From NCBI GenBank assembly GCA_001880285.1, contig CP016269.1:1374501-1438500 (forward strand): a stretch of DNA of 64,000 nt. The letters run 5' to 3'. Positions within the stretch are counted from its first letter, which is position 1; every line of letters begins with the position of its first letter. Below, in pieces: positions 1 to 64,000 of this stretch. The position numbers and the translations under genes were made by a program. This DNA is from Flavobacteriaceae bacterium UJ101. Its GTDB lineage: Bacteria > Bacteroidota > Bacteroidia > Flavobacteriales > UJ101. Under the pieces are notes generated by a model. The model saw nothing but the letters and a program-made list of their open reading frames with translations. It was not told the DNA's origin and ran no database searches.

Positions 1-440
1 CCATTAGACCATAGCCAAAAATTAGAGGCTGCTTCACCAAATTCAGGATCACCTGGAAAAGGACTTTGTTCAATAATGCGTTCTCCTGGTTTAAATTCAG
101 TACCATACGATTGTGTACCAATTTGTTTAGATATTTCATGATCTACAGATTGTACATTAACTCCTGAGTACTTAATTCCTGATGTCCATCCTGTTGCCCA
201 TTCTTGTCCAATTGGAACTGCAGTATCAGAGGCATCTGAAAAATCTGAATTTTGAATTAAATTATCTGAATAACAACGTTTTCCTGCTATTTGATCTTCT
301 TCTATATCTGGAATACCATCATTATCATCATCTAAATCAACAGTATTTACAATCCCATCTCCATCAGTATCTTGCGAATATAGAGGAATGATACATCCAA
401 TTAGAAGAATAATGAGGATAATCAATTGCTTCTTTTTCAT
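1..440 (-). CDS. Secreted protein with Ca-binding DxDxDG repeats (3' end outside window)
   Basis: The minus-strand frame opens with ATG at 440 and stays open to the window edge, so about 146 N-terminal residues are visible. A signal peptide (MKKKQLIILIILLIGC, ending near LYSQ) is followed at once by DTDGDGIVNTVDLDDDNDG, a thrombospondin type 3-like calcium-binding repeat (alternating Asp). The rest looks like a secreted domain rich in Ser, Gly and aromatic residues. The start lies 7 bases after the stop of the gene at 448-1029, so the two are probably one transcript. It is likely a cell-surface or exported protein. Whether it carries a C-terminal type IX secretion signal cannot be seen. It is the downstream end of the surface-protein locus. 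Confidence 0.75.
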   Translation of the reverse strand, partial: MKKKQLIILIILLIGCIIPLYSQDTDGDGIVNTVDLDDDNDGIPDIEEDQIAGKRCYSDNLIQNSDFSDASDTAVPIGQEWATGWTSGIKYSGVNVQSVDHEISKQIGTQSYGTEFKPGERIIEQSPFPGDPEFGEAASNFWLWSN

Positions 441-447
441 GGTCTTC

Positions 448-1029
448 TTATTTTACAACAAATACAACATTAATCATAGAACAATCAGAAGTTGGAGTAC
501 CGATAACATCATAAGTCATAACTCCTGATCCATCAATACTTTTTATGGTTAAAACAGCTGTGTCATATGCTGTTACATAGTATTCTAAAGCTGTTTTGGC
601 ATAGGTTGGGATACTCCCAGAAGAACCTGTACTTGAAACAGCAGGAGTTGTAAACTCTGTTTGGTAAACAGAATGGAGATCTAAGGTTTTGTCAGTTCCC
701 GTTTCACTTACATCCAAAGCTAAAGCGGGTGGATAAAATATTTTCACCGTAGGTTCTGCTTCTGAAATAATACATTCCCATTGAGGTAAAGCCGGTGTTC
801 CAATATTTTGCTGAATGCATTTTTCGGTCGTATTAAAAAGAGTCAAACCGGTTGCAGGAGTGTTAATGTCTGCCACATTTCCGGTAGTTAATCGAGGTAA
901 TAAAATTCCTTTTGTTGAACTATTGATATCAAGTACAGAACTAGCATCAGGGGTATTTGTATTGATACCAACTTGTGCTAACAAATTCATACTTAATAAA
1001 ATATATAGTAAAATATAGATTTTTTTCAT
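448..1029 (-). CDS. Small secreted VGINT-family protein (193 aa)
   Basis: Signal peptide MKKIYILLYILLSMNLLAQ is followed directly by VGINTNTPDASSVLDI and STKGILLPRLT. This N-terminal module is common in secreted Bacteroidota proteins and also begins the 750-aa neighbour upstream and the six paralogs at 37.5-42.3 kb. A second conserved stretch (GLTLFNTTEKC...WECI) has two Cys that could form a disulfide. The C-terminal half is beta-rich and has no recognised enzyme motif or sorting domain. It lies between the 750-aa protein (upstream, 216 bases away) and the Ca-repeat protein (7 bases downstream). The function is unknown; a structural or adhesive surface role is only inference. Confidence 0.8.
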   Translation of the reverse strand: MKKIYILLYILLSMNLLAQVGINTNTPDASSVLDINSSTKGILLPRLTTGNVADINTPATGLTLFNTTEKCIQQNIGTPALPQWECIISEAEPTVKIFYPPALALDVSETGTDKTLDLHSVYQTEFTTPAVSSTGSSGSIPTYAKTALEYYVTAYDTAVLTIKSIDGSGVMTYDVIGTPTSDCSMINVVFVVK

Positions 1030-1160
1030 TGGATTAATTTTAATGTTGTCAATTTTATAATTGAAAAACCCATTACTGTGCGTTTAGTATAAGTGAGTTA
1101 ATGAGTTTAAAAGACAAGTAATATTATCTTTTAGGTTAATTATCACAGTAATGAGTTGAA

Positions 1161-1183
1161 AGGAGCAGTAGAAAACTGCTCCT
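1161..1183 (-). terminator. Hairpin after the 750-aa surface protein gene
   Basis: Arms AGGAGCAGT (1161-1169) and ACTGCTCCT (1175-1183) form a 9-bp perfect stem with a 5-base loop. It lies 60 bases beyond the stop of the gene at 1246. The tail read on the minus strand is only weakly T-rich, so it may be a partial terminator or a processing element. A second, longer-range pair CATTACTGTG (1071-1080) and CACAGTAATG (1144-1153) lies in the same spacer. Confidence 0.5.
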
Positions 1184-1245
1184 CTCCATGAACATGAAAA
1201 AATTATATCATGTACAAGTGGGGTTTGTTAAATTATAGGGGGTTA

Positions 1246-3498
1246 TTAATTGTGTAATTTGATCCATCCAGTAGATTTACAACCGTAGAAATTGTCTCCT
1301 GAAAATGTAATTGTTCCTACATTTGGGCAGCTTCCTCCTTCTGTTATGGTTGCTCCAGTACCTTTTACTTGTATATTTCCTTCTACCGTTAATTTTTGAG
1401 CTGGGCTAGCTGTACCAATACCAACATTTCCTGTATCACCTTCTATAATCATTTTTGTATAGGCATCTGTATTTACTTGAGTATCCCCTGCTACAGTAGC
1501 TTCTGTAGAGAAAAATCGAATATCAGAATATTTACCTGTATCAGAAACTCCTCCAACTATCACACCGGCTAATCCTCCTGTTACATTGGTATCACCTGTT
1601 ATTTTTCTTGCTGCAGCATACACTTTGTTGTTATCTGTATTCGTTGAACTTTCATCATTTTTTGCATAAACACTTCTTCCAATCACAACAGAAGCTCCAC
1701 TTCTTGTTGCTCCAACATAACCATAACCTGTTCCTCCACCTAAACCAATAGAACCTCTTAAAGTAGAACTTCCTATTTGTAAAGAATATTCAGGTTTATA
1801 ATCATTATAGACAAAATTAGAACCTCCATTTAAAGCCATTCGATCATTATGAATTACATCTCCTTTCTCAGAGTATAATGCCCAGTTAATATCACTTGCA
1901 TCCTCAACACTTCCAATCGTTATTCCATATTCATTTTCAAGGGTTGCTGTACTATTACCATTTTTACCTGTGCTAACTGATAGACCTCGCTGCTTCTTAA
2001 TAGTTCCACTAGCATTTTCTTCTATAAAAGTGGTAGCTACAATAGCTATTTGATTGTTAATGTTTGCATCTCCTTGAACACGAGCGTGTGAATAACCACC
2101 ATATAAAACATCAAGAGTTCTACCATTTGTTGACAAATCGTAAGCCCTATTTTCATTTCCGTATACAGCTGTAATTTCACCTGTTGCACCATCCTCAATT
2201 TGTGCAATATTAAAGTTTCCTCTAATTGAAGTACTAGGAGCTGCACTATTATAATAAACAGCATTCTCACTACCTCTAACTTCTGGAATTCTATCCGTTT
2301 TGTCTGTTCTGATATATACAGCGTTTCGATTTCCTTTCACAGATGAAGAGGTTCCTTTATTAAGATATAAACTATTATTAGTTCCAATCAATGTATTTAC
2401 CTTAACATCCGAATCAACAGTTGATAAATCATAACTTCCATACAAATGATTTATTTCTTTATCAGCTAAATTTGTATTACCACTTATTATTTGAGTTACA
2501 TTTTCATCTCCTCTCACATAAGTAGGAACATCAGTAGCTGAATTAGTTACTCTTGTATAATTTTCTATACCTCTAAGATATTTCAACTTACCGCCATAAT
2601 GATATGAGTTATTTAAGGTTCCTGTTACAAAACCATTTGCAGAAGCTGCATTAGTAGAAGAGTTAATTGCATAATTTTGAGCCCCAACTAATCGAATAAA
2701 TGAACTTACATCAAAAGCATTGACATAATTTCTTCCTCCATAAAAATTACCACTACTATTATCTGCTGAACTACGTAAATACAATTCATTATTCCCTCCA
2801 TAACCATAAGTTGCTTTTGAAGTTCCATTCACATGCAATACATTTTCATTTGCTTTTGCAACCGATACAGTTGAACTTCCAGCTAAAAAGAAATCATTAT
2901 TTAGTCCACGCATAGTTCCTCTAGTACCTGATCCATTATCAATCAACAAATTACGAGCACCATCATAATTTCCATAATTTAGTTCTGAACCACTTGGTAT
3001 TTGACGATTATAATAGCGTCCTCTAACGGGTGTTGTTACATTTTCTGTTGCAGCATCAATTGAGTTAATGGCATAGGTAGCATCTTTATATACTTTAATT
3101 GAGCTACCTGTAGGACGAATCGCATACGTATAATCTTGTTGAAGACCATTCCAATCTTCAGCTGTAGGTTGATATTGCCATTCTGATGTATTCGTATCAA
3201 ATGGTTTCCAAGTTGTGCTAGCATGATCATAATAATAATATCCTACCGTTGTTACATCAGAAGTACCTGCTTCAGTAGCATACGCTATCATAGAATTATG
3301 CGAAGCATCTAAATTATCTTTCATTGTTTCTAAGGCAGCACCTGTTAATCGAGGTACCATAATCCCTTCGGCAGTAGAGCCATCTGTGTTTTTTGCTGTA
3401 ATATCCAAAGTTGATTTTGGATTATCGGTATTAATCCCTACTTGTGCATACATACCTAAACTTGCTACGAATAGCAAAGAAGTCATTCTTTTTTTCAT
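1246..3498 (-). CDS. Large secreted VGINT-family surface protein with internal repeats (750 aa)
   Basis: The start is set at ATG 3498 (MKKRMTSLLFVASLGMYAQ, a good signal peptide); a longer frame to 3564 would add 22 unlikely residues. Mature protein order: VGINTDNPKSTLDI and GIMVPRLT module; a middle part with about 11 degenerate repeats of the form [VLI]-x-G-x-x-N-x-x-x-[VIY] (for example VRGSENAVYY, VKGNRNAVYI, VRGDENVTQI), roughly 2075-2915; then a Gly-rich part and a C-terminal NVGIGTASPAQKLTVEG segment like those preceding the end domains of phage tail fibres and other Bacteroidota surface proteins. Two Cys (GSCPNVG, FYGCKS) are near the end. It is probably a fibrous or solenoid surface protein; the ligand is unknown. 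It may be controlled by the LuxR-type regulator upstream. Confidence 0.8.
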   Translation of the reverse strand: MKKRMTSLLFVASLGMYAQVGINTDNPKSTLDITAKNTDGSTAEGIMVPRLTGAALETMKDNLDASHNSMIAYATEAGTSDVTTVGYYYYDHASTTWKPFDTNTSEWQYQPTAEDWNGLQQDYTYAIRPTGSSIKVYKDATYAINSIDAATENVTTPVRGRYYNRQIPSGSELNYGNYDGARNLLIDNGSGTRGTMRGLNNDFFLAGSSTVSVAKANENVLHVNGTSKATYGYGGNNELYLRSSADNSSGNFYGGRNYVNAFDVSSFIRLVGAQNYAINSSTNAASANGFVTGTLNNSYHYGGKLKYLRGIENYTRVTNSATDVPTYVRGDENVTQIISGNTNLADKEINHLYGSYDLSTVDSDVKVNTLIGTNNSLYLNKGTSSSVKGNRNAVYIRTDKTDRIPEVRGSENAVYYNSAAPSTSIRGNFNIAQIEDGATGEITAVYGNENRAYDLSTNGRTLDVLYGGYSHARVQGDANINNQIAIVATTFIEENASGTIKKQRGLSVSTGKNGNSTATLENEYGITIGSVEDASDINWALYSEKGDVIHNDRMALNGGSNFVYNDYKPEYSLQIGSSTLRGSIGLGGGTGYGYVGATRSGASVVIGRSVYAKNDESSTNTDNNKVYAAARKITGDTNVTGGLAGVIVGGVSDTGKYSDIRFFSTEATVAGDTQVNTDAYTKMIIEGDTGNVGIGTASPAQKLTVEGNIQVKGTGATITEGGSCPNVGTITFSGDNFYGCKSTGWIKLHN

Positions 3499-3979
3499 AA
3501 ATCCCACGTTTATTTGTTTGTTATTTTTTTTAAAATCATATTTACCGTTCGTCGATAAATACATGGCAAATAACCAAAATGTTTGACTTATAATAAAAAA
3601 ATCAATACCTGCATAGACCCTGTATTTTATAACCTACATAACTTATTGATTATTAAATATTTATATTATTATCGAAGGGCTTTTTAACTGAAGTGCAGGG
3701 ATTGTGCAGGGGTATTATTTTCTTAACCAAATGTTAATTCTATATTTTAAATTAAGAAAAAACCTAAATAAATGTTAAAACGAAGTTTATAATCTTTATA
3801 AATGAAAGATTTTAGAGAGATATATAGATTCTTAATAAGGCTTCATCTTCTATTTTTATATAGAAGACTGTACTAGATACCATAATTTGTTTACTTTAAC
3901 AACACAGAAATATTTTACCTAAAATTTTATATAAACTAAAGAGTATTCATTTTCAATTTTAAGTATAATAAAAATAAAA
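3499..3979. promoter_or_regulatory. 481-base AT-rich upstream region of the surface-protein operon
   Basis: No gene was found. The minus-strand promoter of the 750-aa protein must lie here. Two elements stand out. At 3545-3560 the minus strand reads ATTTATCGACGAACGG, nearly shared with 21609-21624. At 3693-3714 an 11-base direct repeat (GTGCAGGGATT then GTGCAGGGGTA) is spaced one helical turn apart. Related TGCAGG/CAGGG words occur at about 3608-3625 and 4733-4739. These are candidate regulator-binding sites; none is proven. Confidence 0.45.
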
Positions 3980-4513
3980 TCAGGAAACATTTTTTAATTG
4001 ATAAAAACCTATTTGAGGTGTAGTAGGTCTGAATATCATACCATTCTCTACTAAAGCAAAATCCAAAGATTCTTGAAGATGAGTTAATTCTTCACTTGTT
4101 AAATAAGATATAGTATGTTTAATTTTAACAACACCTGATTTTGACCGGTTAGATTTTAAAAATAAAACTACCTCTTTTTTTAAAAAACCTTTTTTAATTT
4201 GATATTGAACCAGCTTTTGTTGAGGAAACTCCGAACGTTTTTCATTTCTTACCCTTGTAAGATCCTGGTTTTTAAAGCATAAAACTCCTCCTTCTGAATC
4301 ATATTCAAAATTATAAGTACTTTTTACTCCTAAAAATAGAATCATACTAACAATAGGAATTGGAAAATAAAGATGAAAAGGAAATTTATTTAAAAGAGAA
4401 GGGTTTATAAATAAAGAAACTAAGATAATACCTGTACAAATACAAATGGTATAATAAAAAATGGTAAGGTAGAATCGAGCACGATAATTTTTTATTTTAA
4501 CTATTTTTTTCAT
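3980..4513 (-). CDS. Small two-helix membrane protein, unknown function (177 aa)
   Basis: I do not recognise a family. Start chosen at ATG 4513 (MKKIVKIKNYRARFYLTIF); the longer frame starts with GTG. Two hydrophobic helices lie near the N-terminus (FYLTIFYYTICICTGIILV and a second around LYFPIPIVSMILFLGV), followed by a soluble domain of about 110 residues with many Lys and Arg, likely cytoplasmic. This layout resembles small bacterial membrane proteins with a PH-like soluble domain, but that is a guess. It lies between the LuxR-type regulator (228 bases upstream) and the large surface protein, all on the minus strand, so it may belong to the same regulated locus. Confidence 0.65.
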   Translation of the reverse strand: MKKIVKIKNYRARFYLTIFYYTICICTGIILVSLFINPSLLNKFPFHLYFPIPIVSMILFLGVKSTYNFEYDSEGGVLCFKNQDLTRVRNEKRSEFPQQKLVQYQIKKGFLKKEVVLFLKSNRSKSGVVKIKHTISYLTSEELTHLQESLDFALVENGMIFRPTTPQIGFYQLKNVS

Positions 4514-4741
4514 AACACTATTTAAAATAGGGATTAAAAAAGGGGGTAAAGCCTTTCTATCGATCAAAAACACTATTTCATAGATTTTTTATACTAAATG
4601 AACTATGAATAGAATTAGGGTACTATAAAGTTTGAAAATAACTAGTGAAAATAAAAAAATGTGTCCTCTGCAAATCTTTTGCATTTAGAACAAGTTGTTT
4701 CATAAAGGGTTATAACTTAAATAAAGGGGGTTTGCAGGGTA

Positions 4742-6223
4742 CTAAATATTTTTTATCCATTTATTTAAATCGATAGCAGAATCTAGTTCAAGTTTTTTAC
4801 GTAATCGATAACGTTTACTTTCGACTGTTTTTATACTTACAAAGGTATATTGTGCTATTTCTTTAGAAGTAAAATTTAATTTGATTAAAGCACAAAATTT
4901 AATATCGTTTGTAGTTAATTTAGGTTGTCTTTTCAAGAGAGTATCTCTAAAATGAGGAAAAACTTTATTAAAAGTAGGTAAAAATGCTAAATCATTTTTC
5001 TTTGCTAATGCAACCAATTCTTTTACCTGATCAGCTGTTTTATCTTCTTGAACACTTTCTAGCTTTTTAGAAATCTCTTCTTGTTTTTGTTTTGATTTTT
5101 TACGGTTACGTTTAAAAAAGATCACTCCAATAATCATTAAACTTAAAAGAATGCCTAAAACAATCATAGAAATAAATTCATACTGATCTTGTTCCTCCTT
5201 AATTTCTCCTACAATTTGTTCATGAGCATCAATTCGAGCATGATTTTTAATACTATCTAAACTATGCTTTAAAGTAAAGTATTTTAATTCATACTCTTGA
5301 CTTTTAATACTATCGTTTAGTTTTTTATAATTATCCGCAATCTCTTTATATACAACCAGTTTATCATCATTATTTTTGGTTGAATCTAAAATGGCTAAAG
5401 TTTTAAATCGGTAATATAAAGCTGTTTCTAAATCATTTTTTGAAGCATAAGCATTTCCTAAGCTATGATAACCCAATAAATAACTGTTTAGATTATTGTT
5501 CTTTTTCGCAAAATCAACTAGAAGATTGGAATAATAGATAACAGAATCCGTATTGTTAGCTTCTGTATGGGCCTGAGCCAGATTTCCTAAACCTTTGATA
5601 TAATGAAAATTATAGCTCTTATTTGATTCTGAAATCTTTTTATAATATGAAAGTGCTTTTCTAGCAAAACTCAACATTTTGCTTTGTTCTTCAGGAGAAC
5701 TTTTATATAATCCATCATTATTCTTATTAATAATAATGTGCATTTTGGAAATGTAAGCATTACCCTTAAATTTATTAGCTTCATCGGATTCTTCATCTTT
5801 ATAAATTGACAATACTTCATTAAACGCATTTTCTGCATCGGTAACTAAATGAAGTTCATTATAAAAAGTTGCAAGTAACATTAAAGACATGGCCTTTATT
5901 GATCGGTTATTTGTCTTCTTTGCTGCGGTGACCATCTCTTTAACTCTATTAAGAGCTTCATTTATATTTCCTTGATTTTTTATAATTTGAACTGCTACAA
6001 TTTGAGCATTAACAAAAAGCTCATCATTTTTGGTCTTTAAAGCATATAAAACCAATTCATCACTAGTTTTTAAAGCTAATTCAGGATCAATATCTCTTAC
6101 ACTATCAATTAGGTTCAACTTTTTCTGCACATCAATTTCTTGTGAGAAAAACAACAAACTACTTAAAAAGAAAAAAGTGCTAAAAAAAATCTTATGATAC
6201 CTGTAATACATCAAAAATTTCAT
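4742..6223 (-). CDS. TPR / transmembrane / LuxR-type HTH regulator (493 aa)
   Basis: Order of parts: signal peptide (start at ATG 6223; a second ATG at 6211 is possible and the longer frame begins with TTG), a periplasmic helical region with tetratricopeptide-like repeats (about residues 30-330), one transmembrane helix (about 346-370, FISMIVLGILLSLMIIGVIF), a basic linker and a C-terminal helix-turn-helix of the LuxR/GerE type (about 434-480; FTSKEIAQYTFVSIKTVESK). This one-piece membrane-bound regulator architecture is common in Flavobacteria. It presumably senses something outside the inner membrane and acts on nearby promoters. The genes immediately downstream on the same strand (membrane protein, VGINT surface proteins) are the natural candidate targets; that link is inferred from position only. 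Confidence 0.85.
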   Translation of the reverse strand: MKFLMYYRYHKIFFSTFFFLSSLLFFSQEIDVQKKLNLIDSVRDIDPELALKTSDELVLYALKTKNDELFVNAQIVAVQIIKNQGNINEALNRVKEMVTAAKKTNNRSIKAMSLMLLATFYNELHLVTDAENAFNEVLSIYKDEESDEANKFKGNAYISKMHIIINKNNDGLYKSSPEEQSKMLSFARKALSYYKKISESNKSYNFHYIKGLGNLAQAHTEANNTDSVIYYSNLLVDFAKKNNNLNSYLLGYHSLGNAYASKNDLETALYYRFKTLAILDSTKNNDDKLVVYKEIADNYKKLNDSIKSQEYELKYFTLKHSLDSIKNHARIDAHEQIVGEIKEEQDQYEFISMIVLGILLSLMIIGVIFFKRNRKKSKQKQEEISKKLESVQEDKTADQVKELVALAKKNDLAFLPTFNKVFPHFRDTLLKRQPKLTTNDIKFCALIKLNFTSKEIAQYTFVSIKTVESKRYRLRKKLELDSAIDLNKWIKNI

Positions 6224-6543
6224 ACTAAATTTAATAAAATGTTTGTAATGCAATAGTGTTTATATAGAATTAGCAATTTAATAGGAAATTGGTACTTACG
6301 CAAGGCAATGGAGGGGTTTTTAGATAAAAAATATAATAAAGTACCACAAGTGGTGTGAAAAGCACTTCATTATCAAATGTTTTTACAAAAAATTAAATCA
6401 TGACTAAAAATATTTTAAAGTAGCTCAAAAAGACAATAAACTAACAAAAATCAATAAAAACACTTCTTTTATATTAGGGAAAAAAAACTTACATTTGAGA
6501 GATTTAAAAATAATATATTAATAAATATTTAAGAATTTAAAAT
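6224..6543. promoter_or_regulatory. Divergent spacer between the LuxR-type regulator and hppA
   Basis: This is a 320-base AT-rich spacer with no gene. On the plus strand TACATTTG at 6490-6497 fits the Bacteroidota -7 box TAnnTTTG and would start an hppA message with a leader of about 45 bases. No clear box could be assigned for the minus-strand gene. Confidence 0.55.
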
Positions 6544-8814
6544 ATGGAATCAAATATGATTTTAGTGCCCATTGCAATGGCTATTTTAGGATTACTTTTC
6601 ATGCTATTTAAAATGTCATGGGTAAAAAAACAAGCTGTTGGAGATGAAAAAATGCAAAGTATTTCTAAAAGTATTAAAGAAGGAGCTTTAGCCTTTTTAA
6701 ATGCAGAATATAGATTACTTTTTATTTTTGTATTAGTAGCTTCTGCCGCTTTGTTTGGAATTTCTTTAATTGTGGAAACCACTCATTGGTTAATCGTTCC
6801 AGCTTTTATTTTAGGAGCTATTTTTTCTGCATTGGCAGGTAATATTGGAATGCGTGTTGCAACAGAAGCAAATGCACGTACTGCAGAAGCAGCCAAAACA
6901 AGTTTACCAAAAGCTCTAAATGTTTCTTTTGGAGGAGGAACTGTAATGGGACTAGGAGTTGCTGGTTTAGCCGTTTTAGGATTAAGTTTATTCTTCTGGA
7001 TTTTCTTAGGTCAGTTTATGGCGGATGAAGGTAGCTTCTATAATAATATGACCGTTGTTTTAGAATCATTAGCAGGTTTTTCTCTTGGAGCTGAATCTAT
7101 TGCTTTATTTGCTCGTGTAGGTGGAGGTATTTATACCAAGGCAGCTGATGTAGGAGCTGACTTAGTAGGTAAAGTTGAAGCAGGTATTCCAGAAGATGAT
7201 CCAAGAAACCCAGCAACGATTGCAGATAATGTAGGAGATAACGTAGGAGACGTTGCAGGAATGGGAGCAGATTTATTTGGTTCTTATGTAGCAACTGTTT
7301 TAGCTGCTATGGTTTTAGGGAATTATTTAATTCGAGATATGTCTACAACAACTCAATTCACAGATAGTTTTAATAATATGGGACCTATCTTATTACCATT
7401 AGTAATTGCAGGAGTTGGTATTGTTGCATCAATTATAGGTACATTTTTAGTGAATATTAAAAATAATGAAGCAAAAGAAAAGCAGGTACAAGCTGCTTTA
7501 GATTTAGGTAACTGGGTAGCTATCATTATTACAGCTGTAGCAAGTTATTTCTTAATTGATTATATGCTTCCAGATACTATAAAAATGAGCTTCTTTGGAG
7601 AAGGTATGAAAGAAATTCCTTCTATAAACGTTTTTTGGGCCTGTCTAATGGGACTTGCGGTTGGAGCTTTAATTTCTTTTGTAACAGCTTATTATACAAG
7701 TTTAGGTAAAAAACCTGTTTTAGATATTGTTAAGAATAGTTCAACTGGTGCTGCAACCAATATCATTGCTGGTTTAGCAGTAGGAATGCAGTCTACTTTT
7801 GCTTCTGTATTACTATTTGCTGCTGCAATCTATGGTTCTTATACTTTAGCAGGTTTTTATGGAGTAGCATTAGCCGCTTCAGCAATGATGGCAACAACGG
7901 CTATGCAATTAGCTATTGATGCTTTTGGTCCTATTGCAGATAATGCAGGTGGAGTAGCAGAAATGAGTGAATTGCCTGATGAAGTTCGTGAACGTACTGA
8001 TATTTTAGATTCTGTAGGAAATACAACAGCTGCCGTGGGAAAAGGTTTTGCTATTGCTTCTGCTGCTTTAACAGCTCTAGCTTTATTTGCTGCATATGTA
8101 ACATTCACGGGAATTGATGGTATTAATATATTTAAAGCTGATGTATTAGCAGCATTATTCGTTGGAGGAATGATTCCAGTAGTATTTTCTGCATTAGCAA
8201 TGAATTCAGTTGGAAAAGCCGCTATGGAAATGGTACATGAAGTACGTCGTCAGTTTAGAGAAATTCCAGGTATTTTAGAAGGTACAGGAACTCCAGATTA
8301 TGCAAAATGTGTTGATATTTCAACAAGAGCTGCTTTAAGAGAGATGTTACTTCCAGGATTATTAACCATTATTACACCTATCATTATTGGTTTAGTATTT
8401 GGAGCAGAGCCTTTAGGAGGTTATATGGCTGGAGTATGTGTATCGGGTGTTATGTGGGCTATTTTCCAAAATAACGCAGGAGGTGCATGGGACAATGCTA
8501 AAAAGTCATTTGAAGCAGGAGTTGAAATTGATGGAGAAATGACCTATAAAGGTTCCGATGCTCATAAAGCTGCTGTAACAGGAGATACAGTTGGAGATCC
8601 ATTTAAAGATACATCAGGCCCTTCAATGAATATTTTAATTAAATTAACTTGTTTAATAGGATTGGTTATTGCTCCAATTTTAGGAGAAGGGCATGCTGTT
8701 GATGAAATGCATTCTTCAAATAATGAAATTAAAATAGAAGCTACACAAAATAATCAACAAGATAATGTAAAAGAGATTGTTGTAACAGAAGTAGAATTAA
8801 TAGGAAAGAAATAA
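6544..8814 (+). CDS. hppA: Membrane-bound ion-translocating pyrophosphatase
   Basis: It hydrolyses pyrophosphate and pumps H+ and/or Na+ across the inner membrane. The family's catalytic loops are intact: DVGADLVGKVE (about residues 202-212), DDPRNPATIADNVGDNVGD (about 218-236) and a third acidic loop near the C-terminus (VGDPFKDTSGPS). About 16 hydrophobic helices are visible and the length of 756 aa is normal. In GNTTAAVGKG (from residue 492) the K+-dependence position is Ala (A496), with Gly (G499) three residues on, which marks the potassium-stimulated class. Which ion is pumped cannot be told by eye. The last 40 residues form a hydrophilic, Glu/Asn/Gln-rich extension. It stands alone with its own promoter and terminator. 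Confidence 0.97.
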   Translation: MESNMILVPIAMAILGLLFMLFKMSWVKKQAVGDEKMQSISKSIKEGALAFLNAEYRLLFIFVLVASAALFGISLIVETTHWLIVPAFILGAIFSALAGNIGMRVATEANARTAEAAKTSLPKALNVSFGGGTVMGLGVAGLAVLGLSLFFWIFLGQFMADEGSFYNNMTVVLESLAGFSLGAESIALFARVGGGIYTKAADVGADLVGKVEAGIPEDDPRNPATIADNVGDNVGDVAGMGADLFGSYVATVLAAMVLGNYLIRDMSTTTQFTDSFNNMGPILLPLVIAGVGIVASIIGTFLVNIKNNEAKEKQVQAALDLGNWVAIIITAVASYFLIDYMLPDTIKMSFFGEGMKEIPSINVFWACLMGLAVGALISFVTAYYTSLGKKPVLDIVKNSSTGAATNIIAGLAVGMQSTFASVLLFAAAIYGSYTLAGFYGVALAASAMMATTAMQLAIDAFGPIADNAGGVAEMSELPDEVRERTDILDSVGNTTAAVGKGFAIASAALTALALFAAYVTFTGIDGINIFKADVLAALFVGGMIPVVFSALAMNSVGKAAMEMVHEVRRQFREIPGILEGTGTPDYAKCVDISTRAALREMLLPGLLTIITPIIIGLVFGAEPLGGYMAGVCVSGVMWAIFQNNAGGAWDNAKKSFEAGVEIDGEMTYKGSDAHKAAVTGDTVGDPFKDTSGPSMNILIKLTCLIGLVIAPILGEGHAVDEMHSSNNEIKIEATQNNQQDNVKEIVVTEVELIGKK

Positions 8815-8833
8815 TCTATTACTCAATAAAATT

Positions 8834-8870
8834 AAAATAGCTATTGGCATGAATCCAGTAGCTATTTTTT
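8834..8870 (+). terminator. Terminator of hppA
   Basis: Perfect 10-bp arms AAAATAGCTA (8834-8843) and TAGCTATTTT (8859-8868) continue inward through TTGG/CCAG with one G-T pair (loop 8848-8854) and run into a T tract. An upstream ATG at 8849 for the next gene lies inside this hairpin and is therefore not a credible start. Confidence 0.85.
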
Positions 8871-8871
8871 A

Positions 8872-8899
8872 TTTGTCGAAGTACTTTTCATTATCTTCG
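8872..8899 (+). promoter_or_regulatory. Promoter of the THUMP methyltransferase gene
   Basis: TTTG at 8872-8875 and TATCTTCG at 8892-8899 approximate the Bacteroidota -33/-7 pair (TTTG and TAnnTTTG, one mismatch), with a 16-base spacer, just downstream of the hppA terminator. The implied message begins about 20 bases before ATG 8924. Confidence 0.5.
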
Positions 8900-8923
8900 C
8901 ACTATAAAAATAAAAAGGAACAG

Positions 8924-10084
8924 ATGAAAACATCAGGGAATTTTAATATGACAGCCACCACATTTAGTGGTCTTGAAGAAATTTTAGCTTTTGAAATCAA
9001 AAATCTTGGAGGAGGTAATGTTCAAACGGCAAGAAGAGCTGTAACTTTTGAAGGTGATTTGGGATTTTTATATAAAGCTAATCTTAGTTTAAGAACCGCA
9101 TTACGCATTTTAGTCCCTATAAAATCATTTCGCGCTACTAATGAGAAACAATTATATTCAAAGGCTCGAAAAATAAATTGGAATGATTATTTAACTCCTG
9201 ACCAAACTTTTGCAATTGATTTTGCTGGAGCATCTGATGTTTTTCGTCATTCTCAATATGCCTCACAAGTAATTAAAGATGCTATTGTAGATCGTATTCG
9301 AAATGACCAAGGATCACGACCGTCTATTGATCGTGACAATCCTGATATACGGATCAATTTATTAGTTAGCGGTGATAAAATTATATTGTCTTTAGATAGC
9401 TCAGGTCAACCTTTGTTTAAAAGAGGCTATCGTATTGAAACAGGCATAGCACCTATTAATGAAGTATTAGCTGCTGGAATCTTATTAGCTGCTGGTTGGG
9501 ATGGAAAAGGAAATTATTTAGATCCAATGTGTGGTTCAGGAACTTTTTTGATTGAAGCAGCAATGATTGCCTGTCAAATTCCACCACAATTAAATCGTAA
9601 AGATTTTGCTTTTATGAATTGGCCAAATTATGATAAAAAATTATTTGAATTTATAAAAGAAACACGAATTAATCGAATTAAAAGTCCTGAAGGTGAGATT
9701 ATAGGTTATGATACGAATATCGAAGTATTAGAATCTGCACAAAGAAATATAAATCAAGCCGACTTAGCTGATTTTATTACATTAAAAAAACAAGACTTTT
9801 TTGAATCAAAAAAAGAACATTTTCCAGTTTTATTAGTCTTTAATCCACCTTATAACGAGCGAATCCAAACTGATAATCAAATATTTTATAAAAAAATAGG
9901 GGATACTTTAAAACAACATTACCCTAATACATGGGCTTGGTTTATTACTTCTGATTTTGAAGCTTTAAAACATGTTGGGTTAAGACCTTCTAAAAAGATT
10001 CCTTTATATAATGGGAAATTAGAATGTAAATTAGTAAAATATGAATTATACGAAGGATCTAAAAAAGCAAAATATAATCTATAA
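8924..10084 (+). CDS. THUMP-domain class I RNA methyltransferase (RlmL/TrmN-like)
   Basis: This is an SAM-dependent RNA base methyltransferase of the family that includes the N-terminal half of RlmL (m2G in 23S rRNA). Start at ATG 8924 is preceded by AAAAGGAACAG, a fair ribosome site; the longer frame from 8849 begins inside a terminator. Order: N-terminal THUMP region (about 1-160), SAM-binding LDPMCGSGTFLIEAA (about residue 200) and the catalytic NPPY in VFNPPYNERI (about 306). Length 386 aa matches Bacteroidota single-domain members. The exact target base cannot be read from sequence. Its 3' end abuts the convergent peptidase gene (stop codons at 10084 and 10085). Confidence 0.9.
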   Translation: MKTSGNFNMTATTFSGLEEILAFEIKNLGGGNVQTARRAVTFEGDLGFLYKANLSLRTALRILVPIKSFRATNEKQLYSKARKINWNDYLTPDQTFAIDFAGASDVFRHSQYASQVIKDAIVDRIRNDQGSRPSIDRDNPDIRINLLVSGDKIILSLDSSGQPLFKRGYRIETGIAPINEVLAAGILLAAGWDGKGNYLDPMCGSGTFLIEAAMIACQIPPQLNRKDFAFMNWPNYDKKLFEFIKETRINRIKSPEGEIIGYDTNIEVLESAQRNINQADLADFITLKKQDFFESKKEHFPVLLVFNPPYNERIQTDNQIFYKKIGDTLKQHYPNTWAWFITSDFEALKHVGLRPSKKIPLYNGKLECKLVKYELYEGSKKAKYNL

Positions 10085-12046
10085 TTATTGAACTTTTAAA
10101 GTAGCCAAAGGTTTTACAATTAAAGATCCATTATTACTAATTGATCCATTAATAGTCAAAGTACTTTTATTCATTACAGTTAAAGTCATATCTTTTTCAA
10201 TCTGAATATAGGGAGCTGTAAGTGTAGTATCACTTGAAATTGTATAGTCTCCATTAAAAATCAAGCATTCATCTGTTCCATCAGGTGTTTTAATAGACCA
10301 TGATGTTCCATCATAAATATTACAATTTATTTCTTGAACACCATTAATTAAAAGAGCAAAATGCTCGTCCAAACTATCTTTTAGAGTTCCTTTATGGGAA
10401 ACCGTTACTTTAATGATACTTTCTTGTAACTCGTCTGTATCTATATATACTTCTTCAATGTTATCAACACTATTATCACCTCTTAAAGGAGGATTAGAAG
10501 GTTGTGAAACATCTAATTTCCAAGGTTCATATTCAGCAGAGCCATTCTCTAAACGTAAATCTAAATCATTAACTAACATAGAAGTTCTGTTATTGAGTAA
10601 TAGATTTTGTGCCTCTTCATCTGTCAATCCTGTAGAAAAATCAAAAACAGGAGTCCCTTCTGGATCATACCAAGAAAGTGTAGCAGTAATTCGATCTAAT
10701 TTAGGAGCAAAATAATACGTTTTAGTTTCATTATTTGATAAAACATCTTCTGCAATAAAAGTAGAAGTATCAATATTAGAAATAAAATCTGCCGCACCTT
10801 TAGCATCAAATAACCCCCAACCATAATGATAATCTGGTCCAATATAGTCTCCTAATTCTCCTGCGGTATTCGAGATTAATCCTTTGAGTGTAAAACCTAA
10901 TAGGGTATTACCTAATTCATTTTTTGCATGTTCTTGAATGAGTAAACTACCTCCTGAAATAACAGGTGCTGAAAAAGAAGTCCCTATAATACCACTTAAA
11001 TAAGTATCTGGCATTACAGTGGAAAAAACATTAGTTCCTACAGCTACAACATCAGGTTTAATTCGACCATCGTCTGTAGGGCCTACACTTGAAAAATTAG
11101 CAAGTGTAATATCAGATGATTTTTCAAAATCCAAAGTCTCATTAATAGCCCCGACAACAATAATATTTTTGGCATTATGTGACCATGAAATACAATCATA
11201 GCCTGAAGCACAATCTTTCGGGTATTGTGTTCCACCAGGACCTATTATATTTCCTCCTATTTCATTACGATCATTACCAGCAGAGAAGATAATAGAATAG
11301 TCTTCCTGTTCATTCAATAATTGGTCTGTTTCTACATCAAAAGCACTATAAAATCCAAAAATATAGTCTTCCTCCATCCCATAACCTTTAGCACCACTTG
11401 CTTCTCCCCATTTCCATGTACTTCCATTTTGATAATATCCAGAAGAAAAATCCCATGAATTATTAGCTAAAATACTTTCCTTAGACAAAACCTCTGTTTT
11501 TACTTCATTGATATAAGAAGAAGTAAATGTTCCACTATAGTTCGTATTATACGTTCTAATTTTAGCCTTAGGTGCCATACCTTTAGCATTAATATTATTC
11601 TTTCCACTAGAAGCAATCGTCCCTGCCACAGCTGTTGCATGATCTTTATTAATAGCAGTATTTCCCAATTGATTAATTCGAGTAACTGCTGGTGATTGAT
11701 CATCATAAAAATCAGAATGAGTTGTAATAGCATTCCCAGATTCCCACATTGAAGCTGTCATTCCATCTCCCTGTAAATTCAATCCTGAATCACGTATCAA
11801 ATTTATCCGAGACACTTCTGCTGATTCTTTATTATTATCTTGAGGAACAGGATTTGGTACAAAAAAAGGTTGTGCCAAAACACGATTTGTTCGTTGTAGT
11901 TTCTGTGTTTGAATTTGATTAAGATGTTCTTTTAAAGCAATAGAATCTACAACTTCTTTCACCTTTATAGTTCGTCTATATTGACTTAAAAGCAAATTAG
12001 TTCCGAGTAATAAAATGAATATGATATTAAAAAATCTAAAGTTCAT
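10085..12046 (-). CDS. Secreted S8 (subtilisin-like) serine peptidase
   Basis: Signal peptide MNFRFFNIIFILLLGTNLLLSQ, a propeptide-like helical stretch to about residue 80, then an S8 catalytic domain: the Asp-motif region ASMWESGNAITTH (Glu102 sits where Asp is usual), His motif DHATAVAGTIAS (His136) and Ser motif GTSFSAPVISGG. Asn of the oxyanion hole is probably in SAGNDRNEIGG. After the catalytic domain come a jelly-roll-like P domain and a short beta-strand end (LTINGSISNNGSLIVKP). No clear type IX sorting domain is seen. It probably acts outside the cell or in the periplasm. The Asp-to-Glu change might lower activity or be a subfamily trait. Confidence 0.88.
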   Translation of the reverse strand: MNFRFFNIIFILLLGTNLLLSQYRRTIKVKEVVDSIALKEHLNQIQTQKLQRTNRVLAQPFFVPNPVPQDNNKESAEVSRINLIRDSGLNLQGDGMTASMWESGNAITTHSDFYDDQSPAVTRINQLGNTAINKDHATAVAGTIASSGKNNINAKGMAPKAKIRTYNTNYSGTFTSSYINEVKTEVLSKESILANNSWDFSSGYYQNGSTWKWGEASGAKGYGMEEDYIFGFYSAFDVETDQLLNEQEDYSIIFSAGNDRNEIGGNIIGPGGTQYPKDCASGYDCISWSHNAKNIIVVGAINETLDFEKSSDITLANFSSVGPTDDGRIKPDVVAVGTNVFSTVMPDTYLSGIIGTSFSAPVISGGSLLIQEHAKNELGNTLLGFTLKGLISNTAGELGDYIGPDYHYGWGLFDAKGAADFISNIDTSTFIAEDVLSNNETKTYYFAPKLDRITATLSWYDPEGTPVFDFSTGLTDEEAQNLLLNNRTSMLVNDLDLRLENGSAEYEPWKLDVSQPSNPPLRGDNSVDNIEEVYIDTDELQESIIKVTVSHKGTLKDSLDEHFALLINGVQEINCNIYDGTSWSIKTPDGTDECLIFNGDYTISSDTTLTAPYIQIEKDMTLTVMNKSTLTINGSISNNGSLIVKPLATLKVQ

Positions 12047-12147
12047 TTTAAAAAATTTTTACAAATTTAAAGAAAAATTAAAACATAATTTTTATTAAAG
12101 TGTTAATTTGCAGTTTCGTTTAGATTTTTAAAGAAGAAAAAAAATTC

Positions 12148-13083
12148 ATGGAACAACAACCGGCTGTAGTTTTTACTACAAGAGAATCAAAGGTATTAGC
12201 AGAAGAAATCGCTAAACATCTTGATCTTCCTTTAGGAAATATCAATTTTCAAACTTTTAGTGATGGAGAATATCAACCCACTTTTGAAGAATCAGTAAGG
12301 GGAAAACGTGTATTTATTATTGGTTCAACTATGCCTCCAGCAGATAATTTAATGGAAATGCTATTATTGTGTGATGCAGCTAAAAGAGCCTCTGCTGATA
12401 AAATTACAGTTGTGATTCCTTACTTTGGATGGGCAAGACAAGACCGTAAAGATAAGCCACGTGTACCAATAGGAGCTAAAATGGTAGCCAACATTTTAAC
12501 TTCAGCAGGAGCAACTCGCGTTATGACAATGGATCTACACGCTGATCAAATACAAGGATTCTTTGAAATTCCTGTTGATCATTTATATGCATCAACTATT
12601 TTTGTGGATTATATCAAAGAATTGAATTTAAAGAACTTAACATTTGCTTCACCTGATATGGGAGGAGCTAAAAGGGCTCGAAATTACGCTAAACATTTAG
12701 ATGCAGACGTAGTTATTTGCTATAAAGAACGAGCAAAAGCAAATCAGGTAGGCTACATGGATTTAATAGGGAATGTAGAAGGAAAAAATGTAGTATTAAT
12801 TGATGACATGATTGATACCGCAGGTACTATTACTCAAGCTGCTGATTTATTAAAAGAACGAGGAGCACTTAGTGTTCGCGCTTTTGCTACACATGCTATT
12901 CTTTCAGGGAAAGCTTGTGAAAGAATTGAAAATTCTCAAATGGAAGAATTGGTTGTAACCAATACTATTCCATTAAAATGTAGTATATCTAAAATAAAAG
13001 TATTAACTTGCGCCCCGCTATTTGCCGAAGTAATGAACCTAGTTCATAATAAAAAGTCAATTAGCTCGAAATTTTTAATATAA
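12148..13083 (+). CDS. prs: Ribose-phosphate pyrophosphokinase
   Basis: This cytoplasmic enzyme makes PRPP from ribose-5-phosphate and ATP, feeding purine, pyrimidine, histidine and NAD synthesis. Key motifs are present: the N-terminal FSDGEYQP loop, the ATP/Mg site in MTMDLHADQIQGFF (from about residue 127) and the PRPP loop VVLIDDMIDTAGT (from about residue 216). Length 311 aa is standard. It is followed after 22 bases by the L25 gene, a pairing seen across Bacteroidota and Firmicutes, and the two are surely co-transcribed. Confidence 0.97.
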   Translation: MEQQPAVVFTTRESKVLAEEIAKHLDLPLGNINFQTFSDGEYQPTFEESVRGKRVFIIGSTMPPADNLMEMLLLCDAAKRASADKITVVIPYFGWARQDRKDKPRVPIGAKMVANILTSAGATRVMTMDLHADQIQGFFEIPVDHLYASTIFVDYIKELNLKNLTFASPDMGGAKRARNYAKHLDADVVICYKERAKANQVGYMDLIGNVEGKNVVLIDDMIDTAGTITQAADLLKERGALSVRAFATHAILSGKACERIENSQMEELVVTNTIPLKCSISKIKVLTCAPLFAEVMNLVHNKKSISSKFLI

Positions 13084-13105
13084 ATAAATTTTCAAAATAA
13101 TTACA

Positions 13106-13720
13106 ATGAAATCAATTTCAATTCAAGGACAGAAAAGAGAAAACGTAGGAAAAGCGGCAACTCGCGAATTACGTAATGCTGAACAAGTACCTTGTGTTGT
13201 GTATGGTGGTGAAAAACCAATACATTTCGCAGCTACTGAAATAGCATTTAAAAATTTAGTTTATACTGCAGATGCACATACAGTAGTAATTGACTTAGAT
13301 GGTAATAAAATAGATGCTATTTTACAAGATATCCAATTTCACCCTGTAACAGACAAAATCTTACATGCAGATTTTTTCCAAATACATGAGGATAAAGAAA
13401 TTACTATGGAAATTCCTGTACATTTAAATAAAGGGCAATCAAAAGGTTTAATGGCCGGAGGTTCTTTACAGTTTAATCTACGTAAGTTAAAAGTAAAAGC
13501 TTTACCAGCAAATTTACCTGATACAATTGAAGTTGATTTAACTGATATTGGAATTGGAGGAAAAGTATACATTTCTGATTTAAAGAATGATACTTATACT
13601 TTTTTACATCCTGATAATGCTGTTGTTGCTGCAATTAAGATTTCTCGTGCTGCAATGAAAGCCGCTCAAGATCAAGGAGCAGAGGCAACAAGTGAAGCTA
13701 CTCCAGAAGCAGCAGAATAA
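13106..13720 (+). CDS. rplY: 50S ribosomal protein L25 (Ctc/TL5 type)
   Basis: It binds 5S rRNA in the large subunit. The N-terminal L25 domain (about 1-90; [16 protein letters not shown], then VPCVVYGG) is joined to the longer C-terminal TL5/Ctc beta domain (about 95-185; [28 protein letters not shown]). It ends in an Ala/Glu-rich tail. The 204-aa length is that of the long, two-domain form. It lies just after prs, and a strong terminator follows. Confidence 0.96.
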
Positions 13721-13741
13721 TTTTATAAAAATATAAAATCT

Positions 13742-13776
13742 AAAAAGTCTTTATCATTTTGATAAAGACTTTTTTT
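13742..13776 (+). terminator. Terminator of the prs-rplY operon
   Basis: Perfect 15-bp stem AAAAAGTCTTTATCA (13742-13756) and TGATAAAGACTTTTT (13760-13774) with a 3-base loop, ending in a T run. Confidence 0.92.
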
Positions 13777-13823
13777 ATGAATTAGTTTTAAAGATAATAA
13801 ATTCTCAAAAATCACAAGAATAA

Positions 13824-13905
13824 AAGTGTTTTTCTTACACTTAATATAATTTTTGAGGGGGTATAAGTAGAAAAAGTCATTTTTTTTCACTTACACCCCA
13901 TTTTT
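13824..13905 (+). other. Two hairpins between rplY and glnB, unknown role
   Basis: AAGTGT/ACACTT (13824-13829 with 13837-13842) is followed by GGGGTATAAGT (13858-13868) with ACTTACACCCC (13889-13899), an 11-bp stem with one mismatch, then a run of six T. It looks terminator-like but comes about 80 bases after a complete terminator. It could end a short RNA or be a binding site upstream of the nitrogen genes. Confidence 0.35.
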
Positions 13906-13930
13906 TATGTAGTCAATAATAAATAATTTA

Positions 13931-13938
13931 TATTTTTG
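13931..13938 (+). promoter_or_regulatory. -7 promoter box for glnB-amt
   Basis: TATTTTTG matches TAnnTTTG. It predicts a leader of about 75 bases before the PII start. Confidence 0.5.
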
Positions 13939-13945
13939 AAATGAA

Positions 13946-14031
13946 ACCCTATAAAAAATAGGGTGTTTATTTTGATAAATACAATTATGAGTGATTTAAC
14001 CCCTAAAAAAATAAGGTATGAAGAAAATTGA
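13946..14031 (+). promoter_or_regulatory. glnB leader: hairpin and 14-codon upstream reading frame
   Basis: A hairpin ACCCTAT (13946-13952) with ATAGGGT (13958-13964) lies just after the predicted transcription start. A small frame opening with ATG 13987 (MSDLTPKKIRYEEN, stop at 14029-14031) overlaps the PII start codon at 14018 in another frame, so its translation could influence PII synthesis. No function is proven and conservation is not known. Confidence 0.35.
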
Positions 14032-14356
14032 AGCCATTATTAGAAAATCAAAATTTGATGAAGTCAAAGAAGCTTTATTAAATATTGAAGTGAAGTTTTT
14101 TAGCTATTGGGATGTAACAGGAGTTGGTAATGAAAAAGTAGGACATGTTTATCGAGGTGTACAATTTAGTACATCAGATATTCAACGACGTTATTTATCT
14201 ATCGTTGTTTCAGAAAATTTTGTAGAAAAAACAGTCAATACCATTTTAGATAAAGCTTATACAGGTCATGTTGGTGATGGGAAAATTTTCATTTCCCCTG
14301 TTGAAGAAACCATCAGAATAAGAACAAAAGAAAAAGGACAACCTGCATTAGATTAA
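14018..14356 (+). CDS. glnB: Nitrogen regulatory protein PII
   Basis: This trimeric sensor of 2-oxoglutarate and ATP/ADP normally plugs or releases the ammonium channel encoded next to it. The N-terminal MKKIEAIIRKSKFDEVKEAL and C-terminal TGHVGDGKIFISPVEE plus IRIRTKEKG are family hallmarks. The T-loop GNEKVGHVYRGVQF has one residue fewer than E. coli GlnB. By hand alignment the E. coli uridylylation Tyr51 falls on Phe50 here, while Tyr45 matches E. coli Tyr46. Control by uridylylation is therefore unlikely; nucleotide/2-oxoglutarate binding should remain. It lies 38 bases before amt. Confidence 0.93.
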   Translation: MKKIEAIIRKSKFDEVKEALLNIEVKFFSYWDVTGVGNEKVGHVYRGVQFSTSDIQRRYLSIVVSENFVEKTVNTILDKAYTGHVGDGKIFISPVEETIRIRTKEKGQPALD

Positions 14357-14394
14357 ACAAACACATTTTAAAAACAAACAAAAGGATAATTATT

Positions 14395-15624
14395 ATGAAC
14401 GAAACATTACTTATCACAAATAATGTATGGATGATGGTCTGTACAGCATTAGTATTTTTTATGCATCTTGGATTCGCTCTATTAGAAATCGGATTGACAA
14501 GACAAAAGAATACAATCAATATCTTATTCAAAAATATTTTCATTATCTCTACAGGTTTAATTTTATATGCTGTTGTAGGATTTAACCTTATGTACCCAGG
14601 AGATTTCAACGGATTCATTGGTTTTGCAGGCTTTGGATTAGAAGCTCCTTTATCAAATGGCACATTGGATTTAACTTATAATGAAGGCTATACTTATTGG
14701 ACAGACTTTCTTTTTCAAGGAATGTTTGCTGCAACTGCTGCAACTATTGTTTCTGGAGCAGTTGCTGAACGTATTAAATTAGAAACCTTTATTTTCTTTA
14801 CTATTTTATATGTAGGATTTATATATCCTATCGTAGGATCTTGGCATTGGGGAGGTGGATTTTTGGCAGAATTGGGTTTTTATGATTTTGCTGGATCAAC
14901 ACTTGTTCACTCTGTTGGAGGTTGGGCAGCTCTTGTTGCAGTATGGCTTTTGGGAGCTAGAATAGGAAAATATGAAAATGGTAAAGTCTTGGCTATTGCA
15001 GGACATAATATCCCCTATGCAACTTTTGGGGTTTTAATACTATGGTTAGGTTGGTTTGGTTTCAACGGTGGTTCTGTTCTTTCCGCTGATCCAGCAGCAA
15101 CTTCATTAACATTAGTTACAACCTGTTTAGCCGCTGCTTCAGGTGGATTAGCTGCTTTTTTATTTTCATTAATTCTTTTTAAAACGTACGATATTACCAT
15201 GTTCTTAAATGGTATTTTAGGTGGATTAGTAGGTATTACAGCAGGAGCAGATCAAATGGGTGTGACAGATTCTATTTTGATAGGGATTGTTGCAGGAATC
15301 ATTATCGTAGGGGCTGTAACCTTAATAGATAACAAAATTAGGCTAGATGATCCTGTTGGAGCTATTGCCGTGCATTTGGTTTGCGGTATATGGGGAACCT
15401 TAGCTGTAGGATTATTTGGAGCAAAGGCTAGTTGGGAACAATTTACTCATCAAGCAATTGGAGTTGCAGTAATAGGGCTTTTTTGTTTATCTACCTCTTT
15501 TATTATTCTCTTTGCTTTAAAACAATCCATGGGACTACGTGTTTCAAAACGCGACGAAGTAGAAGGGCTGGATATTCATGAACACGGAATGGATGCTTAT
15601 CCAGATTTTGGATTAAACGAATAA
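14395..15624 (+). CDS. amt: Ammonium transporter (Amt/MEP/Rh family)
   Basis: This is an inner-membrane channel for ammonium uptake. Eleven hydrophobic helices are visible over 409 aa. The twin pore histidines are in STLVHSVGGWAALVA and GAIAVHLVCGIWGTLAVGLF. There is no cleaved signal peptide; MNETLLITNNVWMMVCTAL leads straight into the first helix. It is co-transcribed with the PII gene upstream. A hairpin just after the stop separates it from the porin gene. Confidence 0.96.
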   Translation: MNETLLITNNVWMMVCTALVFFMHLGFALLEIGLTRQKNTINILFKNIFIISTGLILYAVVGFNLMYPGDFNGFIGFAGFGLEAPLSNGTLDLTYNEGYTYWTDFLFQGMFAATAATIVSGAVAERIKLETFIFFTILYVGFIYPIVGSWHWGGGFLAELGFYDFAGSTLVHSVGGWAALVAVWLLGARIGKYENGKVLAIAGHNIPYATFGVLILWLGWFGFNGGSVLSADPAATSLTLVTTCLAAASGGLAAFLFSLILFKTYDITMFLNGILGGLVGITAGADQMGVTDSILIGIVAGIIIVGAVTLIDNKIRLDDPVGAIAVHLVCGIWGTLAVGLFGAKASWEQFTHQAIGVAVIGLFCLSTSFIILFALKQSMGLRVSKRDEVEGLDIHEHGMDAYPDFGLNE

Positions 15625-15639
15625 CAACTTTAAATATAA

Positions 15640-15665
15640 AAAGCCGAGAAATAAAACTCGGCTTT
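15640..15665 (+). terminator. Hairpin after amt
   Basis: AAAGCCGAG (15640-15648) pairs with CTCGGCTTT (15657-15665), a 9-bp stem with an 8-base loop, without a long T tract. It probably acts as a terminator or an attenuator between amt and the porin gene. Confidence 0.7.
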
Positions 15666-15786
15666 ACTAATGATCTATAAATTATAGGAAAGAATTGCGG
15701 CAACAATTATTTTCCCAGGGAATCTATTTTACAAAAATAGTCATTTCCCTATTCAATACAAGTAATTAACTTAAAACAAATAGGAT

Positions 15787-16956
15787 ATGAGACTTTTAAC
15801 AAAAAAAGGGTACATTTTGATATGTACACTTTATTTAAACCTACTTTTTTCACAAGAAATTAAAGATTCTTTAATGAACAATCATCAAATTAAAATTAGC
15901 GGTTCATTCGATGGTTATTTTAGGACTAATTTAAATACATACAATCGTTATTACCAAGAAGATGAAAGTGATGCTATTGTGCCACCCACATCATTTGCAA
16001 ATAAACCAGGATTTGCTTTAGGTATGGTTAATGTAAAAGCAGAATACAATCATAACAATATAGGTGCTGTGATAGATTTAGCAGCTGGACCAAGAGCAGA
16101 AGAAGCTATATCTTCAGATGGAAATTCTACCGATTTAATTAATCAACTTTACATTCATTGGAACCCAACAGAAAAAATCACTCTAACTTTTGGACGATTT
16201 AATACCTTTTTAGGTTACGAAGTAATTTCTCCTATAGATAATTTTAATTATTCAACCTCATATATGTTTTCTTATGGCCCATTTTCTCATACAGGTTTAA
16301 AAGGTGAATATCAATTTTCAGATGCTTTTTCGGGAATGGTTGCTATAATGAATCCAACAGATGTCACTTCATACAATCCTTATGGAACTTATACTTTAGG
16401 AATGCAATTAGGCTATACCAAAGATAAAGGATGTGTTTATTTAAACTTTTTATTAGGAGATCAAGACGGAAAACTTAAACATGATAAAAATAATATTGGA
16501 GATACTTCTTCTGGAAAAACCTTTCAAGTAGATCTAACTACAGGAATTGACTTATCTTCTAAATTATATATAGGATTCAATACTACTTATAATCAAACAG
16601 AAGCTGGAGAAATATATACTGCTACAGGGATTGAAAAACAGACAGCTGATGACTCAGGTTTTTGGGGAGGTGCGTTATATACACACTATCAAATAGCTGA
16701 AAAAATAGCATTAGGTTTACGTACAGAATATTTTAATGAATTTGAAAATGGAGTTGGAGCTTTAGGTTTATATGATTTAAATGGAAATGCTGATGTATGG
16801 GATATCACCTTAACAGGTAATGTAGCATTAGGAAATTTGGAATTGAAACCTGAATTTCGTTACGATTTTGCTTCTGAAGCTATTTTTGCAAAGGAAAACG
16901 GAACAACACAATCTTCTTTAGGATCATTGCTTATTGCTGCTATTTACAAATTTTAA
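15787..16956 (+). CDS. Outer-membrane beta-barrel porin (BBP2/OmpL-like)
   Basis: Signal peptide (MRLLTKKGYILICTLYLNLLFSQ) precedes a barrel protein of 389 aa with the pattern of the BBP2 porin family: ISGSFDGYFRTNLN at the start of the barrel, then NKPGFALGMVNVKAEY, LINQLYIHWNPTEKITLTFG and GRFNTFLGYEVISP, and a C-terminal strand ending in aromatic KF. Porins of this family often sit beside amt genes in Bacteroidota, so it may carry ammonium or small nitrogen compounds across the outer membrane; that substrate is inferred from position only. Confidence 0.85.
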   Translation: MRLLTKKGYILICTLYLNLLFSQEIKDSLMNNHQIKISGSFDGYFRTNLNTYNRYYQEDESDAIVPPTSFANKPGFALGMVNVKAEYNHNNIGAVIDLAAGPRAEEAISSDGNSTDLINQLYIHWNPTEKITLTFGRFNTFLGYEVISPIDNFNYSTSYMFSYGPFSHTGLKGEYQFSDAFSGMVAIMNPTDVTSYNPYGTYTLGMQLGYTKDKGCVYLNFLLGDQDGKLKHDKNNIGDTSSGKTFQVDLTTGIDLSSKLYIGFNTTYNQTEAGEIYTATGIEKQTADDSGFWGGALYTHYQIAEKIALGLRTEYFNEFENGVGALGLYDLNGNADVWDITLTGNVALGNLELKPEFRYDFASEAIFAKENGTTQSSLGSLLIAAIYKF

Positions 16957-17114
16957 TATTTTTAAATTATTTTGTAAGGTATTATATCATTTTCGTCTAA
17001 TAAAAGTTAACAAACAAAAGTTCAAGAGGGATTTTAAGTATGATAATTAAATTCTAGAATATAATTTATTATCATGATTTATACTTTAAACACTTATTTT
17101 GAATTAAGGGAAAC

Positions 17115-17140
17115 ACCGGTCATTAAAGGCCGGTTTTTTT
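17115..17140 (+). terminator. Terminator downstream of the porin gene
   Basis: ACCGGTC (17115-17121) pairs with GGCCGGT (17128-17134) and is followed by seven T. It lies about 160 bases after the porin stop and just before the next promoter. Confidence 0.8.
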
Positions 17141-17159
17141 AATTAATTAAATTATTCTG

Positions 17160-17167
17160 TATTTTTG
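17160..17167 (+). promoter_or_regulatory. -7 promoter box for the YheT-like hydrolase
   Basis: TATTTTTG fits TAnnTTTG and lies 31 bases before the ATG at 17199, directly after the preceding terminator. Confidence 0.55.
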
Positions 17168-17198
17168 TAGTACCTAAAACTAAAAGTCAAACAATACA

Positions 17199-18167
17199 AT
17201 GCCTATCATAAAAAGTACATATAATCCTCCTAGACTCTTTAAAAATGGCCATTTTTCAACAGTTTATAGCGCTACAATAAGGAAGTCTCCTAAACTAAAT
17301 TTAATTAGAGAACGAATAACATTACCTGATGGTGATTTTTTAGATATTGATTGGTCAAGAACTCCAAATAACAATGGAAAAGTTTTAATCTCTCTTCACG
17401 GATTAGAAGGTGATGCTCGACGACCTTATATGTTAGGGCTATGTAAGTTATTTAATGAAACAAAATGGGATGTGGCATCGGTTAATTTTAGGGGTTGTAG
17501 TGGAGAGATAAATGATTTATTTCGCTCATACACAGGAGGTTCTACAGAGGATTTAATTGCTATTGTTACACATATTTCACAAAAATACAATTATTCAAAA
17601 ATAGCATTTAATGGTATTAGCTTAGGAGGAAATTTATTGTTGAAATATTTAGGCGAAGGAAATGATTTACCCAAAGAAATTGTGGGAGGAGTTGCTGTTT
17701 CCGCCCCACTTGACTTGTATGCTTCTTTGACAGAAATTAATTCAAAACCTGATAATAAATTGTATGATATTTATTTTAGAAAATATTTTTATGACAAATT
17801 AAAAAAGAAGCATAAAAAATTTCCTGACAAAATAAATATTAAAGAATTTAATTTATTAACACCTATTAAGGATGTTGATGAAAAATATACAGCCCCTGCT
17901 CATGGATTTAATAATGCTATGGAGTATTATGCAAAAAGTAGTAGTTTACAATTTTTACCTAATATTAAAATTCCTACTTTAATTCTTAATGCTAAGAATG
18001 ATTCCTTTTTATCTAAAAACTGTTATCCTTATAAAGAAGCTGAAAAAAATAAATTTCTCTATTTAGAAGTACCTGAATATGGTGGACATGTTGGTTTCTA
18101 TCAAGAGAACAATATTTATTATAATGAAAAGAGAGCATTAGAATTCTTAGAAAAATTAGTTACGTAA
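17199..18167 (+). CDS. Alpha/beta hydrolase of the YheT/ABHD1-3 family
   Basis: Cytoplasmic hydrolase of the UPF0017 group, thought to act on esters or lipids; the substrate is unknown. Visible parts are the oxyanion region ISLHGLEGDARRPYMLGL, the family motif VNFRGCSGE, the nucleophile elbow NGISLGGN (Ser near residue 141), a late Asp (AKNDSFLS) and the His in GGHVGF. Length 322 aa is typical. Its last 12 bases overlap the convergent thioesterase gene. Confidence 0.9.
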   Translation: MPIIKSTYNPPRLFKNGHFSTVYSATIRKSPKLNLIRERITLPDGDFLDIDWSRTPNNNGKVLISLHGLEGDARRPYMLGLCKLFNETKWDVASVNFRGCSGEINDLFRSYTGGSTEDLIAIVTHISQKYNYSKIAFNGISLGGNLLLKYLGEGNDLPKEIVGGVAVSAPLDLYASLTEINSKPDNKLYDIYFRKYFYDKLKKKHKKFPDKINIKEFNLLTPIKDVDEKYTAPAHGFNNAMEYYAKSSSLQFLPNIKIPTLILNAKNDSFLSKNCYPYKEAEKNKFLYLEVPEYGGHVGFYQENNIYYNEKRALEFLEKLVT

Positions 18168-18572
18168 AACACTACAAGTAACTCTTGCCGTAGTATGAAC
18201 CTTCTCTTCTTCATGATATAAATCTACATCTACAACTACAATTCTTTTACCTGATTTGATAATCTTTGCCTTTGCATAAATTGGTAAATCATGGGTTCGA
18301 TGAAGGTAGTCAATACGCATATCGATGGTATTAATTCGATCTTCATAACTTTGAAAAGTAATGGCTCCCATCATTCCTCCTGCTGAATCGGCTATACTTG
18401 CTAAAATTCCTCCATGCCACCTTCGTTGAGCAAAATCTCCAATAAATTCTTCTTTGAATGGAACTTTTAATAACAACTCTTGTTCATTTAATTCTATAAT
18501 TTCTAGCCCAAATATTTTATTGGAAGGCATTAAATCTAAAAATTGTCTAATAGCAGCTATTTTTTGTTCCAT
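18156..18572 (-). CDS. PaaI-type hotdog-fold thioesterase
   Basis: It probably cleaves an acyl-CoA thioester in the cytoplasm. The diagnostic RWHGGILASIADSAGGMMG carries the HGG motif and the helix-end acidic residue of the PaaI family, and the beta sheet RINTIDMRIDYLHRT follows. At 138 aa it is a single hotdog domain that would work as a tetramer or dimer. The substrate cannot be told. It has its own start about 80 bases after the terminator hairpin of the upstream gene and ends inside the 3' end of the opposing hydrolase gene. Confidence 0.9.
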   Translation of the reverse strand: MEQKIAAIRQFLDLMPSNKIFGLEIIELNEQELLLKVPFKEEFIGDFAQRRWHGGILASIADSAGGMMGAITFQSYEDRINTIDMRIDYLHRTHDLPIYAKAKIIKSGKRIVVVDVDLYHEEEKVHTTARVTCSVLRN

Positions 18573-18618
18573 ACTTTTAGTGTTTATACTTTGAAAGATA
18601 CTATATTCTTATCAAAAC

Positions 18619-18648
18619 AAAAGCCTTAATTTTAAAATTAAGGCTTTT
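18619..18648 (-). terminator. Terminator of the mdaB-like gene
   Basis: This is a perfect 30-base palindrome (AAAAGCCTTAATTTT and its complement) beginning 4 bases after the stop codon at 18653. The sequence can form a 13- to 15-bp stem ending in T on either strand. Confidence 0.85.
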
Positions 18649-18652
18649 ACTT

Positions 18653-19243
18653 TTAAAAATTAGTTTCTATATGGGTTTTGAAACGTTTAAAATCTTCTTC
18701 AATTTGAGGGTTTTTTAATACATCAAACGCTGTAAAAGTTGGTAAAGATGTCATTCCGAAGAATTTGTAATTTGAATGTAACGGTAAAAAAAGATCATCA
18801 ACACTTTTTCCTGCAAAGAAAGTTTGATTTACATCATTAAAAGCTTCTTTTGGAGCATTACATGTAATGGAAAGCATATATTTTTTATCTTGAGCTGTTC
18901 CTCCAGAACCATATTGTTTAGAAGCGTCCGAACGTGTTCTACCATCACCATTACATAATTGACCTTGCATTGCACTGGTATAAACCTCATCCATATATTT
19001 TTTAAAAATCCAAGGTGTTTGCATCCAATACATAGGTGTTTGAACAATAATATAATCAGCCCAAAGATGTTTTTCAATTTCACTTTCTATTTCATAGTCT
19101 TGATCGTTAACTTTTGTCGTTTTTACTTCGTAACCTTTCCCCGTTAGAATTTCAGTAGCCATTTCAACAAAAGATCCATTCAATTTTCCAGGAGCAAAGC
19201 CCTCCCAAACTTGGTGAGCATTAATAATTAGTATTTTTTTCAT
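18653..19243 (-). CDS. NAD(P)H oxidoreductase, flavodoxin fold (MdaB/KefF-like)
   Basis: This FAD-dependent quinone reductase-like enzyme is probably cytoplasmic and protective against quinones or oxidative stress. Start at ATG 19243 (MKKILIINAHQVWEGFAPGK); the longer frame begins with TTG. The family signature is the N-terminal phosphate-binding strand plus AHxxx, and the middle WADYIIVQTPMYWMQTPWI with the YGSGGTAQDKKYMLS stretch. Length 196 aa fits MdaB. It stands alone. Confidence 0.88.
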   Translation of the reverse strand: MKKILIINAHQVWEGFAPGKLNGSFVEMATEILTGKGYEVKTTKVNDQDYEIESEIEKHLWADYIIVQTPMYWMQTPWIFKKYMDEVYTSAMQGQLCNGDGRTRSDASKQYGSGGTAQDKKYMLSITCNAPKEAFNDVNQTFFAGKSVDDLFLPLHSNYKFFGMTSLPTFTAFDVLKNPQIEEDFKRFKTHIETNF

Positions 19244-19300
19244 TTTTATAAAATTTTGTAAAAGCAAATATACTGCTTCTTTTTTTATTTCAGTTAAAGT

Positions 19301-20449
19301 CTAAATAGGATTCTGCAAACTTTTTAAAGTTTCTTCAATAAAAATATAAACATCCAAAGGATGTTCTCCTAAGTCATGTTCTCTTTTATCACGAATTTCT
19401 CCTAAACGAACAATAACTAAATTTTGATCAGGAACTATAATTGTATATTGTCCAAGATGGCCACGAAGCATATAAAAAGGATGTTTATAATTTTGATCAA
19501 TCCACAATGAATACCCATAAATAGGATCTAAATCAGGTGTTTTCATTAAAGTAACAAATTCTTTATTTAATATTTGTTTTCCATTCCATTGACCATCTTG
19601 CAATAAAAATTGTCCAATTTTAGCATAATCGAGTGCTTTAGCACGTAAACAACAAAAAGCTTTTTCAGTTCCTCCTTGATGATCAACCGTCCATTGGGCA
19701 TCTGTTTCCATTCCTAAAGGATTCCATACTTTTTCTTGAAGATAACTGGAAAGAGATTTATTAGTGGCTCTTTTAATTGTAATTCCTAATAATTGAGTAG
19801 CACCGCTTAAATATTCATAACGTTGACCAGGTTCTTCTACAAAAGGAACATCAAAAACTACCTTTTCTACATCGTCTCCATAATAAGAGTCTGTAATTGC
19901 GTTTACAGGCCAATAATAGTCTTCAACCCATCCATAACCTGAACTCATTTTAGCTAAATCACCAACCGTTACCTTTTTTCCGAAAGAGTCATCTTTATAT
20001 TCAGGTAAAAAATCAATCATTTTTTGATTAACACTTTCAATATATCCATCTTGAATAGCAAACCCCAATAATAAAGTCGTAATTGATTTTGTCATAGAAA
20101 AAGAATTAAACGTTTCCAAATCGGTACGAAAAGCATTGTCATAAAGAAGTTTACCATCTTTAATAATAACAAATTGAGCTGTTTTAAATCTTTTCAATTC
20201 ATTTTTCAAACTATCTGTTAATTCAAATGTATTATACAGTTCATGTTTTTTCCATGGAGTAGGTTGATTTGCTAGAATCAAGTTTTGATCAAAATACTGA
20301 GCATCATCAATTGAAGCTGTTGTGTGTCCTTGTAAATACGTACATCGAACGGCTTTAATTAAATAATCTGTACCTGTAGCATACAGCCCTATAATAATGA
20401 GAACAATTATAACCAAAATAATTTGTAAAAAACGTTTTATAAATTTCAT
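19301..20449 (-). CDS. Membrane-anchored serine hydrolase, beta-lactamase/DD-peptidase (class C) family
   Basis: An N-terminal hydrophobic segment (FLQIILVIIVLIIIGLYATG) acts as anchor or signal; the domain then lies in the periplasm. The active-site SxxK is in SFSMTKSITTLLLGF, the second motif region is SSGYGWVEDYYW (the usual YxN is not clear), and a HxG-like motif occurs in RGHLGQYTIIVP. Such enzymes cleave D-amino acid peptides, esters or lactams; the real substrate is not evident. Start ATG 20449 was preferred to a TTG at 20458. It is transcribed alone, divergent from sodA. Confidence 0.85.
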   Translation of the reverse strand: MKFIKRFLQIILVIIVLIIIGLYATGTDYLIKAVRCTYLQGHTTASIDDAQYFDQNLILANQPTPWKKHELYNTFELTDSLKNELKRFKTAQFVIIKDGKLLYDNAFRTDLETFNSFSMTKSITTLLLGFAIQDGYIESVNQKMIDFLPEYKDDSFGKKVTVGDLAKMSSGYGWVEDYYWPVNAITDSYYGDDVEKVVFDVPFVEEPGQRYEYLSGATQLLGITIKRATNKSLSSYLQEKVWNPLGMETDAQWTVDHQGGTEKAFCCLRAKALDYAKIGQFLLQDGQWNGKQILNKEFVTLMKTPDLDPIYGYSLWIDQNYKHPFYMLRGHLGQYTIIVPDQNLVIVRLGEIRDKREHDLGEHPLDVYIFIEETLKSLQNPI

Positions 20450-20520
20450 GAAAATCAATTTTTCTAAAGATACTTATTATTTCAATTTCGTAATCAATTT
20501 AATTTATACTATTTTTAATT

Positions 20521-20567
20521 AATTCGATCGAATTTATATGATACAAATAAATTTTTAAGTAAATTTG
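20521..20567 (+). promoter_or_regulatory. sodA promoter with a 14-bp palindrome
   Basis: TAAATTTG (20560-20567) matches the -7 box. A perfect palindrome AATTCGATCGAATT lies at 20521-20534, about where an activator or repressor would bind relative to that box. The leader would be about 40 bases. Confidence 0.5.
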
Positions 20568-20614
20568 ATGTGAATTTAAATAATAAAGAATAAACAATTA
20601 AAACAAAAGAAGAT

Positions 20615-21214
20615 ATGGCATTCGAATTACCAAAATTAGAATATGCATATGATGCGTTAGAACCACACATCGATGCAAGAACCATGGAAATCCATCATTC
20701 AAAACACCATAATGGATATACAACAAAATTAAATGCAGCTATTGAAGGAACAGATTTAGAAGGATTATCAATAGAAGAGATCTTAGTAAAAGGTTTTTCA
20801 AATAATGCAGTACGAAATAATGGAGGAGGTTTTTATAACCATTCCTTATTTTGGGATATTATGTCTCCAAATGGAGGTGGTGAAGCAACAGGAAAAGTAG
20901 CTGAAATGATTCAAGAAGCTTTTGGTTCATTTGATGCTTTTAAAGATGCTTTTGCACAAGCTGCTGGAACTCGTTTTGGTTCAGGATGGGCATGGTTATG
21001 TGTTAAAGATGGAAAATTAGAAATTTGCTCTACAGCAAATCAAGATAATCCATTAATGCCTGGTATAGGCTGTGAAGGAACTCCAATTTTAGGATTGGAT
21101 GTTTGGGAACATGCTTACTATTTAAATTATCAAAACCGTCGTCCTGATTATGTTCAAGCATTTTTTAATGTAATTGATTGGGATAAAGTAAATAAAAGAT
21201 TAGCAAACGCTTAA
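20615..21214 (+). CDS. sodA: Superoxide dismutase (Mn-type or cambialistic)
   Basis: It converts superoxide to hydrogen peroxide and oxygen. Metal ligands fit: His27 ([10 protein letters not shown]), His in [10 protein letters not shown], and Asp and His in [14 protein letters not shown]. Two metal-choice positions look Mn-like: GGG before FYNH, and Gln in [11 protein letters not shown] rather than the Fe-type Gln near the second His. Length 199 aa is normal and there is no signal peptide, so it acts in the cytoplasm. Metal preference needs biochemical proof. A shared terminator lies between it and the convergent DUF5522 gene. Confidence 0.95.
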
Positions 21215-21236
21215 AATCTTTTAAAAATAATAAAAC

Positions 21237-21273
21237 AAATACCTTGATAAAATTAAAATTTATCAAGGTATTT
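21237..21273 (+). terminator. Bidirectional terminator between sodA and the DUF5522 gene
   Basis: AAATACCTTGATAAA (21237-21251) pairs perfectly with TTTATCAAGGTATTT (21259-21273), a 15-bp stem with a 7-base loop. T-rich sequence follows on both strands, and two convergent genes end at it. Confidence 0.9.
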
Positions 21274-21437
21274 TATTTACGATATCCATTAATTTTCTTA
21301 TCATATCCATATGGACAGTGTTTACAACCACTTTCACAACAATACCCTCTTTTTAAATGGTACTGTTCTGTAAAAATTTTATATCCCTCGGGTGATAGAT
21401 AGTAATCTCTTTCTTCTAAAGGCACTATTTTTCTCAT
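21273..21437 (-). CDS. Small DUF5522-type protein with CC-x3-C-x2-C cysteines (54 aa)
   Basis: A 54-codon gene read from ATG 21437 to a TAA overlapping the base of the terminator. The protein has YYLSPEGYKIFTEQYHLKRG followed by GYCCESGCKHCPYGYDKK. The GYCC..GC.HCPYG cysteine cluster matches the small DUF5522 family, common in Bacteroidota and of unknown function, possibly zinc- or FeS-binding. The promoter reads on the minus strand TTTG, 18 bases, TATCTTTA, a good -33/-7 pair just before the ATG, which implies an almost leaderless message. It is convergent with sodA. Confidence 0.85.
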   Translation of the reverse strand: MRKIVPLEERDYYLSPEGYKIFTEQYHLKRGYCCESGCKHCPYGYDKKINGYRK

Positions 21438-21439
21438 AA

Positions 21440-21472
21440 AGTAAAGATACTTGTATTTAATAAAAAAACAAA
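21440..21472 (-). promoter_or_regulatory. Promoter of the DUF5522 gene
   Basis: On the minus strand TTTG and TATCTTTA are separated by 18 bases and lie immediately upstream of ATG 21437. Confidence 0.6.
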
Positions 21473-21596
21473 CTCCCGAATCAAAAAGAAACGGGAGAAA
21501 AAACCTAATTAATTTAACTATGAAAAAGTTACTTACTGTTGTTGAACTTCATTTCAAAAATAATACAACTATAAAATTATACATGATTTAATTAGG
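21473..21596 (+). ncRNA. Candidate structured RNA upstream of a LacI-type regulator
   Basis: Hairpin CTCCCG (21473-21478) with CGGGAG (21492-21497) is followed by a closing helix CCTAATTAA (21504-21512) with TTAATTAGG (21588-21596), both perfect. Inside are smaller alternatives: TAACT/AGTTA around an ATG at 21520, and AAGTT/AACTT (21526-21530 with 21545-21549). This nested layout in a 304-base non-coding stretch is more like a small RNA or riboswitch-like leader than chance. From memory only, it recalls flavobacterial RNA motifs such as Flavo-1; I cannot confirm that. The strand is presumed. The frame MKKLLTVVELHFKNNTTIK at 21520-21591 is probably not a gene. Confidence 0.45.
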
Positions 21597-21741
21597 TGTA
21601 CAAATATTGTTTGTCGACGAATGGTTGTTTTTTTTATGTAAAGTGATTTTTATATCCGTTAAAAAGACGACTTAAATAGGCTCTTTTGCTTTCTAATAAA
21701 ATTCTAGTATTTTTATAATCCTAAAACTAAACAATCTTTTA

Positions 21742-22764
21742 ATGAAAAAGATCACATTAAAAAAGATCGCAGAACATTTTAACGTTTCTATAGCCACCGT
21801 TTCAAAAGCCTTAAAAGACGCTCCAGATATAGGTTTAGAGACTCGAGAGAAGATTCAAAAATTTGCAAAAGAAAACCATTATAAACCCAATAGTATTGCT
21901 CTAAGTTTATTAAATAAAGAAACCAAAACTATTGGACTTGTATTGCCTAGTATTCTGAATTACTTTTTTGCAAAAGTTTTGAGCGGGGCTGAAGATGTAG
22001 CAAATCAAAGAGGTTATAAAATCATCACATGCATTACAAATGAATCACTACAAAAAGAAATTACAACACTAGATATGTTGAATTCTGGAACGGTAGATGG
22101 GATTATGATTTCACTAACACAAGAAACACAACAAAAAGAAAGTTTTGATCATTTAAAGGATGTTATAAAAAATACCGTTCCTCTGGTTATGTTCGATCGA
22201 ATTACGGATGAAATTGAGTGTGATAAAATTATCGTAAATGACAAGGAAGGAGCTTATGTCGCAACAGATCATTTAATTCAAACAGGCTGTAAAAATATAG
22301 CATTGGTTTCTACTATTCACAATTCCAGTGTAGGAAAACTACGTGTGGAAGGTTATAAGAAAATGTTATTGGATCAAAATATTACCTTTGAAGATCAATG
22401 GATTATTGAAACACATGATGCCAAAGAAATTGAAAAACGTTTAGAACCTTTATTAGAAAAAGAATTAGATGGTATTTTAGCATTAGATGAATCTTCAACA
22501 ATCGAAATTATGAGGATTGTTCAAAAGAAAGGATTTTCTGTTCCAAAAGATATTTCTATTATCGGATTTACGAGTGGTGCTATTTCAAAGTACATTACAC
22601 CAACTGTAACGTCTATTAGTCAGCATGCTAAAAATATTGGAAGAACTTCTATTCATAAATTAATTGATCGATTAGAAGGTATTAATGCTCATGATCGATT
22701 TGAAACAAAAGTTATTAAAACAACCTTGGTAGAACGAAATTCTACTAAAAAGAAGCTAACTTAA
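21742..22764 (+). CDS. LacI/GalR-family transcription regulator
   Basis: The N-terminal helix-turn-helix is clear (MKKITLKKIAEHFNVSIATV then SKALKDAPDIGLETREKIQ), with the hinge YKPNSIALSLLNKETKTIG and a periplasmic-binding-protein-like sensor domain to residue 330 (ILNYFFAKVLSGAEDVANQ, then MVMFDRITDEIECDKI-like core). Such proteins usually respond to a sugar or nucleoside and control nearby transport and breakdown genes. No sugar genes are adjacent, so its targets lie elsewhere or are its own gene. It may be controlled by the candidate RNA upstream. Confidence 0.94.
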   Translation: MKKITLKKIAEHFNVSIATVSKALKDAPDIGLETREKIQKFAKENHYKPNSIALSLLNKETKTIGLVLPSILNYFFAKVLSGAEDVANQRGYKIITCITNESLQKEITTLDMLNSGTVDGIMISLTQETQQKESFDHLKDVIKNTVPLVMFDRITDEIECDKIIVNDKEGAYVATDHLIQTGCKNIALVSTIHNSSVGKLRVEGYKKMLLDQNITFEDQWIIETHDAKEIEKRLEPLLEKELDGILALDESSTIEIMRIVQKKGFSVPKDISIIGFTSGAISKYITPTVTSISQHAKNIGRTSIHKLIDRLEGINAHDRFETKVIKTTLVERNSTKKKLT

Positions 22765-22767
22765 ATA

Positions 22768-23124
22768 TTAAGCTCTAATTTTTTCCTTTATAGTAGTTCC
22801 CCATTTATTCATTTCTTTTAAAATAGGTAAAATACTACGCCCAAAATCAGTTAATTCATATTCTACTCGAAGAGGAACTTCTTTGTATACTATTTTTGTG
22901 ATCATTCCATCCGCTTCTAGTTCACTAACTGTATTAGAAAGCATTTTATCACTAATATAAGGTAATGCCATTTTAAGTTGCTTAAAACGAATATTTTTCT
23001 CACTAATTTTCCATAATACAGCTGGCTTCCATCTTTTACCAATAAAACGTAATGTTGTCATGAAAGGACAATCATATTCTAAAAATTTTTCATTTTCAAA
23101 ATTGGTTGATTCTAATTTTCGCAT
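22768..23124 (-). CDS. HxlR/MarR-like winged-helix regulator
   Basis: This 118-aa HxlR-type protein has a single Cys in FLEYDCPFMTTLRFIGKRW, the typical HxlR start with a possible redox or aldehyde-sensing Cys, and then WKPAVLWKISEKNIRFKQL and SDKMLSNTVSELEADGMI for the winged helix. Start ATG 23124 (MRKLESTNFENEK); the longer frame begins with TTG. It is divergent from the oxidoreductase gene at 23215 with a palindromic operator between them, so it probably represses that gene and itself. Confidence 0.9.
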   Translation of the reverse strand: MRKLESTNFENEKFLEYDCPFMTTLRFIGKRWKPAVLWKISEKNIRFKQLKMALPYISDKMLSNTVSELEADGMITKIVYKEVPLRVEYELTDFGRSILPILKEMNKWGTTIKEKIRA

Positions 23125-23143
23125 ACTTACTTTTTTGTTAGTG

Positions 23144-23161
23144 AATAACCATTTGGTTATT
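23144..23161. promoter_or_regulatory. Operator-like palindrome between the HxlR regulator and the oxidoreductase gene
   Basis: AATAACCA-TT-TGGTTATT is a perfect 8+2+8 inverted repeat, 20 bases upstream of the regulator start (23124) and 54 bases upstream of the oxidoreductase start. The position fits autorepression and control of both genes. Confidence 0.65.
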
Positions 23162-23214
23162 ATAAAACAAACATACAACTTTGTACTAATTAAAAAAAAT
23201 AAAAAATAGTACCT

Positions 23215-23811
23215 ATGAAAATTAGCTTTGTTGGTGCAGGAAATGTTGCATCTAGTCTAGGAAATTTATTCACAAAAGCAGGCCATACTGTGATTTATGG
23301 AACAAGAAATCCCACCGATAATCAAGTCTCTATAGCAGAAGCTTGCGAAAAAGGAGATATTGTTTGTTTTGCCATTCCATATGATTCTATGGAAACCATT
23401 TTAACTGCAAATAAACAAACTTTAAAAGGTAAAATTGTTATTGATAATACCAATGCTATTAATCTTAAAGATTGGTCTCCATTATTTTTAGGAGAAGATA
23501 GTGGAGGAGAACAAACGGCAAGGTTATTACCTGACAGTAAAGTGGTGAAAGCATTCAACACTATTTTTGCAGATGTTATGCAAGAAGGTAAACAAAGTAT
23601 TCAAAATCATAAACTAACAGCTTTTATTGCTTCCGATGACCTAGAAGCAGCCCAACTTGTTAAAAAATTAGCTGATGAAATAGGATTTAATGGCTTTGTA
23701 GTTGAAGGAATTAAAAACTCACGTCATTTAGAGGCTATGGCTCATTTAAATATTGCTATTGCGCTAAAAGGCGGTGGAACCGATGCAGGTTTTGCGTATT
23801 TTCAACGATAA
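23215..23811 (+). CDS. NAD(P)-binding oxidoreductase, F420-dependent NADP reductase-like fold
   Basis: The Rossmann start MKISFVGAGNVASSLGNLF has the G-x-G-x-x pattern, with GTRNP after the second strand suggesting NADP. Later parts (VKAFNTIFADVM, SDDLEAAQLVKKLADEIGF, SRHLEAMAHLNIAIA) match the NADPH-dependent F420 reductase/NAD-binding family of about 200 aa. The true substrate in a Bacteroidota cell, which probably lacks F420, is unknown. Divergent from an HxlR-type regulator, which suggests induction by an electrophile or aldehyde. Confidence 0.88.
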   Translation: MKISFVGAGNVASSLGNLFTKAGHTVIYGTRNPTDNQVSIAEACEKGDIVCFAIPYDSMETILTANKQTLKGKIVIDNTNAINLKDWSPLFLGEDSGGEQTARLLPDSKVVKAFNTIFADVMQEGKQSIQNHKLTAFIASDDLEAAQLVKKLADEIGFNGFVVEGIKNSRHLEAMAHLNIAIALKGGGTDAGFAYFQR

Positions 23812-23821
23812 AACTAAAAAA

Positions 23822-23868
23822 TTATATACTCCACTATCAAAAAAATCATGTCATAGTGGAGTATATAA
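23822..23868 (-). terminator. Terminator between the oxidoreductase and MRJP-like genes
   Basis: TTATATACTCCACTAT (23822-23837) pairs perfectly with ATAGTGGAGTATATAA (23853-23868), a 16-bp stem with a 15-base loop. The minus-strand tail has six T. It serves the MRJP-like gene and possibly both convergent genes. Confidence 0.85.
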
Positions 23869-23873
23869 ACTTA

Positions 23874-24920
23874 TTAAATTTTTAATCTAAATATTTTAAA
23901 TGGAATTGTAAATTTTTGATTCCCTTTACTGAATTTAGGTAATAATCGTAATTGTGGGCAAGGAATATAAAGATGTTTTTTATAAATATCCATAGCATCA
24001 GGCCATAACAAATTATCATTTTTAATAATCTCTTTACCTCTGCCTTTTTTATCAATTCTAATAATAGAATTGGTTTCTACTGCTCCTAGATATACATTAT
24101 CTTTTTTATCAATAGTTACACCACCAACTGTTGTAGATTTAGAAAAAACCTCTACTTTCTGTGAAATTCCCCTTTCAGTTAAGGTATTATCTATAAGATC
24201 TTTTGTTTTTATTCGATATAAAATAGGTCCTCCTGTAGGTTGGTAAAATAAATAGGCTCCATTATTTGATAATTCAATATCATTAACTTGAAGTTTATTT
24301 GTACGAAACGGACTACCTAAAAAGTATGAAACAACATCGGGATGTGCTTTGGTTGAATAATGCTGATCCAATACTCTGCGACTCTTACCCGTTTTAAGAT
24401 CTAATACAATTAGAGCTCCTACTCCAAATTCTGAAATAAAGGCTTTTTGAGTACGCGTATCGACTCGTATATCATTTAATTTTGCATGGTTTGGTAGTAT
24501 ATTATCATTAAATGTATAAACACGTTCAACTGAATTTGTATCAAGATTTATTTTCACTACTTTTTGACCTCCTTTTACAATCTCTCCAAAATAAGGTGCA
24601 GCATAATCTACTACCCATAAATAATTTTCATCATCTATAAAAACTGAATTAACATTTATAAAAGATGTCAATTTATTAATAGGATTAAAAGTATTCCAGT
24701 TACCTCCTGGGAAAGGTTTTATCGTTCCATTCTCTGTTATTTCTGCTACTGAATAAGAAGTTTTATCATCCAACCACTGTGGCATACTTACAAACTTACG
24801 ACCACTTTTACTAATGGCTATTCCATTCATAGGAAACTCTGATTCAGCAAACACCTCAAGATCTTGAGCTCCGACACTTAAGCTAATTAAAATTAGTATT
24901 CCTGTAATTACATTTTTCAT
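23874..24920 (-). CDS. Secreted major royal jelly protein/yellow-like protein
   Basis: Start ATG 24920 gives signal peptide MKNVITGILILISLSVGAQ; an upstream TTG is not needed. The 348-aa protein is a predicted six-bladed propeller with family features such as FVSMPQWLDDKTSYSVAEI, LNDIRVDTRTQKAFISEFG, GSPFRTNKLQVNDIELSNN, TTVGGVTIDKKDNVYLGAVE and the closing LWPDAMDIYKKHLYIPCPQL. Bacterial members of this family are of uncertain function; some are called L-dopachrome tautomerase-related. It is probably periplasmic or extracellular and is transcribed alone. Confidence 0.88.
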   Translation of the reverse strand: MKNVITGILILISLSVGAQDLEVFAESEFPMNGIAISKSGRKFVSMPQWLDDKTSYSVAEITENGTIKPFPGGNWNTFNPINKLTSFINVNSVFIDDENYLWVVDYAAPYFGEIVKGGQKVVKINLDTNSVERVYTFNDNILPNHAKLNDIRVDTRTQKAFISEFGVGALIVLDLKTGKSRRVLDQHYSTKAHPDVVSYFLGSPFRTNKLQVNDIELSNNGAYLFYQPTGGPILYRIKTKDLIDNTLTERGISQKVEVFSKSTTVGGVTIDKKDNVYLGAVETNSIIRIDKKGRGKEIIKNDNLLWPDAMDIYKKHLYIPCPQLRLLPKFSKGNQKFTIPFKIFRLKI

Positions 24921-25019
24921 TTTCAAAAAAAGAAGTTTTTATTTACACACTTAGATGTATTCCAAGAGCGTTTAAAAGTACTATTTTTTCGAAAATATAC
25001 TATACTCAAGTCCATTTTA

Positions 25020-25997
25020 CTATTTCAATTCATCAGCATATTTAAAAATGGCAGGTAGCCCACCTGTATGCCAAAACAATACATTAGAATTAGAGGGAAG
25101 TCTTTTTTCTTTTAAGAAACTTAACATTCCATAAAATGCTCTTCCTGTATATACTGGATCTAATAAAATACCTTCATTTTTTGCTAATTCATTAATTGCA
25201 TCAACTTCATTATTGGTAACCACACCATAACCCGCCTGATCAAAATCTATATTCAAATTAATATCAGAAAGTTGAATTTCTTTGTTGATCTTCATTTTTT
25301 TAAATCCTTCTTTCACTATATTTAAAACAACTTCTTCAAGTGAAAGCCCATTCGTTTCATTTTTATCTACACTAATAGCAATTAATTCAGAACCTAATTG
25401 ATACAATTCTTTTCCAAGGATTAATCCCGCCTGCATTCCTCCTGAACCTGTTGGGAAAAAAATATAATCTATTTTTAATTCTTGTTCTATCAATTGTTCT
25501 TTTAATTCTCTAACTGCATCTACATAACCTAAAGCTCCTATTAAATTTGAACCTCCATAAGGGATGACATAACATTTACTCCCTTTATCTTCTAGTTCTT
25601 TTCTCAATTTTTCTCTATCCTCTCCTTTTCTATTGGCACCTGTAAAATGGATCTCTGCTCCTAGAAGTGATGAAAGCAATAAATTACCATCATATTCTCC
25701 AGGTTCTTCTCCTCCTAAAAGTAAATGACATTTTAACCCTGCTATAGAACAAGCTGCTGCTGTTTGCCTACAGTGATTTGATTGTTGTGCACCTGCAGTA
25801 ATAACGGTATCACAACCTTTATCAAGAGCTTGCTGAATTAGATATTCTAACTTTCTGGTTTTATTTCCTCCTGAAGCTAATCCTGTATTATCATCCCTTT
25901 TAATAAAAAGGGTATAATCGGGATGTTTTTTGGACAATTTTTTTAATTCCTGTAATGGAGTAGGAAAAAATCCTAAATCAAACTTATTTTTAATCAT
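25020..25997 (-). CDS. PLP-dependent D-cysteine desulfhydrase/ACC deaminase family enzyme
   Basis: This tryptophan-synthase-beta-like fold type II enzyme of 325 aa most likely breaks down D-cysteine to pyruvate, ammonia and sulfide; ACC deaminase activity is an alternative. The PLP lysine is in LASGGNKTRKLEYL, and AGAQQSNHCRQTAAA and YGGSNLIGALGYV are conserved cofactor and substrate contacts. A late glycine-rich loop (SGGMQAGLILG) holds the PLP phosphate. The start is the usual family MIKNKFDLGFFPTPLQEL. It is transcribed alone, 630 bases from any gene upstream. Confidence 0.9.
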   Translation of the reverse strand: MIKNKFDLGFFPTPLQELKKLSKKHPDYTLFIKRDDNTGLASGGNKTRKLEYLIQQALDKGCDTVITAGAQQSNHCRQTAAACSIAGLKCHLLLGGEEPGEYDGNLLLSSLLGAEIHFTGANRKGEDREKLRKELEDKGSKCYVIPYGGSNLIGALGYVDAVRELKEQLIEQELKIDYIFFPTGSGGMQAGLILGKELYQLGSELIAISVDKNETNGLSLEEVVLNIVKEGFKKMKINKEIQLSDINLNIDFDQAGYGVVTNNEVDAINELAKNEGILLDPVYTGRAFYGMLSFLKEKRLPSNSNVLFWHTGGLPAIFKYADELK

Positions 25998-26329
25998 AGT
26001 GAACTATATTATTTTATTCCATACAAAGTTTATCATTATTTAAAAATTCAAAAAGATACAAAAGAATAAAAAGAGATCCGAAAAGATATATTTTGTTTCT
26101 TTATAAAAAAAATATTAGATCATAATCTATTTACATAAGATTATACAAAACCCATAATTTAAGAGTAAAAAAACTTTAAAATATATTTTACAAATCACTT
26201 ATAATCAAGTTATTTACATATAAATTTTAAAACTTAATCAATCTTATAAATTTATTGAATACCTTATAAACATGCTATTACTTCTCTATTTTTATAATTT
26301 GAAATTAAAATTAATATAGTAGTATTGTC

Positions 26330-26490
26330 TTGATAATAATTACCTTTTTGATTAAAATATAGTATTTAACGTTTTATCAAAAATTAATAATAAATACGTT
26401 GGTTTTTTAACACAAAAGTGGGGTTTTGTGTGTAATTAAAGTTTAGCTTGATTTAAATTAACCATAACTTTCTCGTTATGGTTAATTTTT
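26330..26490 (+). ncRNA. Candidate orphan small RNA
   Basis: TTGATAA (26330-26336) can pair with TTATCAA (26374-26380); CACAAAA (26411-26417) pairs with TTTTGTG (26424-26430), loop GTGGGG; then a strong terminator hairpin closes the stretch. No gene on the plus strand ends here, so the terminator must serve an unseen transcript. The 5' end is uncertain. Confidence 0.35.
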
Positions 26491-26495
26491 TATTT
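26455..26495 (+). terminator. Orphan intrinsic terminator
   Basis: AAATTAACCATAAC (26455-26468) pairs perfectly with GTTATGGTTAATTT (26475-26488), a 14-bp stem with loop TTTCTC and a T-rich tail. There is no coding gene upstream on this strand. Confidence 0.8.
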
Positions 26496-26624
26496 TAAAT
26501 CTTCCCATAACACTACTTTATCAGTTCTTGTAATTTAATAAATAAGTCTATATTTGAATATTAAATTGGTATTCTATATTCATATATGAGTTATTATATC
26601 TATTAATCAACTTAAAAAGAACAA

Positions 26625-27155
26625 ATGGAAATTATCATTAGAAAAGAAGAAGAAAAGGATTTTAAAACTATATTTAACCTTATTAAAAAAGCTTTTGAGA
26701 CAGATCCTTTAAGTGACCATAAAGAACAATTCTTAGTAGAGAGATTAAGAAAATCAGATGCTTTTATTCCTGAACTTTCAATAGTAGCAGAAACTCAAAA
26801 TAAAATTGTGGGTCATATTTTACTTACTAAATTGAAAATAAAGAATACACAAAAGCAATTTGATTCCTTAGCTCTTGCTCCTGTTTCAGTCCTTCCAGAA
26901 CTTCAAGGTAAAGGAATTGGGAGTAAATTAATCAAACAAGCTCATGAAAAAGCAAAAGAGCTCGGTCATCAATCTATCGTATTACTTGGACACGAAAACT
27001 ATTATCCAAAATTTGGATACCAACAAGCACACTTATTTGGAATTGAGCTTCCTTTTGATGTTCCAAAAGAAAATTGCATGGTTATAGAATTAACAGAAAA
27101 TGGATTAAAAGATATTAGCGGAATAGTTGAATATCCTAAAGAATTTTATCAATAA
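26625..27155 (+). CDS. GNAT N-acetyltransferase (YhbS-like)
   Basis: A 176-aa single GNAT domain. Acetyl-CoA is bound by LAPVSVLPELQGKGIGSKLI, with the typical Q/R-x-x-G-x-G/A loop (QGKGIG), followed by helix IKQAHEKAKELGHQ and the C-terminal YYPKFGYQQAHLFGIELPF. These residues match the YhbS group; the acceptor substrate is not known. Its last 7 bases overlap the convergent lipoprotein gene. Confidence 0.9.
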   Translation: MEIIIRKEEEKDFKTIFNLIKKAFETDPLSDHKEQFLVERLRKSDAFIPELSIVAETQNKIVGHILLTKLKIKNTQKQFDSLALAPVSVLPELQGKGIGSKLIKQAHEKAKELGHQSIVLLGHENYYPKFGYQQAHLFGIELPFDVPKENCMVIELTENGLKDISGIVEYPKEFYQ

Positions 27156-27562
27156 TTATTTGCATTAACTTTTTTTACCTTTTCAAATTTCTGTGAATAT
27201 CCTTCATTAGAAACAAAGTCTAATATTAAATATTCATTTTCTAATTTAAAACCAACTGTTGTACTATTTTGGTTTTCACAATTTGTGATTATTGTATTAT
27301 CATGATAAGTTCCCGAACTTATTATTTCATCTAAATAAGGCTCACATAAAGATATATTAGTTGTTATAGTACCATCATTTTTAAAACCAATCGTCTTAGT
27401 ACTTTTTATAGGCTGGAAAGTTCCACTTCCATCACCTGGATCAGCCAAAACTTCAATTAATTTCCATTCACCGATTAATTGTGTTTCCGTATTGTTTTGA
27501 TCATTATTACTACAAGCAAAAAAAAGTCCCATAATTATTGAAAGTAAAATCGTATTTTTCAT
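27149..27562 (-). CDS. Lipocalin-like lipoprotein
   Basis: The lipobox LFFACSNN (Cys17) follows a short signal MKNTILLSIIMGLFFAC. The 137-aa protein then has the start LIGEWKLIEVLADPGDGSGTF and alternating beta strands ending in a short tail (TIGFKNDGTITTNISLCEPY, YLILDFVSNEGYSQKF), as in small lipocalin-like lipoproteins of Bacteroidota. It is attached to the outer or inner membrane; ligand unknown. It is the last of three minus-strand genes here and overlaps the GNAT gene by 7 bases at the 3' end. Confidence 0.78.
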   Translation of the reverse strand: MKNTILLSIIMGLFFACSNNDQNNTETQLIGEWKLIEVLADPGDGSGTFQPIKSTKTIGFKNDGTITTNISLCEPYLDEIISSGTYHDNTIITNCENQNSTTVGFKLENEYLILDFVSNEGYSQKFEKVKKVNANNY

Positions 27563-27627
27563 TATCTACATTTTATTCTTTAATTAATAGATGCTCATTT
27601 CCATAAAAGGTTGCTTTGATACACAAT

Positions 27628-28614
27628 TTAAATACAAGCTTCTTTTAATTTTTCCATTGCATTACGCTCCTTTTCAGATAGCTTCAATAAAATTTCAGAT
27701 GCTTCATTAATATATTGTATATCACTTGTTTCTCCAACTTTATAAAATAAATCTGAAACATTTTTCCATAAATCTGTGATCTCCTTAAAGTCTCTATAGA
27801 CTTCATTTATTCCTTCAATTCTTAACAAATCATAACTTTCTTTTAAAAAGTCTCGATATAAGTTTCTAAAGATTGATCCTCCTGTACCTGCTCGTTCCAT
27901 CAATATTGAAGTCGTTTGAAAATCACCTTTTATATCTTTACTGTTATGAAACCATTTTTTAATTTCTGTAGCAGTTTTCGCAATCCCTTTATAACTGATA
28001 TTTTGAATTGGTGGGTTCAAGTATTCTGTTGTATTATTTAAAATAGCTGTTTTTATTGCTTTTTCTATCGTTGTTATTTCTCCTTTTTTATTAATCGTAT
28101 AACTTTTATTTCTTGATGACATGGGTCCTTTCTCATTTCTTGCCAATTCAAGGTTTTTCAAAGTCGTTTTGACTAGTTTACCTTGTTGTTCTGTATCAAT
28201 TAAATAAGCAAATTGTTCATCATAACCATACATGGCAACATAATGTCCTGCAAAATGGATTTTATTGGTAAAGTATTCTAAATAGAAGCTGTCCAATTTT
28301 AACCCTACTACTTTACCAGTATTCAAATGGCTTTTTACATTTTCCCAAGCTTTTTTTATTGAAGATGTTTCTTGAACAGCCAAACCTAAATTCAAATTTT
28401 GACAAATATGTTCTGTAAGGAGATCTGGTTTTATTCTCCCTCCGATAAAAGGGAAATCCATTATTTTCATATTCCAAAAGATATAGCTCAACCCTTCTCC
28501 TAAACCAAATAACATAGGTTCCGAAAGTTCAACTCCTATTTGATTTAATAAACTTCCTGTTGCTGTAGTTTCACAATGTTGTCCTACAAAAGGTTTAAAA
28601 TCTTCAATAATCAT
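27628..28614 (-). CDS. BtrH_N/DUF4872 protein, cysteine-peptidase-like acyltransferase
   Basis: The N-terminal half matches the butirosin synthesis protein BtrH domain: catalytic Cys14 in GQHCETTATGSLL, then LSEPMLFGLGEGLSYIFW and the His in HFAGHYVAMYGYDEQ, followed by YLIDTEQQG with a likely third catalytic Asp. The C-terminal part (about 190-328) is the DUF4872 helical domain often joined to it. BtrH moves an acyl chain from a carrier protein to an aminoglycoside; here no biosynthetic cluster surrounds it, so the substrate is unknown. It has no signal peptide. Two lipocalin-like lipoproteins flank it. Confidence 0.88.
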   Translation of the reverse strand: MIIEDFKPFVGQHCETTATGSLLNQIGVELSEPMLFGLGEGLSYIFWNMKIMDFPFIGGRIKPDLLTEHICQNLNLGLAVQETSSIKKAWENVKSHLNTGKVVGLKLDSFYLEYFTNKIHFAGHYVAMYGYDEQFAYLIDTEQQGKLVKTTLKNLELARNEKGPMSSRNKSYTINKKGEITTIEKAIKTAILNNTTEYLNPPIQNISYKGIAKTATEIKKWFHNSKDIKGDFQTTSILMERAGTGGSIFRNLYRDFLKESYDLLRIEGINEVYRDFKEITDLWKNVSDLFYKVGETSDIQYINEASEILLKLSEKERNAMEKLKEACI

Positions 28615-28653
28615 TTTAAATTTATACTTTCATCTAATACCTAATAAACTATT

Positions 28654-29121
28654 TTAAAAGCATATTAGTCTGTAACTTGTAAATTCATAATCTGAAGGAA
28701 CAATTTTAGAATCACTCATTTTAAGCTTAAAATATATTTCATCATTATTTTTGAATTCATAATGATAAGAATCTAAAGTTTGAGTTGAATTTTGAAATTC
28801 ATAATATACTTTTTCAAATCCAAAATCTTTAACATACCAATTCCCTGTTTCCTTATACTTAGTCGTATCATTTGTATTTAAATTTACGAAAACAAAATCA
28901 AGAGATACTGTTCCATCTTCTTTAAATTCTGTAATCCAAGAACTCGATGTCGGTATATCTCCATAAGAAACATTATTACTTCCTTTCCATTTTCCAATAA
29001 AGCGTTTATCAATTTCTAAACCATTGGGTAATGTACTAATATGACTATTTTTTGATGTATTAATTCCACATGATAAGGTTATGATACATAACATACTTAC
29101 AATAAAGTGTTTCTTTTTCAT
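28654..29121 (-). CDS. Lipocalin-like lipoprotein
   Basis: Signal peptide and lipobox (IITLSCGIN, Cys18) precede a beta-rich 155-aa protein with RFIGKWKGSNNVSYG near the start and strands FKEDGTVSLDFVFVN and EIYFKLKMSDSKIVP. The plan is that of small lipocalin-like lipoproteins and resembles the one at 27149-27562, though the sequences are clearly different. It starts the minus-strand group that includes the BtrH-like enzyme 39 bases downstream. Function unknown. Confidence 0.78.
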   Translation of the reverse strand: MKKKHFIVSMLCIITLSCGINTSKNSHISTLPNGLEIDKRFIGKWKGSNNVSYGDIPTSSSWITEFKEDGTVSLDFVFVNLNTNDTTKYKETGNWYVKDFGFEKVYYEFQNSTQTLDSYHYEFKNNDEIYFKLKMSDSKIVPSDYEFTSYRLICF

Positions 29122-29257
29122 TATTTTTAGTTATTATTTTTTAAAAATTTAATTACATTTTTTTATGAATATACAAAATGATTCTTTAAAGTTCAAAATC
29201 ATTTATTATGAAGCTCATTTTATTGTCTAATTAACCGTTTCTTTCTACCTTTACTAT

Positions 29258-29683
29258 ATGATAAAAAAAGTAGCTTATCAATCTGATGAATATATACAAT
29301 TACTTGATTTACGTAATCGAATTTTACGAATTCCTTTAGGTATGGACATTCAAGACGATCCACTCCATGAGGAAGTTAATGACCTTCATTTTGGATATTT
29401 TGAAGGAGATCAAATAATCGGAACACTTATTCTACGTGATATTGGAAATCAAACTTTTAAAATGCGACAAGTTGCCGTGTCTGATCATGCACAAGGAAAA
29501 GGAATAGGTCAAAAGATGGTTCATTTTTCAGAAAAATATGCACAAGAAAAAAACTTTAAACAAATTGAACTCAACGCACGTGATGTCGCCATCCCTTTTT
29601 ATGAAAAACTAGGTTATCAAAAAATAGGTAATCCTTTTGAAGAAGTTTCCATTATCCATTATAAAATGATTAAAACATTATGA
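29258..29683 (+). CDS. GNAT N-acetyltransferase (ElaA-like size)
   Basis: A 141-aa GNAT domain with the acetyl-CoA motif FKMRQVAVSDHAQGKGIGQK and the closing ELNARDVAIPFYEKLGYQKI. The start MIKKVAYQSDEYIQLLDLRN is the usual family N-terminus. The substrate is unknown. Its stop overlaps the start of the methyltransferase gene by four bases (ATGA), so the two are translated together; this may tie it to repair or modification of damaged molecules, but that is a weak inference. Confidence 0.88.
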   Translation: MIKKVAYQSDEYIQLLDLRNRILRIPLGMDIQDDPLHEEVNDLHFGYFEGDQIIGTLILRDIGNQTFKMRQVAVSDHAQGKGIGQKMVHFSEKYAQEKNFKQIELNARDVAIPFYEKLGYQKIGNPFEEVSIIHYKMIKTL

Positions 29684-30213
29684 AACTGTATTTAAATACC
29701 TATATCACCCCTTTTCAACAACAATTGATGATTGGCACTACTGAAAAAGGAGTGGTCTGGATCGATTGGTTTCAAAACAAAGAAGACCAACTCAATACAA
29801 TTAAAAAACACTTAAAAACAGAGGATTTTGTATTTGAAGAGACCCCTTTTTTCAATCAAGTAAAAAATGAATTGGAGGCCTATTTTAAAGCGGAATTAAA
29901 AACTTTTGAAACACCCATTGAATTAATTGGAACAGATTTTCAAAAAAAGGTATGGGAAGCTTTATTAACCATTCCCTATGGAGAAACTTCAACGTATTCT
30001 AATCAATCTATAAAAGTAGGTGATATTAAAGCTATACGAGCTGTTGCTTCTGCAAACGGATCCAATCCTATTTCTATTATTGTTCCATGTCATCGAATTA
30101 TAGGGAAAGATGGTAGTTTAACAGGTTATAGAGGCGGTTTAGAAAACAAACGTTTTTTATTGGATCATGAGGCTCGTTTTTCAAATAAACCTGTGCAAGG
30201 ATCTTTATTTTAA
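29680..30213 (+). CDS. ogt: Methylated-DNA-protein-cysteine S-methyltransferase
   Basis: This suicide repair enzyme takes methyl or alkyl groups from O6-alkylguanine. The alkyl-acceptor Cys137 is in the invariant PCHR (SIIVPCHRIIGKDGS), with the helix-turn-helix and Arg finger in TIPYGETSTYSNQS and AIRAVASANGSNP. At 177 aa it is an Ogt-type protein with no AdaA regulatory domain. It follows the GNAT gene with an ATGA overlap. Confidence 0.95.
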   Translation: MKLYLNTYITPFQQQLMIGTTEKGVVWIDWFQNKEDQLNTIKKHLKTEDFVFEETPFFNQVKNELEAYFKAELKTFETPIELIGTDFQKKVWEALLTIPYGETSTYSNQSIKVGDIKAIRAVASANGSNPISIIVPCHRIIGKDGSLTGYRGGLENKRFLLDHEARFSNKPVQGSLF

Positions 30214-30272
30214 TAAAAGGTGAATAAAGAAATTAAAAATTTATACAAATTTCTACTTTCTCATTCCTCTTA

Positions 30273-31142
30273 CTAAATGATAATTTTCAAGGAATTAGGA
30301 ACCACTTCGAAATGAGCTTGATCAACATTTCCTTTTAGTTCTCCATCGGTTTGCAAAGGCACTTTTTCACTTGCATGAATGGTTATATCTTTAATAGCTT
30401 TTCTTAAACCTAATTTTGTAGTTTTCTTTATTTTGAACAAAAGCTCTGCCCCAAAACACAGCAATCCAAATTTACTTTTCATTGTTCCTGCTACCAAATC
30501 TAAAACTCCATCTTGTAAACTAGCAACCGGAGCAACAGTATACCCATAACCGTATTGAGAACCATTTGCTACATTTACTAAAAAGGTCTTAAACTTCTTT
30601 TTTTCATTGTTTAAACTAATTTCAAAACGTTTAAAATGTGCTAAACTCTTAAAAGAAGCTCTAAAATAGGTTTTTAAACCACGATCGGGTATCGTTTCAT
30701 AATGTTTGATGACATCAGCATCAAAACCTAATCCTGCATTACTAAAGAAATAATACTCATTTACTTTTCCAACATCAATCGTAATGGTTTTGTTACTTTC
30801 TACTATTTGTTCTATGGCTTTTTTAGGATCTAACGAGATTTTTAAATGTCGAGCTAAACCATTACCCGAACCCTGCGGTATAATACCTAAGGCCACATCC
30901 TGATGGATTAAAACAGAGCCCGCTTCATTGATCGTTCCATCACCTCCAGCTACAATAATTTTTTTATATCCTTTTTTTACAAGTTCTTCAACTAATAGAG
31001 GTAAATGTTTTGCATATTGTGTATAAAAAATCTCATAATCCTTTTGATTCCGTTCGCAAATGGATTGGATGTTACTTTCTAGCATATCTTTAGATCGTAT
31101 ACCTGAAATGGGATTAATAATAAAAACGAGTTTTTCATTCAT
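30273..31142 (-). CDS. Diacylglycerol/lipid kinase (YegS/DgkB-like)
   Basis: An ATP-dependent lipid kinase at the membrane surface. The nucleotide motif IIVAGGDGTINEAGSVL and the substrate-binding IIPQGSGNGLARHLKI are diagnostic, with NAGLGFDADVIKHYE and a C-terminal beta domain ending LQTDGELKGNVDQAHFEVVP. Start ATG 31142 (MNEKLVFIINPISG), preceded by GAGGTG; the longer frame begins with TTG. It lies 28 bases after the stop of the cytochrome-like gene. Confidence 0.92.
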   Translation of the reverse strand: MNEKLVFIINPISGIRSKDMLESNIQSICERNQKDYEIFYTQYAKHLPLLVEELVKKGYKKIIVAGGDGTINEAGSVLIHQDVALGIIPQGSGNGLARHLKISLDPKKAIEQIVESNKTITIDVGKVNEYYFFSNAGLGFDADVIKHYETIPDRGLKTYFRASFKSLAHFKRFEISLNNEKKKFKTFLVNVANGSQYGYGYTVAPVASLQDGVLDLVAGTMKSKFGLLCFGAELLFKIKKTTKLGLRKAIKDITIHASEKVPLQTDGELKGNVDQAHFEVVPNSLKIII

Positions 31143-31170
31143 AATGCACCTCAAAATAAATACTTATTTA

Positions 31171-31671
31171 TCAATGGATAGGAGAAATTCGTTGAGTTGG
31201 TTTTTGCACCTTAAAAAAAGGTACTTTTTCCATTGTATGACACTGATTACAATTTACGGTTATTTTATCAAATTCTTGCTCAAATCCAGCTTTATTTCTT
31301 TGATTAATGACAACTTTCATGCCAGGCAATACTTGTTGTAAAAAATGCTGAGCAGATTGTGCTCTTTTAGGTCTACGTTCTAAACCATTTTCAATTGCTT
31401 TTTTAATTTTCTCAACTTGGTAAGCAGCATATTCCCAGTTTTCATCTTGCCCAGCCCAATACAGCTCTTGGTAACGATAGCCTGTTTCAACCATAGCCAT
31501 ATCAAATCCTCTAAACTGTTTTTCAATAGTCTGAAGTTTTTTAGCTTCTGTTCCCTTAATCCATTCTCCTTGAACAGGAGGAGGAATTGGAGTTGTTTTT
31601 TGACATGAATGATGAATCAATACACTCCATATTATAACACTAAAAATTATCGTTTTTTTCAAAGGTATCAT
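31171..31671 (-). CDS. Cytochrome c'-like haem lipoprotein
   Basis: Signal peptide and lipobox (VLIHHSCQKT) anchor it to a membrane. Most of the 166-aa protein is helical, and one CxxCH haem-binding site (NCNQCH) lies 25 residues from the end, as in cytochrome c'-type four-helix haem proteins. It probably binds haem in the periplasm; electron transfer or gas binding is possible. It has no close functional neighbour apart from the peroxidase gene cluster about 2 kb upstream. Confidence 0.75.
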   Translation of the reverse strand: MIPLKKTIIFSVIIWSVLIHHSCQKTTPIPPPVQGEWIKGTEAKKLQTIEKQFRGFDMAMVETGYRYQELYWAGQDENWEYAAYQVEKIKKAIENGLERRPKRAQSAQHFLQQVLPGMKVVINQRNKAGFEQEFDKITVNCNQCHTMEKVPFFKVQKPTQRISPIH

Positions 31672-31704
31672 TTAATAAATATTATTCGTTAAATTTACAG
31701 TTTT

Positions 31705-33663
31705 CTATCGATAATTAACTTTTAAACCTCCTTTTTTATACAATTCACTTGCTGATTGATAATAATCAATAATCTCATTACCTAAATTGGTATTTACTTC
31801 GGCAGGTTCTAAACTATTATCTTTTTCATTCCACTTAAAATAATTTATTTCTTTTTTATCATTTAAAACAACTAAATCATGATTCGATTTTAAAAGTCCT
31901 AATTTTCTATAATTTCCTCCTAATGCTCGCTCTTCTGATTTTTTCATCTTCATAATATCTTGTCCATAAAGATTGGTTTCATAAGACCAATGTAACAATC
32001 CAAAAAGTGTAGGGAATAAATCAATTTGTGAACAAAGCTTATGGACCTCTTTAGACGAACTTTCAGGTAAATTAAGTATCATAGCCGGAATATGATAATT
32101 TTCTACATCTAATTCCCACTTTCCAGCACTACTAGCACAATGATCTGACATAATCACAATTACTGTATTTTGATACCAAGGTTTATTTTTTATTTCTTTC
32201 AAAAACTGTTTAATAGCGTAATCAGTATATTTTACAGCGCCATCTCTCCCCGTTCCAGAAGGAATATCAATTGCATTTTCAGGATAAGTATACGGTTTAT
32301 GATTTGAAGTAGTCATCACAAAATCAAAAAAAGGTTCTTCCTTTTGAAAGCTTTCATCTGCTTGTTTAATCACTTTTTTGTAAATATCTTCATCACAAAC
32401 ACCCCATGCATTTTCAAAAGTCACTTCATCATCATCAATATTCGTTCGTATGGTTTGAATATCATCCCCTAATAAAAAACCACGACCTCTATCGTAAATA
32501 TTAAATCCATTTCCTCCAAAAAATTGATTCATATTATCAAAATAACCATCACCCCCATAGAAAAAATTACGTTGATATCCTTTTTGTTTAAATACTTCAC
32601 CTATGGTAAATAAACCTCTATTATCAGGTCTTTTTACAATACTTCTACCTGGAGTAGGAGGAATTGATAAAGTAATAGCTTCCATTCCTCGGACTGTACG
32701 AGTTCCTGTTGCTAATAAATTAGAAAAAAAAATACCTTCTCTAGTTAATGAATCTAATGTAGGTGTAATATGTTCTTCATTTCCAAACCGTTCTAAAAAA
32801 GAAGCACTTAAACTTTCAATACAAATAAAAATAACGTTGGATTTTAATTCCTCACCACCATTATCAATTTTTCTACGAATGGATAATTTTTCTTTTTCAG
32901 GATGTTGAATTTTTAGTATAGATTCTATCGATTTTTTCACTTCCTTTTCTGGTAAAGTAGCATAAAATTCTTGATAATCTATTTCATTATTTCGAAAAGC
33001 AGAAAAGAAAGAATAGATTCCTGCTTTTGAGATTTCATTAACATAGCGATTCTGAGACCATTCAGCATCTTTATTTTTGATAAAGAATGTAAAAAGAAGC
33101 ACCACGAATACGTTAGCAAAAAAAAGCATCCATTTCTGCTTCCGTGGTGCTATCGAATCAAATGTATCTTTAAAAACATTCTTCTTATAGGTAATAAATG
33201 TTATACCCAATACCAAAACTAACATTACACTAATCAAAATAGGTAAAGGATAGGATTCATTTATATTCGCTACAACTTCATATGTATAAATTAGATAGTC
33301 TACTGCTATAAAATTAAATCGTCTCTTAAATTCATCCCAAAAAGTAATCTCGGCAAAAAAGGAAAATAAAAAGATTAAGACACCAACAGTATAAGCAAAA
33401 TATGTTAAAATCTTATCGAAGATACTTCCTACAAAACGATTAGGTAGCAATAATAAATATAATGTGTACGGAATAGTAAAAAAAGCGATAGTTCCTACAT
33501 CGTACAAAAACCCAATTAAAAAACTTCCTATAATCGAACTATTAATTTCTTCCAATACCCAAAAAGTAAAACTCAAACGTATGATAAAGGATATTGATAG
33601 GAATACCAATAAAAAGGTTTTCAATAATTTAAATCTCTTAGAATTCATATAACTTATCTTCAT
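31705..33663 (-). CDS. LTA-synthase-family membrane phosphoethanolamine/phosphoglycerol transferase
   Basis: Five N-terminal transmembrane helices (about 1-200) precede a sulfatase-like domain (about 270-570) facing the periplasm. Metal and catalytic motifs: VIFICIESLSASFLERFG, the nucleophile Thr in ATGTRTVRGMEAITL (near residue 320), and VIMSDHCASSAGKW. Enzymes of this family move phosphoglycerol or phosphoethanolamine from a phospholipid to an envelope polymer or lipid A; in Bacteroidota the acceptor is unknown. Start taken at ATG 33663; ATG 33648 (MNSKRFKLLKTFL) is also possible. Length 652 aa is normal. Confidence 0.9.
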   Translation of the reverse strand: MKISYMNSKRFKLLKTFLLVFLSISFIIRLSFTFWVLEEINSSIIGSFLIGFLYDVGTIAFFTIPYTLYLLLLPNRFVGSIFDKILTYFAYTVGVLIFLFSFFAEITFWDEFKRRFNFIAVDYLIYTYEVVANINESYPLPILISVMLVLVLGITFITYKKNVFKDTFDSIAPRKQKWMLFFANVFVVLLFTFFIKNKDAEWSQNRYVNEISKAGIYSFFSAFRNNEIDYQEFYATLPEKEVKKSIESILKIQHPEKEKLSIRRKIDNGGEELKSNVIFICIESLSASFLERFGNEEHITPTLDSLTREGIFFSNLLATGTRTVRGMEAITLSIPPTPGRSIVKRPDNRGLFTIGEVFKQKGYQRNFFYGGDGYFDNMNQFFGGNGFNIYDRGRGFLLGDDIQTIRTNIDDDEVTFENAWGVCDEDIYKKVIKQADESFQKEEPFFDFVMTTSNHKPYTYPENAIDIPSGTGRDGAVKYTDYAIKQFLKEIKNKPWYQNTVIVIMSDHCASSAGKWELDVENYHIPAMILNLPESSSKEVHKLCSQIDLFPTLFGLLHWSYETNLYGQDIMKMKKSEERALGGNYRKLGLLKSNHDLVVLNDKKEINYFKWNEKDNSLEPAEVNTNLGNEIIDYYQSASELYKKGGLKVNYR

Positions 33664-33717
33664 GGTTTTTCAGATTTTTAAGGCTATGAATTTGCTAAAC
33701 TATTTAAATAATCAAGT

Positions 33718-33752
33718 AAATAACATGGATTTTATAAAAGTCCATGTTATTT
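33718..33752 (-). terminator. Terminator of the OMP-peroxidase operon
   Basis: AAATAACATGGA (33718-33729) pairs with TCCATGTTATTT (33741-33752), a 12-bp stem with an 11-base loop, 12 bases beyond the peroxidase stop. The T tract after it is short. Confidence 0.75.
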
Positions 33753-33763
33753 TTAATTTAAGA

Positions 33764-34864
33764 TCATTCAATATTACCTCCTGGATTTAAGCCACTTGGA
33801 ACGCTTGTTGGAATCGTTCTATCAAAATCTTCATCAGTTAACGTTTTCAAAAATGCGACGATTGCATCTTGATTACTATCATCTAAATTTAACTTTTCAA
33901 GATCTGGATCTAAACTTTTATCTACACGATCATAAAATCCAACTGCCTCTTCTAAAGTACCTTCAACACCACTATGCATGTAAGGAGCTGTTAAGGCTAC
34001 ATTTCTTAAAGGAGGGGTTCTAAACATATTTTGTCCATTTCCATTATCATTTGGATTTGCTACATCATTATTAACTACTCCTAAATTATGTAATTTAAAA
34101 TCTGAAAACATTGGTCCACTATGGCATTCATTACATTTTGATGCATTAAAAGCTTGTAACCCACGAATTTCTTCAGCATTTAATGCACTATCATCTCCAC
34201 GAGCATAACGATCAAAGCGACTATTATTTGATGTCAATGTTCGCTCAAACGCAGCAATAGCTTTTCCAATACGTTCCCCATTAATTTCTTCAGTTCCAAA
34301 AGCAGACGCAAATAGTGTTTTATATTCCTGAATTTTATTTAATCTGGCTACCACACTATCAACTGCTGTTCCTGGAGCAAAAACATCTCCTCTCATTTCT
34401 GTTTGAGAATCTAAAGGACCTAATGCTTGTTCTTCTAAAGACTTTGCTCTACTATCCCAAAACAATGCGGTATTTGATGGATCATAATCTCCTTCAGAAT
34501 CAATCCCAATATACCCACTATTTAAAACAGTTGGTGAATTTCTTAATGCAAAAATAGGCCCTGTTCGATCTTCAGCCAACCCTTGTCCTAAAACCCCAAC
34601 ACTTATTGGAAGGTTATCAGCATACGCATTATTAGGATGGTGACATGTTGCACATGCTACATCTTTATTTCCCGACATAATCGGGTCCCAAAATAAAGTG
34701 CGCCCTAAGGCTACTTTTTCTGTTGTTGTAATATTATTATCCGGTTCTATTGGGAAAAGTGGTAAACTTCCAACACGTGATTCAACTGCAATACTTTCAG
34801 CATCAGGTGTACAAGAGACCAAACTTAACCCTACTAAAATTCCTGTTAAAAATAATTTTTTCAT
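33764..34864 (-). CDS. Di-haem cytochrome c peroxidase, lipoprotein
   Basis: It reduces hydrogen peroxide in the periplasm with electrons from the c-type chain. The lipobox VSCTPDAES follows a short signal. Two CxxCH sites are seen: ACATCHHPNNAY (near residue 72) and KCNECHSGPMFSD (near 245). MHSGVEGTLEEAVGFYD near the C-terminus is also family-conserved. Length 366 aa fits the CcpA/MauG family. It is downstream of an outer-membrane protein gene by 12 bases, in one operon, divergent from the LytS kinase. Confidence 0.92.
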   Translation of the reverse strand: MKKLFLTGILVGLSLVSCTPDAESIAVESRVGSLPLFPIEPDNNITTTEKVALGRTLFWDPIMSGNKDVACATCHHPNNAYADNLPISVGVLGQGLAEDRTGPIFALRNSPTVLNSGYIGIDSEGDYDPSNTALFWDSRAKSLEEQALGPLDSQTEMRGDVFAPGTAVDSVVARLNKIQEYKTLFASAFGTEEINGERIGKAIAAFERTLTSNNSRFDRYARGDDSALNAEEIRGLQAFNASKCNECHSGPMFSDFKLHNLGVVNNDVANPNDNGNGQNMFRTPPLRNVALTAPYMHSGVEGTLEEAVGFYDRVDKSLDPDLEKLNLDDSNQDAIVAFLKTLTDEDFDRTIPTSVPSGLNPGGNIE

Positions 34865-34876
34865 GTCCTTGTTTGT

Positions 34877-35404
34877 TTAATTAAATGAATACGATATACC
34901 AAATCCAATCCCTGTTGCTTTAGATCCGATCTGTGTTAAGTTCAATTGAGTATTAATATGTTTACTCCAACGATACCCTACTCCTAAATTACCCATAAAA
35001 TCAACCTCACTAACCGTTGTATCAACAGTTCTATCAATTAGTTGAGTTGAAAACTGTTCATTGGTATAAATTCCTCCAATTCCTAATTCTAAATAAAGAG
35101 GTTTGTTTTTAATTTGTATTAGATCATATTGAGCCCCCACTCCTAAATTTGCTCCAAACAAACTAGTTTCTGATGACCCTGACACATCCATTAATATTCC
35201 AGCATTTACAAAAGGATGTAATTTTTCTCCTTGTTTAAGGAAATATTTAGCATCAACTCCTCCTAACATATCGTAACTCGACATATATTCACCAGCTGAA
35301 ACATAACTACCACTCAATCCGACTTGAAATTTAGGCTTCTCTTGACTATATACTATAGTCATGAATCCTAAAAGACAAATCATCATTACTTGTTTTAATT
35401 TCAT
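34877..35404 (-). CDS. Outer-membrane beta-barrel protein (175 aa)
   Basis: Signal peptide (MKLKQVMMICLLGFMTIVYSQ) then a small barrel of about eight strands with alternating aromatic and Gly residues (PKFQVGLSGSYVSAGEYMS, VGYRWSKHINTQLNLTQIG) ending in aromatic SYSFN. Small OmpA/OmpW-like barrels of this type are common; no ligand is evident. It begins the operon with the di-haem peroxidase, 12 bases apart, so it could serve peroxide or haem handling, but this is an inference from position. Confidence 0.8.
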   Translation of the reverse strand: MKLKQVMMICLLGFMTIVYSQEKPKFQVGLSGSYVSAGEYMSSYDMLGGVDAKYFLKQGEKLHPFVNAGILMDVSGSSETSLFGANLGVGAQYDLIQIKNKPLYLELGIGGIYTNEQFSTQLIDRTVDTTVSEVDFMGNLGVGYRWSKHINTQLNLTQIGSKATGIGFGISYSFN

Positions 35405-35479
35405 AAAATCTTCATTTAATTCTTTTGCAAATTTTAGAATATAATTGCTTATATAAATAATAATATCAATTAAATAGGG

Positions 35480-35617
35480 TATTTTTTCAGTTAATTGGTA
35501 TATTTTATCATAAAATTCACTTTACAATACTTACTGAAAAAAATGGAAGATTCATAATAAAAATACATACATTAACTGAAAAAATTAGTTTAAAGCATTT
35601 AAAAATAAGTATTTTTG
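35480..35617 (+). promoter_or_regulatory. lytS upstream region with three copies of an ACTGAAAAAA motif
   Basis: ATTTTTTCAGTTAAT (35480-35494) and ATTAACTGAAAAAAT (35571-35585) are perfect 15-base inverted copies. A third direct copy TTACTGAAAAAAAT starts at 35531. The last lies just before TATTTTTG (35610-35617), a TAnnTTTG box. Because the box abuts ATG 35621, the message is probably leaderless or nearly so. Candidate binding sites for the regulator itself. Confidence 0.55.
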
Positions 35618-35620
35618 ATT

Positions 35621-36631
35621 ATGCGTTTTACATTACAACACTTTTACATTTGGCTTCTATATGGATTATTTTTATTTGCTATTTTTTTACTTTTTACAGA
35701 TTATACAACCGCATTTATCAATGTAGCAGTTACTTTATTTATACAAATTGGTATTTATTATATTAACTTATACCTTATTATTTCTTCTTTCTATGAAAAA
35801 AAACGTTACTTCTATTATATATTTATAAATATTCTATTAATCATTGTAAGTTTTTTTGTAAGTGAAATAGCTGAAGAATTAAATGAAATGTTTATAGAAG
35901 TGATAGAATCAGAACACTACGAAAATTATAACCCTAAAGCTCTTATTTCTCATACTATTCCTAGTTTACTTTCTATTTTTGCTAGTTTTTTCACCTACTC
36001 TTATTATAAACAAAATCAAGAAGAAAAAAAGAAATTAGCCATTCTAAGTGCTGAAAAGAATTTCTTAATCCAACAAATTAATCCACACTTTCTTTTCAAT
36101 ACATTGAACAATATATATTCTCTTTCATTGGACCATGATCCTAAGGGACCTGAGGCTATTATGCAACTATCTAAAATGTTAGATTATTCATTATATGGTG
36201 GTAGAAAAGGAAAGGTTACTTTACAAAACGAAATTAAATATATTCAACATTTTATCGACCTGTTTAAACTTAAAGATGAAGACATTCAAAATATTAAATT
36301 TGATTATAGTGAAGCTGACGTAAACAAACAAATTGCACCTATGTTATTAGTTCCTTTTATTGAAAATGCTTTTAAACATGGTAATATTGAATCTTCTCAA
36401 GAGAATAGTTTTATTAAAATCACATTAAAAACATGTGATGACTATTGTATTTTTAATTGTGTCAATACTTATTCTATTAGAAAATCCGTTGATCATATAG
36501 GAGGAATAGGAGTTCAAAATGTAAGTAGACGATTAGAACTTCTATATCCTAAAAAACACAACTTAAAAATTGAGCAAAACGAAAAAGAATATTCTGTTTC
36601 ATTAAAAATAGCCCTAAATGAAAACACTTAA
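35621..36631 (+). CDS. LytS/YehU-type sensor histidine kinase
   Basis: About four transmembrane helices form the N-terminal sensor (MRFTLQHFYIWLLYGLFLFA onward, to about residue 130), followed by the His_kinase domain with phospho-acceptor His in FLIQQINPHFLFNTLNNIYS and the ATP-lid motifs VPFIENAFKHGNI and GGIGVQNVSRRLELLYP. Length 336 aa. A TTG at 35615 is less likely than ATG 35621. The stop overlaps the response-regulator start by 14 bases, which shows a matched pair. It presumably regulates the six secreted proteins that follow or the peroxidase operon that diverges from it. Confidence 0.92.
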   Translation: MRFTLQHFYIWLLYGLFLFAIFLLFTDYTTAFINVAVTLFIQIGIYYINLYLIISSFYEKKRYFYYIFINILLIIVSFFVSEIAEELNEMFIEVIESEHYENYNPKALISHTIPSLLSIFASFFTYSYYKQNQEEKKKLAILSAEKNFLIQQINPHFLFNTLNNIYSLSLDHDPKGPEAIMQLSKMLDYSLYGGRKGKVTLQNEIKYIQHFIDLFKLKDEDIQNIKFDYSEADVNKQIAPMLLVPFIENAFKHGNIESSQENSFIKITLKTCDDYCIFNCVNTYSIRKSVDHIGGIGVQNVSRRLELLYPKKHNLKIEQNEKEYSVSLKIALNENT

Positions 36632-37322
36632 ATGTATTATCATTGATGATGAAAAACCAGCACGAAGACTTATTGAAAACTATTGTAACCGAATAGAGTT
36701 AGATGTTGTAGGTGATTTTAAATCTCCATTAGATGCTTTACCTCTATTAGAAAGCAACACTATAGATTTAATATTCTTAGATATTCGTATGCCTGAAATT
36801 TCAGGGATTGATTTTTTAAAAACTTTAAATCATAAACCGTATATTATATTAACGACGGCATATCGAGAATATGCTTTAGATGCTTTTGAATTAGATGTTA
36901 CCGATTATTTATTAAAACCCATTGAATTTCCTCGTTTTTTAAAAGCAATTAATAAAATTCAAAAAAAGCCTGTACAAGTTTATCAAGAGCTAACAGAACC
37001 TGAAAATAAAAACCAATTCATTACAGTCAAGTCCAACAAAAGATTATATAAAGTACCTTTTGAAGATATTTTATACATTCAGTCAGATAATGAGTACATT
37101 ACATTTGTTACCCAATCTCATGGTAAGCTAATGGTACATGGTGCATTAAAAAATATAGAAAAAGAATTACCTTCAAGCTTTTGGAGAATACACCGCTCTT
37201 TTATCATTAATTCGCTTCATATTAGATATGTTGAAGGAAACCGCGTTCTCATTCAAGATAGTCCTTTAACAATTAGTGAATCATACCGGAAAACTTTTTT
37301 TGAACATTGGAATACATTATAA
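36618..37322 (+). CDS. LytTR-family response regulator
   Basis: An N-terminal receiver domain has the acidic pair IIIDDEKPARR, the phospho-accepting Asp in LIFLDIRMPEISG and the Thr/Lys positions TTAYRE and YLLKPIEF. The C-terminal LytTR DNA-binding domain is clear (VPFEDILYIQSDNEYITFV then FWRIHRSFIINSLHIRYVEG). These regulators bind pairs of direct repeats about 21 bases apart. It is translated with the LytS kinase by a 14-base overlap. Immediately downstream lie two copies of TATATAAAAAAGA spaced exactly 21 bp, then the paralog array. Confidence 0.94.
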   Translation: MKTLKCIIIDDEKPARRLIENYCNRIELDVVGDFKSPLDALPLLESNTIDLIFLDIRMPEISGIDFLKTLNHKPYIILTTAYREYALDAFELDVTDYLLKPIEFPRFLKAINKIQKKPVQVYQELTEPENKNQFITVKSNKRLYKVPFEDILYIQSDNEYITFVTQSHGKLMVHGALKNIEKELPSSFWRIHRSFIINSLHIRYVEGNRVLIQDSPLTISESYRKTFFEHWNTL

Positions 37323-37393
37323 TTCATTTAAACACAATATCTTACTATTTCTTTATTTAGTGTTTAATCATATTTTTTAAATTTTAACGTACT

Positions 37394-37441
37394 TATATAA
37401 AAAAGAAACATAAATATATAAAAAAGACATTCTTTTTTATA
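37394..37441 (+). promoter_or_regulatory. Direct repeats at 21-bp spacing and an inverted repeat, possible LytTR site
   Basis: TATATAAAAAAGA occurs at 37394-37406 and 37415-37427, starts exactly 21 bp apart, as expected for a LytTR dimer. The second copy is also the left arm of a hairpin TATAAAAAAGA-CAT-TCTTTTTTATA (37417-37441), which could serve as terminator of the kinase-regulator pair. About 135 bases later begins the first paralog. The AT content makes chance matches more likely. Confidence 0.4.
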
Positions 37442-37574
37442 CAATGTAAAATTAATTTATTTATACACTAAATTTAAAATATTATAATCCAAATATTTAC
37501 AATAAAATCTTTGAGATTTAAAGCTTTTCTTTATCATCATATAAGATATTTCTTATATTGTGCAAAAAGAAAAA

Positions 37575-38282
37575 ATGAGAATATTTAAAATTTTATTATT
37601 AGTAGTATTGAATACTCTGATTTATCCTCTTAACGGACAAATAGGTATTGGAACCCATTCACCCGATAATTCTACGGTTGTTGATATTGTTGCTTCAGAT
37701 AAAGGTATTTCTCTTCCACAAATCCAATTAATTTCAGAAAATGATAAAACCGTTATTCCCAATCCAAAAAAAGGATTGCTCATCTATAATAACGGAACTT
37801 CTTTACCTGAAGGTATTTATTATAATTCTGGAGATCCTTCTAGTCCTACTTGGACTAAATTAGATGGTATTAATTCATCGAGTGGCTCATTAGTTGCTAA
37901 AATACCTTTTTCTTTGGCTAGTCCTGATTCAGTAATTGAACTAGATGATATTCAAATTCGATATAATGCCAGTAAAGAAGGAGGCTATAGTCAAATAAAA
38001 TCAAGTAGTGGAACACTTTATCATTACAATACTTTTATAATGGAAAATTGGGTCAAAAGTGGATCAAAAGACGATGGTATGTATAATGCAGCTAGTAATA
38101 CTACCTGTACCATAAATGGATCTTTTGTGAATATATGTGAATTTACATCTATTGGATCTGCTAATGAATTCAACGATGTTTGGTTTTATATTGATGAAAC
38201 AAAAACCACTTATCATTATCGTGTTAATTTAGTTAAAGTCTCAAAAAAAATATACGCTTCTCAAATATTAGAAAAATTTTAG
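37575..38282 (+). CDS. Secreted VGIGT paralog a (235 aa)
   Basis: First of six tandem paralogs. Start at ATG 37575 (MRIFKILLLVVLNTLIYPLN); a GTG at 37560 is only a longer frame. After the signal peptide, GQIGIGTHSPDNSTVVDI, then KGISLPQIQLI, NPKKGLLIYNNG and EGIYYNSG form the conserved N-terminal module. The C-terminal domain has DDIQIRYNASKEGGYSQIKS, FIMENW, a Cys pair (TTCTINGSFVNIC) and the end SQILEKF. Closest to paralog d. Probably exported to the surface; function unknown. Confidence 0.8.
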   Translation: MRIFKILLLVVLNTLIYPLNGQIGIGTHSPDNSTVVDIVASDKGISLPQIQLISENDKTVIPNPKKGLLIYNNGTSLPEGIYYNSGDPSSPTWTKLDGINSSSGSLVAKIPFSLASPDSVIELDDIQIRYNASKEGGYSQIKSSSGTLYHYNTFIMENWVKSGSKDDGMYNAASNTTCTINGSFVNICEFTSIGSANEFNDVWFYIDETKTTYHYRVNLVKVSKKIYASQILEKF

Positions 38283-38334
38283 CTCAACTATTTTACATTA
38301 TCAACTATCTACATCTAACCCTAAAAATAAAACA

Positions 38335-39060
38335 ATGATTACATTCTATTTTAAAAAAATTACGTTTTTAACTTTCTCATTTCTTTTAGTATCATCCTTA
38401 TTACTTAATGCGCAAGTAGGTATTGGAACTAATACTCCCAATGAATCGTCTATTTTGGATATTGTGGCCTTAAATAAAGGAGTTTCACTTCCCAATGTTA
38501 ATATAACTTCAGAAAATGATAACATAACTGTTCCAAATCCTAAAAAAGGGTTAATCATTTTCAACGATGGATCTTCAATTCATGAAGGATTCTACTACAA
38601 TTCAGGAACTACCACAACCCCTAAATGGACACTTTTAAGTGCACATGATTCATCAAAAGGTTCTTTTGTTGCTAAAATTCCTTTTTCATTAGCAAATCCA
38701 AGTCATGTATTATCCTTAGGTGATATAGAAGTTCGATACAATGCAACAGGAATCAATGGTTATAGTCAAATACGATTTAAAAACTTAGCGCCAGGAGAAA
38801 CTCATAAATATGTTACATTTAATACAGAAAATTGGACACCTCCTTCTACTGGAAGATATAATTCAACCACAACATGTTTAGGAACCTCTTCTTTTACAAA
38901 TATTTGTGGATCTACAGAAATAAAACTGAACAAGGAGTTTAACTCTATTTTAATCTATATTTTCAAAGAAGGTGACTATAACGTCTATAACTACAAAATT
39001 AGCTTTATAACAAAATCCGATGGAAAATCTTATACTTCACTTATAATGGAAAAATATTAG
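38335..39060 (+). CDS. Secreted VGIGT paralog b (241 aa)
   Basis: Same plan as a: signal peptide (FLTFSFLLVSSLLLNAQ), VGIGTNTPNESSILDI, KGVSLPNVNITSEND, NPKKGLIIFNDG, EGFYYNSG. The C-terminal domain contains LGDIEVRYNATGINGYSQIR, RFKNLAPGETHKYVTF, TENW, a Cys pair (TTCLGTSSFTNIC) and ends in IMEKY. It is closest to paralog e, with which it alone shares the FxNLAPGE segment. Spacing from a is 52 bases; a CTAACCCTAAAA word precedes the ATG, as in the b-c spacer. Confidence 0.8.
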   Translation: MITFYFKKITFLTFSFLLVSSLLLNAQVGIGTNTPNESSILDIVALNKGVSLPNVNITSENDNITVPNPKKGLIIFNDGSSIHEGFYYNSGTTTTPKWTLLSAHDSSKGSFVAKIPFSLANPSHVLSLGDIEVRYNATGINGYSQIRFKNLAPGETHKYVTFNTENWTPPSTGRYNSTTTCLGTSSFTNICGSTEIKLNKEFNSILIYIFKEGDYNVYNYKISFITKSDGKSYTSLIMEKY

Positions 39061-39090
39061 TCCTTTTTATAACCCTAAAATCTCACATTT

Positions 39091-39798
39091 ATGTACTCTA
39101 AAAATTTTTACAATAGACAACACGTTATTGTCGTATTCATTACTCTAATATTCTGTGGAAAATTAATTGCACAAGTAGGTATTGGAACTTCAACACCACA
39201 CCAATCTTCCATACTCGATATCGTTGCCTCTAACAAAGGTGTCTCCTTCCCCAATGTTGAATTAACTTCTGAAAATGATACTAAAACAATTGAAAAACCT
39301 GAAAAAGGATTAATTATCTATAATCCAAACAGTTCACATATTCCACAAGGAATTTATTATAATGGAGGAACAACTACAGCACCTAATTGGTTAAAAATAA
39401 AAGGCTCTAGTTCTTCTGAAGGTGTTACTATAGCTAAACAAATTGGTGTCTATGGTGATGACAAAACAGTATCAATAGGAGATATTGAATTTCGAGTTAA
39501 TACTTCTAATACTCCACAATTTAGATCCATTGTAGGAAAAAACCTTACGTACGCTACTTTAGTTAAACAGTTTTGGGTTAGTAGTGATTCGGGGCGCTCC
39601 ACAGATACATGCTCAAACCAAACTCTACATCAAAATTTTAGGACTATCTGTGGAGCAAATGGCTCAAGTACAAAAGAACTTAATGATATTTGGGTTTTTA
39701 TTACAACAGATGGACATCAAGGAACTTATCAATATATTTTTAATTTACTTGAAATTGATGGTATAAAATACTTAGCTCAACTTGTAAAAAAATACTAG
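39091..39798 (+). CDS. Secreted VGIGT paralog c (235 aa)
   Basis: Signal peptide then VGIGTSTPHQSSILDI, KGVSFPNVELTSEND, PEKGLIIYNPNS and QGIYYNGG. Its C-terminal half differs from a, b, d and e: IAKQIGVYGDDKTVSIGDI, LVKQFWVSSDSG, a Cys pair (DTCSNQTLHQNFRTIC) and end LVKKY. It is closest to paralog f in that half. It ends the first triplet; a 274-base regulatory spacer follows. Confidence 0.8.
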   Translation: MYSKNFYNRQHVIVVFITLIFCGKLIAQVGIGTSTPHQSSILDIVASNKGVSFPNVELTSENDTKTIEKPEKGLIIYNPNSSHIPQGIYYNGGTTTAPNWLKIKGSSSSEGVTIAKQIGVYGDDKTVSIGDIEFRVNTSNTPQFRSIVGKNLTYATLVKQFWVSSDSGRSTDTCSNQTLHQNFRTICGANGSSTKELNDIWVFITTDGHQGTYQYIFNLLEIDGIKYLAQLVKKY

Positions 39799-40072
39799 GT
39801 TTTGTTCGTTTTTAAATCTAAAATAATCAAATAAGGCAAAAATCACTTATAAGTTATTAATAATCAATACATAACATAATGATGTATTATGGAATAAATA
39901 TGATATAAAAAACACCATTAAAGATTTACTCTTAGTTAATTGAATAGAATATTTTCATAGAATATATTATTTAAATCACTGATAATCAATATTTTAAATA
40001 TTTTGTTAAAATTTATTAATAAAATGTTAATTATCAGTGATTTAAATTTGCACCATAAAAAGTATTCTACAT
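39799..40072. promoter_or_regulatory. Spacer between the two triplets: 18-bp inverted repeat and -7 box
   Basis: ATTTAAATCACTGATAAT (39969-39986) and ATTATCAGTGATTTAAAT (40030-40047) are perfect inverted copies 43 bases apart. A diverged copy, AAATCACTTATAAG, begins near 39840, and AATCAAT follows both left-hand copies. The right arm overlaps TAAATTTG (40043-40050), a TAnnTTTG box, 22 bases before ATG 40073. A protein bound to the arm would cover the promoter. So the second triplet probably has its own controlled start. Confidence 0.6.
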
Positions 40073-40780
40073 ATGAAAAGACCACTAACAATTCAATTTA
40101 TATTGCTATTTTTTATTATTAGCAACATAAAAAATGCTCAAGTTGGAATCGGAACCCATACTCCTGATGAGTCAACTGTATTAGATATTAGCTCAAACAA
40201 CAAAGGTATTTCTCTACCTAATATCAATTTAACAGCAAAAAATGATTCTACAACAATTTCAAACCCAAAAAAAGGACTCCTCATTTTTAAACCATCTAAT
40301 GATTCCATTTCAGATGGATTCTATTATAATTCAGGAAATTCCACAGACCCCAATTGGCTTCACTTACATGGTTTATCTTCTTCAGAAAGAAAAACTATAG
40401 TCAAATTACCATTAGACAAAGTTAATAAAAATAATGTACTGATATTAAATGATATTGAAATCAGGTATAACCCCGATACCAAAACTTCTCAAATAAAATC
40501 TGTTACAGGTGATGAACTAATATACAATGTCTTCATCATGGAAAATTGGAAATGGGACGAAGGTGGGAGCGGTACCTTTCGAAATGCTTATTCAGGAAAT
40601 AATAATTGTAAAATAACAGGAACTTTTACCAATATATGCCGTGGTACAATGGTAAATACTACTAGAGGCACCAAAAGTGAAGCAAATGACTTTTGGATCT
40701 ATATTGGTGATGATACTTATCATTATTATTTCAGTTTAGTTAATGGAAATTATGCATCACTTATACTCGAAAAATTTTAA
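40073..40780 (+). CDS. Secreted VGIGT paralog d (235 aa)
   Basis: Signal peptide (QFILLFFIISNIKNAQ) then VGIGTHTPDESTVLDI, KGISLPNINLTAKND, NPKKGLLIFKPS and DGFYYNSGNSTDPNWL. The C-terminal half has LNDIEIRYNPDTKTSQIKS, FIMENW, a Cys pair (NNCKITGTFTNIC) and the end LILEKF, all closest to paralog a. Has its own promoter and begins the second triplet. Confidence 0.8.
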   Translation: MKRPLTIQFILLFFIISNIKNAQVGIGTHTPDESTVLDISSNNKGISLPNINLTAKNDSTTISNPKKGLLIFKPSNDSISDGFYYNSGNSTDPNWLHLHGLSSSERKTIVKLPLDKVNKNNVLILNDIEIRYNPDTKTSQIKSVTGDELIYNVFIMENWKWDEGGSGTFRNAYSGNNNCKITGTFTNICRGTMVNTTRGTKSEANDFWIYIGDDTYHYYFSLVNGNYASLILEKF

Positions 40781-40793
40781 AACAATACAAATT

Positions 40794-41516
40794 ATGTCTA
40801 TTTTACCCCTAACCAAATCAAAAATAAATCTTTCACTACTATTTTTTCTACTATTTTATGTTTTCAAAGCACAAATAGGTATTGGAACTAAACTACCTCA
40901 TGAGTCTACTATATTAGATATTGTTTCAACCAATAAAGGGATATCTTTACCCAATATTGAATTAACCTCTGAAAGTGATGTCACTACTATTACTAATCCC
41001 AAAAAAGGATTAATGGTCTACCATACTGCATCAAGTTCTAGTATTCTACCTGAAGGGATTTACTATAATTCTGGAGAATCAACAAATGCTATATGGACAA
41101 AATTCAACCCATATTCTAAATCACATTCATCAATTGTAACGCTACCCTTTTCTGCTAGTGATCCTTCTAAAACATTAGCTATAGGTGATATTGAAATTCG
41201 ATACAATAAAGCTACTCAATTTAATCAAATCAGATTCACAAACCTAGCCCCAGGTGAAAACTTAAAATACACTGTTTTTATTATAGAAAATTGGGAAGGT
41301 AGAGGAAATGGAGAAAGTGAGACTAGAGCAGGTACTTGTTCTGCTAAGGAAACATTTGATAATATATGCAATTCCACCAAGCAAGGTTTTGGAGAAAATA
41401 ATGAAATATGGATCTATGTTCTTAGAAATGGTATTTACTCTGCATATAGATATGATATAACTTTAATTAACATAAACAGTACATCTTTTGATTCCAAAAT
41501 AATTGAAAAATTTTAG
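40794..41516 (+). CDS. Secreted VGIGT paralog e (240 aa)
   Basis: Start at ATG 40794 (MSILPLTKSKINLSLLFFLL); a longer frame from 40743 overlaps paralog d. Mature part: AQIGIGTKLPHESTILDI, KGISLPNIELTSESD, NPKKGLMVYHTA, EGIYYNSGES. The C-terminal half has IGDIEIRYNKATQFNQIR, RFTNLAPGENLKYTVF, IENW, a Cys pair (GTCSAKETFDNIC) and end IIEKF. It resembles b in the C-terminal half, but its STNKG and GLMVYH N-terminal segments match f. Confidence 0.8.
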   Translation: MSILPLTKSKINLSLLFFLLFYVFKAQIGIGTKLPHESTILDIVSTNKGISLPNIELTSESDVTTITNPKKGLMVYHTASSSSILPEGIYYNSGESTNAIWTKFNPYSKSHSSIVTLPFSASDPSKTLAIGDIEIRYNKATQFNQIRFTNLAPGENLKYTVFIIENWEGRGNGESETRAGTCSAKETFDNICNSTKQGFGENNEIWIYVLRNGIYSAYRYDITLININSTSFDSKIIEKF

Positions 41517-41540
41517 TTCTTAACCCTCATCCCTATTATT

Positions 41541-42269
41541 ATGATAACATATAAATCCTTATTACATATTTTCATACTAACTTTTTATACCATAAGCTAT
41601 GCTCAGGTAAAAATTAGTACCTCAACTTTAGGATCTAATATTCCTCATGAATCGACTATATTAGATATGGTTTCAACCAATAAAGGTGTTTCTATACCTA
41701 ATATCGGATTAACTAATGAACACGATTCAACAACTATTAAAAACCCTAAAAAAGGATTAATGGTCTACCATCCTGGACATCGTTATTTAGCAGAAGGTGT
41801 CTATTATAATTCTAAAGATTCTAAAAACCCTCTGTGGGTAAAGATTGAGGCTCTTTCTTCTTATGAAGGAACTCCTTATTCTAAAAATTTAGGTCCTCAT
41901 GATAATAATAGAACCGTAACACTAGATCATATTGAATTCAGACTCATACGGGATAGTAAAGACAATAGACTTAGACCTCAAATTAAATCTACTACTGGAG
42001 CTGATTTAAAATACTCTGTAATAGCTAAGCAATTCTGGCTCAAAAGTGGAAGAGATAATCGAAGTACTAGAGCATCGACTAACCAAACCCTATCAACATC
42101 TTTTCAATGGATTTCAGAAGTTGACAGTTTACGTGATGATCTAAGCGAATTAAATGATATCTGGATTTACATTACAACTCCTGGTAAAGAAGGGACCTAT
42201 CGTTATACAACCAATGTTGTTTTAATTAATGGAATAACAGAAACTTCTCAAATTTTAAAAAAATATTAA
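41541..42269 (+). CDS. Secreted VGIGT-like paralog f (242 aa), cysteine pair lost
   Basis: Signal peptide (LLHIFILTFYTISYAQ) is followed by a changed start VKISTSTLGSNIPHESTILD, so the usual VGIGT motif is degenerate, with MVSTNKGVSIPNIGLTNEHD, NPKKGLMVYHPG and EGVYYNSKD after it. The C-terminal half (KNLGPHDNNRTVTLDHIEF, IAKQFWLKSGRDN, SQILKKY) matches paralog c, but the Cys pair is replaced (RASTNQTLSTSFQWISEV). Losing both cysteines together fits a lost disulfide. It is intact and ends at a strong terminator. Confidence 0.78.
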   Translation: MITYKSLLHIFILTFYTISYAQVKISTSTLGSNIPHESTILDMVSTNKGVSIPNIGLTNEHDSTTIKNPKKGLMVYHPGHRYLAEGVYYNSKDSKNPLWVKIEALSSYEGTPYSKNLGPHDNNRTVTLDHIEFRLIRDSKDNRLRPQIKSTTGADLKYSVIAKQFWLKSGRDNRSTRASTNQTLSTSFQWISEVDSLRDDLSELNDIWIYITTPGKEGTYRYTTNVVLINGITETSQILKKY

Positions 42270-42287
42270 GGCAATTTATTTAAAATT

Positions 42288-42321
42288 AAATAGCATTAGA
42301 GATGTCCAATGCTATTTTTTT
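42288..42321 (+). terminator. Terminator of the paralog array
   Basis: AAATAGCATT (42288-42297) pairs with AATGCTATTT (42308-42317), then T runs to 42321. The ferredoxin gene on the other strand ends at 42320, so the element may serve both. Confidence 0.88.
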
Positions 42322-42550
42322 ATATTTTCTTGACTGAAATAATCTTTACAGGGCAAGCTTTAGCTGCTTTTTCATTATCTTCAAATACCCAATCATTGGG
42401 ATCTTTTACTGTAAAGAACCCTTTTTTCTCTTTTGAATGTAATAAAACAGATTTTCCATCTTTTTTTGACATTCTAAAATGACTTGGAGCCATTTCAGCA
42501 CAATAGTTACAACCGATGCATTTATTTCTTTGTAAAGTAATAACAACCAT
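42320..42550 (-). CDS. Single-cluster ferredoxin
   Basis: A 76-aa protein with CIGCNYCAEMAP near the start and ACPVKIISV near the end, giving the four Cys of one [4Fe-4S] (or [3Fe-4S]) cluster. The inserted middle (MSKKDGKSVLLHSKEKKG) is usual in small Bacteroidota ferredoxins. It is 42 bases downstream of the U32 gene on the same strand, so it probably passes electrons to it or to a partner. Confidence 0.9.
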   Translation of the reverse strand: MVVITLQRNKCIGCNYCAEMAPSHFRMSKKDGKSVLLHSKEKKGFFTVKDPNDWVFEDNEKAAKACPVKIISVKKI

Positions 42551-42592
42551 ATTGTATTGTAAGTTTAGGGGCTTAAAATATCCACAACTTAA

Positions 42593-43843
42593 TTAAGCAA
42601 ACTCTGTTTTTACTATTTTATATAATTTATCTGATGGACGTACCTTAAAGTCCAATGGTATCGTTACCGTATCACCTTTTTGAGCCATTTCTGCTTGTTT
42701 ATCATCAACCCATATTTCATTTACAATAGCCTCTTGAGCTCCTGTAGTAGGACCTGTCACTAAAATTTCATCTCCTATTTTTAAATCATAGGCTTGAATA
42801 TTAAATTCACCTATTTTAGGTTTTGGATAATAATGAATCCCTTTTCCTAAATAGACTTTCTTTTGAGTAGCCATAGAACCACTTACATCACTCCATTCTC
42901 CTAGTTTTTGGCCTAAATAGTAACCACTCCAAAAGCCACGATTATACACCTTCTTTAACTCATTCATCCAGTGTTCAACTTTCTCTTTTGTATAGGTTCC
43001 TTCTGTGATAGAATCAATTGCTTCTCGATACGACTTGATTACTTTTGCAACATATTCTGGTGCACGACCTCTTCCTTCTATTTTTAATACCTTAATTCCA
43101 GCATCTACAATTTGATCCAAGAAATCAAGTGTACATAAATCTTTTGGAGACATCATATACTCATTATCCAATTCGATTTCAAAACCACTTTCTTGATCAA
43201 TCACTGTATATTTTTTTCGACAATTTTGCTTACAAGCTCCTCGATTTGCAGAAGAATTATGAGAATGTAAACTTAGATAACATTTACCTGATACTGCCAT
43301 ACAAAGTGCTCCGTGACCAAATATTTCAATTTCAACTAGATTTCCTGAAGGACCACGAACATCTTCTTTTTCAATATATTCAGTAATTTTTTTTACTTGA
43401 CTTAATGATAATTCGCGACTTAACACCATAGTATCAGCGAACATAGAATAAAATTCTACCGTTTCAACATTCGTAATATTAATTTGTGTTGAAATATGAA
43501 CTTCCATTCCTACTTTACGAGCATAATTAATTACAGATTGATCCATTGCAATTACAGCCGTTATATCAGCTTCCTTAGCACGATTAATCAAAGTGCGTAT
43601 TATCGATAAGTCATGATCATAAATAATCGTATTTAAAGTAAGATAAGTACGAATTCCTTTTGGTCTACATCGTGCTACAATTTCTTCTAAATCATCTAAT
43701 GTAAAATTAATGGAAGCACGCGCACGCATATTCAATTGTTCAACACCAAAATATACGGAATCTGCTCCATTATCAATAGCAGCCTGTAAGCTTTCAAAAT
43801 TCCCCGCAGGAGCCATTAATTCTATTGTACCTTCTTTTGTCAT
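42593..43843 (-). CDS. Peptidase U32 family protein (TrhP/YegQ-like)
   Basis: Members of this family in E. coli (TrhP, RlhA) help hydroxylate tRNA or rRNA bases with prephenate and an iron-sulfur cluster rather than acting as peptidases. The protein starts with IELMAPAGNFESLQAAIDNGADSV-like family sequence (LMAPAGNFESLQ) and holds the hallmark FGHGALCMAVSGKCYLSLHS followed by NRGACKQNCRKKY, with four Cys expected to bind the cluster. LKIEGRGRAPEYVAKVIKSY closes the core. Length 416 aa. A ferredoxin gene follows. The exact RNA target is inferred, not shown. A minus-strand TAACTTTG at 43866-43873 is a good -7 box. Confidence 0.88.
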   Translation of the reverse strand: MTKEGTIELMAPAGNFESLQAAIDNGADSVYFGVEQLNMRARASINFTLDDLEEIVARCRPKGIRTYLTLNTIIYDHDLSIIRTLINRAKEADITAVIAMDQSVINYARKVGMEVHISTQINITNVETVEFYSMFADTMVLSRELSLSQVKKITEYIEKEDVRGPSGNLVEIEIFGHGALCMAVSGKCYLSLHSHNSSANRGACKQNCRKKYTVIDQESGFEIELDNEYMMSPKDLCTLDFLDQIVDAGIKVLKIEGRGRAPEYVAKVIKSYREAIDSITEGTYTKEKVEHWMNELKKVYNRGFWSGYYLGQKLGEWSDVSGSMATQKKVYLGKGIHYYPKPKIGEFNIQAYDLKIGDEILVTGPTTGAQEAIVNEIWVDDKQAEMAQKGDTVTIPLDFKVRPSDKLYKIVKTEFA

Positions 43844-44198
43844 TTGTTTACATTGAAATTTCGTGCAAAGTTATGAATTATTATAATAATACCATTTTAA
43901 GATTTGAAAATGTGATGATATAAGAAAAAAGAGCAAAAAATAAAGAAATAACTATTGTAGAATTATAAAAATCTATATTTCTTCTTTCAAACACCTTTCT
44001 CTTGGATCTTACCTCTTTTTTTTACGTCGAACTCACGTTCTTTATTCTTTGCTCTTTTTATCTTTTTTCTATAATGTAACGAATTTATAAAAAGCTTAGT
44101 ATCTTTTAGGTAAATCCTCAGTATCTTTTTACAAAGAGGTCCGTATCTTTTGAATAAAAGATACGGACCTCTTTATTATTAGGTTAAAACCTTATTTT
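43844..44198. other. 355-base spacer with an imperfect inverted repeat
   Basis: No gene. The left part holds the U32 promoter. Arms 43926-43947 and 44038-44059 are inverted copies over 22 bases with one mismatch (AAAAAGAGCAAAxAATAAAG core), enclosing 90 bases. The right part holds three GTATCTTTT words at 22-bp spacing and the ppiD terminator. Could be a degenerate mobile or repeat element. Confidence 0.55.
44133..44174 (-). terminator. Long terminator of the envelope operon
   Basis: A perfect 19-bp stem (AAAGAGGTCCGTATCTTTT at 44133-44151 with its complement at 44156-44174), loop GAAT, begins 25 bases after the stop of the PpiD-like gene. It closes the five-gene operon. The left arm includes one of three GTATCTTTT repeats. 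Confidence 0.88.
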
Positions 44199-46397
44199 TT
44201 AATTGTTGAACGAAGGGTTATCAACACGTAAATCTTCAATGGAAGCTTTTTCTTTTAAAGCTTCTGTAACAGAAGACAATACTTGATAAGCATTACGTTG
44301 TTTCAATTGATTTTTTAAGTTATTCTTGCTTTGCTCATTTTCAGGACCTTTATTTACAGATAATGTTTTCACTACAAATACTCCATTTTTCCCTTCAACT
44401 GGAGCTGAAACTGTTCCTATCTCTTGACCAAAAGCTAAACCTGCTACAACATCTTCTCTTCCTACACCTGCAATTACTGGATTGGTAAAGTTAACAGAAT
44501 TGGCTGTTTTAACTTCTTGTCCTGTAGCAGTTGCAACTGCTGTTAAATCTTTAGCTCCTCCTATTTTTGCTACAATTTGCTTAGCAATAGCTTGATTTTT
44601 CAATATAGGCTCTACTTCTGAACGAGCTTGAGAAGCATTCATTAAACCTTTTCCATTCTTATTAACCAAATAAGCTACTACATAGTTCCCATTTGTTAAA
44701 TCAAAGGCTTCTGCTGTTTTCATAGCCGTATCATCATTAAAAGCCCAACGTGTAATTTGTTCAATTGCTTCACTATTTCCTGAATTAGCTAAGCTTACAA
44801 AATCAGTAGGTTCTGCTTTAAATTGTGCTAAGTTGTTTTGAGCAGTTAAATTCACTTTAAATTCTCCTGCATTTTTATCAACTGTTGCAACATCTTGACC
44901 ATTAAAAGATTCTGCTATTTTTCTTGATAAATTAAATACACTATCGGTTGTTTCTTTAGAAGGCTCAACCGCACGTATAACATTTGCGAACTGATACCCT
45001 ACTTTTGGTGCTTTCTTTTGATCTATTTTAATAATTTGAAATCCTTCTGGAGCTTCAACTAAACCAATACTTCCTGTTCCGTTATTTAAAACATATTCTC
45101 TAAATTCAGGAGATTGTCCTAAAACATCATTATGACGGAACCAACCTAAATTTCCTTTTTGTAAACGGGATTGATCAAAATCAGAACTTTTAGAAGCTAC
45201 TTCACCAAAACTAGCAGGGTTTACTTTTACAACAGCTAATAAACTATCTGCTTTAGCCTTTGCTTGTTCTTTTGTTAAAGTAACTGTTGGAAGATTAACA
45301 GCTGCTCCTTTATATGATACTAAAATATGACTGATATTAATAGAATCAGAAACATTCTTTTTTGCAATTAATTTTGAAATTGCCATAACATCTCCTGTTT
45401 CGTAAGGTCCATATACATCATTCAAAGTAGCAGTTTTAGCAAAATCTAATACTTTCTTATCAAAATTATCAGTATCAAATACTAAACCTTCTGTATACTG
45501 TCCCTCAGAATAGTTTTGTACAAATGATTCATTATCTGTCGTATTTTTAAGTCCTGTAACAGGTTCTTCAACACCTGTAGCTGGATTTTCTTCTGTAAAA
45601 TCATTGATATATTTTGTTAATTCAGCTTTTAAAGCTGCTTTATCCTTAGCAGAAGCTTTTACATCTAAGACCACATATTGTAAATCACGTGTATCTTCTC
45701 TATCAAATTTTTTAGGATGTTCTTTTATATAAGAAGTAATTTCATCATCTGAAATTTTCACATCATTAGCTCCTGGAAATGACGCATATGGAACATATAC
45801 ATACTCAATGTTTGCCGTTGAACGAGAATTATCATATTCAAATTCTAAATCTTTATCAGTTGTAAAAACACCTTGTTGGATCATTCCAACATAGTTATTT
45901 TGCACCACTGCTTTCTTTGCTTCACTTTTAATTAATTCAAAAAATGAAATAGCTTGTGAATTTCCTTGTTGTCTTGCTAAATTTTCTTGACTTTGGAATA
46001 AACCTACATTGAATACTCCATTTTGTTTAAATTGATCTGCTCGTTGACCTAATAGTTGTTCAACGGTATCCCAATATTGTTTATTATCGGAAGTTGTTTC
46101 AATACCTAATTCTTGTGATTGTTGTTCAAATAAGGTTTGTTGAACAATATCATTCCATGCTGTATTTTGAATGTTACGAGCTGGTAAACGTCCTTGTGAC
46201 TTTAAATTGGCATTATTTACTGCTTCATTAAATTCACGAACTGATATTTTTTGTCCGTTAATTTCACCAACTAAATTGGCATCGTTCATGTTAAATTTAC
46301 TTAATGTATCGGGACTGATAACAAAGGCTAATAAAGCCATACCAATTGCTACTAAAAGTAACCATGAATTCTTACGAATGCTTCCTAAAATTGACAT
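44199..46397 (-). CDS. PpiD/SurA-like peptidyl-prolyl isomerase
   Basis: An anchored periplasmic chaperone that helps fold exported proteins. One N-terminal transmembrane helix (SWLLLVAIGMALLAFVIS), a SurA_N-like helical domain (to about 340), one rotamase (PPIC) domain about 350-460 (INISHILVSYKG, GNLGWFRHNDVLGQ, APEGFQIIKID) and a long C-terminal helical part. At 732 aa it has the PpiD layout. It is the last gene of the envelope operon. The next gene upstream is CNNM/CBS, 77 bases away. Confidence 0.9.
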   Translation of the reverse strand: MSILGSIRKNSWLLLVAIGMALLAFVISPDTLSKFNMNDANLVGEINGQKISVREFNEAVNNANLKSQGRLPARNIQNTAWNDIVQQTLFEQQSQELGIETTSDNKQYWDTVEQLLGQRADQFKQNGVFNVGLFQSQENLARQQGNSQAISFFELIKSEAKKAVVQNNYVGMIQQGVFTTDKDLEFEYDNSRSTANIEYVYVPYASFPGANDVKISDDEITSYIKEHPKKFDREDTRDLQYVVLDVKASAKDKAALKAELTKYINDFTEENPATGVEEPVTGLKNTTDNESFVQNYSEGQYTEGLVFDTDNFDKKVLDFAKTATLNDVYGPYETGDVMAISKLIAKKNVSDSINISHILVSYKGAAVNLPTVTLTKEQAKAKADSLLAVVKVNPASFGEVASKSSDFDQSRLQKGNLGWFRHNDVLGQSPEFREYVLNNGTGSIGLVEAPEGFQIIKIDQKKAPKVGYQFANVIRAVEPSKETTDSVFNLSRKIAESFNGQDVATVDKNAGEFKVNLTAQNNLAQFKAEPTDFVSLANSGNSEAIEQITRWAFNDDTAMKTAEAFDLTNGNYVVAYLVNKNGKGLMNASQARSEVEPILKNQAIAKQIVAKIGGAKDLTAVATATGQEVKTANSVNFTNPVIAGVGREDVVAGLAFGQEIGTVSAPVEGKNGVFVVKTLSVNKGPENEQSKNNLKNQLKQRNAYQVLSSVTEALKEKASIEDLRVDNPSFNN

Positions 46398-46474
46398 TAT
46401 TTATTTTTTATTTTTGGTTCAACTTAAATTCAAAAGGCGAATTTACAATTTCAGCGTGAGATATAAAAGAAATG

Positions 46475-47746
46475 TTAATCGTTTTTAACAATATGTTGAA
46501 TTAATTGGACTTCATCTAATCGAGCTTCAGACACTTTTTTAATAATAAAAGTGATAGAATCTGTTTTTACCTGCTCACCTTCTTCCGGTATTGTCTCAGC
46601 AATATCCATAATTAATCCTCCTAATGTTTCATAAGCCTCATTTTCAGGCAAATTCAATTTATATTCATCATTTAGATAATCAATTTCTAATCGAGTTGAA
46701 AATAAATATTCATTTTCAGCAATTTTTTCTTCTGTTAAAATTACATGATCGTGTTCATCTTCAATCTCTCCAAACAATTCTTCTACAATATCCTCTGTTG
46801 TAATTAAACCTGAAGTTCCTCCATATTCATCTAATACAATGGCAATACTTTTTCGTTTTTTTGTTAAACGATTCATTACCTCTTTTGCTATTGTGGCTTC
46901 ATGAACAAATTCTACAGGTAATAATATATTTTTTATATGCTCTGGTCGTTTAAATAATTCAAACGAATGTACATAACCGATGATATTATCAATAGAATCT
47001 CTATAAATGACTATCTTAGAAAGTCCTGTTTCTACAAACTTCTGAGCAACTTCTTTTAGAGGTGTTTCCAATTCTAAGGCTATCATTTCTTTTCGTGGAA
47101 TCATACATTCTCTTGCCTTTATATCATTAAATTCTAATGCATTCTGAAATATTTGAATTTCTGAGTCTAATTCTTCATCTTCTACTCCTTCAATTTGTTC
47201 ACTGATATAAAACTCTAAATCTTTTTTATCAAAAGCTTGTTCTTCTTTTTGTTCTTCCTCTCCAAATAACTTCAAGATTAAATTCGAAATCCACATTACA
47301 AGTTCTGTAATCAAAGAGAAAATAGTGTAAATAATATAAACCGGTATCGCAAAAAAGAGCAATAATTGATTTGAATAAATATTAAAAATTGATTTTGGTA
47401 AGAACTCAGCTAATACTAAGATAATCAAAGTTGAAATAATAGTTGTAATCAGTAAAATGACAAATTCATTCAATCCTGAATTATTAAACAAATTCAATTC
47501 AATCAAATTAGTCATATAGATCGTATATATAACCAATGCTATATTATTTCCCACCAACATAGTGGTAATAAATTTTCTCGGATTCTCAGATAATTTTGAA
47601 ATAAGTTTTGCTGATGTATTTCCTTGCTTTTTTTCTAACTCAATATGCATTCTATTGGAACTAATAAAAGCGATCTCCATTCCTGAAAAAAAAGCTGATA
47701 AAAGAATACAAATGATAATAATTGATATGGTAATTCCTATAGACAT
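46475..47746 (-). CDS. CNNM/CBS-domain membrane protein (HlyC/CorC family)
   Basis: Order: CNNM (DUF21) region with about four helices (ISIIIICILLSAFFSGMEIA onward), two CBS domains (about 205-325; CMIPRKEMIALELE, IVLDEYGGTSGLITTEDIVE) and the C-terminal CorC/HlyC domain (NLPENEAYETLGGLIMDIAE). Proteins of this type transport or sense divalent cations or act on the envelope; GldE in gliding Flavobacteria belongs here too, but this copy lies beside LptC, not gldD, so I do not call it gldE. Starts on the base after the lptC stop, so it is translationally linked. Confidence 0.92.
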   Translation of the reverse strand: MSIGITISIIIICILLSAFFSGMEIAFISSNRMHIELEKKQGNTSAKLISKLSENPRKFITTMLVGNNIALVIYTIYMTNLIELNLFNNSGLNEFVILLITTIISTLIILVLAEFLPKSIFNIYSNQLLLFFAIPVYIIYTIFSLITELVMWISNLILKLFGEEEQKEEQAFDKKDLEFYISEQIEGVEDEELDSEIQIFQNALEFNDIKARECMIPRKEMIALELETPLKEVAQKFVETGLSKIVIYRDSIDNIIGYVHSFELFKRPEHIKNILLPVEFVHEATIAKEVMNRLTKKRKSIAIVLDEYGGTSGLITTEDIVEELFGEIEDEHDHVILTEEKIAENEYLFSTRLEIDYLNDEYKLNLPENEAYETLGGLIMDIAETIPEEGEQVKTDSITFIIKKVSEARLDEVQLIQHIVKND

Positions 47747-48340
47747 TTATTGATCTATTTTTTTAACATCGGCATTTCTGGTAATGGCCTTTGTTCGGTA
47801 CAATTTAACATTTTTAAATTTATCATCTGACTCAAAACCATTTTTTGCAATTAAAGAATCACTATTTGGGCGAATAATTCGAGTTTTTACTTCGTTATAT
47901 ACTTTTTTCTTTTTTTTATCCCAAAAAATATGCGATGTTTTAATCGTATCACCATCTTCAGAAACCATTACAACATGACCCTTTCCTTCATAAATTCCTT
48001 TTTTATCATCTAGCTTAGCCCAATCAGCACGCATCAAAGTAGGCTTCCCCCCTTTTTTATCATATTTTTCCACATCTCCTCCTTGTGGCAATAAAGTATA
48101 AGGATTCTTTTTATCAAACTCATACATTTGAATTACAGGTGCTTCAATATGGATCATTGCGGTACCTGAATCGGTTCGAATAATATTGGATTCAAATAGT
48201 TCTTGAACAGGAATATATTTTAAATCAGCCTCCAAATTAATACTAGAATCTTTTTTTTCAGGCTGACAATTATAAAGAAACATAGCAATCCCAAAAAGGA
48301 CTGCTATGTTTTGTATGATATGATATTTCTTTTTTTGCAT
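47747..48340 (-). CDS. lptC: LPS export protein LptC
   Basis: It bridges the LptBFG transporter and LptA in the periplasm during lipopolysaccharide transport. Start at ATG 48340, where TAATG joins the stop of the upstream gene with its start codon; the longer frame to 48367 overlaps that gene. The N-terminal FGIAMFLYNCQPEKKDS looks like a lipobox or anchor, followed by an OstA/LptC beta-jellyroll (about 60-190; ADWAKLDDKKGIYEGKGHVV, TIKTSHIFWDKKKKKVYNE). Length 197 aa. It is part of the five-gene envelope operon. Confidence 0.9.
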   Translation of the reverse strand: MQKKKYHIIQNIAVLFGIAMFLYNCQPEKKDSSINLEADLKYIPVQELFESNIIRTDSGTAMIHIEAPVIQMYEFDKKNPYTLLPQGGDVEKYDKKGGKPTLMRADWAKLDDKKGIYEGKGHVVMVSEDGDTIKTSHIFWDKKKKKVYNEVKTRIIRPNSDSLIAKNGFESDDKFKNVKLYRTKAITRNADVKKIDQ

Positions 48341-49776
48341 TATCTGGCTTTGGTCGTACCGTAACATGTTTTCACAGATTGTCCTGGTCTTACCCCTGCT
48401 TTAAACATATCAGCTTTAGTCGGTGCACCTTTTTCAAAATTAGCAGCGGCTTTATTTGCTTTAGAACTCACACGAGGGTCAACACGTGCAGCTTTTCTAG
48501 CAGCATCAGCTGCAAACCAATAAGCGGCTTTCTTTTCAAATAAAGTAGATCCACAAGAATTGGCTCCTTTAGCATAAGTTGAAGCAATAATTAAATAAGG
48601 ATCACCCCATCCTCCTCTTAATGAAGCCGCTTTTTTTGCTTGAGAACGTGCATTCCCTAAACTTCCTGTTTGTAAATATGCATAAGCGGCATAATAAGCT
48701 GCTTTTGAACGTTCACTACTTGAATAGCTACTATCTTTTGCTACTTTAGATAATAAAGAAGCTGCTTTACTATATTGTTTTCTTTGAACCATTCTTAAAC
48801 CTGTACTATAATCGTTAGCTGCGATTTGTGGTTGTCCTCCTGTAGTAGCTCCAGCGTCTGGTGTACTTGATTTACATTTATCAGGATTTTGTTCACAATA
48901 TAATTTAGCAAATTGATTTTCTACTTGATCAGCAAAAGTTACGTCATCAGAACATTCATTATATAATAAAGCTCCACGAACTTCATTTAACCAATTTAAA
49001 TCATTTTGTTTAGAAGCGTATTGTGCTTTATACGTAGGAATTAAACGATCACAAGTATATAAATGTGCTACACTTCCTTCTACGTAGTTATATGAATCTG
49101 TATAAGCTTGACGTTGTTCTGTTTTTTGTGCTAAAGATGCTTTTTGTTGTTTTGAGATCGTACCTAATGAATCTAATTTTTCTAAACTGGCAATTTCAAT
49201 ATTAGAACGTTCTATGTTTTTATCTAAAGCTCCTTTAATTGAATTATAAACATCCAACATTTTATCAAATTGGATTTCATTTCCATCTAACATCACCTGA
49301 CCTAAGTAAAAATAGTCACTCATGGCAGAAGAAGGTAAATCAGAAGCATCTCCTGTAAATGCCTTATCATAAGCTGCTAACCATTCACCATTATTTCCAA
49401 TTTCATAATAACGTAAATAGGATACTTTTTGAGCGGCATAATAGTTTGCTTCTTTAGGGTATTTTTGTATATTTTTATCAAATGCTTTAACTAAATAAGC
49501 TTCCATATCAGCTCTTTTTGGATCACCTTTTGGTGTTGCATCTAATGCAGCTGTTACAATATATTCAGCATCGATTAAAATATTATTACCAAATTTGGTA
49601 TCAACGCAATCATCAAAAGATTTTTTCCATTTTTCATATAAAGGCGCATAATTTTCTGCCTTATATTCTGCTGATTCAGAATAAGCGAAGTAAGCTGGGC
49701 AATTTTGGGCATTTACTCCCAATCCCATTGCTATCATTCCTATTCCGGTGATTATATTTTTCATTCTCATATTCAT
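48340..49776 (-). CDS. Secreted repeat (TPR-like) protein (478 aa)
   Basis: Signal peptide (MKNIITGIGMIAMGLGVNAQ) followed by a helical protein with tetratricopeptide-like pairs, clearest in SKAAYYAAYAYLQTGSLGNA and KAASLLSKVAKDSSYSSSER near 350-400. Three ATGs stand close together at the start (49776, 49770, 49764); 49776 is shown. Several Cys are paired in the secreted part (PDKCKS, GANSCGS). It lies between an outer-membrane protein gene (12 bases upstream) and lptC, and its TAATG join to lptC implies coupling. Probably a periplasmic scaffold for envelope building. Confidence 0.82.
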   Translation of the reverse strand: MNMRMKNIITGIGMIAMGLGVNAQNCPAYFAYSESAEYKAENYAPLYEKWKKSFDDCVDTKFGNNILIDAEYIVTAALDATPKGDPKRADMEAYLVKAFDKNIQKYPKEANYYAAQKVSYLRYYEIGNNGEWLAAYDKAFTGDASDLPSSAMSDYFYLGQVMLDGNEIQFDKMLDVYNSIKGALDKNIERSNIEIASLEKLDSLGTISKQQKASLAQKTEQRQAYTDSYNYVEGSVAHLYTCDRLIPTYKAQYASKQNDLNWLNEVRGALLYNECSDDVTFADQVENQFAKLYCEQNPDKCKSSTPDAGATTGGQPQIAANDYSTGLRMVQRKQYSKAASLLSKVAKDSSYSSSERSKAAYYAAYAYLQTGSLGNARSQAKKAASLRGGWGDPYLIIASTYAKGANSCGSTLFEKKAAYWFAADAARKAARVDPRVSSKANKAAANFEKGAPTKADMFKAGVRPGQSVKTCYGTTKAR

Positions 49777-49787
49777 TGGTATTTAAT

Positions 49788-51095
49788 TTAGTTATATACT
49801 CTTTTTCTAAACCAAGATCCGTTTAAATTGAAGCTAACTTTTAAATTGGCATAATTTTCTTTAACCCATCCTCCAGAAGTTGTTCCTCTTTGACCCAAAG
49901 CGGCTCCAATATTTAGCATAGAACGTTGATCCTTTCCTACAGGTAATCCAACTCCAAAAGTTATGCCAAGGTTATCTATATCATGATAATTTCCATCGTT
50001 TCCTAATAGTGACATTCCTGTTTGTTCGTAAAAAATTCCTGCTCTATAAGTAGCTCTAGCAAAGTAACTTTTATAGGAATTAAATTTTGGAATCCAATAC
50101 CCTCCTAAAGCAATACGATGCTTATCATCATAAATTAAATTATTTCGATCTTCTGCAGAATTTAAATCTGACATTTTTTCAAAATCATATTGTGTTCCAA
50201 TCATCCATCTTCCTGGTTTTTCATAACTAACTGAAAAACTCGATTTCATTGGTAATTTAAAATCTTGTTTTGTTATTGATGATGAAATAGTATCCATTGT
50301 TGTTAAATTGGGTGCTCCATTGGCAAATTCAACATAGGATAATAAATATTGATCTCGATCATTAGTTAAATTACTTCCTAACGTATAGGTTGCACCAACA
50401 TTTAATTGTTTGTTTTTCTTCAATTTATATTTATACAATGCACCTATCGTTCCTGTAAATCCTTTTATATTATCACTTCGAAAGTCTTCACTTACTAAAT
50501 CAACTCCATCAACTCTTACAATTTGTGAATTATCAAGATTTCCAAAAATGTATTGTCCTGTAACTCCAAAACTTAAATCTGTTTCTTTCCAAGGTTTATA
50601 CGATAAAGCTATATGAGCTGAATTTAAACCTCCTTTCCCTTCAAAACTCGAATTGGTCGTAATTGTTTCTCCTGTTGCTTCAACAACTTGTGATCCTGAA
50701 GTATTCAATTGATATCCAGTTCCTGAATAGGGTTGAAAACCAAAAGCAAAGGAGAACTTTTTTCCTAAAGGGAATCCTAAAGATAAATTAGAAATATAAG
50801 TTGTACTATTTTGATCTGAAGATTCAGTTGTTTTAAATCTTACTAAATCTGAATTTACACCAAATTCAAATGATGTATATTGTAAATAAGCGTTAGCCGC
50901 TGGATTACTGAAGTTTACTTCTGTTCCAAATGGATTAGAATATGAAGCACTAAGTCCTCCCATTGAGCTAATTGTAGGGGAATTATTAAACTTAAGCTCA
51001 CCATAACCAAAGCTTGAATATGGAGAAGTTGATAATTCTTGTCCAAAGAATAAGATAGGAAATATAGTAACTATCGTTATTAATATCTTTTTCAT
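49788..51095 (-). CDS. Outer-membrane beta-barrel protein, envelope operon (435 aa)
   Basis: Start at ATG 51095 (MKKILITIVTIFPILFFGQE); two longer frames exist (ATG 51110, TTG 51119). After the signal peptide STSPYSSFGYGELKFNNS leads into a barrel of about 14 strands with GMGG-like SMGGLSASYSNPFGTEVNFS, the early motif of FadL/PorV-related proteins, and ends NLNGSWFRKRVYN. This matches a conserved Bacteroidota family of unknown cargo adjacent to lptC. First gene of the envelope operon. Confidence 0.82.
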   Translation of the reverse strand: MKKILITIVTIFPILFFGQELSTSPYSSFGYGELKFNNSPTISSMGGLSASYSNPFGTEVNFSNPAANAYLQYTSFEFGVNSDLVRFKTTESSDQNSTTYISNLSLGFPLGKKFSFAFGFQPYSGTGYQLNTSGSQVVEATGETITTNSSFEGKGGLNSAHIALSYKPWKETDLSFGVTGQYIFGNLDNSQIVRVDGVDLVSEDFRSDNIKGFTGTIGALYKYKLKKNKQLNVGATYTLGSNLTNDRDQYLLSYVEFANGAPNLTTMDTISSSITKQDFKLPMKSSFSVSYEKPGRWMIGTQYDFEKMSDLNSAEDRNNLIYDDKHRIALGGYWIPKFNSYKSYFARATYRAGIFYEQTGMSLLGNDGNYHDIDNLGITFGVGLPVGKDQRSMLNIGAALGQRGTTSGGWVKENYANLKVSFNLNGSWFRKRVYN

Positions 51096-51352
51096 TCTTA
51101 GAAAATTCATGAATTGCAAATATGCTTAATTTGATGGAAAGTACAAAAAATTAACCCCTATAAGTTTGTTAAATGGCATTATAAACAATTTATATGTAAA
51201 AAAAAACCTATTTTATATCATATAAAATGATTAAAAAAACGACCATATACACATAAATTTATTAGGATTCTATTATTTCTTCTATCACAAATAAAGCTGT
51301 TTAAATTTTTGTTCTTATTAAAAAAGAACGTATTAATTTTCTAAAAAGTATG

Positions 51353-51360
51353 TACATTTG
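51353..51360 (+). promoter_or_regulatory. -7 box for the SufT-like gene
   Basis: TACATTTG matches TAnnTTTG and lies 28 bases before ATG 51389 in the 293-base divergent spacer. The rest of that spacer is AT-rich; a short GTTCTT/AAGAAC hairpin is at 51311-51329. Confidence 0.6.
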
Positions 51361-51388
51361 TAATTAATCTAAATAAATCTTTAGAATA

Positions 51389-51709
51389 ATGAACGACGAA
51401 AAACTACAAGAAATAGGGGAGAAGATCATTGCTGTTTTACAAAGCATTTATGATCCAGAAATACCTGTTGATATATATGAATTAGGATTAATTTACGACG
51501 TACAAGTAAGTGATCAAGGAGATGCTAAAATTTTAATGACCTTAACCACACCTAATTGTCCAGTGGCTGAATCATTACCAATGGAAGTACAAGAAAAAGT
51601 AAAAACAATAGAGGAAGTTAAGGGTGCTGAAGTTGAAATTACATTCGATCCTCCTTGGGATCAGGATATGATGAGCGAAACAGCTAAATTAGAATTAGGA
51701 ATTTTATAG
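51389..51709 (+). CDS. SufT/PaaD-like DUF59 protein, iron-sulfur cluster assembly
   Basis: The 106-aa MIP18/DUF59 domain has the family stretch SIYDPEIPVDIYELGLIYDV and the key Cys in LTTPNCPVAESLPMEVQE, with ITFDPPWDQDMMSE near the end. In Bacteroidota such proteins help load iron-sulfur clusters and usually sit near suf genes. None is next to it here. It ends inside the end of the convergent DMT transporter gene (6-base overlap). Confidence 0.9.
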   Translation: MNDEKLQEIGEKIIAVLQSIYDPEIPVDIYELGLIYDVQVSDQGDAKILMTLTTPNCPVAESLPMEVQEKVKTIEEVKGAEVEITFDPPWDQDMMSETAKLELGIL

Positions 51710-52636
51710 TTTCTTAGTTTTTGCTGGCTTACTTACTAAATAAACTCCTATAAAAATTAAAAAAGTTGCTATAATTTTTTGATAGGTTAAGGTTTCTCCA
51801 TTTTCTAAAAAGAACACAGAAAATAGGGTAGCGATTAATGGTTGTCCATAAATATATACACTAACAGTTGCAGGTTTTAAATAACGTAAAGCTGAAAGAT
51901 TTAAAAAATACGCTAAACAAGAGGTAAAAATTAATACGAATGCAATTTGATAATAAATAGTTGTATCAAAAGTTTTCCAACTTGCTGTTAATAAAGCCCG
52001 ATCTCCTAAAAGGCCAAAAGGTACAATCATACAACCTCCTATTAGCATAACCCATTTTATAATGTGTAAAGGGTGGTATTTTTGCATCAAAGGTTTTACT
52101 AAAACCAAATATAATGCATAAGAAAAAGCATTTACAAAAACTAAAAAATTTCCTAAAAGAGGATTGGGTGCATTATGTACATCAATCTGATTACCTGATA
52201 AAATAATTATAAAAGCTCCTATTATACCTAATGTTATCCCTAAAATTCTGTTACGAGTTATAGACTCATTTAACAGAAAATAAGCAATTATAATCACCAA
52301 AATAGGATTTGTAGTCATAATAATAGAAGAACTAACAGGTGTTGTATACATCAAACCTGAAAAAAAAGCAACTTGGTTGATCACAATTCCAAATAATGCA
52401 CATAAAAAGATTCTAAAATAATCTTCTTTTTTAATGGTTTCTTTTGGAATCCATAAACTGGCTAAAAAGAAAACAGGAACAGCAAAAAGGGCTCGAATTG
52501 ATACAAAAGCTATCGGATTTAACGCGTTAGGCATTACACCTTTAGCAAAATGATAGGTCAATCCATAAATAACGGCAGTACTCAAAAGAGCACTATGAGA
52601 AAGAAGTCGTTTATTCACTAAAATATTCTTTGACAT
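51704..52636 (-). CDS. DMT-superfamily (EamA) transporter
   Basis: Ten hydrophobic helices in two EamA repeats (about 10-145 and 155-300), 310 aa, in the inner membrane. The first repeat has VSSSIIMTTNPILVIIIAYF and the second TVSVYIYGQPLIATLFSVFF. Drug or metabolite export is usual; the substrate is unknown. Start at ATG 52636 overlaps the ArsC-like gene by 26 bases; the longer frame begins with TTG. The overlap suggests joint transcription with ArsC. Confidence 0.9.
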   Translation of the reverse strand: MSKNILVNKRLLSHSALLSTAVIYGLTYHFAKGVMPNALNPIAFVSIRALFAVPVFFLASLWIPKETIKKEDYFRIFLCALFGIVINQVAFFSGLMYTTPVSSSIIMTTNPILVIIIAYFLLNESITRNRILGITLGIIGAFIIILSGNQIDVHNAPNPLLGNFLVFVNAFSYALYLVLVKPLMQKYHPLHIIKWVMLIGGCMIVPFGLLGDRALLTASWKTFDTTIYYQIAFVLIFTSCLAYFLNLSALRYLKPATVSVYIYGQPLIATLFSVFFLENGETLTYQKIIATFLIFIGVYLVSKPAKTKKL

Positions 52637-52964
52637 CGTCCATATTGTTAGGACTAACACCAATAAAAATGCGTTCTTGATCTAGAATAACAGGACGTTT
52701 TAAATATGTATATTCTGATAAAATCAAATTTCGATAATCTTTTTCTGTCAGTTGATCTTTATTTTCCAACGTTTTATATTTTCTAGCTGATTTAGAAAAT
52801 AATTTTTCGTAAGATCCCGCTAACTTTTTCATTTCACTTAATTGATCTTCTGAAATGGCTTGTATTTTGATATCCTGCCTTTCTAAAGTAATATCGTTTT
52901 GTTCTAAAACTCGTAAAATTTTACGACATTTATCACATGAACCCAAATAATATATTTTTTTCAT
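52611..52964 (-). CDS. ArsC/Spx-family protein
   Basis: The thioredoxin-fold ArsC family, 117 aa. MKKIYYLGSCDKCRKILRVL puts Cys10 and Cys13 at the active-site position (CxxC), then YLKRPVILDQERIFIGVSP with the conserved RP. Arsenate reductase and Spx-type redox regulators share this fold; the protein also resembles YffB-type members. It is followed by an EamA transporter gene that overlaps its end. No other arsenic genes are near, so arsenate reduction is doubtful. Confidence 0.88.
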   Translation of the reverse strand: MKKIYYLGSCDKCRKILRVLEQNDITLERQDIKIQAISEDQLSEMKKLAGSYEKLFSKSARKYKTLENKDQLTEKDYRNLILSEYTYLKRPVILDQERIFIGVSPNNMDDVKEYFSE

Positions 52965-53038
52965 TGTTTTTCTTTGAGGTAAATATAATCTTTGTTGAAA
53001 AGATGCACAAATCTTTTAATAAATTACATTTATAAAAT

Positions 53039-53491
53039 ATGAAAGTCGTAATACAAAGAGTTTCCGAAGCTTCCGTTACAATAGACAATCAAATAAACGG
53101 TCAAATTAAACATGGTTTACTTATCCTAGTTGGTATCGAAAATGATGATTCACAAGAAGATATTCATTGGCTTTCCAATAAAATAATCAATATGAGAATT
53201 TTTGATGATGATGAAGGTATTATGAATCGATCTGTAAAAGATATTGATGGAGAATTATTAATTATTAGCCAATTCACTTTACATGCTTCTACTAAAAAAG
53301 GCAACAGACCTTCTTATATAAAAGCTGCCAAACCTGATATTGCTATTCCACTTTACAATTCCTTTTTAGATAATACAGAGCAGCTTTTAGGAAAACCCGT
53401 TAAAAAAGGTGTTTTTGGAGCTGACATGAAAGTAGCTTTAATTAATGATGGGCCTGTTACCATCTTAATAGATTCAAAAAATAAAATTTAA
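53039..53491 (+). CDS. dtd: D-aminoacyl-tRNA deacylase
   Basis: This proofreading enzyme removes D-amino acids from tRNA. The start MKVVIQRVSEASVTID, the active-site Ser-Gln-Phe-Thr in IISQFTLHAST (near residue 78) and the carrier motif GNRPSYIKAAKPD, in place of the common GNRPSF, are all present. Length 150 aa is standard. It is transcribed alone, divergent from the arsC-like gene. Confidence 0.96.
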   Translation: MKVVIQRVSEASVTIDNQINGQIKHGLLILVGIENDDSQEDIHWLSNKIINMRIFDDDEGIMNRSVKDIDGELLIISQFTLHASTKKGNRPSYIKAAKPDIAIPLYNSFLDNTEQLLGKPVKKGVFGADMKVALINDGPVTILIDSKNKI

Positions 53492-53684
53492 ACCATACTA
53501 AAATACCTCTAAATTGAAGTAAAGGAAACTCAAGAGCAAAGAGTAAAGGATAAATAACAAGTACATTGTCCTAATGTTAACATAAAAATTTTCAGATGGT
53601 TATCAACAAAGAAAATCAAAAAATAATTTTAGTTAAACAATAAAAAAGAAGAACTTTGGCTATATAATTAGTAAAAATTTTCAA
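53492..53684. other. Spacer with a duplicated start-site segment
   Basis: No gene. TAAAAATTTTCAgATGG (about 53583-53599) repeats TAAAAATTTTCAaATGG at the start of the next gene (about 53672-53688). A word AGAGCAAAGAGTAAAG near 53537 resembles the arm of the 44-kb inverted repeat. Confidence 0.4.
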
Positions 53685-54011
53685 ATGGATATAAAAAATG
53701 CTCAAAAAGCGGTTGATGAATGGATTCAATCTCATGGAGTTCGTTATTTTAACGAATTAACTAATATGGCTCAATTAACAGAAGAAGTAGGAGAGGTAGC
53801 TCGCATTATTGCACGACGATATGGCGAACAATCTGAAAAAGAATCTGATAAAAATAAAGATTTAGGAGAAGAACTCTCTGATGTGTTATTTGTTTTAATT
53901 TGTTTAGCCAACCAAACAGGTGTTGATTTAGAGGAAGCTTTTTACAAAAAAATGGATTTTAAAACAAAACGGGATCACGATCGACATCATAATAATCAAA
54001 AATTGAAATAA
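53685..54011 (+). CDS. MazG-like nucleotide pyrophosphohydrolase
   Basis: An all-alpha NTP pyrophosphatase of 108 aa. The Mg-binding ExxE and ExxD residues are in LTEEVGEVARIIARRYGEQ and DLGEELSDVLFVLICLANQ, as in the MazG/YpjD family. Probably removes damaged or non-canonical nucleotides in the cytoplasm. It starts at ATG 53685, seven bases before a pseudouridine synthase gene downstream, so they form an operon. Confidence 0.9.
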   Translation: MDIKNAQKAVDEWIQSHGVRYFNELTNMAQLTEEVGEVARIIARRYGEQSEKESDKNKDLGEELSDVLFVLICLANQTGVDLEEAFYKKMDFKTKRDHDRHHNNQKLK

Positions 54012-54018
54012 GTATTGA

Positions 54019-54921
54019 TTGAAAATCATTTCAAAACATAACGTTTCCAATCTTTCAAAACCCATACGGTTAAATGATTATTTAATAGGTGTTTTCCCAC
54101 AGCTTTCTACTCGAAAAAGTATTAAAAAAGCTTTAAAAAAAGGACTTGTTTTATATAACAATCAAAAAGCTACTTCTGCTATTTGGGTAGAAAATAATAA
54201 AGAAATTATTTTATTAGAAGCAATAGAAAAACCTCCAAAAGCTTTCCCTTTAAAATTAACTATTTTATTTGAAGATAATTTTATAGCTATAATTCATAAA
54301 CCGGCAGGAATTATCACTAGTGGGAATCAATTTAAAACCATACAAAATGCACTATTATACAATTTACAACCTTCTCTATCAAAAGATAAATTAAATTGGC
54401 CTAAACCTGTACACAGACTGGATAAACAAACTTCAGGTTTATTATTAATTGCCAAAACCAAACAAGCTGACCTACATCTGAAAAAACAATTTGAACAACA
54501 CACTATTCAAAAAATGTATCAAGCATTGGTTTGTGGAAAAACCGTTCCATCTGGAACAATTTCTATTCCCATTGACAATAAGGAATCCTTTACATCTTAT
54601 AAAACAATAGAAAGTGTTCCTTCTATTAAAAATAATTTCATAAGTTGGGTTTCATTATTTCCAAAAACAGGTCGAACACACCAATTACGTATTCACCTAT
54701 CCAAAATAGGATATCCCATTTTGGGAGACCCACTATATGGAACTGAAAATAGAATTCTGAAAAATAAAGGATTATTTTTATGTGCAACACAATTACAATT
54801 TACTCATCCTATATCACTAAAAGAAACCATCATAACCATTAATCCTCCTAAAAAATTTAAAACCAGAATGAATAATGAATTGAAAATGTGGAATAAAAAA
54901 TTTGAAACAGATCCTAAATAA
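54019..54921 (+). CDS. RluA-family pseudouridine synthase, TTG start
   Basis: It makes pseudouridine in rRNA or tRNA. The catalytic Asp is in PVHRLDKQTSGLLLIAKT (Asp135), followed by the basic FPKTGRTHQLRIHLSKIGYPI with the RTHQ motif; an S4-like RNA-binding region (about 1-75) precedes it. No ATG occurs in frame before the catalytic motif, so the TTG at 54019, eight bases after the MazG stop, is taken as the start. The RNA target is not certain. Length 300 aa. Confidence 0.9.
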   Translation: MKIISKHNVSNLSKPIRLNDYLIGVFPQLSTRKSIKKALKKGLVLYNNQKATSAIWVENNKEIILLEAIEKPPKAFPLKLTILFEDNFIAIIHKPAGIITSGNQFKTIQNALLYNLQPSLSKDKLNWPKPVHRLDKQTSGLLLIAKTKQADLHLKKQFEQHTIQKMYQALVCGKTVPSGTISIPIDNKESFTSYKTIESVPSIKNNFISWVSLFPKTGRTHQLRIHLSKIGYPILGDPLYGTENRILKNKGLFLCATQLQFTHPISLKETIITINPPKKFKTRMNNELKMWNKKFETDPK

Positions 54922-54950
54922 AGTATATTTGGAAAAACACCATCTTTTTT

Positions 54951-55250
54951 ATGAACAACACAAACATCAAAAACTATCAAACATTAGCTATTCTTGGAAC
55001 TATTCTTGGAATATTTTCTCCATGCTGTATTGGAATCATAATTGGGGGAATTGGAATTTACATGTCATCGCAAGTTACACAACAATTAAAAAATGATGAA
55101 ATTGAAAAAGCTCAAAGTACAGCTAACACTGTAAAAATAATGAGTTATATAGCCATTGCTTTAGGTATTATTGGAATTATAATGAACATTATAGCTTTAC
55201 AATCAGGACTTATGGATGAATACATGAATACACTCAACCAAATACAATAA
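54951..55250 (+). CDS. CD225/dispanin-like small membrane protein (99 aa)
   Basis: The sequence NYQTLAILGTILGIFSPCCI with GIIIGGIGIYMSSQVTQQLKN, then AQSTANTVKIMSYIAIALG, follows the two-helix CD225 (dispanin) pattern, including the double Cys and the basic/Ala-Ser connector. Function is unknown in bacteria. It is paired with a DUF2752 gene 42 bases downstream, an arrangement common in Bacteroidota. A terminator-like hairpin lies in between. Confidence 0.78.
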   Translation: MNNTNIKNYQTLAILGTILGIFSPCCIGIIIGGIGIYMSSQVTQQLKNDEIEKAQSTANTVKIMSYIAIALGIIGIIMNIIALQSGLMDEYMNTLNQIQ

Positions 55251-55261
55251 AATTAATATTT

Positions 55262-55291
55262 AAACCACTATAAAGTATAGTGGTTTTTCTT
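55262..55291 (+). terminator. Hairpin between the CD225-like and DUF2752 genes
   Basis: AAACCACTATA (55262-55272) pairs with TATAGTGGTTT (55276-55286), a perfect 11-bp stem with a 3-base loop and a T-rich tail. The next ATG is at 55293, seven bases away, so read-through would place the DUF2752 start right after the hairpin. Confidence 0.8.
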
Positions 55292-55292
55292 T

Positions 55293-55688
55293 ATGAATAA
55301 ATTAGGTTCTCTATTATTAATCATACTAACAATATTTGTATTGATTTATTTCTATCGATACAATCCCTCTTCTTCAGACAAATTCTTTCTATTTTGTCCC
55401 ACAAAATTATTATTTGAATTTGATTGCCCTGGTTGTGGTGGACAACGATATTTACATTATATACTAAATTTAGATTTTAAAAATGCTTTTAAAGCAAATG
55501 CATTTCTTTTCTTTACCTTTCCTATCTTATTTTACCTCTTTATATCATCAATTTTAAAACCTTTTCATGTTTCTCTTCCCATTATCACTATCACTAATCA
55601 AGCTCTTTTTATTTTTCTAATTATAACACTGATATTTACTCTTATACGAAACACTTCTTTTTATTTTCATATACTTTCCTGCTTATAA
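55293..55688 (+). CDS. DUF2752 membrane protein (131 aa)
   Basis: The DUF2752 family motif is EFDCPGCGGQRYLHYILNLD (CPGC-GxR). Before it is a short helix (LLLIILTIFVLIYFYRY), after it two more helices (AFLFFTFPILFYLFISSI and FIFLIITLIFTLI). It often neighbours CD225-like proteins, as here. It has no known function. The start codon lies immediately after a terminator hairpin. Confidence 0.85.
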   Translation: MNKLGSLLLIILTIFVLIYFYRYNPSSSDKFFLFCPTKLLFEFDCPGCGGQRYLHYILNLDFKNAFKANAFLFFTFPILFYLFISSILKPFHVSLPIITITNQALFIFLIITLIFTLIRNTSFYFHILSCL

Positions 55689-55785
55689 ACTTCCCTTTAA
55701 CGTAGTTCTAAACTTATATTAAATTACGTTAATTCATTTTGCTCCTTGTACTTGTTCTTTTATTTTTATAAAAAAGATATGTAAA

Positions 55786-56277
55786 ATGAAAAATTTAAAA
55801 CTATTTACTACAAGCCTATTTTTAAGTTTCGCTGGTTTATTTTTTGCTCAAGAAACACAATCAATTACTGAAGCAACAACAATAAATCCCCAAAATCAAA
55901 AGACAGAAATACTTCAAGAATCTGTAAAAGTTACGACATCTAATCCTCAACAAATGTCTGCTAACGAGTTATCAAATTTAGATATAAAAACCTTTTTAAA
56001 TTTATCCGAAGAACAACAAAAACAATATGCTGAAATAAAAGAGCAATATGTAGTGTTGCAATCTCAATTGGCTAGTCAAGGAGAAGAAAGAACTCAAATA
56101 GAATCGCAAATAAACGCACTTGAAAAAAGACAAATTGCAAACATTTTAGATGAGGAACAATTAATAAAATTCAATGAAGTTTGGGATTTAAAGAAAAAAA
56201 TACAGCCAGAACTTATAAAAGATGCTGAACAAACATTAACAATAGAACAAGCTGAGCAAATATTTGCTCAAAAATAA
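55786..56277 (+). CDS. Secreted coiled-coil protein (163 aa), unknown function
   Basis: Signal peptide (NLKLFTTSLFLSFAGLFFAQ) is followed by a low-complexity Thr/Gln segment and then a long amphipathic helix (about 70-155: NLSEEQQKQYAEIKEQYVVL, QIESQINALEKRQIANILDE) with heptad-like hydrophobics. It recalls small periplasmic Spy/CpxP-like helical proteins but no clear LTxxQ motif is seen. I cannot assign a function. It ends at a strong terminator. Confidence 0.75.
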   Translation: MKNLKLFTTSLFLSFAGLFFAQETQSITEATTINPQNQKTEILQESVKVTTSNPQQMSANELSNLDIKTFLNLSEEQQKQYAEIKEQYVVLQSQLASQGEERTQIESQINALEKRQIANILDEEQLIKFNEVWDLKKKIQPELIKDAEQTLTIEQAEQIFAQK

Positions 56278-56310
56278 TCATTGATTTAACTAACCACACA
56301 ACTAACAACA

Positions 56311-56341
56311 AAAAGGCTCTAAATTTAGGGCCTTTTCTTTT
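56311..56341 (+). terminator. Terminator after the coiled-coil protein gene
   Basis: AAAAGGCTCTAAA (56311-56323) pairs with TTTAGGGCCTTTT (56324-56336) with one G-T pair, followed by CTTTTTT. Confidence 0.88.
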
Positions 56342-56363
56342 TTATATACCATTTCAAATAAAG

Positions 56364-56371
56364 TATATTTG
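56364..56371 (+). promoter_or_regulatory. -7 box for tyrS
   Basis: TATATTTG matches TAnnTTTG, 40 bases before ATG 56412 and soon after the preceding terminator. Confidence 0.6.
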
Positions 56372-56411
56372 TAAAGTGTTAAAAGCACATTAAATTAATA
56401 TACAGTATACG

Positions 56412-57713
56412 ATGAAAATAAACTTAGTAGAAGAATTAACTTGGCGTGGTATGGTTCATGATATCATGCCTGGAACAGAAGAACAATTAAACAAAGAAAT
56501 TACCTCTGCCTACATAGGATTTGATCCTACAGCTGATTCTTTGCACATTGGAAGTCTAGTTCCTATTATTCTATTAATGCATTTAGAACGAGCAGGACAC
56601 AAGCCTTATGCTTTAATTGGTGGTGCTACAGGTATGATTGGAGATCCTTCTGGAAAATCTGATGAACGCAATCTTCTGGATGAAGAAACTTTAAATAAAA
56701 ATGTAGCAGGAATTAAAAATGTTTTATCACGATTCTTAGATTTCAATTCTTCTAATGAAAATGCACCTGTTTTAGTCAATAATTACGATTGGATGAAAAA
56801 CTTTTCCTTTATTGATTTTGCTCGTGATGTTGGAAAAAGAATCACCGTTAATTATATGATGGCTAAAGATTCTGTTAAAAAACGTTTAAGTGCTGAATCA
56901 AGTGCAGGAATGAGTTTTACTGAATTTACCTATCAATTAATTCAAGGATACGATTTCTATCACTTATACAAAGAACATAACTGTTTATTACAAATGGGTG
57001 GCTCAGATCAGTGGGGAAATATTACAACTGGAACTGAGCTAGTACGTAGAATGGGAGGGGAGAATGCCAAAGCCTATGCTATGACATGCCCTTTAATAAC
57101 AAAAGCTGATGGAACCAAATTTGGAAAAACAGAAGGAGGAAATGTATGGTTGACAAAAGATCGTACTTCACCCTACAAATTCTATCAATTTTGGTTGAAC
57201 ACTTCAGATGAAGACGTAAAAAAATTCATTAAAATTTATACTTTTCTATCTAAAGAAGAAATTGATACTTTGATTGGTGAGCATGATGAAGCACCTCATA
57301 TGAGAGTTTTACAAAAACGTTTAGCCGATGAAGTAACTACTTTAGTTCATGGAATAGAAGAATTAGAAAAAGCAAAAAAAGCCACCCAAATTTTATTTGG
57401 AAAATCTTCTTCAGAAGACTTAAAAACGTTAGATTCTGAGACTTTTTTGGCTGTTTTTGATGGAGTACCTCAAGCTGAAATATCACGTGTTGAAATTGAA
57501 GAAGGATTAGATATGATAGGAGCTCTTGCTGCTAAAACAAACTTCTTAAAATCAAATGGTGATGCAAAACGTGAATTAAAACAAAATTCCATCTCTGTTA
57601 ATAAAGAAAAAGTAAAAGAAGATTTTATAATTAATCAAGATAACTTAATTAATAACGAATTTGTCTTATTACAAAAAGGAAAGAAAAACTATTTTATCAT
57701 TAGGGTTGTATAA
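56412..57713 (+). CDS. tyrS: Tyrosyl-tRNA synthetase
   Basis: It attaches tyrosine to tRNA-Tyr. The HIGS form of the HIGH motif is at residues 45-48 ([14 protein letters not shown]), followed by [16 protein letters not shown]; the KMSKS counterpart is TKFGKTEGG (near 235). The C-terminal part, after about 350, carries an S4-like RNA-binding domain ([17 protein letters not shown]). Length 433 aa is usual. Own promoter and terminator. Confidence 0.97.
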
Positions 57714-57729
57714 ATTAATCCTTATAATC

Positions 57730-57773
57730 TATCGTTAAGACCCTCTTCATAGAAGGTTTTAACGATATTTTTT
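57730..57773 (+). terminator. Terminator of tyrS
   Basis: TATCGTTAAGACC (57730-57742) pairs with GGTTTTAACGATA (57755-57767), 13 bp with one G-T pair, followed by a run of T. Confidence 0.9.
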
Positions 57774-57823
57774 TTAATAATTTTAAATTCACTTATATAT
57801 TTATTGATGGGATATTAACTTTT

Positions 57824-58345
57824 ATGACAAACAAAAAGGAAAAAATAGTACATACTGCTACAGAACTTTTTGCTAATGAAGGCTACAATGCTACTTCAAC
57901 TAATAAAATAGCAAAGAATGCAGGAGTTTCTGAGGGGCTTATTTTCAGACATTTTAGAAACAAAAAAGGGTTACTGGATCATATTTCAAAAGAATTAGAT
58001 GAGAAATTAACTAAAAAACTCATGCTTATATTGCGTATTCAAGATCCTAAATTAGTCATTCGAAAAACTATTGAACTCCCTTTTTTAGTAGATCATAACG
58101 AATATAATTATTGGAAATTACAATATAAATTAAAGTGGGAAAAAGAATATTTATATCCTATAAAAATACAACCCTTAATTGATAAATTAGAATGGGCTTT
58201 TCTCCAATTAAACTATCAAGACCCAAAAAATGAGGCTATTTTATTACGCCAATTATTAGATACTGTTTTCTTAGAAATTTTGCAAAATCATATAAAATCA
58301 ACCGATCTCTTTAAACAATTTTTACTAACAAAATACAAAGTATAA
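57824..58345 (+). CDS. TetR/AcrR-family transcription regulator
   Basis: The N-terminal helix-turn-helix is clear (IVHTATELFANEGYNATSTN, then KIAKNAGVSEGLIFRHFRN), followed by a helical ligand domain (about 60-170) with a short length of 173 aa. It probably represses an efflux or fatty-acid gene. None lies next to it: tyrS is upstream and the SPFH gene is convergent, so its target is elsewhere. Confidence 0.92.
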   Translation: MTNKKEKIVHTATELFANEGYNATSTNKIAKNAGVSEGLIFRHFRNKKGLLDHISKELDEKLTKKLMLILRIQDPKLVIRKTIELPFLVDHNEYNYWKLQYKLKWEKEYLYPIKIQPLIDKLEWAFLQLNYQDPKNEAILLRQLLDTVFLEILQNHIKSTDLFKQFLLTKYKV

Positions 58346-58362
58346 TAGAAGAGAAGCTATAA

Positions 58363-58397
58363 AAAAAGGCACTCTCTTTAAAATGAATGCCTTTTTC
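58363..58397. terminator. Bidirectional terminator between the TetR and SPFH genes
   Basis: AAAAAGGCA (58363-58371) pairs with TGCCTTTTT (58388-58396), a 9-bp stem with a 16-base loop, placed between two convergent genes and T-rich on both strands. Confidence 0.75.
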
Positions 58398-58418
58398 TAT
58401 TAATTTAAAAATACCTTA

Positions 58419-59375
58419 TTATTCCGTATTAGAAGAAGGTTTATTTTTTTTGTTATTTTTCTTCATTGCCTCTCCAATTTGGTTGGATGCTGTAAACGAA
58501 GCCACCATATTATTTAACATATCACTTCCTGCTTGTGGTGAATTAGGCAACAAAATCAAATTAGAATTGGTTTCTTCACCTATTGATTGTAGTGTATCAT
58601 AATGTTGTGTTACAACAATTAAAGCTGATGCTTCTTGAGAGTTGATTCCAACATTATTCAATGCATCAACCGAATCCTCCAATCCTTTGGCTATTTCACG
58701 ACGCTGATCTGCAATACCTTGACCTTGTAAACGTTTACTTTCTGCTTCAGCTTTAGCTTTTTCTACTATTAAAATACGTTGTGTTTCACCTTCATATTGA
58801 GCTGCAATTTTCTCTCTTTCTGCTGCGTTAATACGATTCATCGCATTTTTTACTTGTGGATCTGGATCAATATCTGTTACCAAAGTTTTAATAATATGAT
58901 ACCCGTAAGCTTCCATAGCCTCCTGTAACTCACGTTTTACTGCAATGGCCACATCATCTTTTCGTACAAAAACATCATCTAGCTTTAGCTTAGGAACTTC
59001 TGCACGAACTACATCAAATACATATGAAGTAATTTGATCATGTGGAAAATCTAACTTATAAAAAGCTTCGTATACCTTATCTTTTATTACTTGAAACTGT
59101 ACCGATATTTTCATTTTAACAAATACATCATCTACTGTTTTGGTCTCTACCATAACATCTAATTGTTGTATTTTCAAACTCAAACGTCCTGCAATTTTAT
59201 CAATAAAAGGGATTTTAAATTGTAATCCTGATTGACGAATACTTTCAAATTTTCCAAAACGCTGTATAATGACCGCTGTTTGTTGCTTAACTGTAAAAAT
59301 ACTAGCTCCTATTAATGCAAATACAATAATTATAAAAGGAGCAAACCCTATAATACTTTCTATTAACTCTTCCAT
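58419..59375 (-). CDS. SPFH/band 7 membrane protein (stomatin/QmcA-like)
   Basis: Start at ATG 59375 (MEELIESIIGFAPFIIIVFA; the longer frame begins with TTG). An N-terminal transmembrane helix is followed by the SPFH domain (FTVKQQTAVIIQRFGKFESI; QLDVMVETKTVDDVFVKMKI) and a C-terminal helical, Ala/Glu-rich coil (INAAEREKIAAQYEGETQRI) ending in a Lys/Asn-rich tail. Such proteins organise membrane domains, sometimes with an NfeD partner; none is next to it. 318 aa. Its start is 8 bases after the gltX stop, so the two share a transcript. Confidence 0.93.
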   Translation of the reverse strand: MEELIESIIGFAPFIIIVFALIGASIFTVKQQTAVIIQRFGKFESIRQSGLQFKIPFIDKIAGRLSLKIQQLDVMVETKTVDDVFVKMKISVQFQVIKDKVYEAFYKLDFPHDQITSYVFDVVRAEVPKLKLDDVFVRKDDVAIAVKRELQEAMEAYGYHIIKTLVTDIDPDPQVKNAMNRINAAEREKIAAQYEGETQRILIVEKAKAEAESKRLQGQGIADQRREIAKGLEDSVDALNNVGINSQEASALIVVTQHYDTLQSIGEETNSNLILLPNSPQAGSDMLNNMVASFTASNQIGEAMKKNNKKNKPSSNTE

Positions 59376-59382
59376 ATTCAAT

Positions 59383-60864
59383 TTATTTATAGTTTATAAT
59401 ATTTTCAATACGCTTTATAGTTTCATCCTTCCCAAGAATATTCATAATTTCAAATAAATCTGGTCCTTTCATATCTCCAACTAATGCTAAACGTAAAGGC
59501 TGCATTACTTTTCCAAAACCTATTTCTTTTGACTTAATCCATTCTTTAACAGACACTTGAACACTGTCTACGGCAAAATCTTCTGTGCCTTCAATAACTT
59601 TTTTCAATTCTACCATTAAATCACTTGTTCCTTCTTTCCATGCTTTTTTGTACGCTTTTTCAGCATATTGAGTTGGTGTTTCAAAGAAAAATTGACTTTG
59701 TTCTACCAAATCTTTTACAAAATTAGCTCGTTCCTTTACCAAGTTAATTATTTTCAATAAAATAGTATCCTCAAATCTGGAATCAACTAACGTTTTGTAT
59801 TCAGCTAAAAGATCTTCGGAAGTATGTTCTTGTAGATAATGGTGATTAAACCAAACGGCTTTATCTTTACTAAAACGAGCTCCTGATTTACTTACTTTAT
59901 TTAAATCAAATACCTTTACTAGTTCATCCAATGAGAAAAACTCTTGCTCTGTTCCAGGATTCCATCCTAACAATGCTAACATATTGACAACAGCTTCTGG
60001 AAAATAACCCTCTTCTTTATAACCAATTGATTCACCGTAAGTTAAAGGAAAAATTGGAAAACCTCCTTCAATTCCATCACGTTTACTTAATTTCCCTTTA
60101 CCTGTTGGCTTTAAAATTAAGGCAAGATGTGCAAATTCTGGGGTATTCCAATCAAATGCTCTATACAACATAACATGAAGTGGGAGGGAAGGAAGCCATT
60201 CTTCTCCACGAATTACATGTGTAATTTCCATTAGATGATCATCTACTATATTAGCAAAATGATATGTCGGCAATCCATCTGATTTAAACAGAACTTTATC
60301 ATCCAAAGTTGAAGTATTAACTTTAATTGTCCCTCGAACAAGATCTTTCATTAAAACATCTTCATTTTCAGGCATTTTAAATCGTATCACGTAAGGAACA
60401 CCCTTTTCAATTTTCTCCTTGACTTCTTCCGTTGTCAAGTTTAATGAATTATTCATTTTCTTTCTAGAAATTGCATCATATGAAAACACTTCTTTTCTTG
60501 CCTCATATTCTTTTCGAATAGCCCCCAATTCATCTGGAGTATCAAACGCATAATAAGCTTTATCTTTTTCTAACAATTCTTGAATATATTGTTTATAAAG
60601 AGTTTTTCTTTCCGATTGTTTATAAGGACCTAAATCTCCTCCTATTTGTTGCCCTTCATCAGGAGAAATCCCTAACCATTTTAATGCTTCTAAAATATAT
60701 TCTTCTGCTCCTTCAACAAACCGTGTTTGATCAGTATCTTCAATTCTAAGAATAAATTTTCCATTATTTTTTTTAGCAAAAAGATAATTGTAAAGTGCTG
60801 TTCTAACACCTCCAATATGTAAAGGCCCAGTCGGACTAGGCGCAAATCGTACGCGTACTGACAT
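59383..60864 (-). CDS. gltX: Glutamyl-tRNA synthetase
   Basis: Start at ATG 60864 (MSVRVRFAPSPTGPLHIGG), the normal family start; a longer frame to 60915 adds nonsense residues. HIGG lies at residues 16-19 and KLSKRDG near 257. No tRNA-Gln amidation genes are in view, so discriminating or non-discriminating use cannot be told. Length 493 aa. A minus-strand TATATTTG at 60882-60889 is a good -7 box. SPFH follows 8 bases downstream. Confidence 0.97.
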   Translation of the reverse strand: MSVRVRFAPSPTGPLHIGGVRTALYNYLFAKKNNGKFILRIEDTDQTRFVEGAEEYILEALKWLGISPDEGQQIGGDLGPYKQSERKTLYKQYIQELLEKDKAYYAFDTPDELGAIRKEYEARKEVFSYDAISRKKMNNSLNLTTEEVKEKIEKGVPYVIRFKMPENEDVLMKDLVRGTIKVNTSTLDDKVLFKSDGLPTYHFANIVDDHLMEITHVIRGEEWLPSLPLHVMLYRAFDWNTPEFAHLALILKPTGKGKLSKRDGIEGGFPIFPLTYGESIGYKEEGYFPEAVVNMLALLGWNPGTEQEFFSLDELVKVFDLNKVSKSGARFSKDKAVWFNHHYLQEHTSEDLLAEYKTLVDSRFEDTILLKIINLVKERANFVKDLVEQSQFFFETPTQYAEKAYKKAWKEGTSDLMVELKKVIEGTEDFAVDSVQVSVKEWIKSKEIGFGKVMQPLRLALVGDMKGPDLFEIMNILGKDETIKRIENIINYK

Positions 60865-60881
60865 TAATTTTTTATTTTTAA

Positions 60882-60889
60882 CAAATATA
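60882..60889 (-). promoter_or_regulatory. -7 box for gltX
   Basis: On the minus strand TATATTTG fits TAnnTTTG, 18 bases upstream of ATG 60864, a very short leader. Confidence 0.6.
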
Positions 60890-61032
60890 GTTATTAAAAC
60901 ACTATCATTGATCAATGTTTACAAGTAAAATTAGAATGATTTTAATTCAACGTTTTATTGTAAAATAAAAACACATCCTTCTTTTTCAATTATAAGATAA
61001 ATTAAGCTATCTTTATTCATTAAATTAATTGT

Positions 61033-61446
61033 ATGATTTATTTTTTTTCAGAAAATAACTTTGTTTTAAAAAATCAAAAAACCATCATTAGTTGGATTGA
61101 AAAAATCGTTTCACTTCATCAAGGCGAAATAGAACAAATTAATTATATTTTTTGTGATGATGATTATCTTTTAAAAATTAATCAAGATTTCTTACAGCAC
61201 GACTATTATACCGACATTATCACTTTTGACAATTCTATTGGCAAAAAAATTGAAGGTGAAATATTCATTTCTACCGATAGAATAGAAGACAATTCCTGTC
61301 ATTTTAAAGTTTCTTTCGAAGAAGAATTACGAAGAGTTTTAATACATGGTATTTTACATTTATTAGGATTTAAAGACAAAACCGAGGATCAACAAAAACA
61401 AATGACTCAAAAGGAAAATGAAGCTTTACAACTTTATAAACCTTGA
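61033..61446 (+). CDS. ybeY: rRNA maturation endonuclease YbeY
   Basis: Zn-dependent RNase for 16S rRNA 3' processing and ribosome quality control. The zinc site is RRVLIHGILHLLGFKDKTED: two His are present (His105, His109), and the third position is Asp (GFKDKT), which is usual in Bacteroidota YbeY. Length 137 aa is short but normal. TATCTTTA at 61008-61015 is a likely -7 box. It lies 118 bases before mnmG, with a parS-like palindrome between. Confidence 0.93.
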   Translation: MIYFFSENNFVLKNQKTIISWIEKIVSLHQGEIEQINYIFCDDDYLLKINQDFLQHDYYTDIITFDNSIGKKIEGEIFISTDRIEDNSCHFKVSFEEELRRVLIHGILHLLGFKDKTEDQQKQMTQKENEALQLYKP

Positions 61447-61453
61447 CCTACTA

Positions 61454-61489
61454 TTTCAATTAATGTTCCACGTGGAACATTAATTGAAA
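61454..61489. promoter_or_regulatory. parS-like site 1 (36-bp palindrome)
   Basis: A perfect palindrome with 18-base arms centred on CACGTG. Its core, TGTTCCACGTGGAACA (61464-61479), matches the chromosome-partition site parS (consensus TGTTnCACGTGnAACA) bound by ParB. It lies between ybeY and mnmG. Confidence 0.8.
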
Positions 61490-61536
61490 ACAACTGATAT
61501 TACTTTATCTACACTGTTAATTCTATTTTTAATAAT

Positions 61537-61544
61537 TATCTTTG
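61537..61544 (+). promoter_or_regulatory. -7 box for mnmG
   Basis: TATCTTTG matches TAnnTTTG exactly and precedes ATG 61564 by 19 bases, with AAAGG just before the ATG. Confidence 0.65.
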
Positions 61545-61563
61545 CAAAACTAAATTCAAAAGG

Positions 61564-63432
61564 ATGTTTTTAACAGAATACGATGTTATTGTTGTCGGAG
61601 GAGGACATGCAGGATGCGAAGCTACAGCAGCAGCAGCAAATCTTGGTGCAAAAACACTACTGGTTACTATGAGCTTACAAAACATTGCTCAGATGTCATG
61701 TAACCCCGCAATGGGTGGAATTGCCAAAGGACAAATTGTTCGTGAAATCGATGCATTAGGAGGATATAGCGGTATTGTAACCGACAAAACGATGATCCAA
61801 TTCAAGATGTTGAACAAATCTAAAGGACCCGCTATGTGGAGCCCAAGAGCCCAATCCGATCGTATGATGTTTGCTGAAGAATGGCGTCTAACACTTGAAT
61901 CACTTCCCAATGTTGATTTCTATCAAGAAATGGTGAGAGGATTAATAATCGAGAACCAAAAAGTGGTAGGTGTAAAAACATCTTTAGGGATCGAAATAAA
62001 AGCAAAATCGGTAGTATTAACCAATGGTACTTTTCTTAATGGGTTAATTCATATTGGAGAAAAACAATTTAGCGGAGGAAGAACAGGAGAAAGTGCAGCT
62101 TTTGGAATCACAGAACAATTAGTATCATTAGGGTTTGAATCTGGAAGAATGAAAACAGGCACACCTCCAAGAGTCGACGGACGATCATTAGATTTTTCAA
62201 AAATGATTCCTCAACCAGGAGACCAAAACCCTGATAAATTCTCTTACTTAGACACTATCAAATTAACAAAACAATTGGACTGTCAAATGACTTACACTTC
62301 AGAAGAAGTTCATGATATTTTGCGTTCAGGTTTTGATCGATCTCCAATGTTTAATGGTGCAATTCAAAGTACCGGACCTCGATATTGTCCTTCTATTGAA
62401 GATAAAATAAACCGTTTTGCAGATAAAAACAGGCATCAGATTTTTGTAGAACCAGAAGGTTGGAAAACATGTGAAATGTATGTAAATGGATTTTCTACTT
62501 CTTTACCTGAAGATATTCAAGCAAAAGCTTTACGAAAAATAGCCGGTTTTGAAAATGCCAAAATATTCAGACCTGGTTACGCCATTGAATATGATTATTT
62601 TCCACCTACACAACTTAAACACACTTTAGAAACAAAACTAATTGATCAATTATATTTTGCTGGACAAATAAACGGAACAACTGGTTACGAAGAAGCCGGA
62701 GCACAAGGTCTAATGGCTGGAATTAACGCTGCTTTAAAAACACAAGAAAAAGAACCTTTAATACTAAATCGTGACGAAGCTTATATTGGTGTTTTAATTG
62801 ATGATTTAATTACTAAAGGAACAGAAGAACCGTATCGAATGTTCACTTCTCGTGCAGAATATCGTTTATTGCTAAGACAAGACAATGCCGACGAACGTTT
62901 AACTCCATTAGGCCATGCTATTGGTCTAGCATCAGAAGAACGATTAAAGAGACTAGAAAAGAAAACAAAAAAGACGGAAAACTTTATTAATTTTTTTGAA
63001 AAAACTTCTGTCAAACCAGAACGAATCAATCCAATATTAGAAGATTTAAATTCAAGCCCTGTAAAAACAAGTCTTAAAATGAAATCAATTGTTTTACGAC
63101 CTCAAATAAGTCTTTATGATTTAAAACAAATATCAAGAGTTTCAAGTTTTATTGAAGAAAATCAAATAGACAATGAAGTCTTAGAACAAACCGAAATTAG
63201 AATCAAATACGACGGCTATATTTCTAGAGAAAAAGAAAATGCAAAAAAATTAAATCGATTAGAAAAATTAAAATTAGCAGAGGATTTAGACTATTGGAAA
63301 TTTGCATCACTATCACATGAGGCAAAAGAAAAATTATCTCAAATTAAACCAACTACTATCGCACAAGCATCACGAATTTCAGGTGTATCGCCATCTGATA
63401 TTTCAGTTTTACTAGTATACTTAGGAAGATAA
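61564..63432 (+). CDS. mnmG: tRNA uridine-5-carboxymethylaminomethyl modification enzyme
   Basis: FAD enzyme that, with MnmE, makes the wobble uridine modification cmnm5U34. The FAD-binding start is YDVIVVGGGHAGCEATAAAA; QMSCNPAMGGIAKGQIVREI, with the conserved Cys, and MKTGTPPRVDGRSLDFSK follow; the C-terminal MnmE-binding part is at about 560-620. Length 622 aa is full size. It is flanked by parS-like sites on both sides, as gidA often is close to the replication origin. Confidence 0.97.
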   Translation: MFLTEYDVIVVGGGHAGCEATAAAANLGAKTLLVTMSLQNIAQMSCNPAMGGIAKGQIVREIDALGGYSGIVTDKTMIQFKMLNKSKGPAMWSPRAQSDRMMFAEEWRLTLESLPNVDFYQEMVRGLIIENQKVVGVKTSLGIEIKAKSVVLTNGTFLNGLIHIGEKQFSGGRTGESAAFGITEQLVSLGFESGRMKTGTPPRVDGRSLDFSKMIPQPGDQNPDKFSYLDTIKLTKQLDCQMTYTSEEVHDILRSGFDRSPMFNGAIQSTGPRYCPSIEDKINRFADKNRHQIFVEPEGWKTCEMYVNGFSTSLPEDIQAKALRKIAGFENAKIFRPGYAIEYDYFPPTQLKHTLETKLIDQLYFAGQINGTTGYEEAGAQGLMAGINAALKTQEKEPLILNRDEAYIGVLIDDLITKGTEEPYRMFTSRAEYRLLLRQDNADERLTPLGHAIGLASEERLKRLEKKTKKTENFINFFEKTSVKPERINPILEDLNSSPVKTSLKMKSIVLRPQISLYDLKQISRVSSFIEENQIDNEVLEQTEIRIKYDGYISREKENAKKLNRLEKLKLAEDLDYWKFASLSHEAKEKLSQIKPTTIAQASRISGVSPSDISVLLVYLGR

Positions 63433-63449
63433 AAAGAATACAAATTTTT

Positions 63450-63475
63450 AACAACGTTCCACGTGGAACATTGTT
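63450..63475. promoter_or_regulatory. parS-like site 2
   Basis: CGTTCCACGTGGAACA (63455-63470) matches the core of site 1 at 15 of 16 bases, and ACAA/TTGT arms outside it extend the inverted repeat to 26 bases with one mismatch. It lies 18 bases after the mnmG stop. Confidence 0.75.
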
Positions 63476-63488
63476 TCTTATTAATCAA

Positions 63489-63496
63489 TATATTTG
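63489..63496 (+). promoter_or_regulatory. -7 box for the methyltransferase
   Basis: TATATTTG matches TAnnTTTG, 18 bases before the TTG start at 63514, giving a leader of about 10 bases. Confidence 0.55.
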
Positions 63497-63513
63497 CACA
63501 AATTGATATTATT

Positions 63514-64000
63514 TTGAAACTCAAAGATTATTTTTTAACTCAAGAAGAATTCGAATTAGAAGAAAATTCTTTTGGTATTTTGGAAACAAAACCTCAACCA
63601 AAAGTTGAAAATCTTTCTAATTATTATCAAAGTGAAAATTATATTTCACATACTGATTCAAAAAAATCAATCTTTGATTTTGCTTATCAATTTGCAAAAA
63701 AAATCAATTTAAAAAACAAAAAAGTTGTATTACAAAAATACAAAGCTTCAGGAAAACTTCTCGACTACGGATGTGGAACAGGTGATTTTCTAAATTATAT
63801 AAAAGACAAATTTGAAGCAACAGGAATTGAGCCTAATGAAAAAGCAGCTAATTTTGCTAGAAAAAAAAGTTCTTTAAAAATAACTAATCAAACTGATTTA
63901 TCACAATTCAAAAATGAGACTTTTGATATTATTACATTATGGCATGTTTTAGAACACATTCCTAATTTAAAAGAAATTTCAATTGAATTAAAACGTATCT
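63514..64000 (+). CDS. Class I SAM-dependent methyltransferase (3' end outside window)
   Basis: An open frame of 162 codons runs off the window edge. Start is TTG 63514 (MKLKDYFLTQEEFELEENSF); no ATG occurs in frame in the visible part. The N-terminal part contains NYYQSENYISHTDSKK and the glycine-rich motif I SGKLLDYGCGTGDFLNYIKD (near residue 90), then TGIEPNEKAANFARKK and DIITLWHVLEHIPNLKEISI, which mark the methyltransferase-11-like group. The substrate is unknown. It follows mnmG and the second parS-like site. Confidence 0.82.
   Translation, partial: MKLKDYFLTQEEFELEENSFGILETKPQPKVENLSNYYQSENYISHTDSKKSIFDFAYQFAKKINLKNKKVVLQKYKASGKLLDYGCGTGDFLNYIKDKFEATGIEPNEKAANFARKKSSLKITNQTDLSQFKNETFDIITLWHVLEHIPNLKEISIELKRI

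Follow-up and report, generated by a model that had tools for sequence, protein, structure and literature searches.

Among the described systems with which the present locus can be compared, C1q is encoded by three tandem paralogous genes, A, B and C, whose products join in one trimeric binding head. Conversion of N-terminal parts is usual in tandem gene families. The locus considered here lies in a window of 64,000 nucleotides (the whole stretch of DNA analysed, in which the coordinates of genes a to f are positions) from the 3.07-Mb single-contig genome of a bacterium of the order Flavobacteriales, to which Chryseobacterium also belongs. It consists of six intact genes, a to f (37575-42269), all on the forward strand and each encoding 235-242 amino acids (Table 1). 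The listed open reading frames of a and e start at a GTG (37560) and an ATG (40743), respectively, and were replaced by starts at an internal ATG fitting a signal peptide. From a to f the intergenic gaps measure 52, 30, 274, 13 and 24 bp, so that the array falls into two three-gene units, a-b-c and d-e-f.

Table 1. Features of the six-gene array and its surroundings (window positions), and order-conserved triplets at other loci.
Feature	Position	Strand	Remarks
LytS-type sensor histidine kinase (His_kinase PF06580)	35615..36631	+	upstream, co-directional; putative link to array
LytTR response regulator	36618..37322	+	ends 252 bp before a; putative link to array
a	37575..38282	+	unit 1, gene 1; signal peptide, VGIGT leader module, C-terminal beta-sandwich domain (modelled)
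b	38335..39060	+	unit 1, gene 2
c	39091..39798	+	unit 1, gene 3
Inter-unit gap, 274 bp	39799..40072	+	presumed promoter region of unit 2
Inverted repeat	39969..40047		28-nt arms, 93%, 23-nt loop; in the 274-bp gap
d	40073..40780	+	unit 2, gene 1; last third nearest to a by sequence
e	40794..41516	+	unit 2, gene 2; b is the C-terminal partner
f	41541..42269	+	unit 2, gene 3; c is the C-terminal partner; leader altered; without Cys
Triplets order-conserved between families	L076 7639-10109 + L093 6199-8660; L082 5707-8244 + L149 4023-6580		roughly 25-38% identity

Each of the six proteins starts with a signal peptide, continues with a leader module that runs for about 75 amino acids between [VI]GIGT and a conserved Trp, and finishes with some 135 amino acids that make up the C-terminal part. 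The original prediction of one plan shared by all six is borne out by the six intact co-directional genes and by 32 invariant columns among the 259 of their alignment, but the VGIGT motif itself is present in five of them only, a to e, f reading QVKISTSTLGS with an insertion at this place. As had been noted earlier, a to e keep a Cys pair that f lacks; f in fact contains no Cys at all. The pair is also missing in the Chryseobacterium relatives, but since f nests with c it is simpler to assume that f has lost it. The ending E/K-K-F/Y that had been claimed for all is indeed found in six of six, nearly all relatives ending in E-x-F/Y. Reading of a to f revealed no lipobox, the leaders of a to e finishing in ...(A/G)Q-[VI]GIGT, and none of the six proteins gave an NCBIfam match at E <= 1 to the type IX sorting domains TIGR04183 or TIGR04131. 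Neither the six proteins nor 18 leader modules had a match above the curated cut-off in Pfam or NCBIfam, a PDB sequence search returned no match to either protein part, and no work on the VGIGT motif was found in the literature.

Regarding the origin of the array, duplication of the whole a-b-c unit had been proposed, with the C-terminal parts pairing as a-d, b-e and c-f. Trees with FastTree bootstraps were considered alongside likelihood tests in which seven fixed topologies of a to f, without outgroup, were compared (AU test, 5000 replicates, a number that the program called few). For the six C-terminal parts alone, c+f was recovered with 100% and b+e with 84% bootstrap; with a Chryseobacterium outgroup the six formed one clade (99%), the best tree was ad/be/cf, and c+f, b+e and a+d received 100, 68 and 48%, respectively. 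Five of the seven topologies, namely four splitting a, b and c from d, e and f, plus ad/bc/ef, fell short of the best by 39-40 log-likelihood units and are rejected (AU p < 0.001); ad/be/cf was kept (AU p 0.20), 1.5 units below the best topology for the six alone, d,(cf),(a,(be)). The predicted pairing is thus clear for c-f (100% throughout) and b-e (68-84%) and weak for a-d (12-48%), owing to the mixed likeness of a, whose C-terminal part resembles b over its first third and d over its last. With all tested topologies that part a-b-c from d-e-f rejected, the proposed whole-unit duplication is upheld, and the descent of a-b-c and d-e-f from one three-gene unit is well supported by these sequence comparisons together with the spacing of the genes.

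The leader module has a different history. Here e and f group together (91% in the protein tree, 86% in the DNA tree) and ad/be/cf is rejected (AU p 0.03), while DNA identity between e and f reaches 78% in the leader as against 31-57% in the C-terminal part. Since the leader tree conflicts with the C-terminal tree, the leader has been exchanged between neighbouring genes, in agreement with the later conversion of the N-terminal parts of e and f that had been predicted. Duplication followed by leader exchange holds, as judged from the sequences, and is most secure for b-e and c-f. Regardless of how its products assemble, the locus is a clear example of whole-unit duplication with a leader in concerted evolution and diverging tips. 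The "undescribed secreted system" of the original prediction is apt insofar as no library describes the family, but many further VGIGT clusters accompany the array in its genome.

The relatives of the C-terminal domain bear on what the three-gene pattern means. In its own genome this domain is confined to a to f, and an initial contig scan with e as query found no relative; an order-wide sample of 396 genomes contains few other carriers. In Chryseobacterium it occurs in 21 of 173 genomes, mostly as one gene. Homologous three-gene arrays, whose gene order had been put forward as a check on the earlier proposal, are therefore not the rule elsewhere: the sole example, in Chryseobacterium sp. OV279, consists of three tandem genes that are mutually closest and form their own clade (100%), which indicates an independent origin. 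These observations are what would be expected of a plain expanded paralog family, in which a to f would be six secreted adhesin variants with separate, overlapping functions providing dosage or ligand diversity, and in which the three-gene pattern would be the mere footprint of one segmental duplication; the OV279 triplet would be another tandem expansion, and the exchange of N-terminal parts is of the kind usual in such families. We give this reading somewhat less than an even chance. Being single-copy in most Chryseobacterium carriers, the C-terminal family does not require three chains, and these relatives speak for homomers being able to function as well. As a separate observation, made by eye, the gene of Chryseobacterium sp. 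MYb7 (L072 5140-11302 / L090 1718-7880) lies between a ClpV-like gene (type VI secretion) and two near-identical Hcp-like genes.

The VGIGT leader also occurs apart from this C-terminal domain. A profile built from an 18-row alignment (two letters of row 1 are wrong, with an effect expected to be negligible) gave 82 matches in the 3.07-Mb genome, often in ordered triplets, and matches in 13 of 60 sampled genomes of the order. Many single VGIGT genes are also present in the same genome, as an expanded paralog family would predict. That reading nevertheless leaves unexplained both the occurrence of two separate whole-triplet duplications within one genome and the conservation between families of ordered triplets with differing C-terminal families. 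The second duplicated triplet (L080 2842-7511; G000:C1:2321841-2326510, reverse strand) is clearer than the first and reads A-B-C-A-B-C: counterparts are 73, 66 and 59% identical, the neighbours A, B and C are far less alike, and gaps of 2-23 bp inside the units and 367 bp between them reproduce the anatomy of the a-f array. Between families, the L076 triplet and that of G056 share the same gene order at 35, 38 and 37% identity, all other comparisons giving 25-33%, and the L082 triplet matches that of G030 position by position in order, with lower scores. A tally of arrays whose genes are similar in size, taken over six genomes and a single locus from each of two more, gave about 9 triplets, 4 pairs and 1 tetrad, together with two sextets of 3+3 genes; this excess of triplets is only suggestive because some arrays share ancestry. 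The ordered matches between families are stronger evidence than the counts and suggest that position in the set matters, and the fixed order and fixed number of members suggest three non-equivalent chains per structure, for which a heterotrimeric fibre would be the simplest form.

Leader-type modules also occur in other settings. Four-gene units, in tandem and elsewhere in the genome (L102 5028 to L103 14419; L105 7889-15287; L108/L109), begin with the gene for a secreted protein of 165-168 aa that carries two such modules; genes for large secreted proteins follow, the last with one module. In proteins of 2790, 1011 and 481 aa (L104 7914-16286, L106 3527-6562 and L107 4858-6303, respectively), all large and secreted, the module stands at the extreme C-terminus, before a short Cys-containing tail.

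With regard to expression, a TAnnTTTG box 30 bp before d, TAAATTTG (40043-40050), which we take to be of the Bacteroidota -7 type, overlaps the right arm of the inverted repeat. The hairpin was not found elsewhere among the stretches of the same genome that were examined, and a promoter sequence common to a and d was discarded, local alignment of their upstream regions being no better than that of shuffled sequences. VGIGT clusters repeatedly have as neighbours genes that encode TPR proteins ending in a LuxR-like helix-turn-helix: 12 of 27 such regulators (those outside profile construction) are no more than 3.5 kb away from a VGIGT gene, for 1.6 expected under random placement. An example of this wider association is found in the window itself (448-6253, reverse strand), where VGIGT genes of 193 and 772 aa adjoin a 503-aa regulator of this type. 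Together with the LytS/LytTR pair upstream of a, and with an operon of G012 (L100 2979-5901) in which a kinase-like and a LytTR-like regulator gene directly precede a VGIGT gene with gaps of 2 and 11 bp, such neighbourhoods would fit a switchable surface coat, the VGIGT proteins being outputs, or surface sensors, of adjoining TPR-LuxR or LytTR regulators and each cluster a regulated set. This is unlikely as the main account of the array: it is silent on what the VGIGT proteins do, and a to f have the LytTR pair but no TPR-LuxR gene. The LytTR gene before a is the only one of the eight in the genome beside a VGIGT cluster, so that the adjacency could be due to chance, and the idea that LytTR genes generally adjoin VGIGT clusters was discarded on the same count.

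As to the fold of the C-terminal domain, residues 110-240 of e are modelled as a beta-sandwich (block-mean pLDDT 72-94), the leader being of low confidence in this model. Fold searching of the PDB with the domain retrieved Ig-like domains with scores in the chance range, the top match being CsgC (Z 7.3 over 83 residues, 2.5 A, 12% identity; unrelated proteins reach 6-6.8). Structure prediction, which had been advised together with a fold search, provided a beta-sandwich, with PDB matches at chance level. A C1q/TNF-like jelly roll, expected from the idea of a trimer, was rejected, since the model is an Ig-like sandwich. Modelled alone, the leader module reaches pLDDT 80; no fold is claimed for it, because its best PDB Z is 3.0 and it has no BFVD match at E <= 0.001.

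In BFVD the C-terminal domain has nine fold matches at E <= 0.001 (E 5e-6 to 5e-4, probability 1.00), all to predicted models of phage proteins; one of these bears the name collagen-like, another the name tail fiber, and two belong to Tenacibaculum phages. The matches compare predicted monomers, with TM-scores mostly of 0.2-0.5. Such matches, and weak hits of relatives' leader modules in PHROG, including "tail fiber protein" at E 0.024, are what might lead one to regard a to f as remnant or domesticated phage tail-fibre genes, which we consider highly improbable: each of the six genes encodes a signal peptide of its own, those around them look like ordinary chromosomal genes, and tblastn against 50,697 phage records found no relative of the C-terminal domain or of the array's own leader module, the sole match being one of 54 residues to the leader of a Chryseobacterium relative. 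Because tblastn finds no phage relative of the C-terminal domain, the likeness to phage proteins is that of a shared fold, and descent is not implied.

Taken as two consecutive three-gene operons, derived by duplication of one unit and subsequent exchange of the leader, the array would work as follows. Each product would be secreted and two-part, with the VGIGT module followed by a variable C-terminal beta-sandwich, Ig-like in the model. The leader module, kept alike by gene conversion, may be the assembly or anchoring part, and the C-terminal domain an exposed binding tip. The products of one unit would then be non-equivalent chains acting together, most likely in a single tail-fibre-like surface fibre or adhesin that is hetero-oligomeric and probably trimeric; the second unit would supply a second variant of it. 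That the three chains of a unit join in one such heteromeric structure is put forward tentatively, as a possibility that falls a little short of even, about on a par with the plain paralog family; it agrees with the fold matches and with the recurrence of ordered triplets. In a wider form, ordered VGIGT triplets might be a general device of Flavobacteriales, in which a heterotrimeric fibre, often with a local regulator, gains new specificities through duplication of sets and leader conversion; this generalization is conceivable but rather doubtful. Should three members indeed form one structure, an organising rule and a testable function would be gained for a large class of surface proteins of Flavobacteriales that is as yet undescribed.

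Compared with known systems, a to f resemble C1q A, B and C in being three tandem paralogs per unit, but this is an analogy only, the present domain not being C1q-like in the model. The curli accessory proteins CsgC and CsgH have an Ig-like beta-sandwich in common with its model, at 12% identity for CsgC and with a Z-score within the chance range. Phage fibre proteins, such as the collagen-like protein of Escherichia phage BECP10 and the tail fiber of Aeromonas phage 65.2, appear from predicted models to share the C-terminal beta-sandwich (Foldseek probability 1.00); unlike them, a to f have a signal peptide, are encoded by chromosomal genes and come in three-chain sets, and there is no sequence similarity. 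The other three-gene VGIGT sets (L076/L093, L080, L081 and L082/L149) have in common with the array the signal peptide, the leader module and three tandem members, in an order that is fixed where testable, and combine these with C-terminal domains of other families.
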